From contig MU626311.1 of assembly GCA_025603075.1 (NCBI GenBank), forward strand, positions 52,840 to 116,839: a DNA stretch of 64,000 nt, given 5' to 3'. Positions 1-64,000 of this stretch are shown here, in pieces (within the stretch, counting starts at the first letter, position 1; every line of letters begins with the position of its first letter). Position numbers and translations under genes: made by a program. This stretch comes from Neoconidiobolus thromboides FSU 785 (lineage: Eukaryota > Entomophthoromycota > Entomophthoromycetes > Entomophthorales > Neoconidiobolaceae). The notes below the pieces were generated by a model. It was not told the DNA's origin, searched no databases, and saw nothing but the letters and a program-made list of their open reading frames with translations.

Positions 1-1335
1 TGAAATTGAAGATATGGGTGGGATGGCTAAAGCAGTGGATACAGGTATGCCAAAATTAAAAATTGAAGAATCAGCTGCTAAAAGACAAGCTAGAATCGAT
101 TCAGGACAAGGTAATATTTAATTTTAAAGAAAAAAGAATAATAAGTTAATATTAAAACTTTTAAATTTTAAATCTATTTTAGAAACTATTGTTGGAGTTA
201 ATAAATATCGATTGGAAAAAGAAGATGACATTGATATTTTAGCTATTGATAATACAATCGTTAGACAATCTCAAGTAGTTATTTTATTTTCTATTTTATT
301 AATCATACTAATTTTATATTATTATTTTTTAGATTAATAGAATTAACAAAGTCAAAAAGGAAAGAGATAACGATAAGGTAAAGAATTTCTTTATAAAATC
401 ATTAAGCTAACCTATTTTAAATTAGGCTAAATCATGTTTAGATGCATTAACTCAAGCAGCTAAAACTAATGAAGGTAATTTATTAGAATTAGCAGTAGAA
501 GTAAGTTTAATTTTAACTTTCATATTTTATAATTATAATCAATATATATTTATTGACTTTTCATTCAGGCAGCAAAAGCACGTTGTACAGTTGGTGAAAT
601 TTCTGATGCATTAGAAGTTGTAAGTTAAAATTAAATTAATAAATAAGCCATAGAGATATTAATTATCTATTTTAATCAAAAGGTTTATGGTCGTCATATG
701 CCTCAAAATAGGATGGTATCTGGAGCATATAAATCAGAATATGGTGAACGTGATGAAGTTAAAGATACTATGAATGCAATTGAAGTGAGATTGTTTATTT
801 TTAAAAAATTATTGTTATTTTATTTAACTTTTTTTATCTTGTTTAGGCTTTTACTTCAGCCCAAGGTCGTCGTCCACGTTTATTAGTAGCTAAAATGGGT
901 CAAGATGGTCATGATCGTGGTGCTAAAGTAATTGCATCTGGCTTTGCTGATCTTGGTTTTGATGTAGATGTTGGACCATTATTTCAAGTAAGTTAATAAT
1001 ATTTTGATATTAAACCAAATTAAATTGAAATAACTTTAAATTAGACACCAGCTGAAGTAGCCCGTCAAGCTATTGATGCTGATGTTCATGTAGTTGGTGT
1101 ATCTTCTCAAGCTGCTGGTCATAAAACATTAGTACCTGCTTTGATTGCTGAATTAAAAAAATTAGGTGCTAAGGATAAGATTGTTATTTGTGGAGGTGTT
1201 ATTCCTGCCCAAGATTATCAGTTTTTATTTGATGCTGGTGTAGCTGCTGTATTTGGCCCAGGTACTAAAATTCCCGTGGCTGCCAAAGATGTTGTGGAAA
1301 AAATAGCACAATCATTAAATGTTGAAAACAATTAA
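1..1335 (+). CDS. Methylmalonyl-CoA mutase, C-terminal part (5' end outside window)
   Basis: Adenosylcobalamin-dependent mitochondrial enzyme that converts methylmalonyl-CoA to succinyl-CoA at the end of propionate, odd-chain and branched-chain catabolism. Eight exons are visible: 1-110, 183-274, 333-377, 426-500, 569-619, 683-784, 847-987 and 1045-1335, all joined in frame. The last two exons encode the B12-binding Rossmann domain. The base-off cobalamin motif DxHxxG is present (DGHDRGAKV), followed by the [11 protein letters not shown] and FGPGTKIP segments typical of the family. The exons upstream match the linker and end of the catalytic barrel ([15 protein letters not shown]). The stop at 1333-1335 lies 81 bp from the stop of the convergent CAP gene. 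The enzyme is absent from most Dikarya but reported from early-branching fungi, so it helps place the organism. The identification is secure; only the C-terminal third is here. Confidence 0.95.
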
Positions 1336-1416
1336 ATGAATGGGAGAAAACACTAATAAATACTATTATTTTATATTTTATTATTTTATATATTATTATT
1401 TTCATGTATTATTATT

Positions 1417-2909
1417 TTAAAAATGATCTGTAATAAAATCCATTTTAAAATTATTACAATTTGTTGGTGGTAAATCTTTTTGATCTCCTTTGGCTAATAA
1501 TATAGTCCAATAATGGCCTTTTGGCACATACCAAATACCAATAGAACCAAATCCAAGTCCAAGTAATCTTTCTCGATGACCTAATTAAAACCAATAAATA
1601 AATAAAACACGAATATATTTTAATATTATTATATTATATTATATTATATTATATTATATTATATTATATTATATTATATTATATTATATTATATTAGCGT
1701 ACCTCTATCTCTTAACATTAAACTCAACAGTTGATTAACATCTTTTACACCTCTTGCAATATTTTGACCATAAGCTTTCCATTCTAATCCACCATCCACT
1801 ATTTTTTCACCAATAGTAAACCCTCCTTCATTTCCATTCACTAGTCTATTATTGAGAGCCATCCATTCGGTGTGATTTCTAGCAATTTCCATTAAAATTA
1901 AATTAGCACCAACAGGTGGTGAACTAGGTAAAGCTTGTTTTCTAGCAAAATTAATAGAACATAAAATTTCTTTTAAATTAAATTTATAATGTTTAGTATC
2001 AATAGAATTATAATCAAAAATGCCATTATATGTTCTCCCACTTCGTGATGTTTTCCATCGTACTATAGGATTGTTTCGTAATTTGTTTTTTAATCTCAAA
2101 CGTTTACTTTGTTTCGTTAGATTAAATAAAATTGGCGGATATATTTCTTGTTTTTTTATATTTGCTAATGTGGAATAAGTACTATTGATAGGGGTGTTAT
2201 TGATGAGTATAGTTGTATTATATATTGTTGTTGAGTTTTCCTTTTCTCTTTTTAGTATTTGTTGATTATGTTCTTTTTTTATAAAATTAGTACAATCTGG
2301 TAAGATAATTGGATAAGGTGATTTAGTTAATATTATATTTAATGATTTTAATTTGAAAGAATAACTTAAACCTATATGAGTATAACTGGGTTCTAATATT
2401 AAATTTTTGGCTTCTATCAAGATAATGTTAGTATTATTGCTTATTGCTTATTAATTATTAATTATTATTATTGAATTCATCTTACCTTGATCATTCCAAA
2501 TAGCTAATAATCCTTGTTCTGTATTATTAATATTTTTTACTAAAATAGTACCCGCTTTAAACCATAATATATTATTAACATTTAATTGATTTAAGTAAGT
2601 TTGATTAATTATACTATTATTTGAAGTTGTATTGAATGAGTTGTCTAAATTATATTCAGCTACTTTGTTTAAAGATCTAAAAAAGTTAATATTTATATTA
2701 AGTCTTGATTCTGTATTTATTAAAACTTACTTATAACTCCCTAAAGGTAACCTTAATTTTGGATCTAAAGTTCTTATTTCATTTAATAAACAATGATACC
2801 TTGATAATTCAAATTCTTCTTTTTTAAATAAAACATTACTAGGGATTGAAATGGAATGGATCGTTATGAACATTGACAACAGTATACTTAATTGATAAAA
2901 TAGTTGCAT
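1417..2909 (-). CDS. Secreted CAP/SCP (PR-1-like) domain protein
   Basis: Four exons, 2909-2731, 2676-2486, 2413-1703 and 1580-1417, join in frame to about 414 residues. The ATG at 2909 starts a hydrophobic signal peptide (MQLFYQLSILLSMFITIHS). An in-frame TTG lies further upstream but is not needed. A long Asn- and Thr-rich, low-complexity middle (about residues 60-260) carries many N-glycosylation sequons. A CAP domain follows at about residues 290-400, with the RNHTEWMA helix, GQNIARG and GHRERLLGLGFGSIGIWY, ending HYWTILLA. CAP proteins are secreted and have roles in sterol binding or host interaction; the exact function is unknown. The usual GENIA glutamate is Gln here, so the metal-binding tetrad is altered. 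The last intron is mostly an ATATT microsatellite. Confidence 0.8.
1624..1696. repeat. (ATATT)n microsatellite inside the last intron of the CAP gene
   Basis: About 14 uninterrupted copies of a 5-bp ATATT unit fill most of the 122-bp intron 1581-1702. The intron keeps a gtacg donor and a ttag acceptor. It is twice the usual intron length in this window because of the repeat. Confidence 0.95.
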
Positions 2910-3363
2910 TGTATTTTTACTTTGGATATTAACATAATAAAGTAATAACAATTCTTATTTCTTATTTCTTATTTTTTTTCAAAAGTTCCTCAATTGCTTA
3001 TCTTACTTTGATAACATTTATTGGCTATTTATTAAATTAGAAAATTATTTCTATTTTTTGCCAAATGGAGTAACTCGATTCAATTTGAGTCAATTCATTT
3101 AAAATTGAAAATTAAGACGGACTAATTTGAAAATTGTACTGCAACAAGATTTCAATTTACATCTGTAGTCTTCAACTAATATTCTAAAGGCTTAAATACA
3201 TTGCATATATAAACTGGTATTCACTTTAAATAATTATGTCTAACCCTAGATTTTCGATCCAAAAAATAGATTTTATTGTATATAGTAAGTTAAATTAAAT
3301 TACTAGTTTAATGTGTTAAAAAACTCTAGTAATTTAACAGTTAGCTAGGAATTTGAATTATAA

Positions 3364-3469
3364 TATAGGGATGTTTTTTTTGACTTCATTACTTTTTATA
3401 TCTTTTAAGCATTATTTGAATGGAAAAATTATTAGCAAAATTCTTAAATACAAAAATACATCCCCATAT
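3364..3469 (+). mobile_element. MITE family copy 1
   Basis: Full-length member of the ~105-bp MITE: left end atatagggatgt, T-run, TGACTTCATTA, a TTTTAAGCATTATTTGAATGG core, AAAATTCTTAAATAC and right end acatccccatat. One base of the left terminus is lost. Intergenic, 455 bp upstream of the CAP gene start. Confidence 0.9.
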
Positions 3470-3737
3470 CAATCCCAAAAAAAGCGTAATAATTTTAAAT
3501 TATTTGGTGCTTTTTTAATGTGAGGGTTGAAATTCAGGAATTGATAAGCAATAGTTTTTTTAAATAATAAAGTAGAAAAACATTTTATTTATTTTTATTG
3601 TTTTTATATAACAAATTATAAAATAATCTGACTTTTAAATAAAGATATAAAATTATTAAAATTGAATTTTTCTATTTAAAAATTATTTTACTTCCAAATA
3701 TTTATTATAATCAACTATTTGTTTTATCATGTTTAAA

Positions 3738-3799
3738 TTGAAAGCTTTGCTTATTAAAAAATGGAAAAAATAATGAAATAAAAAAAACACTCCCATGTA
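3738..3799 (-). mobile_element. Truncated, inverted MITE relic
   Basis: Matches only the 5' half of the MITE in reverse orientation: gcttattaaaaaatggaaaa, ataatgaaat, an A-run, then acactcccatgtat in place of acatccccatat. The other half is missing. Confidence 0.65.
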
Positions 3800-4118
3800 T
3801 TATTTAATTAATTTTTTTATGTTTATTCTAATTATACTATCATTATGATTTTATTTTGATTATATAATTTATTAACTATTAGCTTTATCTAAGCCTGTAG
3901 TATTATATATTATAATTATTTTTACTTAAAAAAATAATATTTTAGTTCTGATAATAAATTGTTAACTATACATGCTCTTAATAAATCACCAGAAAAGCAT
4001 TTGAACAAACTAAAATCAAATTTAATTTTGAAATTGATTTGTTTTTTCCCAACTAGTAAAATTGGCTTTAGTAAAAAAATTATTGGTATATAAATTTTTA
4101 AATTTCCAAGGCCACTAA

Positions 4119-4200
4119 GGCACCTTGGCGGAGTGGTTAACGCGGAGCCCTGCTAAGGCTTTTCCCTTTGGGAGCGCAGGTTCGAATCCTGTGGGTGTCG
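4119..4200 (+). tRNA. tRNA-Ser (anticodon GCT)
   Basis: 82-nt cloverleaf with a 7-bp acceptor stem that includes two G-U pairs, the D-arm GCGGAGTGGTTAACGC (4128-4143), and an anticodon stem gagcc/ggctt around loop CTGCTAA with anticodon GCT at 4152-4154. It has a long serine-type variable arm, the T-arm gcagg-TTCGAAT-cctgt and discriminator G. No intron. A T-run (cctttt, about 4213-4217) follows as a likely Pol III terminator. Confidence 0.95.
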
Positions 4201-4598
4201 GTCGATTGGGTAACCTTTTCTTAAGGTTATGGCCATTGTGTATAAAAATATGGTTTTTCTATTTTTTTTCAAAAGAGTGACTATTTTGAACAGGTTTCAT
4301 TTAGCATAATTTACATAATTAAATGTTTATCCTATTGCGTTATGTACATTAAATATCCAATGTAAATATCGTTAACTAACTACTAATTAAGAAAGCAACG
4401 TTTACATTGTTTTGGAATTCTTTAAACTTGGTTGTATGTAAAAAGGCTTAAAACTATTTAACTACTGAATATACCTTTTAGCATAAAGATTGGAATTGTT
4501 GTATTTTAATATCTTGTATTTATATTATTATTAGAAAAGCAAATTTATTGTTTGAAATTTAAACACTTAAAATCTTAACTTTATTAAATAACATACTT
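4201..4598. other. Gene-free gap between tRNA-Ser and the BRCT gene
   Basis: Beyond the Pol III T-run just after the tRNA I see nothing recognisable; AT-rich and non-coding in all frames. Confidence 0.6.
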
Positions 4599-7055
4599 TT
4601 AATCAACTTGTTTCAAATTTTCTTTCTCTTTTTCCATTTCTCTTTTTTTCCTTTCAGCTTCCTCTTTCTTATCATAATAGCGGTTCATATTATCTATCAA
4701 CTCTTTTTTTTTGAGCTCCTGCTCCTTATTATAATAAAAGATGGGTTGACTTGGGGGTAAAGGTTCTAATATAATAGGTTTAGTTATAATTTTGATTGGC
4801 TCAACTATAGGGCTAGCTTTCATATTCCGCCTCCTTTCTTCTTCAGCCTCTCGAGCCTCCTGAGCCTCAAAAATTGCCCTTTTTTTATGTGATTCTTTAA
4901 AGTGAAATTCAATGTTATCAATGAAATCTTGCACCTTTGGTGGTAATTTAACTATTCCACTCATTTCATTTTTTTCTTTGCTTAGTTCTTGTATTGGTTT
5001 ATCTGAATTAATAGTAACTTGATTTTGATTCTGGTTTTCTATGCTTGATGGTAATGCTTCTAAATTAACATCTTGGTTTAAAATATTCGAGCTAGCTGAT
5101 TGATCGTTTTGAGATACAACTGAATCAGTTCGGGTTTTTACTGTTCCCTGTCCGTCAAACTTTAATAGAGAAGAAGTTTTACGATAAAACTCGGTAGTAT
5201 GCGGAAATTGAGTTTCATCTAAATGATCACCCTGTTGGTAACATTCAAAGATCCAAGCATGAGAAACAATCTTCACACCATTTTCTTTGGCTTTTAAAAA
5301 ATCGCCGAATTTTTCCTGCCTGCATCTACTAGAGTGAATAAAGTGGGTACATTTTTCTGGTTCAAAGTTAACAACATATTTCGCTCCCATCAACCGTGCC
5401 AATGGCCCATACTCTGGTATTAAGTGACTGATCCTAGGACTAAAAAATAAGGTACAACCTTTCAAATAATCTCCTTTCGATTTTAGTCTGGATAAATTTT
5501 TTATTTTTCCAGATGGATCCAAGATTATACTTTGCATTTCATCAACAAGCCCACTAACTATCAAATATTAATATTGTTTTACCTATTTATTATAGCCTTA
5601 CTTTCAGTACTACCATTCGACTTCAAAACATCTTGTTTTGAACCTAATTTCGATGGTTTGTTGGCTGGTTTAGCTAATTCAACTCTAATTTCATCAATAA
5701 TTTCGTCGTCTATTAAATGTTAATATAATATCACTTTGGGTACTTTATAGTTCACCTCCAATACTATTAGGAATCCCAGAAACTTCCCGATTTAAACTTG
5801 TTCTTTCTGGTTTTTTAGCTATCCTAAATCTTTCTAATTTGTGGGGTGATGAAGCAGCCCTAGGGAGCATACGCTTGACACGAGATGAATTTTCTGGATC
5901 AATAGATTCGGGGGGTGGAACCCTTTTTTGAACTCTATTGTATGCCCCTTTATTTACGATAGCTTCTAAAACGTATGGGTGGTTAAGATCTCTCTATGAA
6001 AAAACAATCAATTTCCATAAAATATATAGTAGATGATAATACTGTTTCAGTTACTCTATAAAGCCACTCTTCAGCTATAATGAACATATTTGATTTCAAG
6101 GCAGCATTATATTTATCGCCTGTAAACTTTGCGCAAATCAAATGAGTATTTCTAGTTGAAAACCCATGCGTGAATTTTCCACCTAAACAATGTTAATATC
6201 GTTAATTAACATTGAAAAATCAAACTACCTAAATACATTATAATAGTACATAGTTGCCTCTTTTTGATGGTCGTAAATCCAGTGCAAGCAAAGATATAGT
6301 TCTCGAATTCTAAGATTTATTAGCGAATGTTTAGATGGTATTTTAAAAATACCTTTAATAGCGTCGATTTTTTTCCTTGGTAAAAACAAAAAATTTTGTT
6401 GTGGATGATGAATAACAAATTCCTGATAATAATTAGTTAATCTTTACAATCTTAAATTAAGCTTACATCATAGCAACATTCCAACCAAGCATAAGTAACA
6501 GTAGCCACATTTTCATCGTTTTGAAAGTTGAAATCTGAGTCTTCGGATAAACTAAAAACATTAATAAAATCGAAATATCAATAACTACTGCTAACCTTGT
6601 TGTAGGAAGTACAATAAACTTAGGGAAGATACAATATTCCTTTTTTACTATTGTGCCTCCCATAAAATTAATTAAAGATATGACTTCAGCTTTCTAAATA
6701 ACAATTATTAACGTTATTTCTAAAATACAAACTATATACTTTAGCTCTTGAATTTTCCACTCCTTCATACCCATGAAGTGAAAAATTACAACCTTTGAAC
6801 ATAATAGAACGGATCTCTCTATAAAAATATACATTAATCAATTTGGCTCTCTAAAATTAAAACGATGGGTTACTTATTCGTTTTATTGGTATTTTTTGTT
6901 TTAAATTTTATTGGGAATTGTAACATGAACCGCTTCCAAAACTGAGAACTAATACCATCCATTGAAGTATTAATATTATTGTTTTTTTTATAAGGAACGG
7001 AGCCATTTCGTTTGATCCCTTCTCTGTTGATTTCGATACTGTTGAGCCATTCCAT
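4599..7055 (-). CDS. Multi-BRCT protein, TopBP1/Dpb11/Rad4-like
   Basis: About nine exons joined in frame give roughly 690 residues from the ATG at 7055. An N-terminal BRCT repeat begins MFKGCNFSLHGYEG and ends VATVTYAWLECCYD. A second BRCT-like unit reads THLICAKFTGDKYNAALKS then AEEWLYR. A third lies in the last exon (YLKGCTLFFSP to SHAWIFECYQQG, then HLDE). BRCT repeats bind phosphorylated partners in replication initiation and the DNA-damage checkpoint. The tail is charged and likely coiled-coil (KKRAIFEAQEAREAEEERR and a Lys/Glu-rich end). Intron 5554-5582 appears to be only 29 bp; several other junctions are also short. The repeated BRCT layout favours Dpb11/Rad4, but Rtt107/Brc1-type scaffolds are possible. 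The start is 452 bp from the divergent U2A' gene. Confidence 0.75.
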
Positions 7056-7507
7056 CTTGTAAATTTGAAATTAAAACTGAGTTTCATATTTTTAGTAAAT
7101 TTCAAAAATATTAGCAAACTGTTCTTTTTGGTTTGATTAGCATTTTTAAAATCAGTACTAATTCAATATAGTTTTTAAATCAGTTAAAAGGATAAACACT
7201 ATGAGACTAATAATTGTTGTTAATATAAAGCAATATATTCAGATTTATTTATACAAAAATAGGAAATAACTTTTATCTTTGGTACTTATAAACGTTAAAA
7301 AGGAGCATTAGTATTTCATTAATCAAAGCATAATAATGTATATAAAATAAACTAAAGCTCAACTTTAAATAGTTTAGAAACTGTAGCATTTTAAAAAAAA
7401 CCTACAAAACTTTATGTCCAAAATTTAAATGGAATTTAATTGGATTACTTTGAATATTATATCTATTTTTAATTTTCAACTTTATCTTTTAAAAGTTATT
7501 AAGAAAA
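7056..7507. promoter_or_regulatory. Divergent intergenic promoter region (BRCT gene / U2A')
   Basis: 452 bp between two genes that start in opposite directions, so it must hold both promoters. It is AT-rich; I could not identify a convincing TATA box or repeated operator. Confidence 0.5.
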
Positions 7508-8401
7508 ATGAGATTAACAGTTGATATAATCAATGAAAGTGAATGTCGAATTAACCCATTAAAAGATCGTGAGCTTTACTTAAGAGGTAAATTAAACAAA
7601 CTGAGTAGTAATGGTAGTAGACATTAATTCATCTTTTCAGGTTTAAAAATCCCTGAGATTGAAAATTTTGGTTCTACAAAAGTAAGTGTATTATTCTAGG
7701 CTACAAGTAGAAATATAACATCTATCTTCCAGGACTTAAACGATAGTATTGACTTAAGCGATAATGATTTATTACAATTGGGCAACTTTCCTTTATTACC
7801 TCGGTTGAAAAAATTATACTTAAGCAACAATCGTATCAGTATCATAGATCCCTTAATTGCTAAGCAGTTGCCGAATCTAAATACATTAATATTAACAAAT
7901 AATCAAGTGAGTGGTTTGGAGTACCTACTACCATTGAAAGAAATGAGCAAATTAGAGCATTTAAGTTTAATTGGGAATCCAGTAGTGAATTTAAATTATT
8001 ATCGATTGTTTTGTATCTTTTTATGTAAGAAAATTAGGTTTGTTGACTTCCAAAGAGTCAAGGATGAGGTAAGTCTAAAAATAATTATTTTTTGATATTG
8101 ATATTAATTTTAATTTTAACTTATAGGAAAGAAAACAAGCAAATAGCTTATTTTTAAATGAAAAAGGAGAGTTTAGTTCTATTGCCTTAGGTATCATTAA
8201 CAAAGTACCTGCTAAAACCTTTGAAGCTAACACAATCGCCACACAAAATAGTAAGTTTTTTTAATGTCTATTAATTATTTTATCTTAATTTATTGATTAT
8301 TTTTAGATGAAGTTAAAAATACAAGTGCCCTTCAATCTTTAACTGAAGAGGAACAAAAAAGAATTCAAGCTTCTTTAAATAAAGTTTCTAATTTGGTTTA
8401 A
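7508..8401 (+). CDS. LEA1: U2 snRNP protein A' (LRR protein)
   Basis: Splicing factor that binds U2 snRNA stem-loop IV with U2B''. Five exons, 7508-7586, 7641-7681, 7733-8068, 8127-8250 and 8307-8401, give about 224 residues, close to the family length. The N-terminus MRLTVDIINESECRINPLKD and the phrase ELYLRGLKIPEIENFG are hallmark U2A' sequence. Leucine-rich repeats follow (LKKLYLSNNRIS, LNTLILTNNQVSGL, LEHLSLIGNPV), with an LRRcap-like segment YRLFCIFLCKKIRFVDFQRVKDEER. The C-terminus is helical. The stop is 89 bp from the convergent kexin stop. Four introns in a gene for a splicing protein are all of the standard short type. Confidence 0.95.
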
Positions 8402-8490
8402 GATAAATAAAAATAATAAAATAAAATAAAAATAGCCATGTTAAAGTTTTTCTTTTATTTAAATAATGATAAATCAGCCAAATAAAAGTT

Positions 8491-11469
8491 TTATTCCAAA
8501 GATCGAACGCCATCTGTACTTGATCTATTTTCATCAGTTTGGTCATTATCTACATCTAATAACAACTCATCTTCATCTTCAGCAATGTATAATACATCAG
8601 TGCTAACATTAGCATCCTCCTCCTTTATGTCACCCCCCTCATCATCATGATAATGTTCATCATTATCATCATCTTCATCATCTAATTCTTGTAACTGATA
8701 ATCATGTTCTTCATCATTTAATAAAGACATTTCTCTCATCTGTTGATCTCTAAAAGGTTGATTTTTATATCTATAAAATAGCATAATACTTAACACAATC
8801 AGTACAATAAAACACAGCAATAAAATAACATAGATCATAAAACTATTCTGGCCTTGACCTAAAGAGTTAAGCTGAGATAATAATTGACTATTATATTGCT
8901 CTTTGTTTTTTTGTTCTTCTTCTTTAAGTTTTCCATTGCCTTGATTTATTACTTTCTCTGTGTTCACTGGTGCTTGTTTACCATCTTCAGTAGCCGTTGG
9001 AACCACATTACTCTCTATGCTCTCCTTTGTCAAAGCAGTCTCAGCTTTATCAAGTGTTATCGTCTTTGTTAAAAAAACATCTTTCATAGACTCAACACTC
9101 GAAGTAATATTACTAGGTAAAACATAACTAGTTACCTTTGATGGTATTTCACCATTTACTTCGGATATAATTACCTTTTCTTCCTCTTTTTTATTATCTT
9201 GATGTATAATTGTAGGTCTATCATTATTATCATTTTCTAAAGGTATAGTACTATCTCCATACAATGTCATATGCCAACTTATAAAATCCCCAATAGCAAA
9301 TGGGTCTTTGATATCTTTAACTCTTAATTTCCACTCTCCCTCAGCTGGTTCATCCCTAAAAACAATAGCTTAAATTTAACATTTTATTATATTATTATAA
9401 ATTATTACCAATGTTTCACGGTCATAAAAGTCCAATTTGGGAATCCTTGATCGCTATTATCCTTTAATCTAGGTACACAAATCTCTGAAACAATACCATT
9501 AGGAGATATTAAATCAATAGCAATGTCTGATCTTCTGTTATGAATAATATTCACAGTAACAGTTACATGTTCCAAAGACTTAAACTTCCCATTGTTTAAA
9601 TCCTCTTTTTTAATGACTGTTGAAGACAGGATACCTTCATGATCTTGAGGTATTCTTTGTTGTACCATAACAGTAGGTGTAGTTAATTTCGTTTGTTGAT
9701 TTTTGCTAGTAAAGTTCATAGCATGATGAACATATTTATAACCGTCTACTTTGCCATATCCATATTTTGGACTATACCATCTTCCCATCCATGTTTTACT
9801 CCAGCTTTCATCTTGTAGATTTACTGGGACTGCTGCTTGTACTGAAATATGTTGAAAATCGCGCCAGGTAAGATCAGGTCTTTTTTGAAGTGCCAACGCT
9901 ATAATACCTGCCATCATTGGTGCTGCTGCGGATGTACCACCATGCGAATCCGTACATTGGCTATGCCAAGAGGAGGAAGTATACTAAAATATTAAAATAA
10001 ATTAATGTCAGATATAATAAAAAAGGCAGAACTCATTACAATTCTAGCTCCAAAATTACCCGAAGAATAGGCGGTAATCATCATTGCAGTACAAGCTTCT
10101 GAATAAGCTGGATGTTGGTTTTTAGCATCTACAGAGCCGACAGTAATGGAATAGATAGAATTAGTATACCCATCGAAGTTACAGTTATCTCCATTGATAC
10201 CACCATTACCACTAGCAAATACAAAAATGCTACCTTTTTTTTGCCTGCCGTTTTCAGCTCCATTTTTAATTGCTTCTTCCACTATCTTCGGTGGTCGATC
10301 CATAGCTAAACCATCATCTGGTGGTCCCCAAGAACAGGAATAGATCTGATTAATCTGATATTTATAATTGATTGCAATAGCCTCTGCATCATCCGTTATT
10401 TCTTTGGATAATACACGTATCCCTTTATAATAAATTAAACATTATAAGATAAATTAAATACTATTATGCTTGTTTTTACCTGATACTTTTGACTCATAAG
10501 CAATTCCAACTCCACAATCATTATTACGTATACCAGCAATTTGACCGGCACAACGAGTGCCATGAGTATCTTCGTCTAACATTGGCATTGGTAATGGTCG
10601 TTCATCATTAAAATCATATGAACCTTCAGCAAACTAATGAATGAAATTTTTAAGCTTTAAATTAAAAAATTTTAATGTTTTTAATTACAAAATTTTCTTT
10701 AATATCCCGATGTTCATAATCAATACCTAGTAGAAAAACAAATTTAATTCTAGTTTTTGACGTAATTGAATCATTTATTTACCGTCATCTACAATAGCAA
10801 CAATAACTCCTTTACCAGTGATACCTTTAATAATTTTAAAATATTAAACATTTTATTAATAAAAATTAATCAAACTACTATCTACCTTCCTCCCACAACT
10901 TCGTAATGTTTAAATCATTTCCTTCATCCTCTTGGTTATGCTAAAAAAAGCATAAATACTAATTTCAAGAACAAGTTTAATCTCTAACTTACAAAATGCC
11001 ACTGTTTAGGGAACCCTGGGTCTCTTATACCCAATAAAGCATATCTCGTCATATTCAATTCTTTTACCTTACTCGGTCTACCTTTTCCTACCGGCCCTCT
11101 TTTCACTCTTAGCTTAGGCACTTGTAAATTAAACTCTGAGATACCATTATTTTCTAGTTGGCTCCTTTTGGATTTATTGGTCTTGTATAGCAGTGAATGT
11201 AATGGATCCTTATTCAAATTGATCTGCTTGTTTCGCAAAAATAAATGATAATCTTTTAGTTCTCCTACAGGACCCACATAACTTAGATTGTAACGTTTAG
11301 CAAGTTCTAATGGGGTTTGGGTTGAATCTAGTTTTAATGTGTAGTAATTGTTTGACTTGTGGTTGTAATGATATTGGCGAGTGCTTGTTTCAGTACAGAC
11401 AATCGATATAAAGAGTAAGAATAATAGTAAATAAAAATGCCATTTTAACGGGTTTAATGGGGTTAACAT
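8491..11469 (-). CDS. KEX2: Kexin (Kex2/furin-type subtilisin-like proprotein convertase)
   Basis: Golgi-membrane calcium-dependent serine protease that cleaves secretory precursors after dibasic sites. The ATG at 11469 starts a signal peptide ([18 protein letters not shown]). The prodomain ends at a dibasic LRVKR site near residue 120. The S8 catalytic domain has Asp in VAIVDDG, His in DTHGTRCAG, the oxyanion Asn in FASGNGG and Ser in [10 protein letters not shown] domain follows ([27 protein letters not shown]). Then come a Thr/Ser/acidic lumenal stalk, one membrane segment ([19 protein letters not shown]) and an Asp/Glu-rich cytosolic tail, the classic Kex2 order. The gene has many short introns. 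An in-frame TTG upstream at 11478 is not a likely start. Confidence 0.95.
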
Positions 11470-12195
11470 TAGATACAAGGATATAATAAATAGAATGTTT
11501 TTTTAATAAAAAGTAAATAATTAATTGATTTTATAGAATAGTTAAAATAATTTATTTAGTTTAAGCTTATTGGTAGATTTATAATTTAACATGCTTTTTG
11601 AACCTTCAACTCCAACTTGATTTTTCATAATAAGCAAATGATAAATTTGTAAATTTCTAATTTTTTTGATTGTTAATTTACCGAGGTTTATATTGTGAAT
11701 TTAAAAAAGCACATTAAAGTCAAAAGAAATAGCTTTGAACAGATAAAAACAGTCAAAAAAATTTAATTAATCATTAATAAGTTTAATGACTTTATTAGAT
11801 TAAAATAATTAATATCAAATACTTGATAAATCCTGATTTATTTTAAAAAACAAAATAGTTGAATATAATGAATGATATGTTGACGAATGATTAGTCGAAC
11901 AAAAAATAAAGAAAAAAGTGACCAAACACGCCAGCAATTTAGAACAAAAAACTCTTACATAAAGATTAAGCTAATAAAAGACAACAACGGTCAACATAAA
12001 AAGTGCAAAAAGAATAAAAGTGCAAAAAGAGTCAAAAGTTCTATAATTTACTTAATAATATTGCACCAATTAATAAATTCAAAATTCAATAGAAGATTTA
12101 GAAATTTTATAAAAACAAGTAATTATTGAAAAGTTGATTTATATAAATTTTTAAGTTTGAATTTTTTTAAAAAAAATAGAAAAAAAGAAAGTAAT
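11470..12195. promoter_or_regulatory. Divergent intergenic region between kexin and eIF4E
   Basis: About 0.7 kb holding both promoters. An open frame with Lys/Asn-rich composition at 11887-12129 looks like an AT-rich chance ORF. No discrete element was identified. Confidence 0.5.
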
Positions 12196-13061
12196 ATGGC
12201 AATCCAAGGCGTCATACCATCAACGGGAAGTAAATTAGTACAATTAGAAAAGAATGCATCAAATTCGAATGGTAACTTGGTGACAAACTCTAATTCTAAC
12301 AATAGTGTAGCATCTACTACAGCTACAGTAAACTCAGAAATTCATCCATTACATTATACTTGGACCTTTTGGTTTATGCACCGTCCCCCAGGTCAAAAGA
12401 TTACTAACTATGAGGAGTCGATGAAAAGGATCGCTTCTTTTTCTTCTGTAAGTTTATAATAATTTCGTTAGATTAGTGATCATAGTATTAATATTGATAA
12501 TAATATTACAGATTGAAGATTTTTGGGCCGTATATTCCCACTTACGTCGTCCAAGTGATTTACCTACCATCTCCGATTATCATCTATTTAAACATGGGGT
12601 AAGACCAGTTTGGGAGGTAAGAGATTAATGATTTTTATAGAAGAGATAGAAGCGTATTTATTAAAAACCATAAATTCATAGGACCCAGAAAACATAACTG
12701 GAGGTAAATGGTTAATCCGAATAAAGAAAGGTTTAGCTTCACGTTATTGGGAAAGTTTAGTGCTAGCTATTATCAGTGATCAATTCGAAGTTGGTAATGA
12801 AGTTTGTGGAGCTGTGCTTTCAATAAGATTAAATGAAGATATTATTTCCGTTTGGAATAAAACGGCTAAAGACCAAGAGATTACTGGGAAGATTAGGTAG
12901 TTCTTATGTTTTACTTTAATTAAAGTTGTTTAATGTATGCTTTTTTATTTAGAGACACTTTGAAAAAGGTACTTGAACTTCCAGCAGAAACAGTCATTGG
13001 CTATAAAACCCATGATGATGCTCTTAAAGATAATTCTAGTTTTCGTAATACCACTTTATAA
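12196..13061 (+). CDS. Class II eIF4E (4EHP/eIF4E2-type cap-binding protein)
   Basis: Cap-binding protein of the eIF4E fold; the 4EHP class usually represses or fine-tunes translation of selected mRNAs. Exons 12196-12447, 12512-12616, 12682-12896 and 12953-13061 total 681 bp, 226 residues. The core HYTWTFWFMHRPPGQKITNY, IEDFWAVYSHLRRPSDLP and VWEDPENITGGKWLIRIKKG is close to animal 4EHP. The position equal to mouse Trp56 is Tyr (KITNYEESMK), as in class II, while the Trp102 equivalent (VWEDPEN) is kept. The sequence then runs GLASRYWESLVLAII, GAVLSIRLNEDIISVWNKTA and RDTLKKVLELP. The true start is the ATG at 12196; the frame extends upstream only through a TTG. The stop is 134 bp from the convergent Mdm10 stop. 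Confidence 0.95.
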
Positions 13062-13195
13062 ATAAAAACTAAAATTTTAACTAGCTTAAATTGTTACTAA
13101 AAAAGATAGAAAACACTGCTTATTTTATGTTTGAAATTCAAATTTTATAATACAACAATTTAAAATTAATGGTTTATATTTTATTATTATGATTT

Positions 13196-14468
13196 TTAAT
13201 CTGAAAAATATTGTAATTGAATACCCATAGATTTCAACATAGTATGAGAATTCAATTGATTAGTATTATTAGAATTAGTAGGGGAGGCAATATTCAATCC
13301 CAAAGTATAATGTAATTGTCGATATTTCCCACTAAAAAGTACTGAAAAGCCCTAAAGAATAATATTAAGGCGTTGAAACAATCTATTATAAAGAATAATT
13401 TCCATAAACTCTCTTACCTTACTTAAACTATACTTTGTTTTAATCATTCCTTCCTCTTTATTTCTCCATTCTAATCCTAAAGCATAATCTGATTCTAAAG
13501 AATGAGTATTGAAATAATACCTTGTACTACCAATCAATTGTGGATTTATCATATTTGTATAAGCTAAAGTTAAATGGCCCATAACTGGATTTATTGTTAA
13601 TGTCATATCGGCTGGACTAGGAAATAGACCAAATCTACGTAAACCAAAAGACACTAAAATAATAATGGAGATAAATAAAATGGTTAATGAAATAGAGAGA
13701 TCCTTACCACCACCAATTTTTTTAGCAGCTGAAAAATAAATCTCTCCACCTAAAGACCAAAATGGGTTATGGTTTGTTCGACTGCTTCCTTCTGTAATTT
13801 TATAAAGGGTGCGTATGCCTAATAGTTTATCATCAGAAGTAAAAGAATATTCAGTACACCATTTTTTAACCTCATGTTGTATTAAGAAATATGACTAAAA
13901 TAAAATAAAAAAATGAATCATTACTATTCAAAATAAACTTACATGTGATTTCCCACTCTCATATGGTGTCATGATACCAGATAAAATAAATTGTAGGTTA
14001 TTGTTGATTTTTTTAGTAAACAAAGCTTCTAGTCTGGGTGTAGGTAGATATAAATGTGAATAAAATAAATAATTGATATCATTAAGTTTATCTTCTTTTG
14101 TTTCGTTGATTCTATTTAATTTATCAAAAAAAGTATTATAATAAATTAGTTGATTTTTTGGTAAGTTTAAACTTTGATTGGTATAAATGTATCCTAACGA
14201 ACTTTTTAATTTACTCATATCATTGTTACCACTTAAACTCAATTTATTTTTTTCACCTCGTCTGCCACTTATATAGCCATTGATACCTATTGGAATCTTA
14301 AAGTCTAAAATATCTAAATCGAAAATTATAAATAATGTGAACAAAGAATAAAAAACAAAACATCAAATTACCATTAGAAGATTTACACAAATTGGAATAT
14401 AAATTTTCTTGATTGAAATCATTTAATTCAAAGTATTTGTATAAACAATATTGCATATAATCATACAT
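13196..14468 (-). CDS. MDM10: Mdm10, ERMES/SAM mitochondrial outer-membrane beta-barrel
   Basis: Beta-barrel of the mitochondrial outer membrane that works in the ER-mitochondria encounter structure and with the SAM/TOM machinery. The first exon (14468-14372) encodes MYDYMQYCLYKYFELNDFNQ then ENLYSNLCKSSN, the characteristic Mdm10 N-terminus. The next exon gives DILDFKIPIGINGYISG (family: LLDFxxPxGL). Later exons encode PFWSLGGEIYFSAAKKIGGG, ADMTLTINPVMGHLTLAYTN and YNF-like strands such as SLESDYALGLEWR, ending GIQLQYFSD. It shows many amphipathic strands, five exons and about 370 residues. A Tom40/VDAC identity was considered, but the N-terminus and NPVMGHL block are specific to Mdm10. The gene is fungal or amoebozoan, which supports the placement. 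Confidence 0.93.
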
Positions 14469-15403
14469 AATACTACTATTTTTACTCGATTTTTTTTCTA
14501 TTTCTATGTTTTTTTTAAAAATGATAAAAAGTATTTGTTTAATTGGTCAGCTATTTAGTTAAATTTAGTTGCTTCACTTGAGTTTTATTCTCAATGTTAC
14601 ATTCAATAAGGTATTAGTAGCAGTGTTATTTTCATTTACTATTATAATTATAATAAATAATTTAATAATACTGAATAATACCAATAGCTAAAATAATATC
14701 TATTCACTTAGACTAAGTAAAGCTATACTGTTTTTTGGTTTCATTACTTTTCCATTTTTTAAGTACTATTTGAGTGGAAAAATTGTTAGTAAAATTCTTA
14801 AACAAAAAAATATATCCCCATATTTGTTTAAATTAAATAAAGCAGTTTTTCATTATTTTGATATTTTAGTATATTAATGTTTAATTTTTTAAATTTTTAG
14901 TGCTTTTTAAGGGTCTCCTTACATTTGTAATTGTTTTGTAAAAACTGCTGACCCAGTAGTCATTTTGAAACTTTTCAAGCAATATACTACATCCTCACAT
15001 ATTACGCTTGGAAAAAATCAGCCCTCTAGCATTTTTCTAACCCCATTATTATTTGGACTTTTTGACCTACTCTCATAACTGTGGAGTATTGTTGTATTAA
15101 AAAAGTTAAGTTAATACAAAAGGAGTCATATAAATAGTTTTGATGCTTGATATCTCCTCCTTCTTTTGACTATTTATCTCTTGTTATTTTCTTTTATAAT
15201 TTACTTTTTTAAGTAAGCCATATAGTCCCCCTGAATGAGTAAATATATAAAAAAGAGTTGCAAATGAATTTAATGCGAGTTGTATCCATTTTCAGTCATC
15301 ATCAAAAATTCTAATACTAGTGAATGAAAATTAACATCAAACAGGATTTAATATTATTATGTTTATTATTACTATTAATAAAAAAGAAACTATTATACTA
15401 TAT
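14469..15403. other. Gene-free interval with one MITE
   Basis: Promoter side of MDM10 and terminator side of PLD. It contains MITE copy 2 (14723-14823). I see no other feature. Confidence 0.6.
14723..14823 (+). mobile_element. MITE family copy 2
   Basis: Left end is degenerate (ctatactgtttttt), the TTTCATTACTTTTCCATTTT and AAGTACTATTTGAGTGGAAA core is intact, and the right end reads tatatccccatat. Intergenic. Confidence 0.88.
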
Positions 15404-18400
15404 TTAAATAAAAACGTCCACTGGGATAATATTTTCTGCTGAGAATGCACCTGCTTCAAGCGACACCTGTTCTAGAAACTTGGTAGGAAAGTCGACTAAA
15501 TGGCCTCGAACATTAGACAACACCTTCTTAACTTGATTAGGTTGAACAAGCCTAAAATCAGGATGACCTGTCTGAACCACATTAGAATTAGGAATAAACA
15601 ATTTATATTCATCCCAATTAGTTACTGTATCATCTGGCACACATCGGAATACTTTTCTAAAAGCTTTCGTATTATATTCTGACACATTAAACCAATAATG
15701 GTTGAAGGATTCTGATAATGGGTCTTTCACTACCTCATCTTTATGGTAGGATACGTCAGAGCCTGAGTGATGGGATGGTACTGGAGAAGTTGGTGACAGT
15801 ACTTCATTTAAATCCTCTCCTGCTTCAAAGTTGATAAGATTTACCATCTCAGTACCTGTTAATAAACCTAAATGTTCCTTAAAGAGCGTACATCTTAATG
15901 TATGGGCAAATTTGGCTACTTGGAACTAAGTAAAAAATAGGATTAAATAACCAATAATTAAAATATGTTTTTAATTACCTCTTTCCCAGCCATGGTAGAA
16001 GGAATCATTTCTTGATCTTCAACAATGATAGCCACTTCTGAATCCCTAAAACCAAGCATAGAACGATCATTGATATTAGCTGAACCGCAAATAACTACAC
16101 GATCATCCACAATCATTAATTTAGAATGAATATAAACCAATTCAGTTACATATTGAGAAGCTGCCTCATGGTTTTCTGCTTCAATAGGCTTATTGCCTTC
16201 CGCTTCTAACGGTGTATTGCTATGACTTTCTTCTGGCTTGTTGATATTTAATTTCAATTTCATTTCTTTTAACTTTATTTCAGTTTTATTCGAATGATCT
16301 ATTCCAGCTGGTATAACTGTAGTTGGTTCATTTTTGTTTAAATTCAAATTGTTTCTCTTTTCAACATAGGAAGGCAAGTCTTCCTTTTCTTCCATTTCCA
16401 ACGCTTCACTATTGTTCTCCTGATCTTTACTATAGCTACGCTTATTCTTATCTTTCTTTTTACCTTTTGTTTTGGGCTGAGCCACCCTACTCTCAGACTC
16501 TTCTTCATCAGAGGATCTGGAATCTGCATCAACGCCTTTAAAAGCATCCAAGATGTTCTTAAATGAACTTTCATTTCTTTTGATACTTTGTTGCAAATGT
16601 TTGGGAAGTGGGCTTTTAACATTACCCTGACTATTACTTCTAGTTTTTGGTAAATCAAAGTACCCTTCCGCCTGCTTCTCTGCTGGCGAATTAACGGTAA
16701 ACCTATCATAAACTGCAGGAGTTTGATTCCCTTCCTCGTCTGTCTCAACGTCTGGTTTATATTGATGAGATTGTGGTATAAAATCATAGTTTCTAAGGCC
16801 ATGGAAGTGAACGTATTTTGTTGGCTCAATGCCTTCTTTACGTAATTGCCCCATCACTGATTCATCCCCTCGACATATCGATTGGTATTGCCATTGCATT
16901 ACTAACCGAATTGTATTTGCACTAGCTTCATGTACGTCACTTTGAAAAGCTGGCATCAGTGGCATTATAATTATCACTTTAAATGGAGAATTTTCTTTAT
17001 GTGCTTTGATGATTCTTTTTACTAAGGCCTATTAAAGTGAATAAATAAATAAATAAATAAATAAATAAATATAGTAAACTTACTTTAGCAATTTGATTTT
17101 TAACCGAATAATTACTTTCCCCTTTAGCAGCAGAGACAAAAAATTGATTTTCAATATAAATAAAATGTTTGGCAGCTGCAATGTTTTGTATATAAGCAGT
17201 ATAAATAGAATTCTCCAATTCGATACCAGAAGACCACTCAGCACTAGATCTTAATACCTGTACCCTACAGCTACCTTTTAGACTTTCTTCATCATAATCC
17301 TTGGAAAACTCAGCTTGTGGTAAAAGGTAAGGTACTTTAAGTTTTTGTTTTGCTTTAGAAGTCTTTATGAAATTCCAACGTTCAATAAAATGTCTAGCAA
17401 CATCTCTAGCCCCTACACCAGTTAACGAAAGATGGATATCATGCCATGGCATTCTACCATGTTTCATACGGTCAATTAATTCTTTATTATAATCTTCTAC
17501 ATTTTCGAAATCTCTAATTCGCGCATTGGAATAATCCTGACCAGGAAAAATAATATCATTACCATCTGATAATGGGTTATAATCTGCTACACGATGCGAA
17601 TTATCATCATATCTACCAAAACAAAGATCCAAACCGCCAACAAACGCCAACTTGTTATCTATGATACAAATTTTCTCATGATGTGCCCAAAACCAGGTAC
17701 CATTGGCTTGTACACGATCTGGGTGACGCAACACCTTAATCCGTGGATGCAATTTCTTCAATGTTTGCTTGGTATGTGCCGAATTATTAGGAAGAGAAAC
17801 AGCAATCTCTTTATAAACGATGACAAATATATCAACACCCTGTAAAGCTTTCTTTTTCAATAAACGATCTAACCGAAAGGAAGGATATTGTGAAGGCGGT
17901 CTTCTTAAATATAGTTCTGGACTAAGCCACCAATCAGCAATATAAATGGTATCTTTAGCATGTAAAATAGCTTCAGAAACATCATAAAAATAACCAGCTG
18001 CATCTACATACCATTTCAAATTACAATTTTCTCTTATTGGAGCAAAGGAGTTGTAGCGATGTTCTTTTGTCCACATAGATTTTTTAATAGCTAAATTGAT
18101 ATGAGTACTCCAATGTTTGATGTCATTATAGGATTCCCCTTTTAAATCAATCTGTCTGTTGTGATCTATAATACTGATCTTACGATGATTTAAGGGATTC
18201 ATAGACTCAAAAGATGATAAGTTTAAGCTTGTAAATTGATTGAAAAGGTATACATCAATAGGGGAGGTATCATACACTGATTTACACATAGCGATATAAG
18301 AATCTCTTACAATAACCCATCTAGAAGACCATCTATGAAACATAATAGGAAAGCATCCCTTATTTGTTTTTGTGTTTCTTAAACTTAAAAACCCTTCTTT

Positions 18401-19428
18401 CCCTTTCCAACCCATCAGCTTTTTAAATGAGCATCCACTCATTTCCAAAAACTCAAATAATTCCTTAACCATCTGCATATTCAATAGCTTACACGCTGAT
18501 TTTAAATAGGCTTCTAATGCTTTTCTGCGCTCCAAGGACAACTGTGCCGAATGTTCTACATTTCTTGAAAATGCTCTTTGAAATGTATACGAAAAAATTG
18601 ACGGAAAGCTGGGGATTGCCTTCACTTTCCCTTGAAATTTGCGCTTGTGCATATTTGCTCTCAGCTCTAAAAAATCAATTAAGCGTCGATAGATCACCCA
18701 TCGAATAGGTCCATATTGTAGTTCAATACGAAATATATGACCATTGTCTTTAACACCATCCCCATCCATATCGGCAGAGGAATCCGTGATCTCAAGCTAA
18801 AAGTCAATAAATACAATGGTTTTCTTTTCATATTAGGGTTATAACTCAAAACTTACCTTTAGAGCTTCAAGTATAATAGCTGGGGGCTCTCTTCCATGAT
18901 CATAGTTGAAATGATAAGAAGGGATAGCTAAAGCACTAGTCAAAAGAGGAAAGATGCTTTGTTCTGAGATGTAGTTTTTCTTTTTCTGTCTTAAGACAGA
19001 GTTGGCTAACCTGATGTTAAATACCGCTTTCTTTAGTTTTTTAGTACCTTCTCTCTCTAATCCTAAATTATTATCATGTGGTATCATAGCAGTATTAGAG
19101 TTGATTGTTACTGCATTGCTTTTTGTGTTCTGGGCCGAGGCAGTTTCTTTGACGATACTATCCCCATCTAGATCCTGGTTTTTTGGTTCTTTCATAAAAC
19201 TATTTTCGTTTACCTCTCCTTCATTTAATGATATTTCTCCATTAATATCTTCTTTTATTGGTGACTTTATACTAGGTTCCATAGAGCTCTAAGAATATGG
19301 AGGGTATAATTATAAATTTAAAGTTGCATATAAAGGATACTACTTACCAAGTAAATGTTAGGGGGGTATTGCGTTGGATTTAATGGTGAGACAGGAATTG
19401 TTGTGTCTTCAGGTTCATTATGCGTCAT
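15404..19428 (-). CDS. Phospholipase D with PX and PH domains (Spo14/PLD1 type)
   Basis: Hydrolyses phosphatidylcholine to phosphatidic acid and choline. The coding path starts at ATG 19428 ([18 protein letters not shown]) and runs through exons near 19282-18855, 18797-17085, 17030-15970 and 15926-15404. Domains in order: an N-terminal low-complexity region; a PX domain ([19 protein letters not shown] to IPSFPSIF); a PH domain ([11 protein letters not shown] to [20 protein letters not shown]); first HKD motif [20 protein letters not shown]; the inter-[15 protein letters not shown]-type region ([18 protein letters not shown]); an inserted acidic/Ser-rich loop of about 170 residues; and the second HKD motif [20 protein letters not shown]. 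Both HxKxxxxD sites are intact, so it should be active. About 1,200 residues, normal for PLD1/Spo14. One intron carries an (AAAT)n repeat. Confidence 0.95.
17037..17070. repeat. (AAAT)n microsatellite in a PLD intron
   Basis: About eight tandem copies of a 4-bp AAAT unit within the intron between the two large PLD exons. Confidence 0.9.
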
Positions 19429-20302
19429 TGAAGATTAATAAGTAAATTTGGTAAGCAAGTGAGATTAAGCTAATCAGCAAAAAAAAGCAAATAGTTAAAG
19501 AAGAGTAAAACTCATTTATTAATGGAAATTTTGTTCTTATCCTCTTTTTTTTAGCAAGCCATTATGTTTGAGATATAGTTTTTAATTTATTGTTAGGCTT
19601 AAAATTCTGATCTTAGACTTTTTTGGGAATTTTTAGCTAATAAAGTGATTTTTATGCGTTGAGTTTCTGGAAGTTAGCTCACTATGAGCTAAGATTAAAT
19701 TTCCTAGGTTCTTTTTTTTTGCTCTAGGCATGTGTTCTTTATTCTTAGAAATTAATATTCACCCTATATGAAAGTCTAAAATTGGGTAGTGTTATTATAA
19801 TAGTAAAAATACAATTTATATAATAACTATATTAATATCTATATTTTTATTTTTCGAAACTTTCACTATCAAAAAATCAAAGCACCTCTATAAAAAATCA
19901 CTATAATACCAAGCTCGAGTATTATTCAAACCTCTAATCATTCTTAAATTTAATACTATCAAACTTTTAGATCAATAAATCAATAAAGCTGTTGATAAAT
20001 TGTGATAAAATTAGGTAAACTATTATTATAAATTTAATTTTTTATCTCACATTTGTAAGATATTGGTGATTAATGATTGTTTTTTTGAAAGAATAGTAAG
20101 AACTAATGGCTGGCTTGAGCTTGATGTTACTGTTGTTGTTACTGTTACAGTAATAGAAAGCATAAAAATTGTTGAGATTATAAATTCTATTGATCTCAGT
20201 TTTTTTACATATGACCTAAAGCTTTAAATTGAAACAATCTAAATGTTTGATTCACTTATATTTTGAATAAAAAAATAAATCAAAAATAAATAAACACAAA
20301 CT

Positions 20303-20407
20303 ATATGGGGCTGTTTTTTTTGGTTTCATTATTTTTCCATTTTTTAAGCACTATTTAAGTGGAAAGGTTGTAGTAAAATTCTTAAACAAAAAAATACATC
20401 CCCATAT
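20303..20407 (+). mobile_element. MITE family copy 3
   Basis: Both ends are well kept: tatatggggctgt on the left and acatccccatat on the right. The core reads TTTTTAAGCACTATTTAAGT. The TA dinucleotides flank the TGGGG/CCCCA termini. Confidence 0.92.
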
Positions 20408-20835
20408 TCTAAAAAATAGTGTTATCCCTTAAGATAGTTTAGTTCTATTAATTTAGATTTTAGTTAAGTTATTATATATAAGTTTTAAATATGTTTATAA
20501 ACGGCCATTACATAAAATCATAGTTATATTCAAATAATTTAAAATTAAATCGCCGAATATTTGTTAAATAGTGAAGTTTAAAGTTTAAAGTATAACTTTA
20601 TTTTTAAATGTCAATGTTCTGAAGACTTTCAGCTTAGTTTTGTTTATTTTATCTCACAATGATATAAAACATTTGAGAAATAAAATACTTAAGGACAATA
20701 GGAGTAATATTTATTAAAACAAAACAAAATTTAGTACAAAATAAAATTATTAAAGAACTTTTATTATGCCAGAAACCAAAAAATTGAAAATCGTTTTTAT
20801 TTTTTATTATCAATGTAACTCCTAATAACTTTTAA

Positions 20836-20940
20836 TAATGGGAGTGTTTTTTTTGACTTCATTATTTTTTCCATTTTTAAGCGCTATTTAAGCGGAAAGT
20901 TTGTTAGTAAAACTTTTAAACAAAAAAATACAGCCCCAAT
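20836..20940 (+). mobile_element. MITE family copy 4
   Basis: Left end taatgggagtgt, T-run, GACTTCATTATTTTTTCC, core AAGCGCTATTTAAGCGG, right end acagccccaat. It sits 430 bp from copy 3 in the same orientation. Confidence 0.9.
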
Positions 20941-21743
20941 GCTCATTATGTTTTAATTTGGATATTTTGGTTTAATTATAAACTCAGCTGTATCAGCTAA
21001 CATTCTAAAATGTAGTGAAAATATCATAAAAAGTATATAGCATTTTCAACCCATCATTGTATCTCATAAAAAAATCTAAACAAACTGATCGAAAAAATTC
21101 GATAATAATTTTAGACAAAAGTGAACAGAAGTGAGGAAAATCGTGAACTTCAGTTATTGTATCCTGTACTTTGCTCTTTTTTCCAAAAGACTTTATCAGA
21201 ACTCCATCAATTTGTCTAGATTTTTTCACAAGACAACCGTGATTAGTTAAGTACTGTATTAGCTTTAATTTGTTATAAGCAATTTTCATTTTTTAATGCT
21301 TTAGTAAAATGCTCACAAAATCAAATAATTTAGTAAAAGCGAGACTTCTTAGAACTTAAACTAATCATTTTTAAATATGAGATTCGAATGTTAATTAAAA
21401 AACTATAATTCTCATACAATAGATGACAATATAATAGTATTAATATTGTAAACTTGTTTCTATTTTTTCTATCAAGTAGCCTTTTTACATTTTAATAATC
21501 CACTTAGTCATATTTAAACTGCTAACTGTAGCCTCTTTTAAATAGGAAAAGCAATAGTGACAAATCAAGATATAATTGGATTTAGCAATCAAAAAAAGGT
21601 GAGGTGGTCCATGAATAAAACACGAAACGCCCATTTTATTGGTTAAAGTCGAGATGAAACATTCTAAATGGCAAGCAATGATTAGCTAATTTGAATCACG
21701 AGGAAAAAGAAATGCAATAGATTCAACCGATTGGCTTTAATCT

Positions 21744-21756
21744 TTCTGGAAGCTTC
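21744..21756 (+). promoter_or_regulatory. Perfect heat-shock element upstream of calreticulin
   Basis: The sequence TTCTGGAAGCTTC is a perfect three-unit HSE (TTCnnGAAnnTTC), 77 bp before the calreticulin ATG. Hsf1 trimers bind this arrangement in fungi and animals, and calreticulin is an ER chaperone that is often stress-induced. Two ATTGG (inverted CCAAT) words lie upstream, near 21639 and 21731. The site is seen in the sequence; its use is inferred. Confidence 0.55.
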
Positions 21757-21832
21757 GATAGCAGTAGCTAAAAAACAAATATAAAAAGCAATTTTATAAC
21801 TTAACAACCTTCAAGTTTTATTTAAGTAAAAA

Positions 21833-23180
21833 ATGAGAGCTTATAATTATATATTAACCAGTTTAGCTATATCCGCAATTAGCGGTAAGGTATACTTTGA
21901 AGAGACATTCGATGGGGAGCTCGGAAAAGAATGGGTCAATTCAGAAGCTAAGAAAGATCTCGGAAAGTTTGTAGTAAGCCCAGGTCAATTTTATGCTGAT
22001 GAAAAGGCTAGCCGTGGTTTACAAACCTCAGAAGACGCCAGATTTTATGCTATCTCTGCTCCTCTTAAAGAAACTATCGATAACAAAGATAAAGACCTCG
22101 TTATTCAATTCTCTGTCAAATTTGAACAAGATATTGATTGTGGTGGAGGTTATATTAAGGTACGTTGCTAATTTTTTTTATTTTTTTTAACTAAGATGTT
22201 TTAGCTTGCTCCAAAATTTGATCCTAAGAAATTAGATGGAGAAACCCCCTATAATGTCATGTTCGGAGTAAGTTTGTTCCGTTTGATTATATTAAACTTT
22301 ATTAATTGTAAATTTATAGCCTGATGTATGTGGCTCTGACCGTAAAGTCCATGCCATCCTTAACTACAAAGGGGAAAACAAACTTACCAAGCGCTACGTA
22401 AGTGTACCAAGTGACCTTTTAACCCATCAATACACCTTTGCCATTCATCCAGATAAAACTTATGAGATTTTAGTCGACAACGAGCAAAAGGTGAACGGAA
22501 CCTTACTCGAAGATTGGGATTTATTACCACCAAAAGAAATTGAAGACCCAGAAGATAAAAAACCTGAAGATTGGGTTGAGGAACCAACAATCGATGATCC
22601 TGAAGATAAAAAACCTGAAGATTGGGTTGATGGACCAGAAACTATCCCAGATTCAGAAGCTGTTAAGCCAGAGGATTGGAATGATGAGGATGACGGTGAA
22701 TGGGAACGCCCTTCCATCCCAAATCCAGAATATAAAGGAGAATTTAAACCAAAAACAATCCCTAACCCAGAGTACAAAGGAGAATGGGCCCCTAAGAAGA
22801 TTCCTAATCCAGAATATAAGGAAGATGATACCATTGGTCAATATACTTCAGAGTATATTGCTTTTGATTTATGGCAAGTTAAATCTGGAACCATCTTTGA
22901 TAACATCTTAATCACAGATGACTTGGAGTATGCCAAAAAGTTTTCAGAGAAACATTACGTTGCTCACAAAGAAGCTGAAGAAAAGGCACTTGAAGTTGAA
23001 GAAAAGAGAAAGGCTGCCGAACAAGAAAAACTTGATAAAGAAAAGGAAGAAGAAGAAAAAGCTAAGAAAGTAACTGATGAAGCCGAAGCTAAAGCTGAAG
23101 AAGAAGAAGAGAAGGAAAAAGAAAAGGAGTCTGAAGAAGATTTAGATTTGGATTTGGAAGATGAAAAGGATGAGCTTTAA
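21833..23180 (+). CDS. Calreticulin (ER lectin chaperone, KDEL-terminated)
   Basis: Calcium-binding lectin chaperone of the ER lumen that binds monoglucosylated glycoproteins. Three exons: 21833-22159, 22205-22267 and 22320-23180, about 416 residues. The signal peptide (MRAYNYILTSLAISAISG) is followed by VYFEETFDG. The globular domain has the KFEQDIDCGGGYIK and PDVCGSDRKVHAILNYKG blocks with the conserved cysteine pair. The P domain holds three type-1 repeats (DPEDKKPEDW and variants) and three type-2 repeats (IPNPEYKGEW type), then FDLWQVKSGTIFDNILITDD. The C-terminal tail is Glu/Lys-rich and ends in KDEL with no membrane segment, which separates it from calnexin. Most Dikarya keep only calnexin, so this supports an early-diverging fungus. 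Confidence 0.97.
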
Positions 23181-23520
23181 GCTGTTTGAAGTTTTACTAT
23201 TTTTTAAATTAAAAAATAGATCATAAAAATCTATAAATAAAATACCAGTATCTAATTTATATTTACTTTTTATTATAATTTTATTAATTTTCAATATATG
23301 ATAAATAAATACTAAACACCAATAAGAGGCAAAAAAACACAAACAGTAATGAACTATAATAACAAAAAATAATAGTTAGATATAAATAATGAATAAAAGA
23401 TAACGGGATTCAAATAATAATGATGAATAGCAATTAAAAAAAGGGCTTCTATCAACTACTTTATTAAAGCGATAACACATGTAAATAGTATAGTAGTTCT
23501 ATATATCATTTTTGTTTAAA
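23181..23520. other. Convergent gap between calreticulin and CBP3
   Basis: 340 bp of AT-rich DNA that should contain both 3' UTRs. No further feature seen. Confidence 0.5.
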
Positions 23521-24386
23521 TCATAATTCAGCAGTAGGCCTTTGAAACTCTACAATACCATTATAAATATATTTGGACTCTATGTTCTCAAGGTGTAAAA
23601 GTTGACTTCGAACATAGCGAACCATATAAGCTATTTGTTTTTCTTTAATTGAGCCTTCACAAGTGGTGAAAAAATTTCTATTTAAAAAGTTAAACTAAAA
23701 TGTGTGAAAAAAAGTTTAGGATTACCTCCAAAGTGCAGCTGCAAGCACAAGGTCTGATTTACACATACCCTCGTCATAAGCTAAGTTAGATCCACGGAAA
23801 GACTGAATCATTTCCTTTACTGTTTTAACTACTATTCTTTCTGATTTGATCTAGATATGAAGTTACATTAAAAACTATTGATATTGATTCAATTAATAAT
23901 TTACTCCATAATCCCTAATCTTATGCTCTACGCCATTAAAAAACCTATTGACTAACATCTGGTTGGTAGCTCTACCATTAGGTTCTGCACGAATCCTAAC
24001 CATAACCATCCATAAATGTAATTGAGTGATAGAAAACCAAGTTTGAAAGTTATCAGGAAGTCCACAAACTATAAAGGTTAAAATCCCATTACTATTGTTA
24101 TTAAATAAAAATAATATATTCCTTTACCTTCCACAAAGAACTCTTTGTTATCATCCAACATTTCTTCACATGAAGTATAAATCCCTTGTACCTGTCGAGT
24201 TAATACTACTTGAGGGATCTTGTGTAGGTTTAATTTAACAACTAGCTTTTCATACCATGTTTTTGGGTTCTCAAAACCAATGATGGGGTGTTCCTCCTTT
24301 TTAGCAGTCAAGAGGGAAGTATTATGAAACGCTCTTGTTGAAACTACCATTGTAGTTACTGGTTTTATACTTGGGGTTAATGCCAT
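23521..24386 (-). CDS. CBP3: Cbp3/UQCC1, cytochrome bc1 assembly factor
   Basis: Mitochondrial factor that, with Cbp6, binds the mitoribosome exit and newly made cytochrome b during complex III assembly. The ATG at 24386 gives a basic presequence (MALTPSIKPVTTMVVSTRAF) followed by a likely cleavage region. The ubiquinol-cytochrome c chaperone domain follows: NPKTWYEKLVVKLNLHKIPQ, CGLPDNFQTWFSITQLHLWM, RAEPNGRATNQMLVNRFFNG then VEHKIRDYG, GSNLAYDEGMCKSDLVLAAA LWR, and NFFTTCEGSIKEKQIAYMVR. Four exons (24386-24128, then from 24068 down) join in frame to a TGA at 23521. The gene lies 372 bp downstream of the USP7 stop on the same strand. Confidence 0.92.
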
Positions 24387-24758
24387 GAGAAGACACTATT
24401 TTTGATACTATTAGTTTATGAATTTTTTACTTTTTATCTTTGCTTACTTTGGATGTGGGCTTGTTGATTAAATTCGATTTCATTTTTTAAATTTAAATAA
24501 ACAAGTATTTTTTTTTTGAAAAATTATGAAGATTGTTTTTGATTTTTAACTATTAAGGTTTTTTTTCGCTTGAAAATGATTGGCTTTTGGTTTTATGCAA
24601 GTATGATTTTCGATGAATAAAAATGGGAAATTTTACGATTTTATTTAAATATCTTTCCAAGCAATAATATAACATTTCTAACTTATAACAAAATTTTGTT
24701 TTATATAATAATAGCAACAAATAGTTTCATATTCATAATTTTTATTCAAAATATAAAT
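24387..24758. promoter_or_regulatory. CBP3 upstream / USP7 downstream region
   Basis: 372 bp between two same-strand genes. It must contain the CBP3 promoter and the USP7 3' end. It is poly-T rich; no discrete motif is resolved. Confidence 0.4.
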
Positions 24759-27700
24759 TAATTGAAAATTTTAATAGCTTTTTCTCCAAACCTTTGGAAC
24801 CTAGAACTTTTATCCAAATGGTCCAACCCAAGTTGGTGTTCTAAATTGAATTCAATTCCTTGCCATTCTTCATCTAATAAAATTGAAACAATAATTAATA
24901 TTTATCGTCCTTATTAAATAGTTAAATAAACTAATTACCACTTTCAATATAACTAGATTGTAAACTATATAAGCTATCTCCTACGACTGATGCTAACTTA
25001 TATTTAGAAAATTCTTTTTCAGATACTCCTAATCGATTACTTAATCGTACTTTAAAGTCTTCAAATGGCTCATCCTAAACAATTATTGAGAACTAAACAA
25101 TCTAAATAAGACAAACTCATTTACCTTCGATTTTTTAATTAGGAAAGGAGTACCATGGGTGCGAATTTCTTCTTTAGAAAAGTGAAATACAGGCACCAAA
25201 ACATCTGATTCTTGGGTCTTACTATTTTCTGGTGTTATAGTCTAATAAAAAACATAAGTATACATCCAACAAAGCCAAGACTTTAGTTTACTTCTGCATA
25301 AATCACTGCATGCTTACTAAGCTCTGAAACTAAAAGGTCCTCCTCAACAAAACCAGCAAACCTTGCTTGGTCCGCTTCATAGCATTGTATATTTTCCACT
25401 TTAATATTGACCTCTTCAAGTTTCTCATAAAGCAATTCTAATACTTCTTTCATGCTTCCATCTTTTGGTACCAAAAGATCAAATGTGGTCTCATCTTTAA
25501 TGCTATCACCTAAATAGATAACCTGTACATTTCTTTTAGATTCCAATTCAACTATAGTAACTTCAAGTAGCTCATAGTATACTATACATGGTTGATTATA
25601 CATGTAATTATAGCGTAATATATTTTCTAACAGAGTTTGTGGAGCATAAGATACTGGAGTAGATAAAAGGCTGCGTGCACCATTTGGTGTATAAAGTCGA
25701 AGCTTAAGAGGATCTACTTTTAATTTACTAGCTAAAATACCAACAAACTGAGATATAACATTAGTAAAAAAATTGAATCATTAACATAATTAACTTACTT
25801 CTTCGTAAGTCAATTTTCTATTTAAACTTAAAATTATATCTGTTTTTGTATCTACTTGATTAACATTGGAAGTAACAGCTTTGTCTTTGAATGCAATTAC
25901 TACTTGATTGCTTAAATTCTCAAAGTAACCTAAAATTCCTCCATTTTCATTATCGCTTAATTTACTAAACAAGAATAAAGATAATGAATAAAATCATATA
26001 ATAATAATAATAATATACTTTTCAATTGCTTTTTGGAAACAGATGATATCCCCAGTAGTAATATCGGCATTAGCTAAAGTAAGATCTAAAGGAATTGGTT
26101 CTACATAATTTTGTTTAACCTCCTAATAAATTAAATTGATTTAACAGCATTATTAATTGTATATTATTAATTTACATCAAACAAATCTAATGGTGTATCG
26201 GTGGGGAAATTCATATAGGTGTTTAAACAAGCAACAATCTCACTAAATGGAGTTGCTTTATTTGCATAAAATTTCCCAACATAACTAAACTTTTTAATAT
26301 TATTCATATATTTAATAAAGTAATCTATTTACCTTAAATTTTTTTCTTCGTGATCGTAGTATTTAACCATTACTAGAATAATTTGTTCATTTTCAACATC
26401 AGGAAACACCTAGACAAAATTTTAAATAAATACATGACGAACCAAATTAATACTTACTGGATCTCTAGGGATGATGAAATTTGAAGTTTCAATATAGATT
26501 ATTCCTGGTGAATATTCCCCAAAATATTTTTCTTTAAATTTCCCAACACCTACAAATTGGTATTTATACTTAATTGAAAAATAGGAATCAACTTACTTAA
26601 TTCTTCAACATGGTCTATCAAAGAAGCAACCCTAAAAGTCTGATTTTCTCTTAAAACAATTGACCATAAACGGAAAGTTCCTTCTTGAAGAACAGCAGTA
26701 CCAGCAATATATTTTATAAGCTCATTTAAGCTAGATGCTTTGGGAAAAGATAAATTATAAAAGGAGGGTGGTATATTGTAACTATCTGGTGATTCTAAAA
26801 TTCCAAATCCGTGATGACTTCTAATTTCTTCATCTGTCAGCACCTAAACAATATTAACTAAACTATCCAATAATAACTAATAGGGTTTACTCTAAAATTA
26901 GCTTGAAGACCAAGTTCAGTTCTCTTCTTAGTAGCTGCAATAGCTGCTGCCTTTTCTTTATCAATCCTTTCGACTATCAAAGTTTAAATATTTATATATA
27001 TACAAATGTTATAATTAATTACGCAAGTGGTGAGGCACATCATCAATAGTAACCTCACTAAGTATCTCTTTTAATTTAGATTTACGAACATAAACTAACA
27101 TATAAGCATTGCTAAACTTTTTCAAAAGTCGGTGATTTGGTCTCATTCCAGGAGTTAATGTCATGCCTCCGGTATCTGACCCAAAACTTTCTTCAAATAC
27201 TTCATTATCTGTTGCAAAGGTGACTCTGTCATCATCAAATTTATACCTGGATAAATAAATAAATATTCATGTTGTCAAAAATTTTATAATTAAAACATAC
27301 CATTTGCCGCCTGGAGTTGGTTTAAGAAGAGCAAAATAATGGCCCCCATGTAAATCACCACTATGTACTAGCACGCCATGGAGTTGATATTCCCAGGATT
27401 CTGAACGATCTGCTTCTTCTGAAAGGAAATCACCTAAATCAATGGAATCTGGGAACTCATAACGGTCATTGATTTTAACCATCATATCACGCATAAAATC
27501 ATAATCAAATCGTTTTAATTGAAGGTGTAAAACCGGAGGAAAGCTTTCAAATATAACTCCTTTTTTAGCATCTTGGAGCCCATAACCTTCTGCCATATAT
27601 TTGTTTTCTCCTTCTAATACTTCTACCTCAACGTAATTCTCAAATGATTCTCGTACGTTTTTGCACCCTTTTACATTCAATTGTATATCATAAAAATCTT

Positions 27701-28846
27701 CAGTTCTTGAAGATTCATATTTGACTTCTGTGCATGTAATATAGCTCTTCATTTTACCAACAAATAATCTTTGAATAGCTCCCTCCGCTGCTGTTTTTTT
27801 CATCTTACCCTCAAGATTATCTTGTAAAACTCTATTAAATTCTTGTACATCATGCTGCATAAACGAGTCCATCGTATCCCATCCAAAAGACTTGGTAAGC
27901 TCATTAGTACCAACTGATATAGATGAATTTTGCAATTGATAAAACACTCTTTGAAGTGCCAAAGCCACACTGTTATTTGGGTCATCGTTTTCGGTTGGTA
28001 TTTTAAACACCGCTTTTCGAAAGTAGTTTGTAAAATAAAGAGACTGTAACAAAGAATTCATATAACAAGTAGCACCTTGATTCAATAACCCAACATATCC
28101 AGTAGCTTTCTTTGAATCGTAATTATTGTAGTTGCTCCAAAGATAACCTGTAGGATCCTTAACTACTCTCACGTAAAGCGCAATGACTAAACAATCGTTT
28201 TCCATAAGTGGTTTTGACTTTCCGTTCATCTTGGTATTTAAAGCTCTTTTATCAAATAACTTCCCATATCCCCAATCTGCTTCCTGCTTTGTAAAACGAT
28301 GATGAGCCTCATGTTTTGTATATACACTGTTGTCCTCTTTATTGGCTATAATTAATAAAAATTGGGCGCAAATAGACCATTGATCATCAGCGTCTTCCGG
28401 TGGTATTACTTCGGCAAATAAAGACATGGGTCCGATTCCTCCTTGATTACCATTAGGAAACAATAAGGCTCGCCTTTTGATGTTAGTTAATAAACCTTTT
28501 TATCAAATTAAATTTATTCAATACCATTTAAGCCCCCCACATTCTACCTCTGGTCCCCCTATTTTAGTTGGTAATGCTGAAAAGTTATCAATAGTCCAGA
28601 TCGTGTAGGCAGACTGAATCACATCATAACCTGACTGGGGTAGGTTTTTGTCAAAAAAATGCTCTAAATAAAGTTAATATTTTACATGGAACTAATTGGA
28701 ATTTAACTACCATCAAGCATAACTTGCTCTTGTTCCGGTTCAGGTATCAAAGAATTGAACTCTCTAGAGTTATCAGATATATCTGGTGAAGAGTCCTAAA
28801 AGTCTATTAATACTTATAGCTCAATATTCTTTTTAAATATTACCAT
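24759..28846 (-). CDS. USP7/HAUSP-type ubiquitin C-terminal hydrolase (Ubp15/Ubp21)
   Basis: Deubiquitinase with an N-terminal MATH/TRAF domain (SAYTIWTIDNFSALPTKIGG to DCLVIALYVRVVKDPTG). A USP catalytic core follows, with Cys box GYVGLLNQGATCYMNSLLQ, QHDVQEFNRVL, and His box HGVLVHSGDLHGGHYFALLK with Lys/Trp downstream. C-terminal ubiquitin-like (HUBL) domains fill the rest, ending GEKAIKIFN. About 1,100 residues in many exons, with the last stop at 24759-24761. The start appears to be an isolated ATG codon at 28846-28844 immediately followed by a gtaatat donor. The next exon (DSSPDISDNSREFNSLIPEP) then opens in frame as MDSSPD. A start inside that exon would lose the first residues, but none is in frame there before the MATH domain. 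Confidence 0.93.
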
Positions 28847-29665
28847 TATTTATAACTATCTTTTTTAATTATCTAAAAAACTAAAGTTGGATTAAATAAG
28901 TTTTAGTACAAGTTTTGAACTGGTTGGTTATTAATAGCGTCATAAGCTGAAGTTAACTTTATCTCTATTGGTTAATTTAATTTTTTGTTCTAAGCTTTTC
29001 TTAGTTACAGTTTTATTTAATTTGGTATATTGACTGTACAGAAATATAAACTTTTATATGGCTATAACAAATTGTTATTTAACTATTATAGAAGTTAAAA
29101 AACAGCTTACAGCTTGTTTTGATATTTTAGTATAGCTTGTAAAACTAAAAAATAACTTTGTACTTTGTGTTATGTTCAGTTAAACTATTTTATTATTGAT
29201 TTTTATGATTAATTTTAAACTTAGATATAATTTGTAAAATTATATAACAAATCAATGATAAAAAACAATAATAGAAAAACAGAATGATAACAGAAATAGA
29301 ATGTAACCATAGTATTTTATTGCTCAACTAGTTTCAGTAATTTGATACTTATCCAATTTTTCTGGATCTTTTAAAATTTTCTGTATTCGATTTTTTAATA
29401 TTAGGGTATGTTTTTTTTGATTTCATTACTTTTTCCATTTTTAAGGGCTATTTGGATAGAAAAATTGCTAGTAGAATTTAAATAAAAATACATTTACATT
29501 ATTTTGATTTATTTGCTTGATAGTTTCAAAATTTTATATTAAAATCGCAAACTAATCTATGTTTTTGACTTAACTATTTTATAAATTCTAATAGTTTTTT
29601 TATTAAGCATAAAAATCATTACTAAAATAAATGTCTTTTAAAGAAACAGATTATCGGACAAATCA
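28847..29665. promoter_or_regulatory. USP7 upstream region with a decayed MITE
   Basis: AT-rich intergenic DNA between the USP7 start and tRNA-Gly. It holds the degraded MITE copy 5 (29400-29495). No gene is seen. Confidence 0.5.
29400..29495 (+). mobile_element. MITE family copy 5 (degraded)
   Basis: Left end ttagggtatgt, T-run, GATTTCATTACTTTTTCC, AAGGGCTATTTGGATAG, then GTAGAATTTAAATAAAAATA and a ruined right end (catttacatt). It is the most diverged full-length copy, so the family spans a range of ages. Confidence 0.75.
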
Positions 29666-29736
29666 TGCGTAAACTGGGAATCGAACCCAGGCCACTTCTT
29701 TGGAAGAGAAGTATTCTACCTCTATACTATTTACGC
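29666..29736 (-). tRNA. tRNA-Gly (anticodon TCC)
   Basis: On the minus strand the 71-nt cloverleaf has a perfect GCGTAAA/TTTACGC acceptor, a D-arm, an anticodon stem CTTCT/AGAAG around loop CTTCCAA (anticodon TCC at 29704-29702), the T-arm CTGGG-TTCGATT-CCCAG and discriminator A. No intron. Confidence 0.96.
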
Positions 29737-30471
29737 CATCACGCATTATGTGTTTTTGTTAAACAATTTTATTGCAATAAAATTACAGGCTAGCAGCTAG
29801 CTACGTCAATGGATATGAGGATGTATTTGTGTGTTTAAGAACTTTGCTAATAATTTTCTCACTCAAATAGCGCTTAAAAAATGGAAAAAATAATGAACCC
29901 AAAAAAACATTACTATATCTTACCAGAAATAATAGTAGCACTATATAAGATTTATAAGTAATCTTACCTTTTTTGTGACATAATGGCAAAAGTAATCAAT
30001 TGCAACTATGAAGTCGATTTTTGCAAAATTTGGTCTACTTATCAAAAAAATTATTACTTATCAATCAAATAACATTCTCTACTATAACATTGGTCTTTAA
30101 TCTTTTGAGGAGCTATTTTGAGCTAATAACAAGTATCCAACCTTATATTATTCACAATTATGAAATAGAGATAATACTTTTATTTATAGAAGTAAAATCA
30201 AAGTTTTTTAGGCAAAAATAATCCTTTATTAGAAATTTTAGTAGATGAAATGATTGCAGTAGCTTATGGCCTATTTTTTCCATAGAGCAAAAAAGTCAGT
30301 TATTTTAAATTGTCCTATACATCTACAAAATCTAAAACCTCTAAGAAATTAAAAAACGATTTTTATTTATACAATAATTGACATATGATAGCGTGGCTAA
30401 ATCATAGTAGATATTTCAAATATGTGCGAAAAAGTGGATAAGATAAAGACTATGAAAACATTTTAAATGAA
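29737..30471. other. Gene-free interval with one inverted MITE
   Basis: Between tRNA-Gly and the 3' end of the FAR fusion gene. It holds MITE copy 6 (29813-29918). Short frames here have chance composition. Confidence 0.5.
29813..29918 (-). mobile_element. MITE family copy 6 (inverted)
   Basis: Reverse orientation: atatgaggatgtatttgtgt, TTTAAGAACTTTGCTAATAA, CACTCAAATAGCGCTTAAAA, then TAATGAACCC, an A-run and acattactatat. It lies 76 bp beyond the tRNA-Gly gene, on its 5' side. Confidence 0.9.
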
Positions 30472-33400
30472 TTAGGAAATTGAGTTTTTCCTTGAGATAG
30501 GGGAGGGGAAGGCATTAGTATCAAAGGGATTGAAGTAATTGGACCAATTAAACCAAGATTGAAAATTATTATTATTTGTGGTCGAATGCAATACCTTGCT
30601 GATATTAGATTGAAATAACTTGATCAAATTTTGAGATAATATGCTATTGTCAATAACTGCTATAGTGGGATTGATAACATCCTCAGCAATAGTACCATTT
30701 TCGTTAATAATATCCAACTTGACCTTAGGTTTTGGTAACTGATGACGTTGATTCGTTAAATTACACAACTTTTCTACAAAGGCGGTAATCTCTATTAATT
30801 GGTTCTCAAATTGATTGTTTGCATTGAGGATGTTAATATGCTTGTCTTTAATTTCGATTAACTTTAAAGATTCACAATTTTTTATGGCCAAATGAATGAA
30901 TTCTTTACTGATGGATTCCTTATAATGTAAATAATTGTTATGGATTCCGTTATAGATAACATGCTGTATCATAGTATAAAACTGATCATAACTCATGCTT
31001 TGATCCTGTTTCAAACTTGATAGGCCTGCTAATACGATCCAGAAAGTGTCGAGCTTAGAATGTAATAAGGTCAATAAGATATGGAAGTAATCCATGGTAT
31101 TTGGAGAGATGTTCATGATGATAAATTGATCCAATAATTGAATATAATTGCATTTGATGAATTTATTAAATAGCATTTCAATAGTGTATTGTTTTAAATA
31201 AATGATAATTTCAGGATATAAATTGAGGATTAATTTAATGATTTTGCTGAATTCTATTTCTACCTGTTGTTTGGTTATAAATCCTTGATATTCTGGCTGA
31301 CTTGAATATTTTTTGTGAGTGTAATAATAGCTCAATATAAAGATAGACTCAAATAAAAAGATGGGAATAATTGGCTTCGTTAATAAATTCAAGTACAATA
31401 TGGAATCAATGTCATCATTTAAATAAACCCGATTCACTTTGTAATTTAATAAGCCATCAACTTCCTCGTTATCTTCATTATCTTCCTCCCCTAACTTGAT
31501 TGTAAGGCGCTGCTCTCCAATTAAATTTAAAGCATAATTTAGCACAGCACTACTATCTTCATTCTCATTAAAATCCAAATTAAACCCCAAGTTGAATAGC
31601 TCTTTTTTAAATAAAATCAAATAATTCTGGATTTTATTTGAGGAAATTCCATCTTTGTTATTGCGATAACTTAATAACACTAATGATATTAAATTGATTG
31701 GTGATATCAATTGATTTTGACATTGCCAGGATTGGATCATATAACTAGAATGAGTCAAACTTAGGTCATTGTTATCCATCATTTTCAGTTGCTCTATTTT
31801 CATCTTTAGGTTGTTACGTTCTATGGGGTTCCCTATTGTTACCATAATCTTGCTATTCTTTTGATCCTTAAACAATTGAATTGAATTACTATTATTGTTT
31901 GTTTCCTTGTTACTTATATTACTATTCTTATCATTATTTCTGAATATAGCTTTGTTCTCATCATTAAGGTTATTATTATTAATATTATTGTATAGCTCAT
32001 TTATTAAATAATTATTATCATAATACATTTCATAATTGATAGAAATAGGGACTAACAAAATGTTTTGATTATTTAATTGTTCATTATTAATAATGTCATT
32101 AAACAAATCATCATATTGTTTCAAATCGACCATATCTTCTAATAACTTTGTATAGTCTTTAATTTGCTCGTTGCTACTATAAATTAAATCATTTAAAAAT
32201 AAGCAGATGGAATTGCTATTGTTCGTGCTATTATTATTATCATTTAATAATTTAACTAAATAAGTTTGTATTAATAATTGTACTAACTGCTCATCATTAT
32301 TGAATTGTTTGAATAATAACTTATTGTATATGATCCCCTGTTTGACTTTATAATATAATAGTTTATAACTCTGCTCAATACTTAAGATTGGCAATGGCAA
32401 ATTATAATAATAGCAGATATAAGTTAATAAATTAAAATCCAAAGAAGAAGTATGATTTGGGAGATAAATTACTTTGACTGAGTTTTGATTATTTTGATTG
32501 TTATATGAATAAATCATTTGCTTTAATTTCACTATATTATTCTTGTTGATAAGAATTGTTTGGTATTTCAAAAAGGAGGTTATATTATTAATTAATTTTT
32601 CTGGTTCAATACTATTTTCAATGACTAATAGCTCCTTTAAAATTCGATTTTGATATTTCTTACTATCCTCAGTATAATTTTGTTTCAAATAGTTCACTAC
32701 TGCTGAATCGTGGATCACTTTGCTCCTTAAGTTAACTAAACTGGATTTATCGTATAATGTTAAATTATTGTTATCAAAGATTAAATCTAAATCTTCCTTA
32801 TCATCGCTACTATTATTGTTGTTTAAATATTTGATATCTTCCCATCCCTCAATTAAGTAATCCTTCCTTAGCGTGGGATCTTCATTGAGTACAAAGTAAG
32901 ACATACCATAACAAAAATTCATAATATAATCTTTCCAATTCAAATTGATAATATCATCTGTTGAAATATCTCTGCTTAGAATACTATTTAATTGGTTTTT
33001 CTGATTCTTTTGTAGTTGTAATAAACTAAAATTTTGAAAGTACCAAGTATTGATCATAAAATGTTTAAAGCAATGATACAGGAAATCCAACTTTGGTTTT
33101 GCTTTCTTTAAATTCTCTGCTTTTTGTTTATCTTTGACCGTATTGATCATTGATAACGCCTTGAACTTGTAGTTTTGTTTTATTAGAAGCATCGCGTCAT
33201 GCTCCATATCATTTGAATATTTATGGAACGTTGGCGTAAATAAGCGCTTCTTTAGCGCCGGTAATTTGAGCCAAGAGTTGACCACATAGTTTCCGAAATC
33301 TAACCAAGTGATTGGATTGAGGCCTGATGATGAAGCATGATAAATTTTAGGGTAAACAACTTCCTCAGTGTCAATCTTTATCTTACTATCTAAATCCTTA

Positions 33401-34413
33401 ATCTGTCTTGTTTTATCTGCATAACTGATATTGAATTCAGTTCCTGGTTTACTATTGAACTCATAGCACGCTTTCAATACTATTTTTGCCAGGTAATCCA
33501 CTGGTACCAAATCTAATACCGAATCCCTTGGACCAGGGGTAGAGTCCAAGATTCCTAATCCGATATACATAGCTATAGCGTTGGCAGCTGCCACACCATC
33601 AACCCAGCCTGGAACGGGGTCATAAGCGGTGGAAGTGACTACTGTTGGTCTGACAATAGCTAAATTAAACGCTTTTCTACCATTAGCTATCTCTCTTTGC
33701 TTCATTTCTTCAGCCTTAATCAAGATCATATTCTCCGCCAATGATTTGGTAAATGTATAAGTATTTGGATAGCACGTTAAGATTTTGTCTGTGAATTGCT
33801 TGATCTGTTCCAAATCCATATTTTGTATCTGCTCGACGAGTTCTTTTACATCACCAAAGATCATAGGATAAATACGCTCATAAATTTCCTTCTCTTTACG
33901 ATTAGAATTGACATATGCTGTGGACACATGGACGAAGCCATCAAAGTTATGACATTGATCCGCTATTTCGACAAGCTGTAAGGTACCTAAAGTGTTTAGT
34001 TTTAATGAGCGATCCAAGCGCTCATTGAAGTCCACCGTGGCTGCGCAATGTATGATAATATTCAAATCATTTTTTAACATCTCTAGATCATTATCTTGAA
34101 TCCCCAAACCAGGCAAAGAAATATCACCTTGAATTGGTATAAGCTTTGGAAGGATTAAATGATAGAATTGTTTAATTGATAGATGGTCTTTTAATACATT
34201 AAATAATTTGTTGCTTAAGATCTCATCCACAATACGCTGCTTAATACTCTTGCCTTTTTTTTCTCGAATTAATAAGTAGACCTTTTCGATATGTACATAA
34301 TGGTCACGTAGTATCAATTCTAATATACACTTGCCTACAAACCCAGTACCGCCTGTTAGTAGTATGCTCTTGCCGTGTAAGAAGGAAGAGTCCAAAGGGA
34401 ATTTATTCACCAT
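30472..34413 (-). CDS. Fatty acyl-CoA reductase fused to a GPAT/DHAPAT-type acyltransferase
   Basis: Single-exon gene of 1,313 codons. The N-terminal ~450 residues are a fatty acyl-CoA reductase: Rossmann TGGTGFVG at residues 20-27, CAATVDFNE, HVSTAYVNS, catalytic YTFTK (YxxxK, near residue 217), IVRPTVVTSTAYDPVPGWVD and LVPVDYLAKI. This part makes fatty alcohols from acyl-CoA with NADPH. The central part has glycerol-3-phosphate/DHAP acyltransferase blocks: NHTSSLDF (HX4D, near residue 654) and LLVPISINYEMYYD (near residue 786). The rest is helical. Asn-rich tracts interrupt the acyltransferase half. Reductase plus DHAP acyltransferase would link two steps of ether-lipid synthesis; Dictyostelium has a comparable FAR-acyltransferase fusion. 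The C-terminus (SRKNSIS) is not a canonical PTS1. Domain calls are firm; the pathway is inference. Confidence 0.88.
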   Translation of the reverse strand: MVNKFPLDSSFLHGKSILLTGGTGFVGKCILELILRDHYVHIEKVYLLIREKKGKSIKQRIVDEILSNKLFNVLKDHLSIKQFYHLILPKLIPIQGDISLPGLGIQDNDLEMLKNDLNIIIHCAATVDFNERLDRSLKLNTLGTLQLVEIADQCHNFDGFVHVSTAYVNSNRKEKEIYERIYPMIFGDVKELVEQIQNMDLEQIKQFTDKILTCYPNTYTFTKSLAENMILIKAEEMKQREIANGRKAFNLAIVRPTVVTSTAYDPVPGWVDGVAAANAIAMYIGLGILDSTPGPRDSVLDLVPVDYLAKIVLKACYEFNSKPGTEFNISYADKTRQIKDLDSKIKIDTEEVVYPKIYHASSSGLNPITWLDFGNYVVNSWLKLPALKKRLFTPTFHKYSNDMEHDAMLLIKQNYKFKALSMINTVKDKQKAENLKKAKPKLDFLYHCFKHFMINTWYFQNFSLLQLQKNQKNQLNSILSRDISTDDIINLNWKDYIMNFCYGMSYFVLNEDPTLRKDYLIEGWEDIKYLNNNNSSDDKEDLDLIFDNNNLTLYDKSSLVNLRSKVIHDSAVVNYLKQNYTEDSKKYQNRILKELLVIENSIEPEKLINNITSFLKYQTILINKNNIVKLKQMIYSYNNQNNQNSVKVIYLPNHTSSLDFNLLTYICYYYNLPLPILSIEQSYKLLYYKVKQGIIYNKLLFKQFNNDEQLVQLLIQTYLVKLLNDNNNSTNNSNSICLFLNDLIYSSNEQIKDYTKLLEDMVDLKQYDDLFNDIINNEQLNNQNILLVPISINYEMYYDNNYLINELYNNINNNNLNDENKAIFRNNDKNSNISNKETNNNSNSIQLFKDQKNSKIMVTIGNPIERNNLKMKIEQLKMMDNNDLSLTHSSYMIQSWQCQNQLISPINLISLVLLSYRNNKDGISSNKIQNYLILFKKELFNLGFNLDFNENEDSSAVLNYALNLIGEQRLTIKLGEEDNEDNEEVDGLLNYKVNRVYLNDDIDSILYLNLLTKPIIPIFLFESIFILSYYYTHKKYSSQPEYQGFITKQQVEIEFSKIIKLILNLYPEIIIYLKQYTIEMLFNKFIKCNYIQLLDQFIIMNISPNTMDYFHILLTLLHSKLDTFWIVLAGLSSLKQDQSMSYDQFYTMIQHVIYNGIHNNYLHYKESISKEFIHLAIKNCESLKLIEIKDKHINILNANNQFENQLIEITAFVEKLCNLTNQRHQLPKPKVKLDIINENGTIAEDVINPTIAVIDNSILSQNLIKLFQSNISKVLHSTTNNNNFQSWFNWSNYFNPFDTNAFPSPISRKNSIS

Positions 34414-36062
34414 ATTTTTGGTTAATTATAAGTTATGGCTAATAAATATTTCAAGTTATTTATAAAATAGAAAGAATTAAAGTTAAAAGTTTATCTTTTT
34501 GGCATCATTATATTATCTTTTACTGTTTTATTATTCTTAAACTTTAGCGGCTCTTAATCAATTTCTATTACAATTATTGTGATAAAAATTGTTGGTAATA
34601 TTTTAATTCTATTAATTTTAGTTTTACCCGCCAGAAATTCCCTCTCTTTTTAATTGATTTCACACCTCCCATTCTTTTATTTCCAAATACCAGTTTGCTT
34701 ATTAAATTATCCTAGAATATTAGCATTAGTTATTGTAAAGAGGGCCTTATGATTTTTAATTGTATGCTAATTGATGAAGATAAAAATAGATTAAACTGGA
34801 CTATTATTTTATAAAAGTAAAAATGCTCTTTAGGTAGTTATTAATTGTTTGAAAATTTTAATTAAGGAAATTTTACTATCGCTTTAATTTAATATTTCTT
34901 TTTAAGGATTTCTCTGCCTTCTTTTTTCTAAAAATTAATAGTTTAAAACCCAAGTCTTTTCAAGACTCAAAAAAAGCTAACTTTACTTATTGTTACTTGT
35001 TATTGTCTAAGCTTGAATATAATAATTTTTTACCTGGAACTAACATAAACTACAATTTCGTTTACATACTGCTTAATTCTATTTCATTAACTTTTTTGTT
35101 CCAATTACTATTTTAGTAGCCTTGAAATTTAATGTATATGGTTAAGTCTAAAATAAAAGTTGCTTATTGCATAAAAGTTTAAAATGATAAACATTTTTTT
35201 ATGTAAAAAGCAACTTTTATTTCGAACTTGGTTGTTGCAGCGTTTTTTCGACTTTTCCAATTTTAAGCTTAAAAATAGTTTAAGTTTGTCAACTAGACAA
35301 TTTTTCAAAAATAGAATTGCAAAAAGAAAAATAATTAAGTTTTTGAGACTGTAGATAAGTTCATAAAACTCATTTTATAAAATAATTGATAATAAATTTA
35401 TGTATTTTAACAATTAATAGTCTTTAAAATAACATTTGTATAATTTTTATAAGCATTATCCATAATACAGTAATTTCCAAACTTAATATAAATAGCCACT
35501 TAGTTTATTAAAATCATAACAATAAAAATTCATAAAGATAAAAGAGATAAAATAATATATTATAGAATTACTTCGTTCCGACTATAAATGAGTATTATAC
35601 ATTTTTTGCAGTTTTACTTAATCTATAGAATAATGTCTTCGATCAAATATCATAAATTTCTTGAAATGAATACAACATACTAATTTATAAATGTTTATAT
35701 AATAAATAACTTTCAGAATATGGGGGTGTTTTTTTTGACTTCATTATTTTTTCCATTTTTAAGCGCTATTTGGGTGGAAAAATTGTTAGTAAAATTCTTA
35801 AACATAAAAATACATCCCCGTATGTTATATAAAGTTTCATAAAAGGTAGAATTCGTCACTTTTTCGAAAATTTTAAGCTTATTTACCAATAACCAGATAG
35901 CATCTTGAAAATTATTGGAAAACTAAAACTCAAACTTAAAATTCAAACTATAATTGGTCAAACTCCAAAAACTGTTTTCCCATAATGATCCAAAGTATAA
36001 AACATGCTTGTAAAAATAGTTAAAAATTTGTCAAATTATTTAGTCTATTTCATTATTTAACT
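34414..36062. other. 1.65-kb gene-free region with one MITE
   Basis: Divergent promoter region of the FAR fusion and the G3BP gene. It contains MITE copy 7 (35718-35823). The rest is AT-rich, with no coding frame I trust. Confidence 0.55.
35718..35823 (+). mobile_element. MITE family copy 7
   Basis: Near-consensus: atatgggggtgt on the left, core AAGCGCTATTTGGGTGGAAA, AAATTGTTAGTAAAATTC and acatccccgtat on the right. It lies 240 bp upstream of the G3BP start. Confidence 0.93.
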
Positions 36063-37821
36063 ATGTCTTCTGTCACTGCTCAAACTGTCGCCACCAATCC
36101 TACCGCTAACAGTAAGTGCACTCTTTGCCATATTCAAAATTTATTTACAAATGAAATTAGCCCTCAAAAACCCATCAAGCACTATTAAAGAGATAGGTAA
36201 TCCTCATGCATTTGGTGATGTTACAGTTGATAATTCAAGTGTTACTACAGCAGAGCTCAATGACACAGGTTCTGAGTTAACAAAGGCTACTGAAATAAAT
36301 GGAGTTGTAGATCCAACCTTTGAATTCCTTAATCTGAAAGGACCAAAACCTGCTACTTTTGAAAAAGTAGCTTACTTTTTCATCAAAAGGTATTACTATA
36401 CCCTTTCTAAAGTTCCACATAAATCATATTTGTTCTATCATTCGAAAGCACTTTTGATCCACGGTGATGAAGCTCAGGATGTTCTTCCTGTTAAAGGTTT
36501 AAAGAATATTCATGAACATTTGATTAAATTAGATTTCAGCAAATGTAATATTGTGCTTACCAATGTTGACTGTACTCCTTCGGTTAATGGCTCTATATTT
36601 ATTGTGGTTATAGGCGAGGTTGCTTATTTTAGCGGGCTTCAAAAGAAGTTTATTCAATCCTTTTTATTAAAAGAAAAGTCCAATGGGTTTACCATAGTTA
36701 ATGACATTTTTAGATATATTGTTGATACTGCAGATGAATATCCATCAGGTGACTATGTAAAGTTAAAAGTTAAGGAGGATACAATCAAGTTAGATGTGGA
36801 ACCAACTGGATCTGTTCCAACATCTCCTACCTCTGAAAGCACTGTTTCTCCATCAGCTTCCGATGAAGCTCCGATCGCTGAAGATTTACCGCCAGTTGAA
36901 AACCTTCCACCATCAGTTGAAGAAATCTTGCCATCAGCTGAGGAAAAAAGCTCAGGGGCTCCAAAAACCGATGAAGTTACCCCTGAGACAACCCAATCTG
37001 GGAGCATCACTGACTTGACACTGGAGCCAACTACCACACTTACCAAAGCTGCAAAGAAGAAAAGAGCTAAAGCTCTTAAGAAAAAAGCTGTTGAAGCTGA
37101 GCAAGAAACCGGTGTAGCTGAAGTCGAAGTTAACACTAATAATAAAGCTGAGGTCGAGACTAAGATTGATGAAGTCAAGTCTGAGACCAATACCAAAGTT
37201 GAGGAAGTTAAGACTGAAGAGAAGCCTAAAACTAATGGCAACCCTGCTACGAACCCCTGTTTGCCTTCCACTCCAGCCCCAACTAAGATTCAAGAAAAAC
37301 CCAAAGCCTGGGCCAAGCTGCCACCAATTGAGTCTGCCCCTGTAGTATCTGCCACGACAAAACAGCCAATAAAACCAATTGCTCCAGCCGTTGAGAAGCC
37401 AATCGTTAGTACCCCAGTTGCTCATGATGAAAACAATGATATTTTTAAGTCGCATGTTTGTCTTCGATTTGTTAGAGAAAATACTCCAAAACCAGTTGTC
37501 ATTAAAGCACTCTCTAAGTTTGGTACTGTACAAAACGTTGAATTCAATCAAAGGATTACTTTTGCCGAGTTTACGACAGTTGAGTCAGCTTCTAAAGCTA
37601 TCACTGCTGGCCAAGTTGATATTAATGGTAATAGGGTACAAATTGAACAACGCCGTCATCGTCAAAATCACCATGGGTTTTATAACCGTAAAAATGGTAA
37701 TTACAACCGTTATAGTAAATATGGTAATAACACTTCACCTACTGGGTCTAACGAATCTGGAGATTGGTCTACTCCAAGGCCGGTTGGTAGATATTCTGGA
37801 AACAGAGGAGTAAATCATTAA
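36063..37821 (+). CDS. G3BP/Nxt-like protein with NTF2 and RRM domains
   Basis: Stress-granule and Ubp3-cofactor type RNA-binding protein (G3BP in animals, Bre5 in yeast). A short first exon (36063-36111, MSSVTAQTVATNPTAN) joins at 36161 to a long exon. The NTF2-like domain covers about residues 70-195 (YFFIKRYYYTLSKVPHKSYL, FIVVIGEVAYFSG, FLLKEKSNGFTIVNDIFRYI). A Pro/Ser/Glu-rich disordered middle with Lys-rich patches follows. The RRM is near the C-terminus (HVCLRFVRENTPKPVVIKAL, FGTVQNVEFNQRITFAEFTT, GNRVQIEQRRHR), with an Asn/Gly/Arg-rich tail (HHGFYNRKNGNYNRYSKYGN). The NTF2-linker-RRM-RG order is diagnostic. The first AUG inside the intron is not used, because joining from 36063 restores the frame. 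Confidence 0.92.
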
Positions 37822-38756
37822 TTTGAGATAATATTAGATTCAATGTTTTAGTTCTTTTTAAATTAATAATGATGATTGCTGTCAAGATTGTATAGATGGT
37901 TTATTTTAACTTTTTGCCTTCTCCTTTGAGCTTTTCATCTAATACTCTTACGTCCCTACTACACTTTGTTTATGCTTTAAAAAATCCTCACTTATCCCTT
38001 TCAAAAATAAAAGTACATTTATATTTATTTTTATGTGTATGTGGACCAGTTTAAACTTAATAAATAAATAAAATTTCCTAAATTTCTTAAAATTTCAAAA
38101 TTAAGAAATACACTACTATCTAAATCTAATGTTTTATTTAGGTTTGATAAGATTTAACAAAGTTAAATTTTAACCCATATACCACTTTTAAAGATTAATA
38201 GCTATAAACTTTATATAATTATACAGTTTAATAGCTAGCTTAACTTAGTTTAAGATACATGTTTTAGTAAAATTGAAAAAAAGTTGTTAGTTTTTATAAT
38301 AAAACATTTTACACAGCACAAAAAAGCCATTGTATTTTTTATAAATTCTATTGTCTTTATAACACTATGTTAGTACTGGAAAAATAGTAACATTAATACC
38401 TATAGGATATGGGGCTGTTTTTTGGCTTCATTATTTTTTCCATCTTTTAAGCGCTATTTGGGTGGAAAAATTGTTAGTAAAATTCTCAAATACAGAAATA
38501 CATCCCCATATATTAAAATTACTTTAAAATACAAATATTATTAAATCATATATTACCAGCAATATTTTATAGAATGAATATACATGTCATTTTTTATGAT
38601 TTCATTATATTTTACTCATAATCACTCATTGCTCATATCAATTATCGCAGTAAATTAAAAATTACAAAACCAACTCATTGATTGGCTGGTTAACAATCCA
38701 AAAAAAAATCCTATAATATATAAAAGAGTACTTTTTAAAGTGTAGTACTTAAAAAA
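37822..38756. other. Gap between G3BP and AspRS genes with one MITE
   Basis: 935 bp of AT-rich DNA holding the G3BP 3' UTR, MITE copy 8 (38407-38511) and the AspRS promoter. No gene. Confidence 0.55.
38407..38511 (+). mobile_element. MITE family copy 8
   Basis: Near-consensus: atatggggctgt, TTTTTTGGCTTCATTATTTT, core TTTAAGCGCTATTTGGGTGG and acatccccatat. TA flanks both termini. Confidence 0.93.
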
Positions 38757-40844
38757 ATGGAAAAAGAAATCGAAAACATAGCCAAACAAGTAGAACAGAT
38801 TGTAGTAGAGTAAGCCAAGATTACATAATTAATAATATCATATTTAAAATGATGAACATTAGTGAAAATGGGGAGCCATTATCAAAAAAAGGGTTAAAAA
38901 AATTAGAAAAAGAGCGTGAAAAGCAGAAGAGAAAGGAGGAGGTAGCAGCCCGTTTAGCCGCTGAAAAAGCCGAAAGAGAGGCTAAAGATGTTGATTTTGC
39001 TACAGAAAATTATGGCAAGAGAGCACTTAATCAATCTCAAGAACGTACTAACGAACAAAGAATCGATATTCGTAAAATTGATGAGAGTTTGGTTGGAAGC
39101 TCTATTATTTTAAGAGCTCGTGTTCAAACTTCTCGTCTTGCAGGTAATACAGATATAAATACAAATATAAATATGAATTAAAAAATTTAAGGTGCTAAAA
39201 ATTGCTTCTTTGTCTTACGTCAATCTTTTTACACTGTACAAGGTGTTGTAACTATTGATTCAAGTAGTGTTAGCAAACAATTCCTTAAGTTTGCTGGAAA
39301 GTAAAATAGTTTATTACTTTAATTTATTTTCACTAATCATATTTTTATTTAGCATTCCACCTGAAAGTATTATTTTAGTTCATGGTGAAGTAGTAAAAGC
39401 TCCAGAACCAATCAAAAGTTGCACAGTTCAGTCAGTTGAGCTTAAAATTTTCAAAGTAATCAATGGTTATTATTCTTTTATTTTATTTTAATCATATATT
39501 ATAGCTTTTTACTCTTTCTGAATCTGTTGATCGTTTACCTTTTAGTATCGAAGATGCTTCACGTCCTGAGAAATATTTTAAAGATGTAAATATTTTATTT
39601 TTCATGTAACCTAATAATAAATAACTTAAATTTAGGCTGAAGCTTCAAATGCTGAAAATGAAGTTGAAGGTAGTGAGGTAAAAGTAAAATATAACTTAAA
39701 ATACATTAACTAAATAAAGTTCAAATAGAAACCTAAATATGTCAAAGTCAATTTAGATACTCGTCTTAATAACCGAGTAATGGATCTAAGAGTAAGAGAA
39801 TAATAAATAAATAACAATGGTAATAATAATAATCATGATTTAATTAGACGACAACAAATCAAGCTATCTTCCGTCTTCAATCTGGAATATCTAAAATATT
39901 CCGTGATTTCTTAACTGAGAGAGAATTTGTTGAAATTCATACCCCTAAAATTATGGGTGCAGCTAGTGAAGGGGGAGCTAATGTTTTTAAGTTAAATTAC
40001 TTTAAAACTAACGCCTTCTTAGCTCAATCCCCACAATTACACAAACAAATGTCCGTTTGTGCAGGATTTGAAAAAGTATTTGAAATTGGACCAGTATTTA
40101 GAGCAGAAGATTCTAATACCCATCGTCATATGACTGAATTTATTGGTATGGATTTAGAGATGGCGTTTGAAGAGCATTACCATGAAGTATTAGACTTATT
40201 TGATGATTTATTTGTTACTTTGTTTACCAAATTAAGTGAAACTTATAGTAAAGAACTTGAAGCAGTAAATCAACAATATCCATTTGAGCCATTTAAGTTT
40301 TTACCAAAAACATTAAGATTGAAGTTCCCAGAGGGAATTGCACTCTTAAAAGAAAATGGTATTGAGGTGGGTGAGTTGGATGATCTCAGGTAATTAAAAT
40401 TGAATACCTTTAGAGAAAAGGAAATCTAATTTTTTATTTTTTAGCACTGAAAACGAAAGAATATTAGGTAGATTAGTGCGTGAAAAATATGATACTGATT
40501 TCTTTATTTTGGATAAGTTCCCACTTAATATTAGACCATTTTACACTATGCCAGATCCAAATAATAAAGATTATTCAAACTCTTATGATTTCTTCATGAG
40601 GGGAGAAGAAATTATGTCAGGTGCTCAACGTATTCATGATTCTGAGTTTTTAATTCAAAGAGCTAAGGAATGTGGTGTTGATCCGATAACTATTCAACCT
40701 TACATTGATGCTTTTAAACTTGGCGCTCCTCCACATGCTGGTGGTGGTATTGGTTTAGAAAGAGTAGTAATGTTGTATCTTGGTTTAGGTAATATTCGTC
40801 GTACTTCGTTATTCCCTCGTGATCCACGTCGACTTGCACCTTAA
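38757..40844 (+). CDS. DPS1: Cytosolic aspartyl-tRNA synthetase
   Basis: Class IIb synthetase that charges tRNA-Asp. Nine exons from ATG 38757 ([17 protein letters not shown]) to the stop at 40842-40844. Exon 2 holds a Lys/Glu-rich helical N-terminal extension, usual in eukaryotic AspRS for tRNA binding. An OB-fold anticodon-binding domain follows across exons 2-5 ([38 protein letters not shown]). The catalytic domain has motif 1 ([20 protein letters not shown]), motif 2 ([20 protein letters not shown]) and motif 3 ([20 protein letters not shown]), ending [10 protein letters not shown]. The [20 protein letters not shown] block fits AspRS rather than AsnRS. The stop lies 50 bp from the convergent calcipressin stop. 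Confidence 0.96.
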
Positions 40845-40894
40845 ATTTTTTATAAAAAAATAAAATACTAAGATTTATAAATGTATATAATTTA

Positions 40895-41575
40895 TTAAAA
40901 TTCAGAAAAGGGTGGGAAACTAGTTTTAATCATAGGAGGAGGGGAAGCCATGGAAATTAAAGAGCTATGGTTAGGCCCACTCCAATCTTGAATTAAAAAT
41001 TTAGGTTGTGAAGCTTCAAACTTAATTTCGATATCTTCGTTTGAGTTGATGGCATTGTTCTGTAGGTTTAATTTATTCAACTTATTAATTAAATCACTAG
41101 AAAAAGTCAATGTATTAGGGGCGTCTTCAGAACTAGAGAGCCAACCAGAAGGAGGTGAATTAGGCGGAGAAATTAAAAACAAACGTTCACTATTCATTAC
41201 GTTTAAATAGTTTTTTCGAAGGCTTTTGTTTAAAATGGGTTCTAATAAATAAACTTTAATTAAATAACTATCAAATTTTTGAAGATGATATTTTCTCTTG
41301 ATCTCTTTAGCTATGTCCCCATAGATCCTCTCTTCCTCCATCTCTTCCTCATCTTCCATTTCTTCAAATATTATTATTATCCTTCGTAACTTTTTTATTG
41401 GACAATAACTTTTAATTCTACCTTCTCTTTCAAGAATGATTTTTAGTTGGTCTAAATTTTCTTGCTGAAATAAGTTACTATCATCGCACGAAATAACAAT
41501 ACAATTTGTATTGATTGATTCTTCTTTTTTTTCTTGGTTGATAATTATCTTCGTTTCTGGATTCATTGTATTCAT
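40895..41575 (-). CDS. Calcipressin (RCAN family calcineurin regulator)
   Basis: Regulator of calcineurin. Single exon, 226 residues from ATG 41575; a second Met three codons later is also possible. An RRM-like N-terminal domain (NTNCIVISCDDSNLFQQENL, YCPIKKLRRIIIIFE) contains an unusual acidic insert (MEDEEEMEEER). The family signature ERLFLISPPNSPPSGW matches the SP-repeat FLISPPxSPPxGW. A PxIxIT-like C-terminal stretch reads PKFLIQDW. The combination is characteristic of RCAN/Rcn1. It lies tail to tail with AspRS and is intronless, like several genes on this side of the window. Confidence 0.9.
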   Translation of the reverse strand: MNTMNPETKIIINQEKKEESINTNCIVISCDDSNLFQQENLDQLKIILEREGRIKSYCPIKKLRRIIIIFEEMEDEEEMEEERIYGDIAKEIKRKYHLQKFDSYLIKVYLLEPILNKSLRKNYLNVMNSERLFLISPPNSPPSGWLSSSEDAPNTLTFSSDLINKLNKLNLQNNAINSNEDIEIKFEASQPKFLIQDWSGPNHSSLISMASPPPMIKTSFPPFSEF

Positions 41576-41747
41576 TGTTATTATATTGATAGTAAACTAT
41601 TTAAAAATTAATTTTTAGTTTATTTAAACCTATTTATACTTAAATTGCTTAGAAATTATGCTTATTATTTATTCAATAAAATGACTTATAAGTGAACAAA
41701 TTCATTTTTATTAGCTAAATCAAAGTTTATCATATCATCTAAAATAT
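41576..41747. promoter_or_regulatory. Calcipressin upstream region
   Basis: Short AT-rich region between the calcipressin start and the gag relic; no specific element seen. Confidence 0.35.
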
Positions 41748-42280
41748 CTACATATCACTACTGTGGCCAAACTTCCTACGGGTAAAACAAGTTTATCTTT
41801 GCTTTAGATTTGGCTTTTTATATGGATGAAGTTTACAGTTTTTATCCATCATGGTAAGAGCTTTCAAGTTTCACGAACTATCATCAACAGCTAATAGTCT
41901 TTGCATCTTATAGGTCACAGTATCATAACTAAGATTATCAAAAGATAGTAAAAGCTGTTTGAATTTGTCAGGTAAACAATGGAGATGACAACGTAAATCT
42001 ATATCTTTGGTTACTTTATAATCAAAGCATAGCCCATAAAATTTGAATAAAATAACCCAAAATTCTTTTTAGTTGTTCTTATAAATCTCAATTCATATAA
42101 CTTGATTTTTCATTATATAATGAAGTTTAAGGCCAGCTTTGTTTAAAAACCTTCGTTTAAAATCTTCAAAGGCATCAACTGGTATTTTGTTACGTTCGTT
42201 GATGTATTTTTCAAGCACCATTTCTTCGAGGTTTTGACGTGCAAGCAAGAGCTGATCGTTACTTTTTCTAGTTTAATATT
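41748..42280 (-). pseudogene. Decayed retrotransposon gag relic with CCHC-knuckle remnant
   Basis: On the minus strand one continuous frame of about 170 codons holds helical, gag-like sequence (SNDQLLLARQNLEEMVLEKY, DAFEDFKRRFLNKAGLKLHY, DIDLRCHLHCLPDKFKQLLL), broken by five in-frame stops but no frameshift. It ends in CFTRRKFGHSSDM, which looks like a CCHC zinc knuckle with the second Cys changed to Arg and the last position lost. Leu-rich 'LPDKF..LL..FD' text resembles the gag/UBN2 part of Ty1/copia elements. No protease, integrase or RT frame follows. Identification rests on the motif only. Confidence 0.5.
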
Positions 42281-44109
42281 TTAAAAAATGATTCTAGTGC
42301 CATAAAATAAAATTTGACTTCTCAGATATTAATTGTGTTCAAAACCCTTTCCTCTCAGCTAACATTTCTTGTAAGTCGAACAGATAATTTTTCAGAGATG
42401 TACATAGCTATTGAAATTTTTTTAGGAAAAAAGGGTCTAAATGAAGTTTCAATAAGTTTTTTGACACTGAGATTAAAAAGTTTTAGAATTGGTAAATTAA
42501 AGAATTTAATCATAGTTACATAAATATTAAGGTTTAAAAGTGATATTAAAAAATGGAAATAAAAGGTTAATATTTCAATATGTCTTCCTTTCACTGGGAG
42601 AGGTCTCAGTCGTTACTCCCGAAATTTGATTTAGTAAAACACGAAAATTTAGTTTATTTAAAAAAATCGTGTTTTACTAAAACAAATCAAATTTTGAGAG
42701 TAGTTCTACCTGAAATCTCTCTCTAGTATTATTATTAACTTGAAAGTAAAACTTCAAATGTCGAGATCAAGCTATAATATTAAACAGTTCATAAATGTTC
42801 CTTATTTATGTTTAATAAATTCTTAAATTTACTTTAGGGAAGACTAATAATCAAGATTTTATAGTTTTAAAAATTGTTGTTTCTATCATTAATAAAACAT
42901 TATAGGGATTTATACTCTTTCAAGATTTAAAGAAACTTGGCAATTTAAATTAAGAAATGTAGCCTCCCTTTCCATACATTGTAAACAAACCGTGAAATTA
43001 AACCCTTAAGAAGTGTATAGCGTAGAAAGTATTAAGCTACATAATTTCAGTTAAAAGGAAGCAAAAAGGTAATATAGTTTCAATGATATTCTACAAAAAT
43101 ATATAGAGTAGAAAATTTCTGACGAAAATATTATAGTTTTATCTGAAATCATTTTAGTTCTCATCACTATTTAACAATTCGTTTACTTGTGTTAACTATT
43201 GGTACAAATTTTTGCAATGCTATTTAAATTAGTCACTTTTTTGCCAGTAATTTAAAACCGAAAATGCTGTGCTTACTAACAAATATAAACAATGGTAAAA
43301 TTTTATTCATTGTGTAATTAAATTTAAAAGCAGTAACTTGATAAATCGTAGAAGCTAGAATTGCTATAATAATTTTATAAATTTATCAGGCTTTTCATAC
43401 TTAACAGCTTTCTGAGAACATTGTGTGTTGAAACTTTAAGGTGGCATTTATAAACAATCTCTGATATCAATCATTGGGTTTTCAAAACGATATAACAACT
43501 TTTAGTATAAATATCCCAAATTTTAGTCTATCAAATTTATATTTATGTGAAAAGTATTTAAAAGTCTATAGTCTATACTAAATGTTAATTTTTTTCACTT
43601 TTGATCTATTTTAGTAAATGAAATTGAAATGAATTTTGCTATAGTAACTTTATTTAATAAGATAACGTTCGAAAGTTGTCTATGGGACACCAAAATAGTT
43701 TAATCTTACTTGTATCAACTAGGTTAGTAGGACAACAACAAACCAATATTTATGGTTTGTATCTTAAAAAGACTAAAAGCTCTTGATGAAGGTATTCATG
43801 ATAACATAGCTAATACTAGAAGACAAATATGATCACAATGCTTTCATATTTTTGATTCAGATAGTTCCACAAGCTTAATTCACAAAATTATAAAATAAAC
43901 AAGCAATATCAATATTAAATTGAGTCTATTTCATTTCTCAAGTAATAGCTTTTCGCTACCCATCTGAAAATGGTCTTATATTAATATCTTTAAGCTATTG
44001 TTGATTGATTGGTATACAATAAATGTTTGGGTCTATACTAAATAATTTTAAATACATAAACTAAAATAAAAAAAATTAAATGAAGAACAACATTTATTGT
44101 AAAATAACA
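42281..44109. other. Gene-free region with one foldback element
   Basis: 1.8 kb between the gag relic and the S28 peptidase gene. It holds the foldback at 42593-42728. Short ORFs on both strands (42314-42594) are chance frames. No other gene or copy of the MITE. Confidence 0.5.
42593..42728. repeat. 136-bp foldback (inverted-repeat) element
   Basis: Left arm CACTGGGAGAG... and right arm ...CTCTCTAGTA are imperfect inverted repeats of about 55-60 bp. The inner halves are nearly perfect: AAATTTGATTTAGTAAAACACGA (about 42622-42643) against the complement of 42667-42695, apart from an extra GTTTT in the right copy. A short AT-rich loop lies between. It does not match the MITE family above. Probably a separate single-copy MITE or hairpin transcript source. 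Confidence 0.75.
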
Positions 44110-45534
44110 TTATTTGGCGTTATGAATCCAATTAGTAACCTTATTTTTTATGAATTGTTTAGTACTCTGGACACTTTCTGAATCATAAAAATGGATTTGA
44201 TCCATATCCGAAACGTGGGAAGCCCCTTTAATTTCGATTATATAGGAATCACTATTTACTTGTTGCATTAAGTTATTTCGAACGTTCATTAATTTCGTGA
44301 CATCAGGTAATAAAGATAGTTTATTCCATGGGTCTAACTCACCGTTTGTTAAGATTATATTTGTAAAATTAGCATTCTTGCTTAACTCATTTATATTTTT
44401 ATTGTTTATAAATGAATATTGTTGATTATAAGCGTTAATATTACCAAATAAATCAAAAGGTTTATCCTTAAATACATTTTTACAATAAAATTCATTAAAC
44501 CATTCTTTAGTTAAGTAGATTGAACGTAATGAAGTTTGATTTGAGGGTGCTGTTTGCCAGTAACCAAATTCATTACAAGATTGATATATCCACTGTCTAA
44601 AATACGATTTGGGATTTATAGTAGTGTTTGTCAAATCCTGGTAATTGCTAAAGTCATAACACGATTGATTTTGATCTTCTAAAAATAAATTCAACTGTCT
44701 AATGTATTCCATTAGTAATAACTGAATATCATTTATAGGTGCCTTATTTAAACTACTACAAAAGGAATCAATACTTGGTAAATGGTCGTTTGAGTTATAT
44801 TGTATAATTGTAGCTAATATATCTGAAATTGTATATAAAAACAATAAGTTGTCTTTTATTGGACTACAATTTAGTTTCGTTTTAATATTTTCTAATTCAT
44901 CACTATTCTTTTGGTATAATTCATCTAAATGTTGTCTTATTTTTATTAGTTTATCATTACATCCTTGATTGTTTAATGCCTTTGAAATGCCCTGATCATA
45001 TTCATAAAAATCCTCTTTTAAAGTTAATGGTGGGCTTGAAGCAAATATAGCCAAGTAATCTTGATCAAAGTTGAGTTTAGACCAGACAGCCAAATTAGCA
45101 GAATAACTACCTCCAGTCAAAATAAAATGGTTTATATTATATTTGTTTTTCAAATAATTTTTAAAATCTAATATATCATATAACATTTGCTTGCTCGATA
45201 AATAAGCTAAATTTTTGGTTTCAAATGTTGGATAAGGTTGACTTTTTCCATAATACCGATGCTCTAAAGCTGCTAATAAACCCCCAGTCTCTTTAATAAT
45301 TGAATAAAATAACCCATTTTTAACTCGACTTTCTTTTAATTCATTTTCACCACCAATGTAAATAACCCCAACATTGTTTTCCTTGTTCTTATTAAAATAA
45401 TCTTTATTGATAAAATACCTTTGTTGAAAAGTTAAGCTAGTTAAATTAAAGTGATCAATTTTTTGTTCAAAATAGCTTTCTTTACATTGTATTAAACTGA
45501 TTATAGACAATAGTATTAATATTATTAATCTCAT
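44110..45534 (-). CDS. Secreted S28-family serine peptidase (prolyl carboxypeptidase/DPP2-like)
   Basis: Single exon, 474 residues. Signal peptide MRLIILILLSIISLIQC. It then has YFEQKIDHFN and the substitution-prone FQQRYFINKDYF block, typical of S28. Catalytic Ser143 lies in TGGSYSANLAVW (family GGSYGGxLAAW, so the second Gly is Ser and the third is Ala). Asp is in ILTNGELDPWNKL and His in GASHVSDMDQ. The EHRYYGKSQP motif is also conserved. It would cleave Pro-Xaa bonds, outside the cell or in the vacuole. Several Cys and N-glycosylation sequons fit secretion. Confidence 0.93.
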   Translation of the reverse strand: MRLIILILLSIISLIQCKESYFEQKIDHFNLTSLTFQQRYFINKDYFNKNKENNVGVIYIGGENELKESRVKNGLFYSIIKETGGLLAALEHRYYGKSQPYPTFETKNLAYLSSKQMLYDILDFKNYLKNKYNINHFILTGGSYSANLAVWSKLNFDQDYLAIFASSPPLTLKEDFYEYDQGISKALNNQGCNDKLIKIRQHLDELYQKNSDELENIKTKLNCSPIKDNLLFLYTISDILATIIQYNSNDHLPSIDSFCSSLNKAPINDIQLLLMEYIRQLNLFLEDQNQSCYDFSNYQDLTNTTINPKSYFRQWIYQSCNEFGYWQTAPSNQTSLRSIYLTKEWFNEFYCKNVFKDKPFDLFGNINAYNQQYSFINNKNINELSKNANFTNIILTNGELDPWNKLSLLPDVTKLMNVRNNLMQQVNSDSYIIEIKGASHVSDMDQIHFYDSESVQSTKQFIKNKVTNWIHNAK

Positions 45535-46501
45535 TTCTTACTATCGTTATTGTAATTATATTGGAATGTTATCAACTATAAAACTATATTTCAATCGTTA
45601 TTGAATAGGACTAAACTTGGTTTTATTACTACTTTTTACTTTAATAATCTTCGAAATTTTATTTGATATACCAATAAGTGATTATATTCTAAAGTTTATC
45701 TGCGTGAGATTCTCGCCACAAAGTCAATCTTACTTTTTTACTTATATAGAAATAAAGCAAAGTAAAATAGAAAGGAGGTATTGATAATTCTTCTTCTCGT
45801 TTGTCTGTTGTTTATATAGCATAGCTATTTTATACAATCAATTGATTATTATTGTAATATTAAATATTTATTAAAAGAGTATTGAAATTAATTATTTTTT
45901 ATTGCTTTTAATAACTTTATTTCTAATTTTTATATACTTTAAATTAAAATTCCAATTTTTAATCAAAACAAATTCAAATTTAATACTTTTAAATCAAACA
46001 GATCAATTTGAATGAGAAAATAAATTAAAACTTTAATCAGACTAATCTAGAATTTAAATGAATGTAAATTATTATCAATTCAAATCAAATTATTGATATT
46101 ATTGTAAGATAATATTGACACTTAATTACATTTTAAATCTTAACTATGCTAGCATGTCTACTTAAAAATTTGTTTATATATTATAAGTATAGTTTATTTT
46201 CCTAAAATTATCAGCAGCACAATTTCGTATATTTAATTGGCTGGTAATTACTTATATTAATTTATAGACGTTAGCATAAATATGCCTCATATTTAATATA
46301 CGAAAATAACACATTTAAGTTATCATTTTTTATCCTAGATTCTATAGGAGCTACAATTTTTTAAAATATAGCACAGAATAGGAGATAAATATAAAGCTCT
46401 TAGATATTAATGAATCTAATAAATAAAAGTTGATCTATATTTAACATCATAACCATAAAAGTTCGAAAATCCTTACATTGAAATGTAAATAGGAATAATG
46501 T

Positions 46502-46734
46502 CTTTTGAATCCGTGAAGATAGTTGATAAAAGGGAGAATCTGCCCAAAGTTACTGGTAAATTTAAACGTGAGGATGTTTTTTTTACTTCATTACTTTTTC
46601 CATCTTTTAAGCACTATTTGAGCAGAAAAATCGTTAGCAAAATTCCTAGACACAAGAATATATCACCACACATTAAATTAGAATAATTTTGGGCAGATTC
46701 TCCCTTTTATCAACTATCTTCACGGATTCAAAAG
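46502..46734. repeat. Perfect 47-bp inverted repeat enclosing a MITE copy
   Basis: 46502-46548 and 46688-46734 are exact reverse complements over 47 bp (CTTTTGAATCCG... through ...CTGCCCAAA). Between them sits MITE copy 9, not centred exactly. The perfect arms next to a diverged MITE copy suggest a recent rearrangement or gene conversion, or a larger hairpin element that took in a MITE. Confidence 0.95.
46567..46673 (+). mobile_element. MITE family copy 9 (nested, diverged)
   Basis: Left end cgtgaggatgt, T-run, ACTTCATTACTTTTTCCATC, core AAGCACTATTTGAGCAG, then TCGTTAGCAAAATTC and the decayed right end atcaccacacat. Confidence 0.85.
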
Positions 46735-46944
46735 CAAATTAAAAGGAAAATAAAATTGGAATTCTTAAGGTTTCAATCTTGTATATTATGCATTTGCTTC
46801 AACTTTCACTTTCAATGAATAAAATTGGAAACTTTCAGTTGACCAATAATATGCTTACCACAAAGTGACTTTAGAATTTTAAATTGATAGAAACAATAGC
46901 AAATTCAATCAACTTTTTGTTTAATAAAAAATAAAAAAAGAGAG

Positions 46945-47452
46945 ATGGAAAACTTTGAAGAGTTTGGTAATCGAGTATATGAATTATTTCAATTATCAGG
47001 AGATAAGGTAAGTTAATTTCAAAGCAAAAAGCGATTTTAATAGTTGATTTTTGATTAGTTTCGATTTACTTATAAATATCGTCATTGTGATGGTAAAATG
47101 GTTATGAAAGCAACAGACGATACAATAGTAAGAATTTAAAACAGTTTGAAAAATCTTTATATTAATTGAATTAAAATAGACTATGTTATATGAAACAGAT
47201 CAATTACAAGATATTAAAAAAATGGAAAAGTTAAACCGTAATTTAATATTTAATATATTAGACGCTCCTATACCTGAATTGCCGGAAATAAGTAAGTATT
47301 TTTTAGTTCTTTGAGATTAATTTTTATATTTGTTTTTATTAGCACCTCCTATAGCTACTACTGTTAATACTAATACAGCAACAAGCAACAATAAAAATAA
47401 TAAAGAAAAAGAAACAAGTAAAAAGAAAAATAAAAAGAAAGGAAAGAAATAA
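46945..47452 (+). CDS. Signal recognition particle subunit SRP9 (Srp21-like)
   Basis: Alu-domain subunit of the SRP that helps elongation arrest. Exons 46945-47007, 47059-47127, 47180-47291 and 47343-47452, about 117 residues. The N-terminus MENFEEFGNRVYELFQLSGD and the block FRFTYKYRHCDGKMVMKATD match the SRP9 fold. It continues TMLYETDQLQDIKKMEKLNR with a Thr/Asn-rich linker and a Lys-rich tail (KKKNKKKGKK) like fungal Srp21. The stop is 83 bp from the convergent LRR gene. Confidence 0.88.
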
Positions 47453-47535
47453 GTCATATAAATAAAGATTTCATTTATAACAGATAGATTTAAATTTTAT
47501 TATTACTATTATTATTTTTTATTGTAAATAATAAA

Positions 47536-48554
47536 TTAAATACGTATTTGATTAGGATTCAATTGCTGAATAAAGTGAATGAAATCAAAGTTCATAGCAC
47601 AAGTTTGACTACAAAATTTTAAAGAAAAAGGATACGATAAACCTGGTTTACAAAAAGATAGAAATAAAATAGCTTCATAATTACAAAAATAAATGGAATT
47701 TAAACAAAAGGAACAAGTATATACAATTAAATTATCAAACCAAGATTGTAATTTTTCGGGTATTTTTTTGTTCATTGTTTTGAACTTGTTGTTCTGTAAT
47801 AGATTTGACTGTCTTAATATAATTTCTTGGAATTTTAGCCCATTTTCGCCATATCTTTTCCAGTACCATTTTTTATCTTTAGTTTTTTTAGTCTCAAATA
47901 ACGGATTTGGTACCCCAATAAATATCTCCAATTTCTTTAATTCTAATAATGAGATTGGGAAGGATTGCTAAAATAAATATATTAATATATAAACAAATGA
48001 AACAAACACTCAATAAAATAAATTTACTTACAATCATATTTGAACTCAAAGACAATTCTACTAAATTAGTCAATTGACTTAATTGTGGTGGAACAAAGCG
48101 AATGAAATTGCCTTCTGAAATAAAATCAATAACCATTTTCAATAAAAATTAGTTCCATCCTTACTTAATATTAAAACTGTTAAATTATCTAAATTCAATA
48201 CACTTTTTGGAAATTGTAATAATTGGTTATTAATTAAAAATAGTTTAATCTCTCTTATTATACCACAAGTGGGACTATACCAAACAATATGTTTTAAATC
48301 ACTCATTTCTTTAGGTAAATGAAAGAGGAAAAGATTACTAAGAAAAATCATATTTATTTTTTATAATATTATGAGTTTCAAATAGAAATTACCTCAATTC
48401 AATTATTCCATCAGTCGTATTAATTGCTTCTGCTATTATATCTCGTGCAGTTTGCTGATCTTGTGCTTTTTTGACTCTATTTTTTTGAAATTTTAATTCA
48501 ATTTTTTTTATTAAATTATAAAACTTACCTAGTTCGACTTAAAAATAAACTCAT
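47536..48554 (-). CDS. Leucine-rich repeat protein with C-terminal cysteine cluster
   Basis: Start ATG 48554 (MSLFLSRT) joins through short exons (VKKAQDQQTARDIIAEAINT, then SNLFLFHLPKEMSDLKHIVW) to LRR-like units (KLFLINNQLLQFPKSVLNL, FVPPQLSQLTNLVELSLSSN, FPISLLELKKLEIFIGVPN) and a long last exon. About 260 residues. The C-terminus has CSFCLNSIYFC and FCSQTCAMNF, suggesting a zinc-binding fold. I do not know its function. The first exon is 237 bp from the divergent release-factor gene. The exon path follows GT-AG rules but is unproven. Confidence 0.65.
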
Positions 48555-48791
48555 TTTCTCTCTTTTTTGGTTAATAAATAATAATAAAAAATAATATATA
48601 ATAAATAAATAAAAACAATCAAACTCAAATTCAAAAAATTCAAAATTATCTTTTCATGTTTACTTTTTTTATATGATTCAAATCTTATATTTAATTTGTT
48701 TAAAATGTTAAATATCCTAAATTTCCTTTTTTGAATTCTAAAATCTTTAAATCAATTTGAAATTCAAAGATTTCTTCTTTTTTAATTGAAA
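48555..48791. promoter_or_regulatory. Compact divergent promoter (LRR gene / MRF1)
   Basis: 237 bp between opposite start codons. It is AT-rich, with no resolvable motif. Confidence 0.45.
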
Positions 48792-50624
48792 ATGTTACGA
48801 AGTTTACTGTCCAAAAATAAAACAACAATATTTCATTTTACAAATAAAAGATATTTATCCACAAATGAAGGTAATATTGAAATAATATTAATTATAGGAT
48901 GTTAATGTATTTTGTTTTTAGCTAATACAAGTTTAAAGCAAATCTTTTATTCCAATAAAGTACAGAATCATTTAAAAAAAATGGAAGCAAAGTATGTTCA
49001 TTTAGTTGATCTATTTAATAACAAGGTAAATTCGTTTTTTCGATTCGTTTAATATTCGTAGAATCTATTTTAATAAAGTAAAAATATTAATAATTTAGGT
49101 CCAAGAATTAGATTCGACTTCTTTAGCTAAGTTATCAAGTGATATATCGCATTTAGAAACAATAGTAGAAAGTTATCAAACTTTAAAAGAACAACAAAAG
49201 GTAAATTTATACTCAATTAATAATGACTAATAAACAATCATTCAAGGAATATGAAGCATTAGAAGAAATGAATTTAAATGAAATGAAAGAAGAAGAAAAA
49301 GAAATGAAATTATTAATTTTAGAAGAAAAAAAAACAATATTAGAAAATATTCAACAAAATGAAAATTTATTATTAAACTTATTAATACCAAAAGATAATA
49401 GTGATGCTTGTTCAGCTATCTTAGAAATTCGTGCTGGTAAGTTGGAGTTTGTTTTTTAATATATTGAATTTATTGATTGGCTTTATATATAGGCACTGGT
49501 GGTGATGAAGCTGCCTTATTTTCAGAAAATTTATTAACTATGTATCAAAAATACTGTCAATTAAAACGTTGGAAATTTGAAATATTAAATTGTACTAAAT
49601 TAGAAAATAAATCCGGTTATAAAGTAATCAACTGTTAATTAATTATTTAAATAATAGATTGTTAATATAAATTGTTTTTCTAGGAAGTCTTAGCTGAAAT
49701 AAAAGGTAAATTTATTGTTTTATTGTTATTACTATTATTATAGAATTGTAATTTATAATTATATAAAATAGGTTTAGATGTATTTGGTCAATTAAAATAT
49801 GAATCTGGAGTCCATAGGTAATTATGATAATAAAAGCGATTATCAATAAAAAATTTAAAAAATGAAAAAAAAAGAGTACAAAGAATACCAGTTACTGAAA
49901 GTCAAGGGAGAGTACATACAAGTACAGCAACAGTAGCTATTATGCCTCAAGTCACTGAAGTAGAAGTAGATATTAAAGAGAAAGATTTGAAAATTGAATT
50001 ATATAGAGCCTCAGGAGCAGGTGGACAACATGTTAATACAACAGATAGTGCTGTGAGAATGACGCATATTCCTACTGGTGTTGTGGTTGCTATGCAAGAT
50101 GAAAGATCTCAACATAAAGTAAGTTTTTTTAAATTGAATTTTTTTAATGAGTTTTAATATTTTTATTAAATTTAAATTAGAATAAAGCTAAAGCATTAAA
50201 AGTATTAAGAGCAAGAATCTTTGAAATTGAGAGAGAGAAGAAAGAACAAGATAGAAGAAAACAAAGGAATTTACAAGTAATTTTTTATAGATATTAATAT
50301 TAGTTAAAAATATTCAATATAATTCAATTTGTTTATTATTATTTAGATTGGTTCAGGTACTCGATCTGAAAAAATACGAACTTATAATTTCCCACAAGTA
50401 AATTAATTAATTATTAAATTTATAATATTGTATATTAATTAATATATTAACAATCATTTAAAAATATATAGAATAGAGTAACAGATCATCGCATTCAATT
50501 TACAATTCATGATTTAGAATCCGTATTAAATGATGCACAAGGTTTAAATTTAATATTGAATCAACTAACATTTTATAATAATTTAAATCAATTATCATTA
50601 TTAAATGATTTAGATGAAAAATAA
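48792..50624 (+). CDS. MRF1: Mitochondrial peptide chain release factor 1
   Basis: Class-1 release factor that ends mitochondrial translation at UAA/UAG. ATG 48792 starts a basic mitochondrial presequence ([20 protein letters not shown]). About nine short exons encode the helical domain ([39 protein letters not shown]), the [18 protein letters not shown] domain, [20 protein letters not shown] with the [17 protein letters not shown] segment, and the GGQ loop [20 protein letters not shown]. It ends [18 protein letters not shown] with the RF1-type PxT-containing block separates it from ICT1. The stop at 50622-50624 lies 92 bp from the next convergent stop. Confidence 0.93.
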
Positions 50625-50667
50625 AAATAAAATAAATAATAAAAATAAAATAGAATTAAATAAATTA

Positions 50668-50710
50668 TTATATTATATATTATATATTATATATTATATA
50701 TTATATATTA
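50668..50710. repeat. (ATTATAT)n tandem repeat between two convergent genes
   Basis: About six copies of a 7-bp ATTATAT unit in the 92-bp gap between the MRF1 and metalloprotease stops. Such AT repeats may aid transcript termination on both sides. Confidence 0.85.
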
Positions 50711-50716
50711 CATTAT

Positions 50717-52636
50717 TTATTTTCTAATATAAATTAAACCTAAGCCATGTAATACATTACTTGAGTAACCATAAAAACCACGAATTATACAATTAGGAGG
50801 TAAATATAAAGAACTTGATTTACCACCATGGCCACCAAACCATTGATTTTGATTCTGATTATTAATATTAAATTGAAAACCATCTACAAAATAACCAGCA
50901 TTTACTTTCATACTAATAACTTGATTTAAATTTAGATTATTTAAATTATATTGATTTCCACCATTACCACCACATTCAAATATTAATTCATTATTATTAT
51001 TATTATAAAATTTAATACCGTCAATATAAATACCTGCATGAATTAATAAATTAATAGAATTAATAGAATTATCAAATATAACTTCAAAATATTGAATATT
51101 AGGATGATTATTATTAGTTGTACCAATTACTTCCCCTTTATAATAACATTGATTATGTTTAATAATTTTTGAATTTAATATAAATGATTTAAAATCATTA
51201 ATTATTTTTAATTGATATAATCCATTAATTTCCATACGTAAGTTATTATATTTTTCATTTTGAATTAAATTAATTATTTCTTGATTAATTGAAATTTCAA
51301 CTTTCTTAGGTAATTGATTTAAATGTTGTTTCATATGATTTTGAATATATAATATTTCATCTCCATTTAAAATAAGAATTTGACCAATCCCATTATTAAA
51401 TTCAATATGAATCTTTTCATCTATAAAATATAACTTAAACTGTTCTAAATTATTATTATAAAACATATATTCATTAGGTATTGAACAACATCTATGCAAT
51501 CTCATTCGATTTAAATTAGTGATATGAAAATGAGCCATATTATGTTCTAAAATAGGAATAAATCTATTACTCTTTGGACAAACTAATAAAAATGGTTTAT
51601 AAAATTCTTCATAACCTCGATTCATAATTCCAGTAGGCGTATGAGGACAACCTAAAGCATGTACGACTTCATGTAAAAATGCACCAATACCAATACAATA
51701 AGCGTCCATATGAAGACCTGTACCTTTACGTTCATCTGCTAAATAATTACGATCAACTTTAGTTAAGTCCATAAAACATGGTATTATTTCTGAGATTGTT
51801 TCTGGCCATGCAAAAGTGGTATGAGATCCCATTATAGACATTAATTCTTTATCATTAATGCCTTGAACAGCTGCATGACCTCGAATTAAATCTATTTCTC
51901 GATCATATTTTGTATCTAATATTAAACAGGCTACTCGAAATTCATCTTTAATTCCATATTTATTTAAGGTTTCTTTTAATATATTTAATAAGCCTGGTTT
52001 ACTTTTATCTACTGGTAAATCACCCTCTTTAAATTTATATTGTTGTGCAATATCTTTATCTCGTATTTGTTCCATTGTATATTCACTTTTTAATATCATT
52101 ACATCTGCTGTATTATTAAATATGTTTTCATTAGTATAAATCGTATCTTGTTGATATTTTTCAACAAAATTAATCGTACTATTATTATAACCATTAATAA
52201 TCATTTGTTCCCTAATATAAGCTTGCCAAATATAAGCTGCCATTCTTAGTCTTCTAATTGCACTATCAAGGTCATTTCTTTTATTAGGTAAATTTTCAAA
52301 AGTTAAATCACTATCTTTAGCAACTAAAATAGCTAATTGATACGCTGGTTTTGTATTATCTCGTTGGTAATTTAAATTCAAATGATATTCTATTTGATTA
52401 AAATAAAATTGAATTAGATTATTACCTTCAATTAATGGTACTAAACATTTAAATATATTATTAACTACCGAATAATGATATATTTGTTTTAAAGTGTCGA
52501 TAACAACTAAAGCACCTTCTTTATCAGTGTTGTTATTCTTAATTTCTCCAGTTATTAAAATTAACTTTTGATAAACTATTTCTTCATTTTTTACATTTAA
52601 TAAATTAATAAATCCGCAATTATTAACTTCACTCAT
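50717..52636 (-). CDS. Zinc metalloprotease with C-terminal jacalin-like lectin domain
   Basis: Single exon, 639 residues, no clear signal peptide (MSEVNNCGFINLLNVKNEEI). The catalytic helix HEVVHALGCPHT is an HExxHxxGxxH zincin site, followed by GIMNRGYEEFYKP. Context such as AAYIWQAYIREQMI matches the fungal 'putative peptidase' family (like yeast YIL108W). The C-terminal ~120 residues (YFEVIFDNSINSINLLIHAG, YIDGIKFY, QWFGGHGGKSSSLYLPPN, GLIYIRK) form a jacalin-like beta-prism. The middle is Asn-rich. Substrate is unknown; likely intracellular. Confidence 0.85.
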   Translation of the reverse strand: MSEVNNCGFINLLNVKNEEIVYQKLILITGEIKNNNTDKEGALVVIDTLKQIYHYSVVNNIFKCLVPLIEGNNLIQFYFNQIEYHLNLNYQRDNTKPAYQLAILVAKDSDLTFENLPNKRNDLDSAIRRLRMAAYIWQAYIREQMIINGYNNSTINFVEKYQQDTIYTNENIFNNTADVMILKSEYTMEQIRDKDIAQQYKFKEGDLPVDKSKPGLLNILKETLNKYGIKDEFRVACLILDTKYDREIDLIRGHAAVQGINDKELMSIMGSHTTFAWPETISEIIPCFMDLTKVDRNYLADERKGTGLHMDAYCIGIGAFLHEVVHALGCPHTPTGIMNRGYEEFYKPFLLVCPKSNRFIPILEHNMAHFHITNLNRMRLHRCCSIPNEYMFYNNNLEQFKLYFIDEKIHIEFNNGIGQILILNGDEILYIQNHMKQHLNQLPKKVEISINQEIINLIQNEKYNNLRMEINGLYQLKIINDFKSFILNSKIIKHNQCYYKGEVIGTTNNNHPNIQYFEVIFDNSINSINLLIHAGIYIDGIKFYNNNNNELIFECGGNGGNQYNLNNLNLNQVISMKVNAGYFVDGFQFNINNQNQNQWFGGHGGKSSSLYLPPNCIIRGFYGYSSNVLHGLGLIYIRK

Positions 52637-53255
52637 ATTTACTACAATTGTATATTATTTTATCTTTCTAATTGAAATTTGATATAAATTTTTTTAAAAT
52701 GAATATAGTAAATACAAATACTATTAAAACTACTTATTTACTCAATTCAATGTGATTGGTCAGAATAGAATGATTCAATAGCTTACTAAATTTAGTAGTT
52801 TCCAGCTTGTTAAATGGGTTGGCTATTTATTTGTTAAAGAATAAATTAATTAAAAAAAACCCAAGTGGGATAAAATTTTTGGTAAAATAAAGGCTGTTTA
52901 AGGGTCAATTGAGTTCAATAGTATAGAAATATTTAAATATTATAATATTAATTATTAATATAAAAATAAGTATTATGTTTATATTTATTTAAATAAAGAT
53001 GAAACTTTATTATTGAATTAATATATTAGCATTTATTGAAGCTTAGTAAGTTGTAAAGTGGTGGTTATTACAATTATTTGTTTTAAAAGTTGGTTGATTT
53101 TTAGCCACAAGATCTATATTTAAATGTTCTATAAATTTCAAATATGCCCTTAAATAATAAAACATTGAAAAATTTAAGAATTTTATAGTCACCGGTAAAA
53201 AATGAGGTATAAAAACAATTTAATACTTTGATTTTTTTTTTAACTTTTTGTCAAC
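52637..53255. other. Metalloprotease upstream region
   Basis: AT-rich; a gtataaaa TATA-like word sits near 53202, about 53 bp before the small frame at 53256. Nothing else seen. Confidence 0.4.
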
Positions 53256-53471
53256 ATGAGTTTATCAATTAATAATTCCAATACTCAAGTGAATCATCTT
53301 GGCACTTTATTTTTATTTATATATTCGATAATTGGTACTTATTTAATAGCAATGATGATATTACAGAATCTATGGTTGAAAGCGGAACCAATCCCATTAA
53401 ATTCACTTAATTTACCAACTTTTTTATTTTTATTTACATTGAAAGTAGTAAGAAAAGAAAGAGATAATTAA
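53256..53471 (+). CDS. Possible small single-pass membrane protein (71 aa)
   Basis: Open frame with an ATG, a TATA-like word upstream and a hydrophobic segment (LGTLFLFIYSIIGTYLIAMM) followed by a polar C-terminus (KVVRKERDN). It is too short for family recognition; small organelle or ER subunits are possible. It may be a chance frame. No neighbour suggests a role. Confidence 0.35.
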   Translation: MSLSINNSNTQVNHLGTLFLFIYSIIGTYLIAMMILQNLWLKAEPIPLNSLNLPTFLFLFTLKVVRKERDN

Positions 53472-54207
53472 ATTTTAATATTAGTTTATAACAGATAATA
53501 TCACTGGTTGAAATTATTGGCTAGTTTAGTTTAATAATAGTAGCAACATGAAATGAGCTTTATAGATGTTATTATTATCAATTACCTTTTCTATTAAAAA
53601 AGGGATAAAATTTAGTATTCCTTTGTTAAGCTTATCCCTATCTCTATTCTTGTTTTGAGCCTTTGTCAACAAAATCAAAATTCATTCTATTCAGTTTTTT
53701 CTAAATTTTAAAATCGTTTAACCTAAGCTTTACTTCATTCTTTTAATTCCTTCATATTATTCTTACTAACTCTTCTGCTTTTTCTTACTATTTTCTATTG
53801 CTTTTTCTTATTCATTTAAAACTCCCTTTTTTAAATAAAAAGACTTAAAAGTTAAATTTTGTACTTTTACTTTATATCTTTTATTTTATATTAGAATGTT
53901 CTATCTAGTTTATATATTTTCAGTTTCAGCCTATTTTAAATTTTATAATATTTTAATTTTAATTTTATCACTACAATACTGCTTTAGTCGTTGATCAGAT
54001 AAGCAATAGGCACTAATGATACCTACTTTTTAATTATAATAAGATGTAAATCAATTTGAATATTTTAATCAATGTTTAATTACAATTACATTATAAAATC
54101 AAATTTACTTCAAGACAATTAACAATTTAAAACTTTTCATCAAACAATAACATATGTATCAATCAGAAGCTAATAATCGAATTTATTAAAAAAACTAATA
54201 ATTAACT
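53472..54207. other. Gene-free stretch before COX7C
   Basis: AT-rich 3' flanks of the small frame and of COX7C. I see no feature. Confidence 0.45.
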
Positions 54208-54578
54208 TTAAGGTTTGCTAAGTTGCCAGATGCAAGCTAAATTTAAAAAAATGATTAAAATCCATTTTTAATTAATTACAAATCCATAAAAAACTTACAC
54301 AAGACAGGAAGGGAAGCAGCGAAAGTACAAGCAGCGGTAAATTTGATAGCAAAAGCAGTTTTGTTTTTAACACTGAAAGGAAGATGCTAAAAGGAGTGAT
54401 CATTAATTTTCTAATATAATACAAATATTTGAAATTTATGGTTGATTTTTTTTGAATATGTTATTATAGAAAACCAAAAACTTACACTTCCATCTTTATT
54501 TTCAAAATGATAAAGGTCACTACGACGTACTTGACGAAGGGCCAAGCTGGAACGTGATAAGGCTTTACGGGCAATCAT
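54208..54578 (-). CDS. COX8: Cytochrome c oxidase subunit 7C/Cox8
   Basis: Three exons, 54578-54486, 54386-54299 and 54236-54208, join to 69 codons. The mitochondrial presequence is MIARKALSRSSLALRQVRR. The mature part has HLPFSVKNKTAFAIKFTAAC TFAASLPV, which carries the LPFSV-N-K hallmark of COX7C, and ends CIWQLSKP. It forms a one-helix subunit of complex IV. The exons are too short for simple frame searches, so the gene is easily missed. Phases (31 codons, then 29 codons plus 1 base, then 2 bases) fit exactly. Confidence 0.87.
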
Positions 54579-55891
54579 AATTTTGGATTGATTTAAAGAA
54601 ATTGAAGCAATATTAACTCATCGAATGCTTTTTAGAAATAGACTATTAGAGAATTTGATTGGCTCAAAATAGATACCAATTTTTTTGGTGGCTATAGTAA
54701 TTTTTAAAAATTTGGAATTTCCAACCATTTTTAACAATTTTTGAATCTTTTAATTGCTTCTTTTTTGAAGTGTACGAATCAAATAAGCGTAATCGCAGCT
54801 TGTATTATTTGATTGGTACAGTTAAAATGTATCAAAATAAAGTAAATTATTATGGGAGTAAAAATCTAATTATCAAAATTTATATAAGAATCAATTTCAA
54901 ATATTACAGTATTGTTTAAATTTATTAAATTGATTTCAACTTTAATAGTTAACGAATTACTTATATTCTAATATTTTCTTATTTATTTATAGTATTATTT
55001 CTTATAAGGCTAGAAGCGTTTCAATCTATTTACTACAAATTATGATTAGCTTTTGATGCAAATTTTTGATTTGAAATATTACTAAAAGCAATTCATCTGT
55101 AACTAATATTACACTTTTGTTAAATAGCCTTTTAATAGTATATATTAGTTATAAAGTCAAATACAACTGTAATTGATGCAATATACAATATTTTATAAAT
55201 AAATAAAATCTCTTATTTGAATTATTTTGTCCACTTTTTATACAAAATAAAATATCGAAAAAAACACTTCTAACAACACTTGTAAAATAAAAGTAAAATT
55301 TATTGTCTAAGATATCAACTTTGTTTCCTATATTTTAAAACAGGAATATTATTAATTGTTTTGCTTCCTGGTATCATTCTATTTTTACAATATCGAATCG
55401 AAGATAAAGTAGATTTCCTAAGCAAATAAATTTATTAAATGAAATGTCATTTTGAAAAAAATAGAATTTAAAAGTTAGTTTTAGTTGATGTATAAGAAAT
55501 GGGGATGTATTTCTGTTTAAGAATTTTACTAACAATTTTTCTACTCAAATAGTGCTTAAAATAGAAAAAGCAATAAAGCCAAAAAAACATCCTCAAATGG
55601 TCCAATTGTTAGAAAAAATCTATCCCTGATAATTAATCTTAAAATTATACTTGCTAATTGAAGACAGTTAATAGTTTTACTGATAACTTTTTAAATTGTT
55701 TTAAGCAATAAGTTAATAGAAAGGAGTTTAAATAATAGTAATATGGAGAATTCAAATTCATTATTGTTCAATAATATATAATATAACTTTGATGATTAGA
55801 ATTAGTGAATAGCTTGTAAAATAAATTTATTATTATATTTTAATAACTAAAAGGAAATAATACAAAGTAATAAATAATTTATTTTTCAAAA
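54579..55891. other. Gap with one inverted MITE
   Basis: 1.3 kb of non-coding DNA between COX8 and the transcription-factor-like gene; MITE copy 10 at 55498-55600 is the only feature. Confidence 0.5.
55498..55600 (-). mobile_element. MITE family copy 10 (inverted)
   Basis: Reverse orientation: aatggggatgtatttctgtt, then TAAGAATTTTACTAACAATT, TTCTACTCAAATAGTGCTTA, CAATAAAGCC and acatcctcaaat. Confidence 0.9.
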
Positions 55892-57602
55892 TTAACAAAA
55901 TTGATTAAAGTTAAATTCCAATTTGGCTTCATTTAAATCTTCAATAACGGATTTATATTCTTCAAAGGTAGTATTATATCGATTCAATAATTTTTCTAAA
56001 TAAATTACACGATTTTTGGAGACTATAGCAGTTGTTGGTGATATGGTATAAGTATGATACATATGATTTAAAAAAGTGATTGCTGTCATTAATACTGTTC
56101 TCATTGAAAATGGTAATTCTTTTGGGTTTGGTGTTAAATTGTATTCGGTATGAATTGTATCCCAATTTTGAATTAAATTAAATAATTCCATTGCTGAGCT
56201 TAATATAGTACAGAAATGAACATAATCTTTAGGCAATGGATATTTGTAACATAATATAGTTGGCCAATATAATAATATAGTAAAGAAATGTAAAAAATAA
56301 TAATTGAAACAATACGTTTTTTCTTTAATCGTACTATTCTCAAATATGATTTTTTTAATCCCATTATAAGTGTTGGGCTCATACGTATCTACTGATATTT
56401 GTTTATACCAATCATATATCAATCTCTCAATTTCTTGTGATTCTTTATTAACGTTGTTTTGTATGATTTGGAGAAATTCTTTACTTTTAGGCTTAAAACG
56501 TGAAATGTAAATTTGAGAATTAATTGAAAACGTAAATTCAATCATTGTTGAAACTAAACCAGAGTAGGTAATATTTTTAGGATTGGGTAAGATTTGATTT
56601 GAAAAAAAATCAGATTGATCAATAAATTTACTTGTTAATGTATTAATATCATTAATCACAAATGGTTTTCCAGATAATATTGCTATATATCTTTTGGCTA
56701 ATAATAGTATTGGCCATACCTGACTTAATAAAGGTACTATCTCATTATTCTCACTTATACTCATTTTATTTTTAATAAGTTCTGGAAAATCATCATTTAT
56801 TTTAACTAAACCATTTTCACTTGCAATAGTTTGGAACATACTAGACAATAAAATTAGATAAACAAAAATCGGATAAAAATACTTACTTAAAAGATGAATC
56901 TAAATTTATAAAGATAAGTATGCCTTATTTAATATAAAATTTGAATATTACCTATATATTTTTCAGCAGAGTAAATCTTTCTTAATTTAAAAAAATAAAA
57001 CCCATAAAGCATCAAAGCTTTCATATTTGAAAGAGTTGGTTTGAGATATGCTTTAGGCAATTGGGTAGCTATTAATCCTAAACAATAATTCTCAGTTTGA
57101 TTTAAATTGTAGCCACAATCCTCGGTTAATGTAGTACAACTAAGAATAATCAAAACGGACTTTAATAATAGGTTTTCCTCCATTTCTAATATTAAATCTT
57201 GTTCGCTATTAAATAAAATTGAATGAGCTGATGAATTCATAAAGGAATTAGCTACTGCTTCTATAAAGACTTCATCTTTTAATGCATTATTCACTGGTTT
57301 AAGTTGAGTTTGCACACTGTAAGAAGGGTTTATACCATTACTTGATGGTGGTGATACCATGCCCTTTTCATTCAACTTATTTTCAAGAAATTCTACTCGT
57401 TTTACAAACTGAGCTATTGGTTTTGTTAATTTCAGCATGGATTCTAATTGTCGAGCTCTTTTATCAATAGAGGCCAACACAAATTTACTACCCTTTATGT
57501 TGTTCAGTTAAATACTTGGTTTTTTGCTTTATAACATTAACTTACTTTTCGTTTAGTTCCATTCTCTTTATCGTTCTTTTCTTTATCCGATTTGTTTGAC
57601 AT
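55892..57602 (-). CDS. Fungal transcription-factor-like protein (middle-homology region, no Zn cluster seen)
   Basis: Exons 57602-57546, 57492-56952, a 13-bp microexon 56899-56887 and 56830-55892 give about 516 residues. The N-terminus (MSNKSDKEKNDKENGTKRK) is charged and continues in KFVLASIDKRARQLESMLKL, then coiled-coil FVKRVEFLENKLNEKG. The long helical part (LEMEENLLLKSVLIILSCTT, NMKALMLYGFYFFKLRKIYS AEKYI, then FQTIASENGLVKINDDFPEL) resembles the fungal-specific TF domain (PF04082-like). I see no CX2CX6C zinc cluster in the N-terminus, so DNA binding is unclear. The acceptor before GSKFV is AAG, and the alternative TAG would give an in-frame stop. The family call is tentative. Confidence 0.6.
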
Positions 57603-58839
57603 TTTAATAAACTACACTAAATTTAAATTTTTGAAACTTTAAAAGAATGAGTAAAAATTAGTTGAATGATTTAATTAAATTAGCTACGCCAAGAATAAAC
57701 CACTTAAGCCGATAACTATTTCCAATTGTTGCATTTTTTTATTAAAATCATGAAGTTTCGCAGTATAAGAAGTATCATTTTATTGCGACTTTTAATCATT
57801 TTAATTTTTATGTTGCATGAAAAATAAACATAATAAAAAAACTACTTCTCAACTAAGTATTAAATTTTCAATAAATCCTTGATTAAAAATTAATTTTCAA
57901 AAGGAGTTTATACTAGAAAATTTTTAATAGTAATGTAAAGATTGATATTACAAAGATACTTAGAAGTTATAAACAATATTATTACTAAAATACATACTGT
58001 GCGAATAAAACAAGCTTTGATTTTTTTATCATGCGCTTTTTGATTCATCAATAGAAATTAACTTAATATTGATTAATTTGAATAATAATAATCAATTTTA
58101 ATTTGAAATTTATGTGCTAAATATAAAAGGTCTTTATAAACTATAAAATTATATGTATATGCATTTACAATTTATAACAACTATATAGCGTAAAGTATTT
58201 TAATCAAATTTCTATTAAATTTCTTTGCATAAGTTTAAGCTGCTGTTAGATAGTATCCCGTAATATTTCCCAAGCCATTAACCGGTTTTGTTTTAATATT
58301 ATTGTATTGAAGAAAATGATTTCAAAGACAATAACCTGTTTTGTTTTACTTTGATCACTATACTTAATAAATTACACTGCTCTATTTTTTATTTTATGTT
58401 TATTTTCCTTGATAAATAATCATAAAAGAGGTCTCTGAGTTATTCATAAATTATTTACTATTACTATAGGTTAATAAACTACACTTTATTTAGAAAGGTA
58501 TTTATAATAAATAATCTCTCTGATAACAGAGCCATAAATTTACTAATATGATTACTATCACGATTTAGTATATAAATCAAGGAGGAATATTTTGTTTACC
58601 GTATAGGATTATATAAAAATATTAAAAAAAAGATGTATAGTTTAAAAGCAGCAGTATAATATTATTGGTATAATAAAGTGTTATTAAATAAATTGTTTCA
58701 TTTATTGATTATATTCTGCATTAAAAGCTTAATGTCTAATATCTAAGTTAAATGAAAAAGTACTTCAGATAATTAATAATGGGATACTATTAAACAAAAT
58801 CCTAGACTAGGGTATTTTTCATTCAAAATAGCAGTCTAA

Positions 58840-58940
58840 ATATGGTGGTGTTTTTTGGCTTCGTTGGTTTTTTCATCTTTTAAGTACTATTAAGCGGAAA
58901 AGATGAAAAAACCAATGAAGCTAAAAAAACATCCCCATAT
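58840..58940. mobile_element. MITE family copy 11, self-complementary foldback form
   Basis: Both halves are 5' ends of the MITE head to head: atatggtggtgttttttggc (left) and the complement of the right end, atatggggatgtttttttagc. The match extends through TTCATTGGTTTTTTCATCTTTT around a short TAAGTACTATTAAGCGG loop. The normal 3' half (AAATTGTTAGTAAAATTC) is missing. Confidence 0.9.
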
Positions 58941-59088
58941 ATTCTATTATGTTATAAAGGAATAAAAATAACAGATATAGACACAAGTCAATGACCAAAA
59001 ATAATACCCGTAGTAATAATAGTGAAATTGATGTTTTTAACAATAGAAGAAAAGTGCTTATAATATATAGCTAATAAAATTATTAAGC

Positions 59089-59195
59089 ATATGGGGATGT
59101 TTTTTTTTATTTCATTATTTTTTCCATTTTTTAAGCGCTATTTGAGTGGAAAGATTGTTAGTAAGATTCTCAAACACAAAAAAATATCTCCATAT
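59089..59195 (+). mobile_element. MITE family copy 12
   Basis: atatggggatgt, T-run, TTCATTATTTTTTCC, AAGCGCTATTTGAGTGGAAA, GATTGTTAGTAAGATTC, ending in atctccatat. Confidence 0.92.
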
Positions 59196-59277
59196 GAAAA
59201 ACTTAGGTAAAAGATAAAATTATATACTTTTTCCGATTTGATAAATGACACCTTACTAGAGTGTTCATTTGATATAC

Positions 59278-59381
59278 ATAAGGGGATGTTTTTTTGGTTT
59301 CATTACTTTTTTCATTTTTTGAGCCCTATCTGAGCGGAAAAATTGTTGGTAAAATTCTTAAACACGAAAATACATTTCCAT
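59278..59381 (+). mobile_element. MITE family copy 13
   Basis: ataaggggatgt, GGTTTCATTACTTTTTTC, core GAGCCCTATCTGAGCGG, AAATTGTTGGTAAAATTC, right end acatttccat (decayed). Confidence 0.88.
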
Positions 59382-59636
59382 GATGAATATAGAAATGTAA
59401 TAAAATTAAACAAATACTAAACTTTGTATTTAAGTATTATAATTGTAATAAAAACAAAATTAAATTAGGATAAGATATTATTTTTTTAAAGCAGTATTAA
59501 AATAATAAATTCATGGTTATATGAAAAATAAAGCTTATAACGTTTTTCAAATAGCAAGGGAAATTGTTTTTATTTCAAGTGTGAAATATCGCTTTGTCAG
59601 TCCCATGGTTAATTATACCATAATAATCGCCTAAGC

Positions 59637-59995
59637 TGTTGTGTTCTCGAGTTCAGAGAAAATCAATCCCACGTTCTTAGTTTGATTTGATATGAGAATT
59701 TCTATCTTCGTCTCAAAGAATATTCTCCCCTCGTTTTGATATTTATACCTATCCGAGTATAAAAGAGATTCTAAAACATAATAGCTTGAGGCTTTTTGAC
59801 TGAATTATTCCCTGATATCTCGAACATTTGATAAAGCCACTAAGTTTTCTTAATAGTATTTTACATAGATTTTACATTAGTATTGTCTATTCTATTTGTC
59901 TTACATAGTCTGTAGCCTATTACGTGCTATTCTTTATAATTAAAGTCTATCTTAGTCACATAAACTAAGACATTTCGATTTACAGCATAGTCAAC
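59637..59995 (+). other. Possible solo LTR (weak)
   Basis: Begins TGTTGTGTTCTCGAG and ends near TAGTCAACCA, with a TATA box gagtataaaag (about 59755) inside. A TGGATATCAGA word follows about 40 bp later, resembling an initiator-tRNA primer-binding site. GC content is a little higher than around it. No internal retrotransposon genes and no second LTR, so this is a guess. Confidence 0.2.
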
Positions 59996-60088
59996 CAAGC
60001 AATGACTGCTTTTGACTCTAATTACTGGATATCAGATTCCACAGTTATTAATAATATGGTTTGCTGATCTAATTTAAGGCCATTTATT

Positions 60089-60194
60089 ATATGGTGATGT
60101 TTTTTTGTGTTTGAGAATCTTACTAACAATCTTTCCACTCAAATAGCGCTTAAATATGGAAAAAGTAATGAAATCAAAAAGAACATCCCCATAT
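60089..60194 (-). mobile_element. MITE family copy 14 (inverted)
   Basis: atatggtgatgt, then GTTTGAGAATCTTACTAACA, CTCAAATAGCGCTTAAATAT, TAATGAAATCAAAAAGAACA and ccccatat. Confidence 0.92.
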
Positions 60195-60202
60195 TCTTAG
60201 TT

Positions 60203-60259
60203 TATTTAAATAATCTAAATAATCTAAGTGATATAAATGATCTAAATGATATAAATAAT
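60203..60259. repeat. Degenerate ~12-bp tandem repeat
   Basis: Imperfect repeats of an AATAATCTAAAT/GATATAAATGAT-like unit immediately after MITE copy 14. Confidence 0.6.
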
Positions 60260-60317
60260 GGTTGTAGCTCAAATAATGATAAATAAAATGATTTAGCTAA
60301 CAAAATTATAAAAACTA

Positions 60318-60352
60318 TTTAAAATAAAATTAAATAAAATTAAATAAAATTA
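60318..60352. repeat. (AAATAAAATT)n tandem repeat
   Basis: Three to four copies of a 10-bp AAATAAAATT unit, ending 8 bp before MITE copy 15. Confidence 0.8.
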
Positions 60353-60359
60353 AAAAAGC

Positions 60360-60464
60360 AAATGGAAGTGTTTTTTTTGGCTTCATTATTTTTTCCATCT
60401 TTTAAACGCTATTTGAGTGGAAAATTTAAGCAAAATTCTTAAACACAAAAATACATCCTCAAAT
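60360..60464 (+). mobile_element. MITE family copy 15
   Basis: aatggaagtgt, GGCTTCATTATTTTTTCC, AAACGCTATTTGAGTGGAAA, a few bases lost from the centre, CAAAATTCTTAAACAC and acatcctcaaat. Confidence 0.9.
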
Positions 60465-60667
60465 GAAAAAAGATTTATAAAAATTCATTAATTATATATT
60501 TAATAAAAATGCTTATAAGATAAAAACAGATATTAAGAATAAATTAATAGCTAGGAACCAAGTATTCATGAGCTATAATATCAGTATTTATGCTTATAGG
60601 CTTAATTTTAAATTTATACACTCTTTAATTAGTCTTGAAGTTTACAAAAATAAATGGAACAAAAAGT

Positions 60668-60850
60668 ATGGAAGCCCTAGCATATAGTCCAGACCTATCT
60701 TTCTATGATTTCTAGTTATTTTAGAAATTAAAAAGCTTACTGCTAGTATAATTAAAAAAAGTTATTAAAAACTTCTGAGCAACGATTTAAGAATCGTTTT
60801 ATATTGTGGAAGAAAAGAATGGAAATATGTATTGCATTGAGTTGTGATTG
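60668..60850 (+). pseudogene. Decayed mariner-type transposase C-terminus
   Basis: One frame from 60668 reads MEALAYSPDLSFYDF followed by scattered stops and KLKSLL, and later FYIVEEKNGNMYCIEL. This matches the end of mariner transposases, where the third catalytic Asp sits in the YSPDLxPxDFxLFPxLK block and the last block is a Lys/Trp-rich 'W..R..KCIEL..DY'. Several stop codons prevent function. The N-terminal part and both catalytic Asp residues upstream are not visible. Confidence 0.6.
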
Positions 60851-62405
60851 TATTTAGTGCTTTTGCTAATTTTTAAACAAAGATTATAAAAGCTTTTTAT
60901 GGCTTTTATAACCCCTTGGGCACTAAATGCTTGAAAAAATTCTGTCTCATCAGGTTATAATCCAATCAATTTTATGCGAATTGGACGAGTTTCTTTTGAA
61001 GCCCAGTGTTTGTAAGATTAATTTGATCTAACTGTATGAGTGATGTTATGATTATTGATCTACAAAAATTTGGCAGGCATTGTTTGTCTACTGTACTCAA
61101 GTGATTAAATTTAAAAAGGTATTTACGTATATTTATTATTTATAATTATTATTCAACGTTATTCCTAGTAACATCATATGTATTTAATAAAATGAAAGGG
61201 AATACAGCTTTTAATTATCATTTGATTGATATAACGCTGTAATAATTCATCAAAATTTTTACGTTAAACTAAAGTTATACTACTGTCAAAAAATAAACAA
61301 AACACTTGGCATTTATGCTTTGAGATACAAAATAAATAAGTTAAAATAAAAATAAGAATATTTCAAAAGATCTTGAATCCTAACGTCTACATATTATCAT
61401 TTATTTAAATATAAAAGAAAATAAAGGAATGGACAGTATATAAAGGGGTACCTAAAATAGAACTTGATGAGAATTCTTTTAAACCCTATCAAAAAACATC
61501 AATCAAAAGGTTCAATTTTATTCTTTATTTTCATCAAATGGTTTTTTCTTCTTCAGTAGACTTTTTAGTAATTTTATATTTTAGGCAAATAACTTTTTTA
61601 AAGTCAATAAATTGTTTTACAGCTGTTGCAGCTCTATTGCGACCTAATTAGCGATAACTTCTAGAACCTATTGTTTATTTGAATTTTACTGAGGTCAAGT
61701 TTAACTATAGTTTGATTTTATTAAAATTTATTCTTATATGAGTAGTAAATTAAGTTGTAATAGAGCTATAATAGTGGAATCCTAACAGCGAATTCAAAGC
61801 TACTTTGTGAGAAACTCCGCCATGTAAAGTAGTATGGTGGTTATTTTTAATTGCAATAAACTATTTGTAATATGTTCTATTACATATATAACACTTCAAT
61901 TTAATTATTAATAATTAGTTACTAAAAGCAAGCGATTTGTTATTTAACCAAATTATATTTATGAGCATAAAACTAAAGCATACAAACCATTTCTTAATTT
62001 CATAACAGCAAGTCATTAAATAATTGTAATGTAGAGCTTTGGGTATACTTTGAAATAAGGAAATAATAACTTTATTGAATAAAAGGAATTAGAATGTAAA
62101 CTTAAGTTTAAGTTTTGTAAATTTACAAAAGGTTAACTAGAATTCCAGATTTTAACTCGGCAAAATTTTCAGTAAGAATTGACTAATAACGACTTCATTT
62201 TAATACATTTACTATAAAAGGCTACTTTACAAACAAAATTTTGTGGAACAATAACAAAATGAGGTAACTAGTAATTTAAATATTTAATGGCATTGGAAAA
62301 AAGTAATATAAAATCAATTAGTTACAAATTTTATCCTGCACTTTTTTTAATTATTTATTTATTCATTATACATATTATATTCATATTCCAAAATTTACAA
62401 ATCAA

Positions 62406-63254
62406 ATGCTACAAGCCACTAACACCTTAAATATGAATGAATTATTAAATGATATTTATGAAGACACAATCGCTATCCCACCACCGCCATATACCCCAAT
62501 TGCAAACCCTGAATTTGAAGCAGCAGTCGAGTTCGGACCCAATAGAATAGAAAGTATTGCGAGGCGGTGTGAGGTACGGGAATTAAGAAGAAGATATCTA
62601 TTACATATATCGCCACCATTGATATCCGATTTTATATTACCCAACTTTCATGCAATCAATCACTACAAACTAAATTTCAAAAAGAACAGCCATTTATTAT
62701 ACTGCTTAATAAGCTTAGGGGAGAGTGATAATAAAGAGCTAAGAGTGCGATATTCCCACTTAAATGTCAGTTTAGAACATATTCAATCCCATCGCACTTT
62801 AGGAGAAATTAATACCAATAATGGGGCTTCTACTTCAACTACGGTGTTATCCCACGATATCCAATTTACTATTCCTTCTTACCCCAGTGACGTCAAAAGT
62901 AGAGCCCAGTTTACTTCATATCAAGATCAGTTTCTATTAACGATTGAAGAAGAGCTACAGTTTATAAGGTATAAATGGAAAAGAAATAACGATGGGTATA
63001 GGTTGTATAGAAAAACACCATTGATACCTTCAAACGCTTTACCAACTAACCCTTTGAGCAGGAGTAGTTCGAAATATGATCGTTTGATTGCTACATTGTC
63101 CTTTTCAAGTAATGGTGAAGAAAACCAGGCCACCTTGCATTTCCCTACGTTGCAGTCTAATGTTAATACCCTCAATTTTATCATTACGGCAGCTTATCTG
63201 TTGAGATATGTTAAAAATCTCAATGGTAATAATATTAGTAGTAATAATAATTGA
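62406..63254 (+). CDS. Uncharacterised protein with PPPPY motif
   Basis: Single exon, 282 codons. The N-terminus has IAIPPPPYTPIANP, a PPxY motif that WW-domain proteins (such as Rsp5-type ubiquitin ligases) bind. A globular part follows (LLYCLISLGESDNKELRVRY, FTIPSYPSDVKSRAQFTSYQ, IRYKWKRNN.GYRLYRKTP), with a hydrophobic end (VNTLNFIITAAYLLRYV). The IRYKWKRN and DRLIATLSF segments faintly recall tubby/LURP-like folds, but I cannot name the family. Starts at the first ATG after an AT-rich promoter. Confidence 0.7.
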   Translation: MLQATNTLNMNELLNDIYEDTIAIPPPPYTPIANPEFEAAVEFGPNRIESIARRCEVRELRRRYLLHISPPLISDFILPNFHAINHYKLNFKKNSHLLYCLISLGESDNKELRVRYSHLNVSLEHIQSHRTLGEINTNNGASTSTTVLSHDIQFTIPSYPSDVKSRAQFTSYQDQFLLTIEEELQFIRYKWKRNNDGYRLYRKTPLIPSNALPTNPLSRSSSKYDRLIATLSFSSNGEENQATLHFPTLQSNVNTLNFIITAAYLLRYVKNLNGNNISSNNN

Positions 63255-63510
63255 AAACAAAATTGTGATTTTATGTTAAATAAAAAGACTTCATATTTAA
63301 CCATTTGCCTTTATATCTATTATTTCGATTTTAACAAAAAATAAACCAAAACTTATGTTAAAGTAATAAACAAAAAACTTGAGCAAATAAAAACTAAGGA
63401 GTGAAATCAATAAACAAAAAATGGAGAAACTAAAAGCTAAACTATTTTTTTAAGCCACTTTTAATTAAACTCTTCTTAAGATATAACTCAACTAAAAGAA
63501 AATAAGGAAA

Positions 63511-64000
63511 ATGGAAGGCTGCATGTTCAATATTAATGATGGTTATTTAGAAGCCATAATACGCGGTTATCGTTCCAATATAATTACCAATTCCAACTAT
63601 ATGAATTTAACTCAATGTGAGAATTTAGAAGGTAAGCTAGTAAATTTGAAACAAAAATTAAATTAAAATTAAAATACTGAATTTAAAAGATCTCAAAGTC
63701 CAGTTAGGAGCCACAGATTATGGTACTTTAATTCAAAATGAAGCTTCACCCATAGCCACATCCACCATCTCTGAAAAATGTACTGAAAAACTAGTAGAAG
63801 AATACAAATATATTCGTTCTCAAGCTAGTGGCGACTTGTTGCAGTTCTTAGATTATATTAGGTAATTTTAGTAGCTATTGTTATTAGTTTACTCTAACTT
63901 TGCTTGTTTTTTAGTTACGGTTACATGATTGACAACGTCATCTTATTAATCACTGGTACTTTACATGAACGTGATACCAACGAGCTGATTGAGCGCTGTC
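63511..64000 (+). CDS. VMA6: V-type ATPase subunit d, 5' part (cut by window end)
   Basis: Stator/central-stalk subunit that couples V1 to Vo in vacuolar proton pumps. Exons 63511-63631, 63690-63861 and 63915-64000 (continues). [20 protein letters not shown] is the conserved N-terminus, then [30 protein letters not shown], and [26 protein letters not shown]. High identity to Vma6/ATP6V0D proteins. Confidence 0.96.

What the first reader, a model, noticed from the sequence alone, without database searches (positions are those of the whole stretch)
30472..34413. Intronless fatty acyl-CoA reductase fused to a GPAT/DHAPAT-like acyltransferase
One 1,313-codon exon carries a full reductase (TGGTGFVG, YTFTK) and, in the same chain, acyltransferase motifs NHTSSLDF and VPISINYE. 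These would couple fatty alcohol supply with DHAP/glycerol-3-phosphate acylation, two inputs for ether lipids. The architecture resembles the fusion known in Dictyostelium, but it is unexpected in fungi, which mostly lack ether phospholipids. It has no introns although nearby genes have many, which could reflect transfer or an old retrocopy. No peroxisomal PTS1 is present.
Basis: partly seen in the sequence, partly recalled or inferred. Interest (0 to 1): 0.75.

Follow-up and report, generated by a model that had tools for sequence, protein, structure and literature searches.

The report
Fatty-alcohol enzyme with a worn half
In this early-branching fungus a two-part enzyme that elsewhere starts ether-lipid synthesis seems to have kept its fatty-alcohol-making half, while its acyltransferase half has lost key active-site motifs, a possible trace of how fungi gave up ether lipids.

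Summary
The ORF is real: 1,313 codons, one exon, minus strand, 30475-34413. It joins an alcohol-forming fatty acyl-CoA reductase (FAR) with intact motifs to a GPAT/DHAPAT-type acyltransferase (AT), the FARAT architecture of Dictyostelium and Tetrahymena. The fusion is not odd for early fungi: Mucoromycotina, a chytrid and Entomophthoromycotina have it, and their FAR halves form one clade. And it probably does not start ether lipids. The AT half keeps motifs I (HTSSLD) and IV but has lost II and III, with no arginine in the 127 residues between I and IV. It has no PTS1. I found no AGPS in the genome, which has a separate, intact, intron-split GPAT. In the alignment 0 of 39 fungal-clade rows keep motifs I, II and III together, against 58 of 59 other rows. 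AT/FAR divergence is 5.0 in Entomophthoromycotina, 1.28 in protist-type rows. Best reading: a FARAT-derived FAR with a folded pseudo-acyltransferase tail, making free fatty alcohol; a relative, Conidiobolus coronatus, secretes dodecanol. No activity was tested. Confidence 0.65.

The parts
30472..34413 (-). Whole gene: FARAT-derived protein, 1,313 aa plus stop, single exon
   Evidence: homologues
33481..34359 (-). FAR catalytic domain (NAD_binding_4, residues 19-311)
   Evidence: E 1.3e-63
34333..34356 (-). NADPH-binding TGGTGFVG (residues 20-27), intact
33745..33759 (-). FAR active-site YxxxK (YTFTK, residues 219-223), intact
32881..33117 (-). FAR C-terminal 'Sterile' domain (residues 433-511), under the Pfam cut-off
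   Evidence: E 2.2e-7, 31.4 bits against 35.4
32434..32457 (-). AT motif I NHTSSLDF (residues 653-660): HX4D kept
32053..32433 (-). Stretch that should hold AT motifs II (GAFFxRR) and III (FxEGxRSRxGK): both absent, 0 Arg in 127 residues
32029..32052 (-). AT motif IV VPISINYE (residues 788-795), kept
30853..31785 (-). GPAT_C region (residues 877-1187), fold retained in the model
   Evidence: E 5.4e-11
30475..30483 (-). C-terminus SIS: no PTS1

Best explanation
The gene descends from a bifunctional FAR-DHAPAT (FARAT) held by several early-diverging fungal lineages. The N-terminal half works as an alcohol-forming fatty acyl-CoA reductase (acyl-CoA + 2 NADPH -> fatty alcohol; activity inferred from motifs). 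The C-terminal half still folds like GPAT1 but is a pseudo-acyltransferase: motifs II and III, whose arginines and EGxRSR hold the phosphate of G3P/DHAP (role recalled), are gone, so it should not acylate DHAP or G3P. Without AGPS and without a PTS1, the alcohol would not enter a peroxisomal ether-lipid pathway; it would leave as free fatty alcohol or be esterified elsewhere. Glycerolipid acylation would be done by the separate intact GPAT. The AT tail was probably kept open because it helps the FAR half fold, assemble or attach to membranes (inferred). Shown: domain anatomy, motif loss, placement in the FAR tree, rate difference, no AGPS match found. Inferred: all activities, localisation and end products.
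Against: Motif I His-Asp and motif IV remain in the window, Massospora and P0020, more than a relic needs. The 798-codon AT frame has no stop, so it is still selected for something. Genome completeness is unknown (392 contigs), so AGPS may sit in a gap or in very short exons; the C12 gene matches Dictyostelium AGPS at 35% over 77 residues and only its last exon was named, as glcD-type. The AlphaFold model used an alignment with intact relatives, which can pull the fold towards the family. The dodecanol link is to another species, and the word 'reductase' does not occur in that paper's main text. Only the best 120 of 2,015 hits are listed, so a fungal FARAT with an intact AT could exist unseen.
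Confidence: 0.65

Rival explanations
1. Working bifunctional FARAT: the AT half still acylates DHAP/G3P by divergent residues and the pathway to ether lipids exists.
For: FARAT architecture; HX4D and motif IV kept; GPAT1 fold in the model.
Against: Motifs II and III absent, no Arg between I and IV; no PTS1, although 47 of 59 rows outside the fungal clade end in a PTS1-like tripeptide; no AGPS found; fungi reported to lack ether lipids.
Confidence: 0.08
2. Repurposed acyltransferase: with HX4D kept and the phosphate pocket gone, the AT half now acylates an uncharged acceptor, perhaps the fatty alcohol made by its own FAR half, giving wax esters from one chain.
For: HX4D kept in 3 of 5 Entomophthoromycotina rows that reach it while II and III are lost in all 5; the frame stays open.
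Against: Two of those 5 lost the His as well; the fast AT evolution fits relaxation better than a new function; I did not look systematically for a newly conserved block.
Confidence: 0.07
3. Pure relic: the AT tail has no role at all and is decaying neutrally behind a useful FAR.
For: Fast AT evolution; earlier ends in C. coronatus and P0015; 13-18% Asn in every region beyond residue 515.
Against: No stop in 798 codons where the other five frames carry 60-123; Massospora and the window still share 26% in GPAT_C.
Confidence: 0.15
4. Gene-model or sequencing artefact hides intact motifs II and III.
For: The stretch between motifs I and IV is Asn-rich and poorly conserved; a database protein from the same contig (P0014) stops at residue 693.
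Against: One uninterrupted frame; Massospora and P0020, from other sources, lack the same motifs at the same place and align across it; the words EGxR, RSR and GAF occur nowhere in the protein.
Confidence: 0.03

Closest known systems
FARAT (fatA) of Dictyostelium discoideum
   Same: Order FAR then AT in one chain of similar length (1,279 aa in the paper; P0011 is 1,278 aa); homologous along the chain.
   Different: Dictyostelium keeps the four AT motifs, ends in SKL, is peroxisomal and needed for the ether-type storage lipid (PMC7375469, passages), with an AGPS alongside (PMC13256971, passages; P0128). The window protein has lost motifs II, III and the PTS1, and no AGPS was found.
TtFARAT of Tetrahymena thermophila
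   Same: Same architecture; the title of its paper says that it forms both precursors for ether lipids (reference list of PMC5466440; statement in PMC7375469).
   Different: Reported to have a functional FAR and to make both precursors; the window's AT half lacks two motifs. The original paper was not held and its sequence was not compared here.
FARAT-like proteins of Mucoromycotina (Phycomyces, Rhizopus, Mucor, Umbelopsis and others)
   Same: Another lineage of the same fungal FAR clade; no PTS1 in 30 of 30.
   Different: Opposite damage: motif I His replaced (Ser in 29 of 30 rows, Cys in 1) and motif III EG changed to E[KR], but II and RSR kept in 30 of 30; AT/FAR ratio only 1.68.
Myxobacterial MXAN_1675 (FAR1-like plus GNPAT-like domain)
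   Same: Same two-domain idea, in a bacterial operon (PMC9131029, passages).
   Different: Bacterial, beside an AGPS gene in its operon; sequence not compared here.
Human GPAT1 / PlsB-type GPAT
   Same: AT half models on 8e4y.
   Different: Acceptor-binding motifs missing. The genome's own C2 gene is the intact member.

Membership tests
FARAT (bifunctional FAR-DHAPAT) | N-terminal FAR with TGxxGxxG and YxxxK | tested here: met
FARAT (bifunctional FAR-DHAPAT) | GPAT/DHAPAT-type domain C-terminal in the same chain | tested here: met
   GPAT_C E 5.4e-11; fold matches 8e4y
FARAT (bifunctional FAR-DHAPAT) | Acyltransferase motifs I, II, III and IV intact | tested here: not met
   II and III absent
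FARAT (bifunctional FAR-DHAPAT) | Peroxisomal targeting signal | tested here: not met
   ends SIS, no PTS2-like match in residues 1-60; 12 of 59 rows outside the fungal clade also lack a PTS1-like end
FARAT (bifunctional FAR-DHAPAT) | AGPS partner in the same genome | tested here: not met
   no AGPS found in four searches; genome completeness unknown
FARAT (bifunctional FAR-DHAPAT) | Descent: FAR half groups with FARATs, apart from FAR-only animal enzymes | tested here: met
   (quick tree, 65 rows; midpoint root)
FARAT (bifunctional FAR-DHAPAT) | Both enzyme activities | not testable with these tools
   needs biochemistry
Alcohol-forming fatty acyl-CoA reductase (FAR) | NAD_binding_4 plus active-site S/Y/K | tested here: met
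   (S164, Y219, K223 invariant among the five aligned rows; catalytic role recalled)
Alcohol-forming fatty acyl-CoA reductase (FAR) | C-terminal Sterile domain (PF03015) | tested here: inconclusive
   31.4 bits against cut-off 35.4, E 2.2e-7
GPAT/DHAPAT (PlsB-type) acyltransferase | HX4D plus motifs II and III for acceptor binding | tested here: not met
   HX4D kept, II and III lost

The most novel reading that the evidence does not exclude
In Entomophthoromycotina the AT half, with its HX4D kept but its phosphate-binding motifs gone, has become an acyltransferase for an uncharged acceptor, so that one polypeptide reduces acyl-CoA to fatty alcohol and then esterifies it: a self-contained wax-ester synthase built from an ether-lipid enzyme.
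Probability: 0.07. Interest if true: 0.75.

Novelty: new variant of a known kind. Interest (0 to 1): 0.5.

Why it matters
Papers state that fungi apparently lack ether lipids. This family shows a possible molecular trace of the loss: an ancestral bifunctional enzyme kept in several early fungal lineages, whose acyltransferase half was disabled in different ways in different lineages (motif I His replaced in Mucoromycotina; motifs II and III lost in Entomophthoromycotina; an early end in Conidiobolus coronatus) while the reductase motifs stayed. It makes the question 'when and how did fungi lose ether lipids, and what do they do with the fatty alcohol' testable with single-gene experiments. It also names a candidate gene for the dodecanol that C. 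coronatus secretes, and warns that annotation from domain order alone would wrongly give these fungi ether-lipid synthesis.

Tried and rejected
Recent transfer from an amoeba: rejected because the FAR half sits in a fungal clade. Retrocopy: no support, not excluded for an ancestor.

Frameshift or hidden intron at the missing motifs: rejected. No GT follows the point where database protein P0014 stops.

AGPS in the genome: PF02913, PF01565, a human AGPS fragment and Dictyostelium AGPS were tried; only other FAD oxidases matched. Plasmalogen desaturase PF10520: no match, but no control genome rang either, so nothing follows. Peroxin family PF04757 is present, so the missing PTS1 is not explained by absence of that family.

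AGPS across fungi: one search with Dictyostelium AGPS listed 120 of 4,652 hits, no fungal name among the named ones; most rows are unnamed and the list is cut, so it shows nothing about fungi at large.

Rows dropped: of 127 proteins plus the window were aligned for the motif count. The 30 left out are FAR-type proteins of animals and metagenomes, bacterial-type multidomain proteins P0005-P0009 and the window's own fragment P0014. One of them, beetle P0114, carries an acyltransferase domain and was not examined. Three of the dropped metagenome rows (P0121, P0124, P0126) group with Umbelopsis in the FAR tree.
Full report
Observation. A single ATG-started frame of 1,313 codons runs on the minus strand from 34413 to 30472. 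Pfam finds a strong FAR domain, a Sterile domain under its cut-off, a GPAT_C domain over its cut-off, and a sub-threshold PF01553 match that covers little more than motif I. The best PDB match is a fatty acyl-CoA reductase, 7eoz, E 1.3e-35; GPAT1 appears only at E 0.057. The frame is real coding sequence: 0 stops in 798 codons from residue 516 on, against 60-123 in each of the other five frames.

Relatives. The first search gave 9 proteins: Massospora cicadina (1,336 aa, 38% over 90%), Conidiobolus coronatus (905 aa), Heterostelium, one unnamed FARAT-like protein and five multidomain proteins. A profile search gave 2,015 hits, 120 listed; the named ones with both domain types include Mucoromycotina, a chytrid (Geranomyces), oomycetes, a ciliate, Amoebozoa, a dinoflagellate and a thraustochytrid, besides FAR-type proteins of animals. 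In a tree of the FAR half (65 rows, quick method, SH-aLRT support, midpoint root) the window groups with Massospora and Entomophthora muscae (96), then with C. coronatus and two metagenome proteins (99), inside a 21-row clade that holds every named fungus in the tree (99), next to a 9-row group of four dictyostelids and five unnamed rows (81); Balamuthia and Acanthamoeba fall elsewhere. That the window comes from Entomophthoromycotina is an inference from this placement; the genome itself is unnamed (23.1 Mb, 392 contigs).

State of the acyltransferase. I aligned the window and 97 of the 127 proteins and scored motifs at fixed columns. Motif names and roles (I: His-Asp catalysis; II and III: phosphate of G3P/DHAP; IV: near the acyl chain) are recalled from the GPAT literature, from no call. 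Rows outside the fungal clade: motif I 59 of 59, II 58 of 59 (a lenient rule), III (EG, and RSR) 58 of 59, IV 56 of 59, PTS1-like end 47 of 59; the exceptions on motifs are P0076, P0111 and P0127, the last two short (731 and 636 aa). Mucoromycotina clade (30 rows, one of them, P0073, unnamed): motif I His 0 of 30, II 30 of 30, RSR 30 of 30, EG 0 of 30, IV 30 of 30, PTS1 0 of 30. Entomophthoromycotina: 5 of 6 rows reach the AT; I 3 of 5, II 0 of 5, III 0 of 5, IV 4 of 5; PTS1 0 of 6. The other three fungal-clade rows: Geranomyces lacks the motif I His, II and EG but keeps RSR and an AKL end; Podila P0035 has no recognisable AT domain; a second Spinellus protein, P0120, lacks the His, EG and RSR but has GAYYVKR, a near-intact motif II that my rule does not count. 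So 0 of 39 fungal-clade rows have I, II and III together, with P0019 too short to judge. The clade's support in that FastTree is 86. Columns at motif II are hard to align in Entomophthoromycotina; but in the window no Arg occurs between motifs I and IV (127 residues, 0 Arg, 9 Lys; Dictyostelium has 8 Arg in 108), and the words EGxR, RSR and GAF occur nowhere in the protein. Massospora has 6 Arg and P0020 5 in that stretch, so the total lack of Arg is the window's own feature.

Rates. Path lengths in trees of the FAR (residues 8-320) and the AT (621-1190) give a median AT/FAR ratio of 1.28 among 31 protist-type rows, most of them unnamed (465 pairs), 1.68 among 12 Mucoromycotina (66 pairs) and 5.0, range 3.85-7.24, among 5 Entomophthoromycotina (10 pairs, not independent; two of the five are short). 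Long AT branches make the absolute lengths rough. Between the window and Massospora identity falls from 65% in the FAR to 27% in the AT motif region and 26% in GPAT_C. So in Entomophthoromycotina the AT looks relaxed, while in Mucoromycotina a His-less AT is still conserved.

The rest of the genome. The FAD_binding_4 and FAD-oxidase_C matches are two BBE-type oxidases, an ALO-type, a DHCR24-like and a glcD-type gene (L004's and the DHCR24-like name are my reading). AGPS queries gave nothing better than genes of that set. As a positive control, Dictyostelium FARAT finds the intron-split GPAT gene on contig C2 exon by exon, best E 9.2e-16 at 42% identity. That gene has all four motifs (HKSHID, GGAFYIRR, FIEGTRSRTGK, LPISIGYD); its joined exons score PF01553 E 6.2e-22 and PF19277 E 7.2e-92. 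The PF04757 peroxin family is present. Of 11 NAD_binding_4 matches, the four strong ones besides this gene are Lys2 (TIGR03443, 1157 bits, on the part held) and three CAR-like adenylating reductases; of the six weaker ones one reads as a sugar epimerase and five were not named.

Interpretation. The protein works, most likely, as a FAR with a pseudo-acyltransferase tail. It is a FARAT by descent and architecture but fails the motif and PTS1 tests of a working FARAT, and no AGPS partner was found. That C. coronatus secretes dodecanol (PMC8342708: abstract and passages) shows that a member of this group releases a free fatty alcohol; the passages name no enzyme, and P0002 is offered as a candidate only. 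Dictyostelium FARAT facts come from passages of PMC7375469; the statement that fungi apparently lack ether lipids from passages of PMC13256971 and, for plasmalogens, PMC9131029. The Tetrahymena paper itself was not held.

Limits. No activity was measured; genome completeness is unknown; only 120 of 2,015 homologues were visible; two key rows (P0015, P0020) are unnamed metagenome proteins; the trees are quick ones.

Noticed in passing
Proteins of the 30-row Mucoromycotina clade, such as P0048, P0052, P0057: In 30 of 30 the AT motif I His is replaced (Ser in 29, Cys in 1) while motif II and RSR stay and the domain is fairly well conserved: a second, different kind of pseudo-acyltransferase, perhaps still binding G3P/DHAP.
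   Followed up: partly
P0035, P0052, P0084, P0104: Fungal FAR/FARAT-like proteins are named 'cyclin-dependent kinase inhibitor far1' in public records, apparently a mix-up of yeast Far1 with fatty acyl-CoA reductase 1.
   Followed up: no
P0014: A database protein from the window's own contig equals residues 1-693 of this gene and stops there with no GT following: an incomplete gene model.
   Followed up: partly
G000 contig C2, about 228620-230570 (+), L022: Intact PlsB-type GPAT gene split by several introns, in contrast to the intronless FARAT gene.
   Followed up: yes
G000 contigs C112 (two genes) and C13: Three CAR-like adenylation/thioester-reductase genes, two of them close together on C112.
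   Followed up: no
window 50717-52654 (-): Putative metallopeptidase (PF12044) followed by a jacalin-like lectin domain in one 645-aa frame.
   Followed up: no
window 15958-18796 (-): PX-PH-PLD phospholipase D gene in two overlapping frames, probably an intron or a frame break.
   Followed up: no
window 29666-29736 (-) and 4119-4200 (+): tRNA-Gly(TCC) just downstream of the FARAT gene, and tRNA-Ser(GCT).
   Followed up: no
P0114, Carabus blaptoides: A 1,355-aa beetle protein is listed with FAR and lysophospholipid-acyltransferase-type Pfam domains; either a separate fusion or a merged gene model.
   Followed up: no
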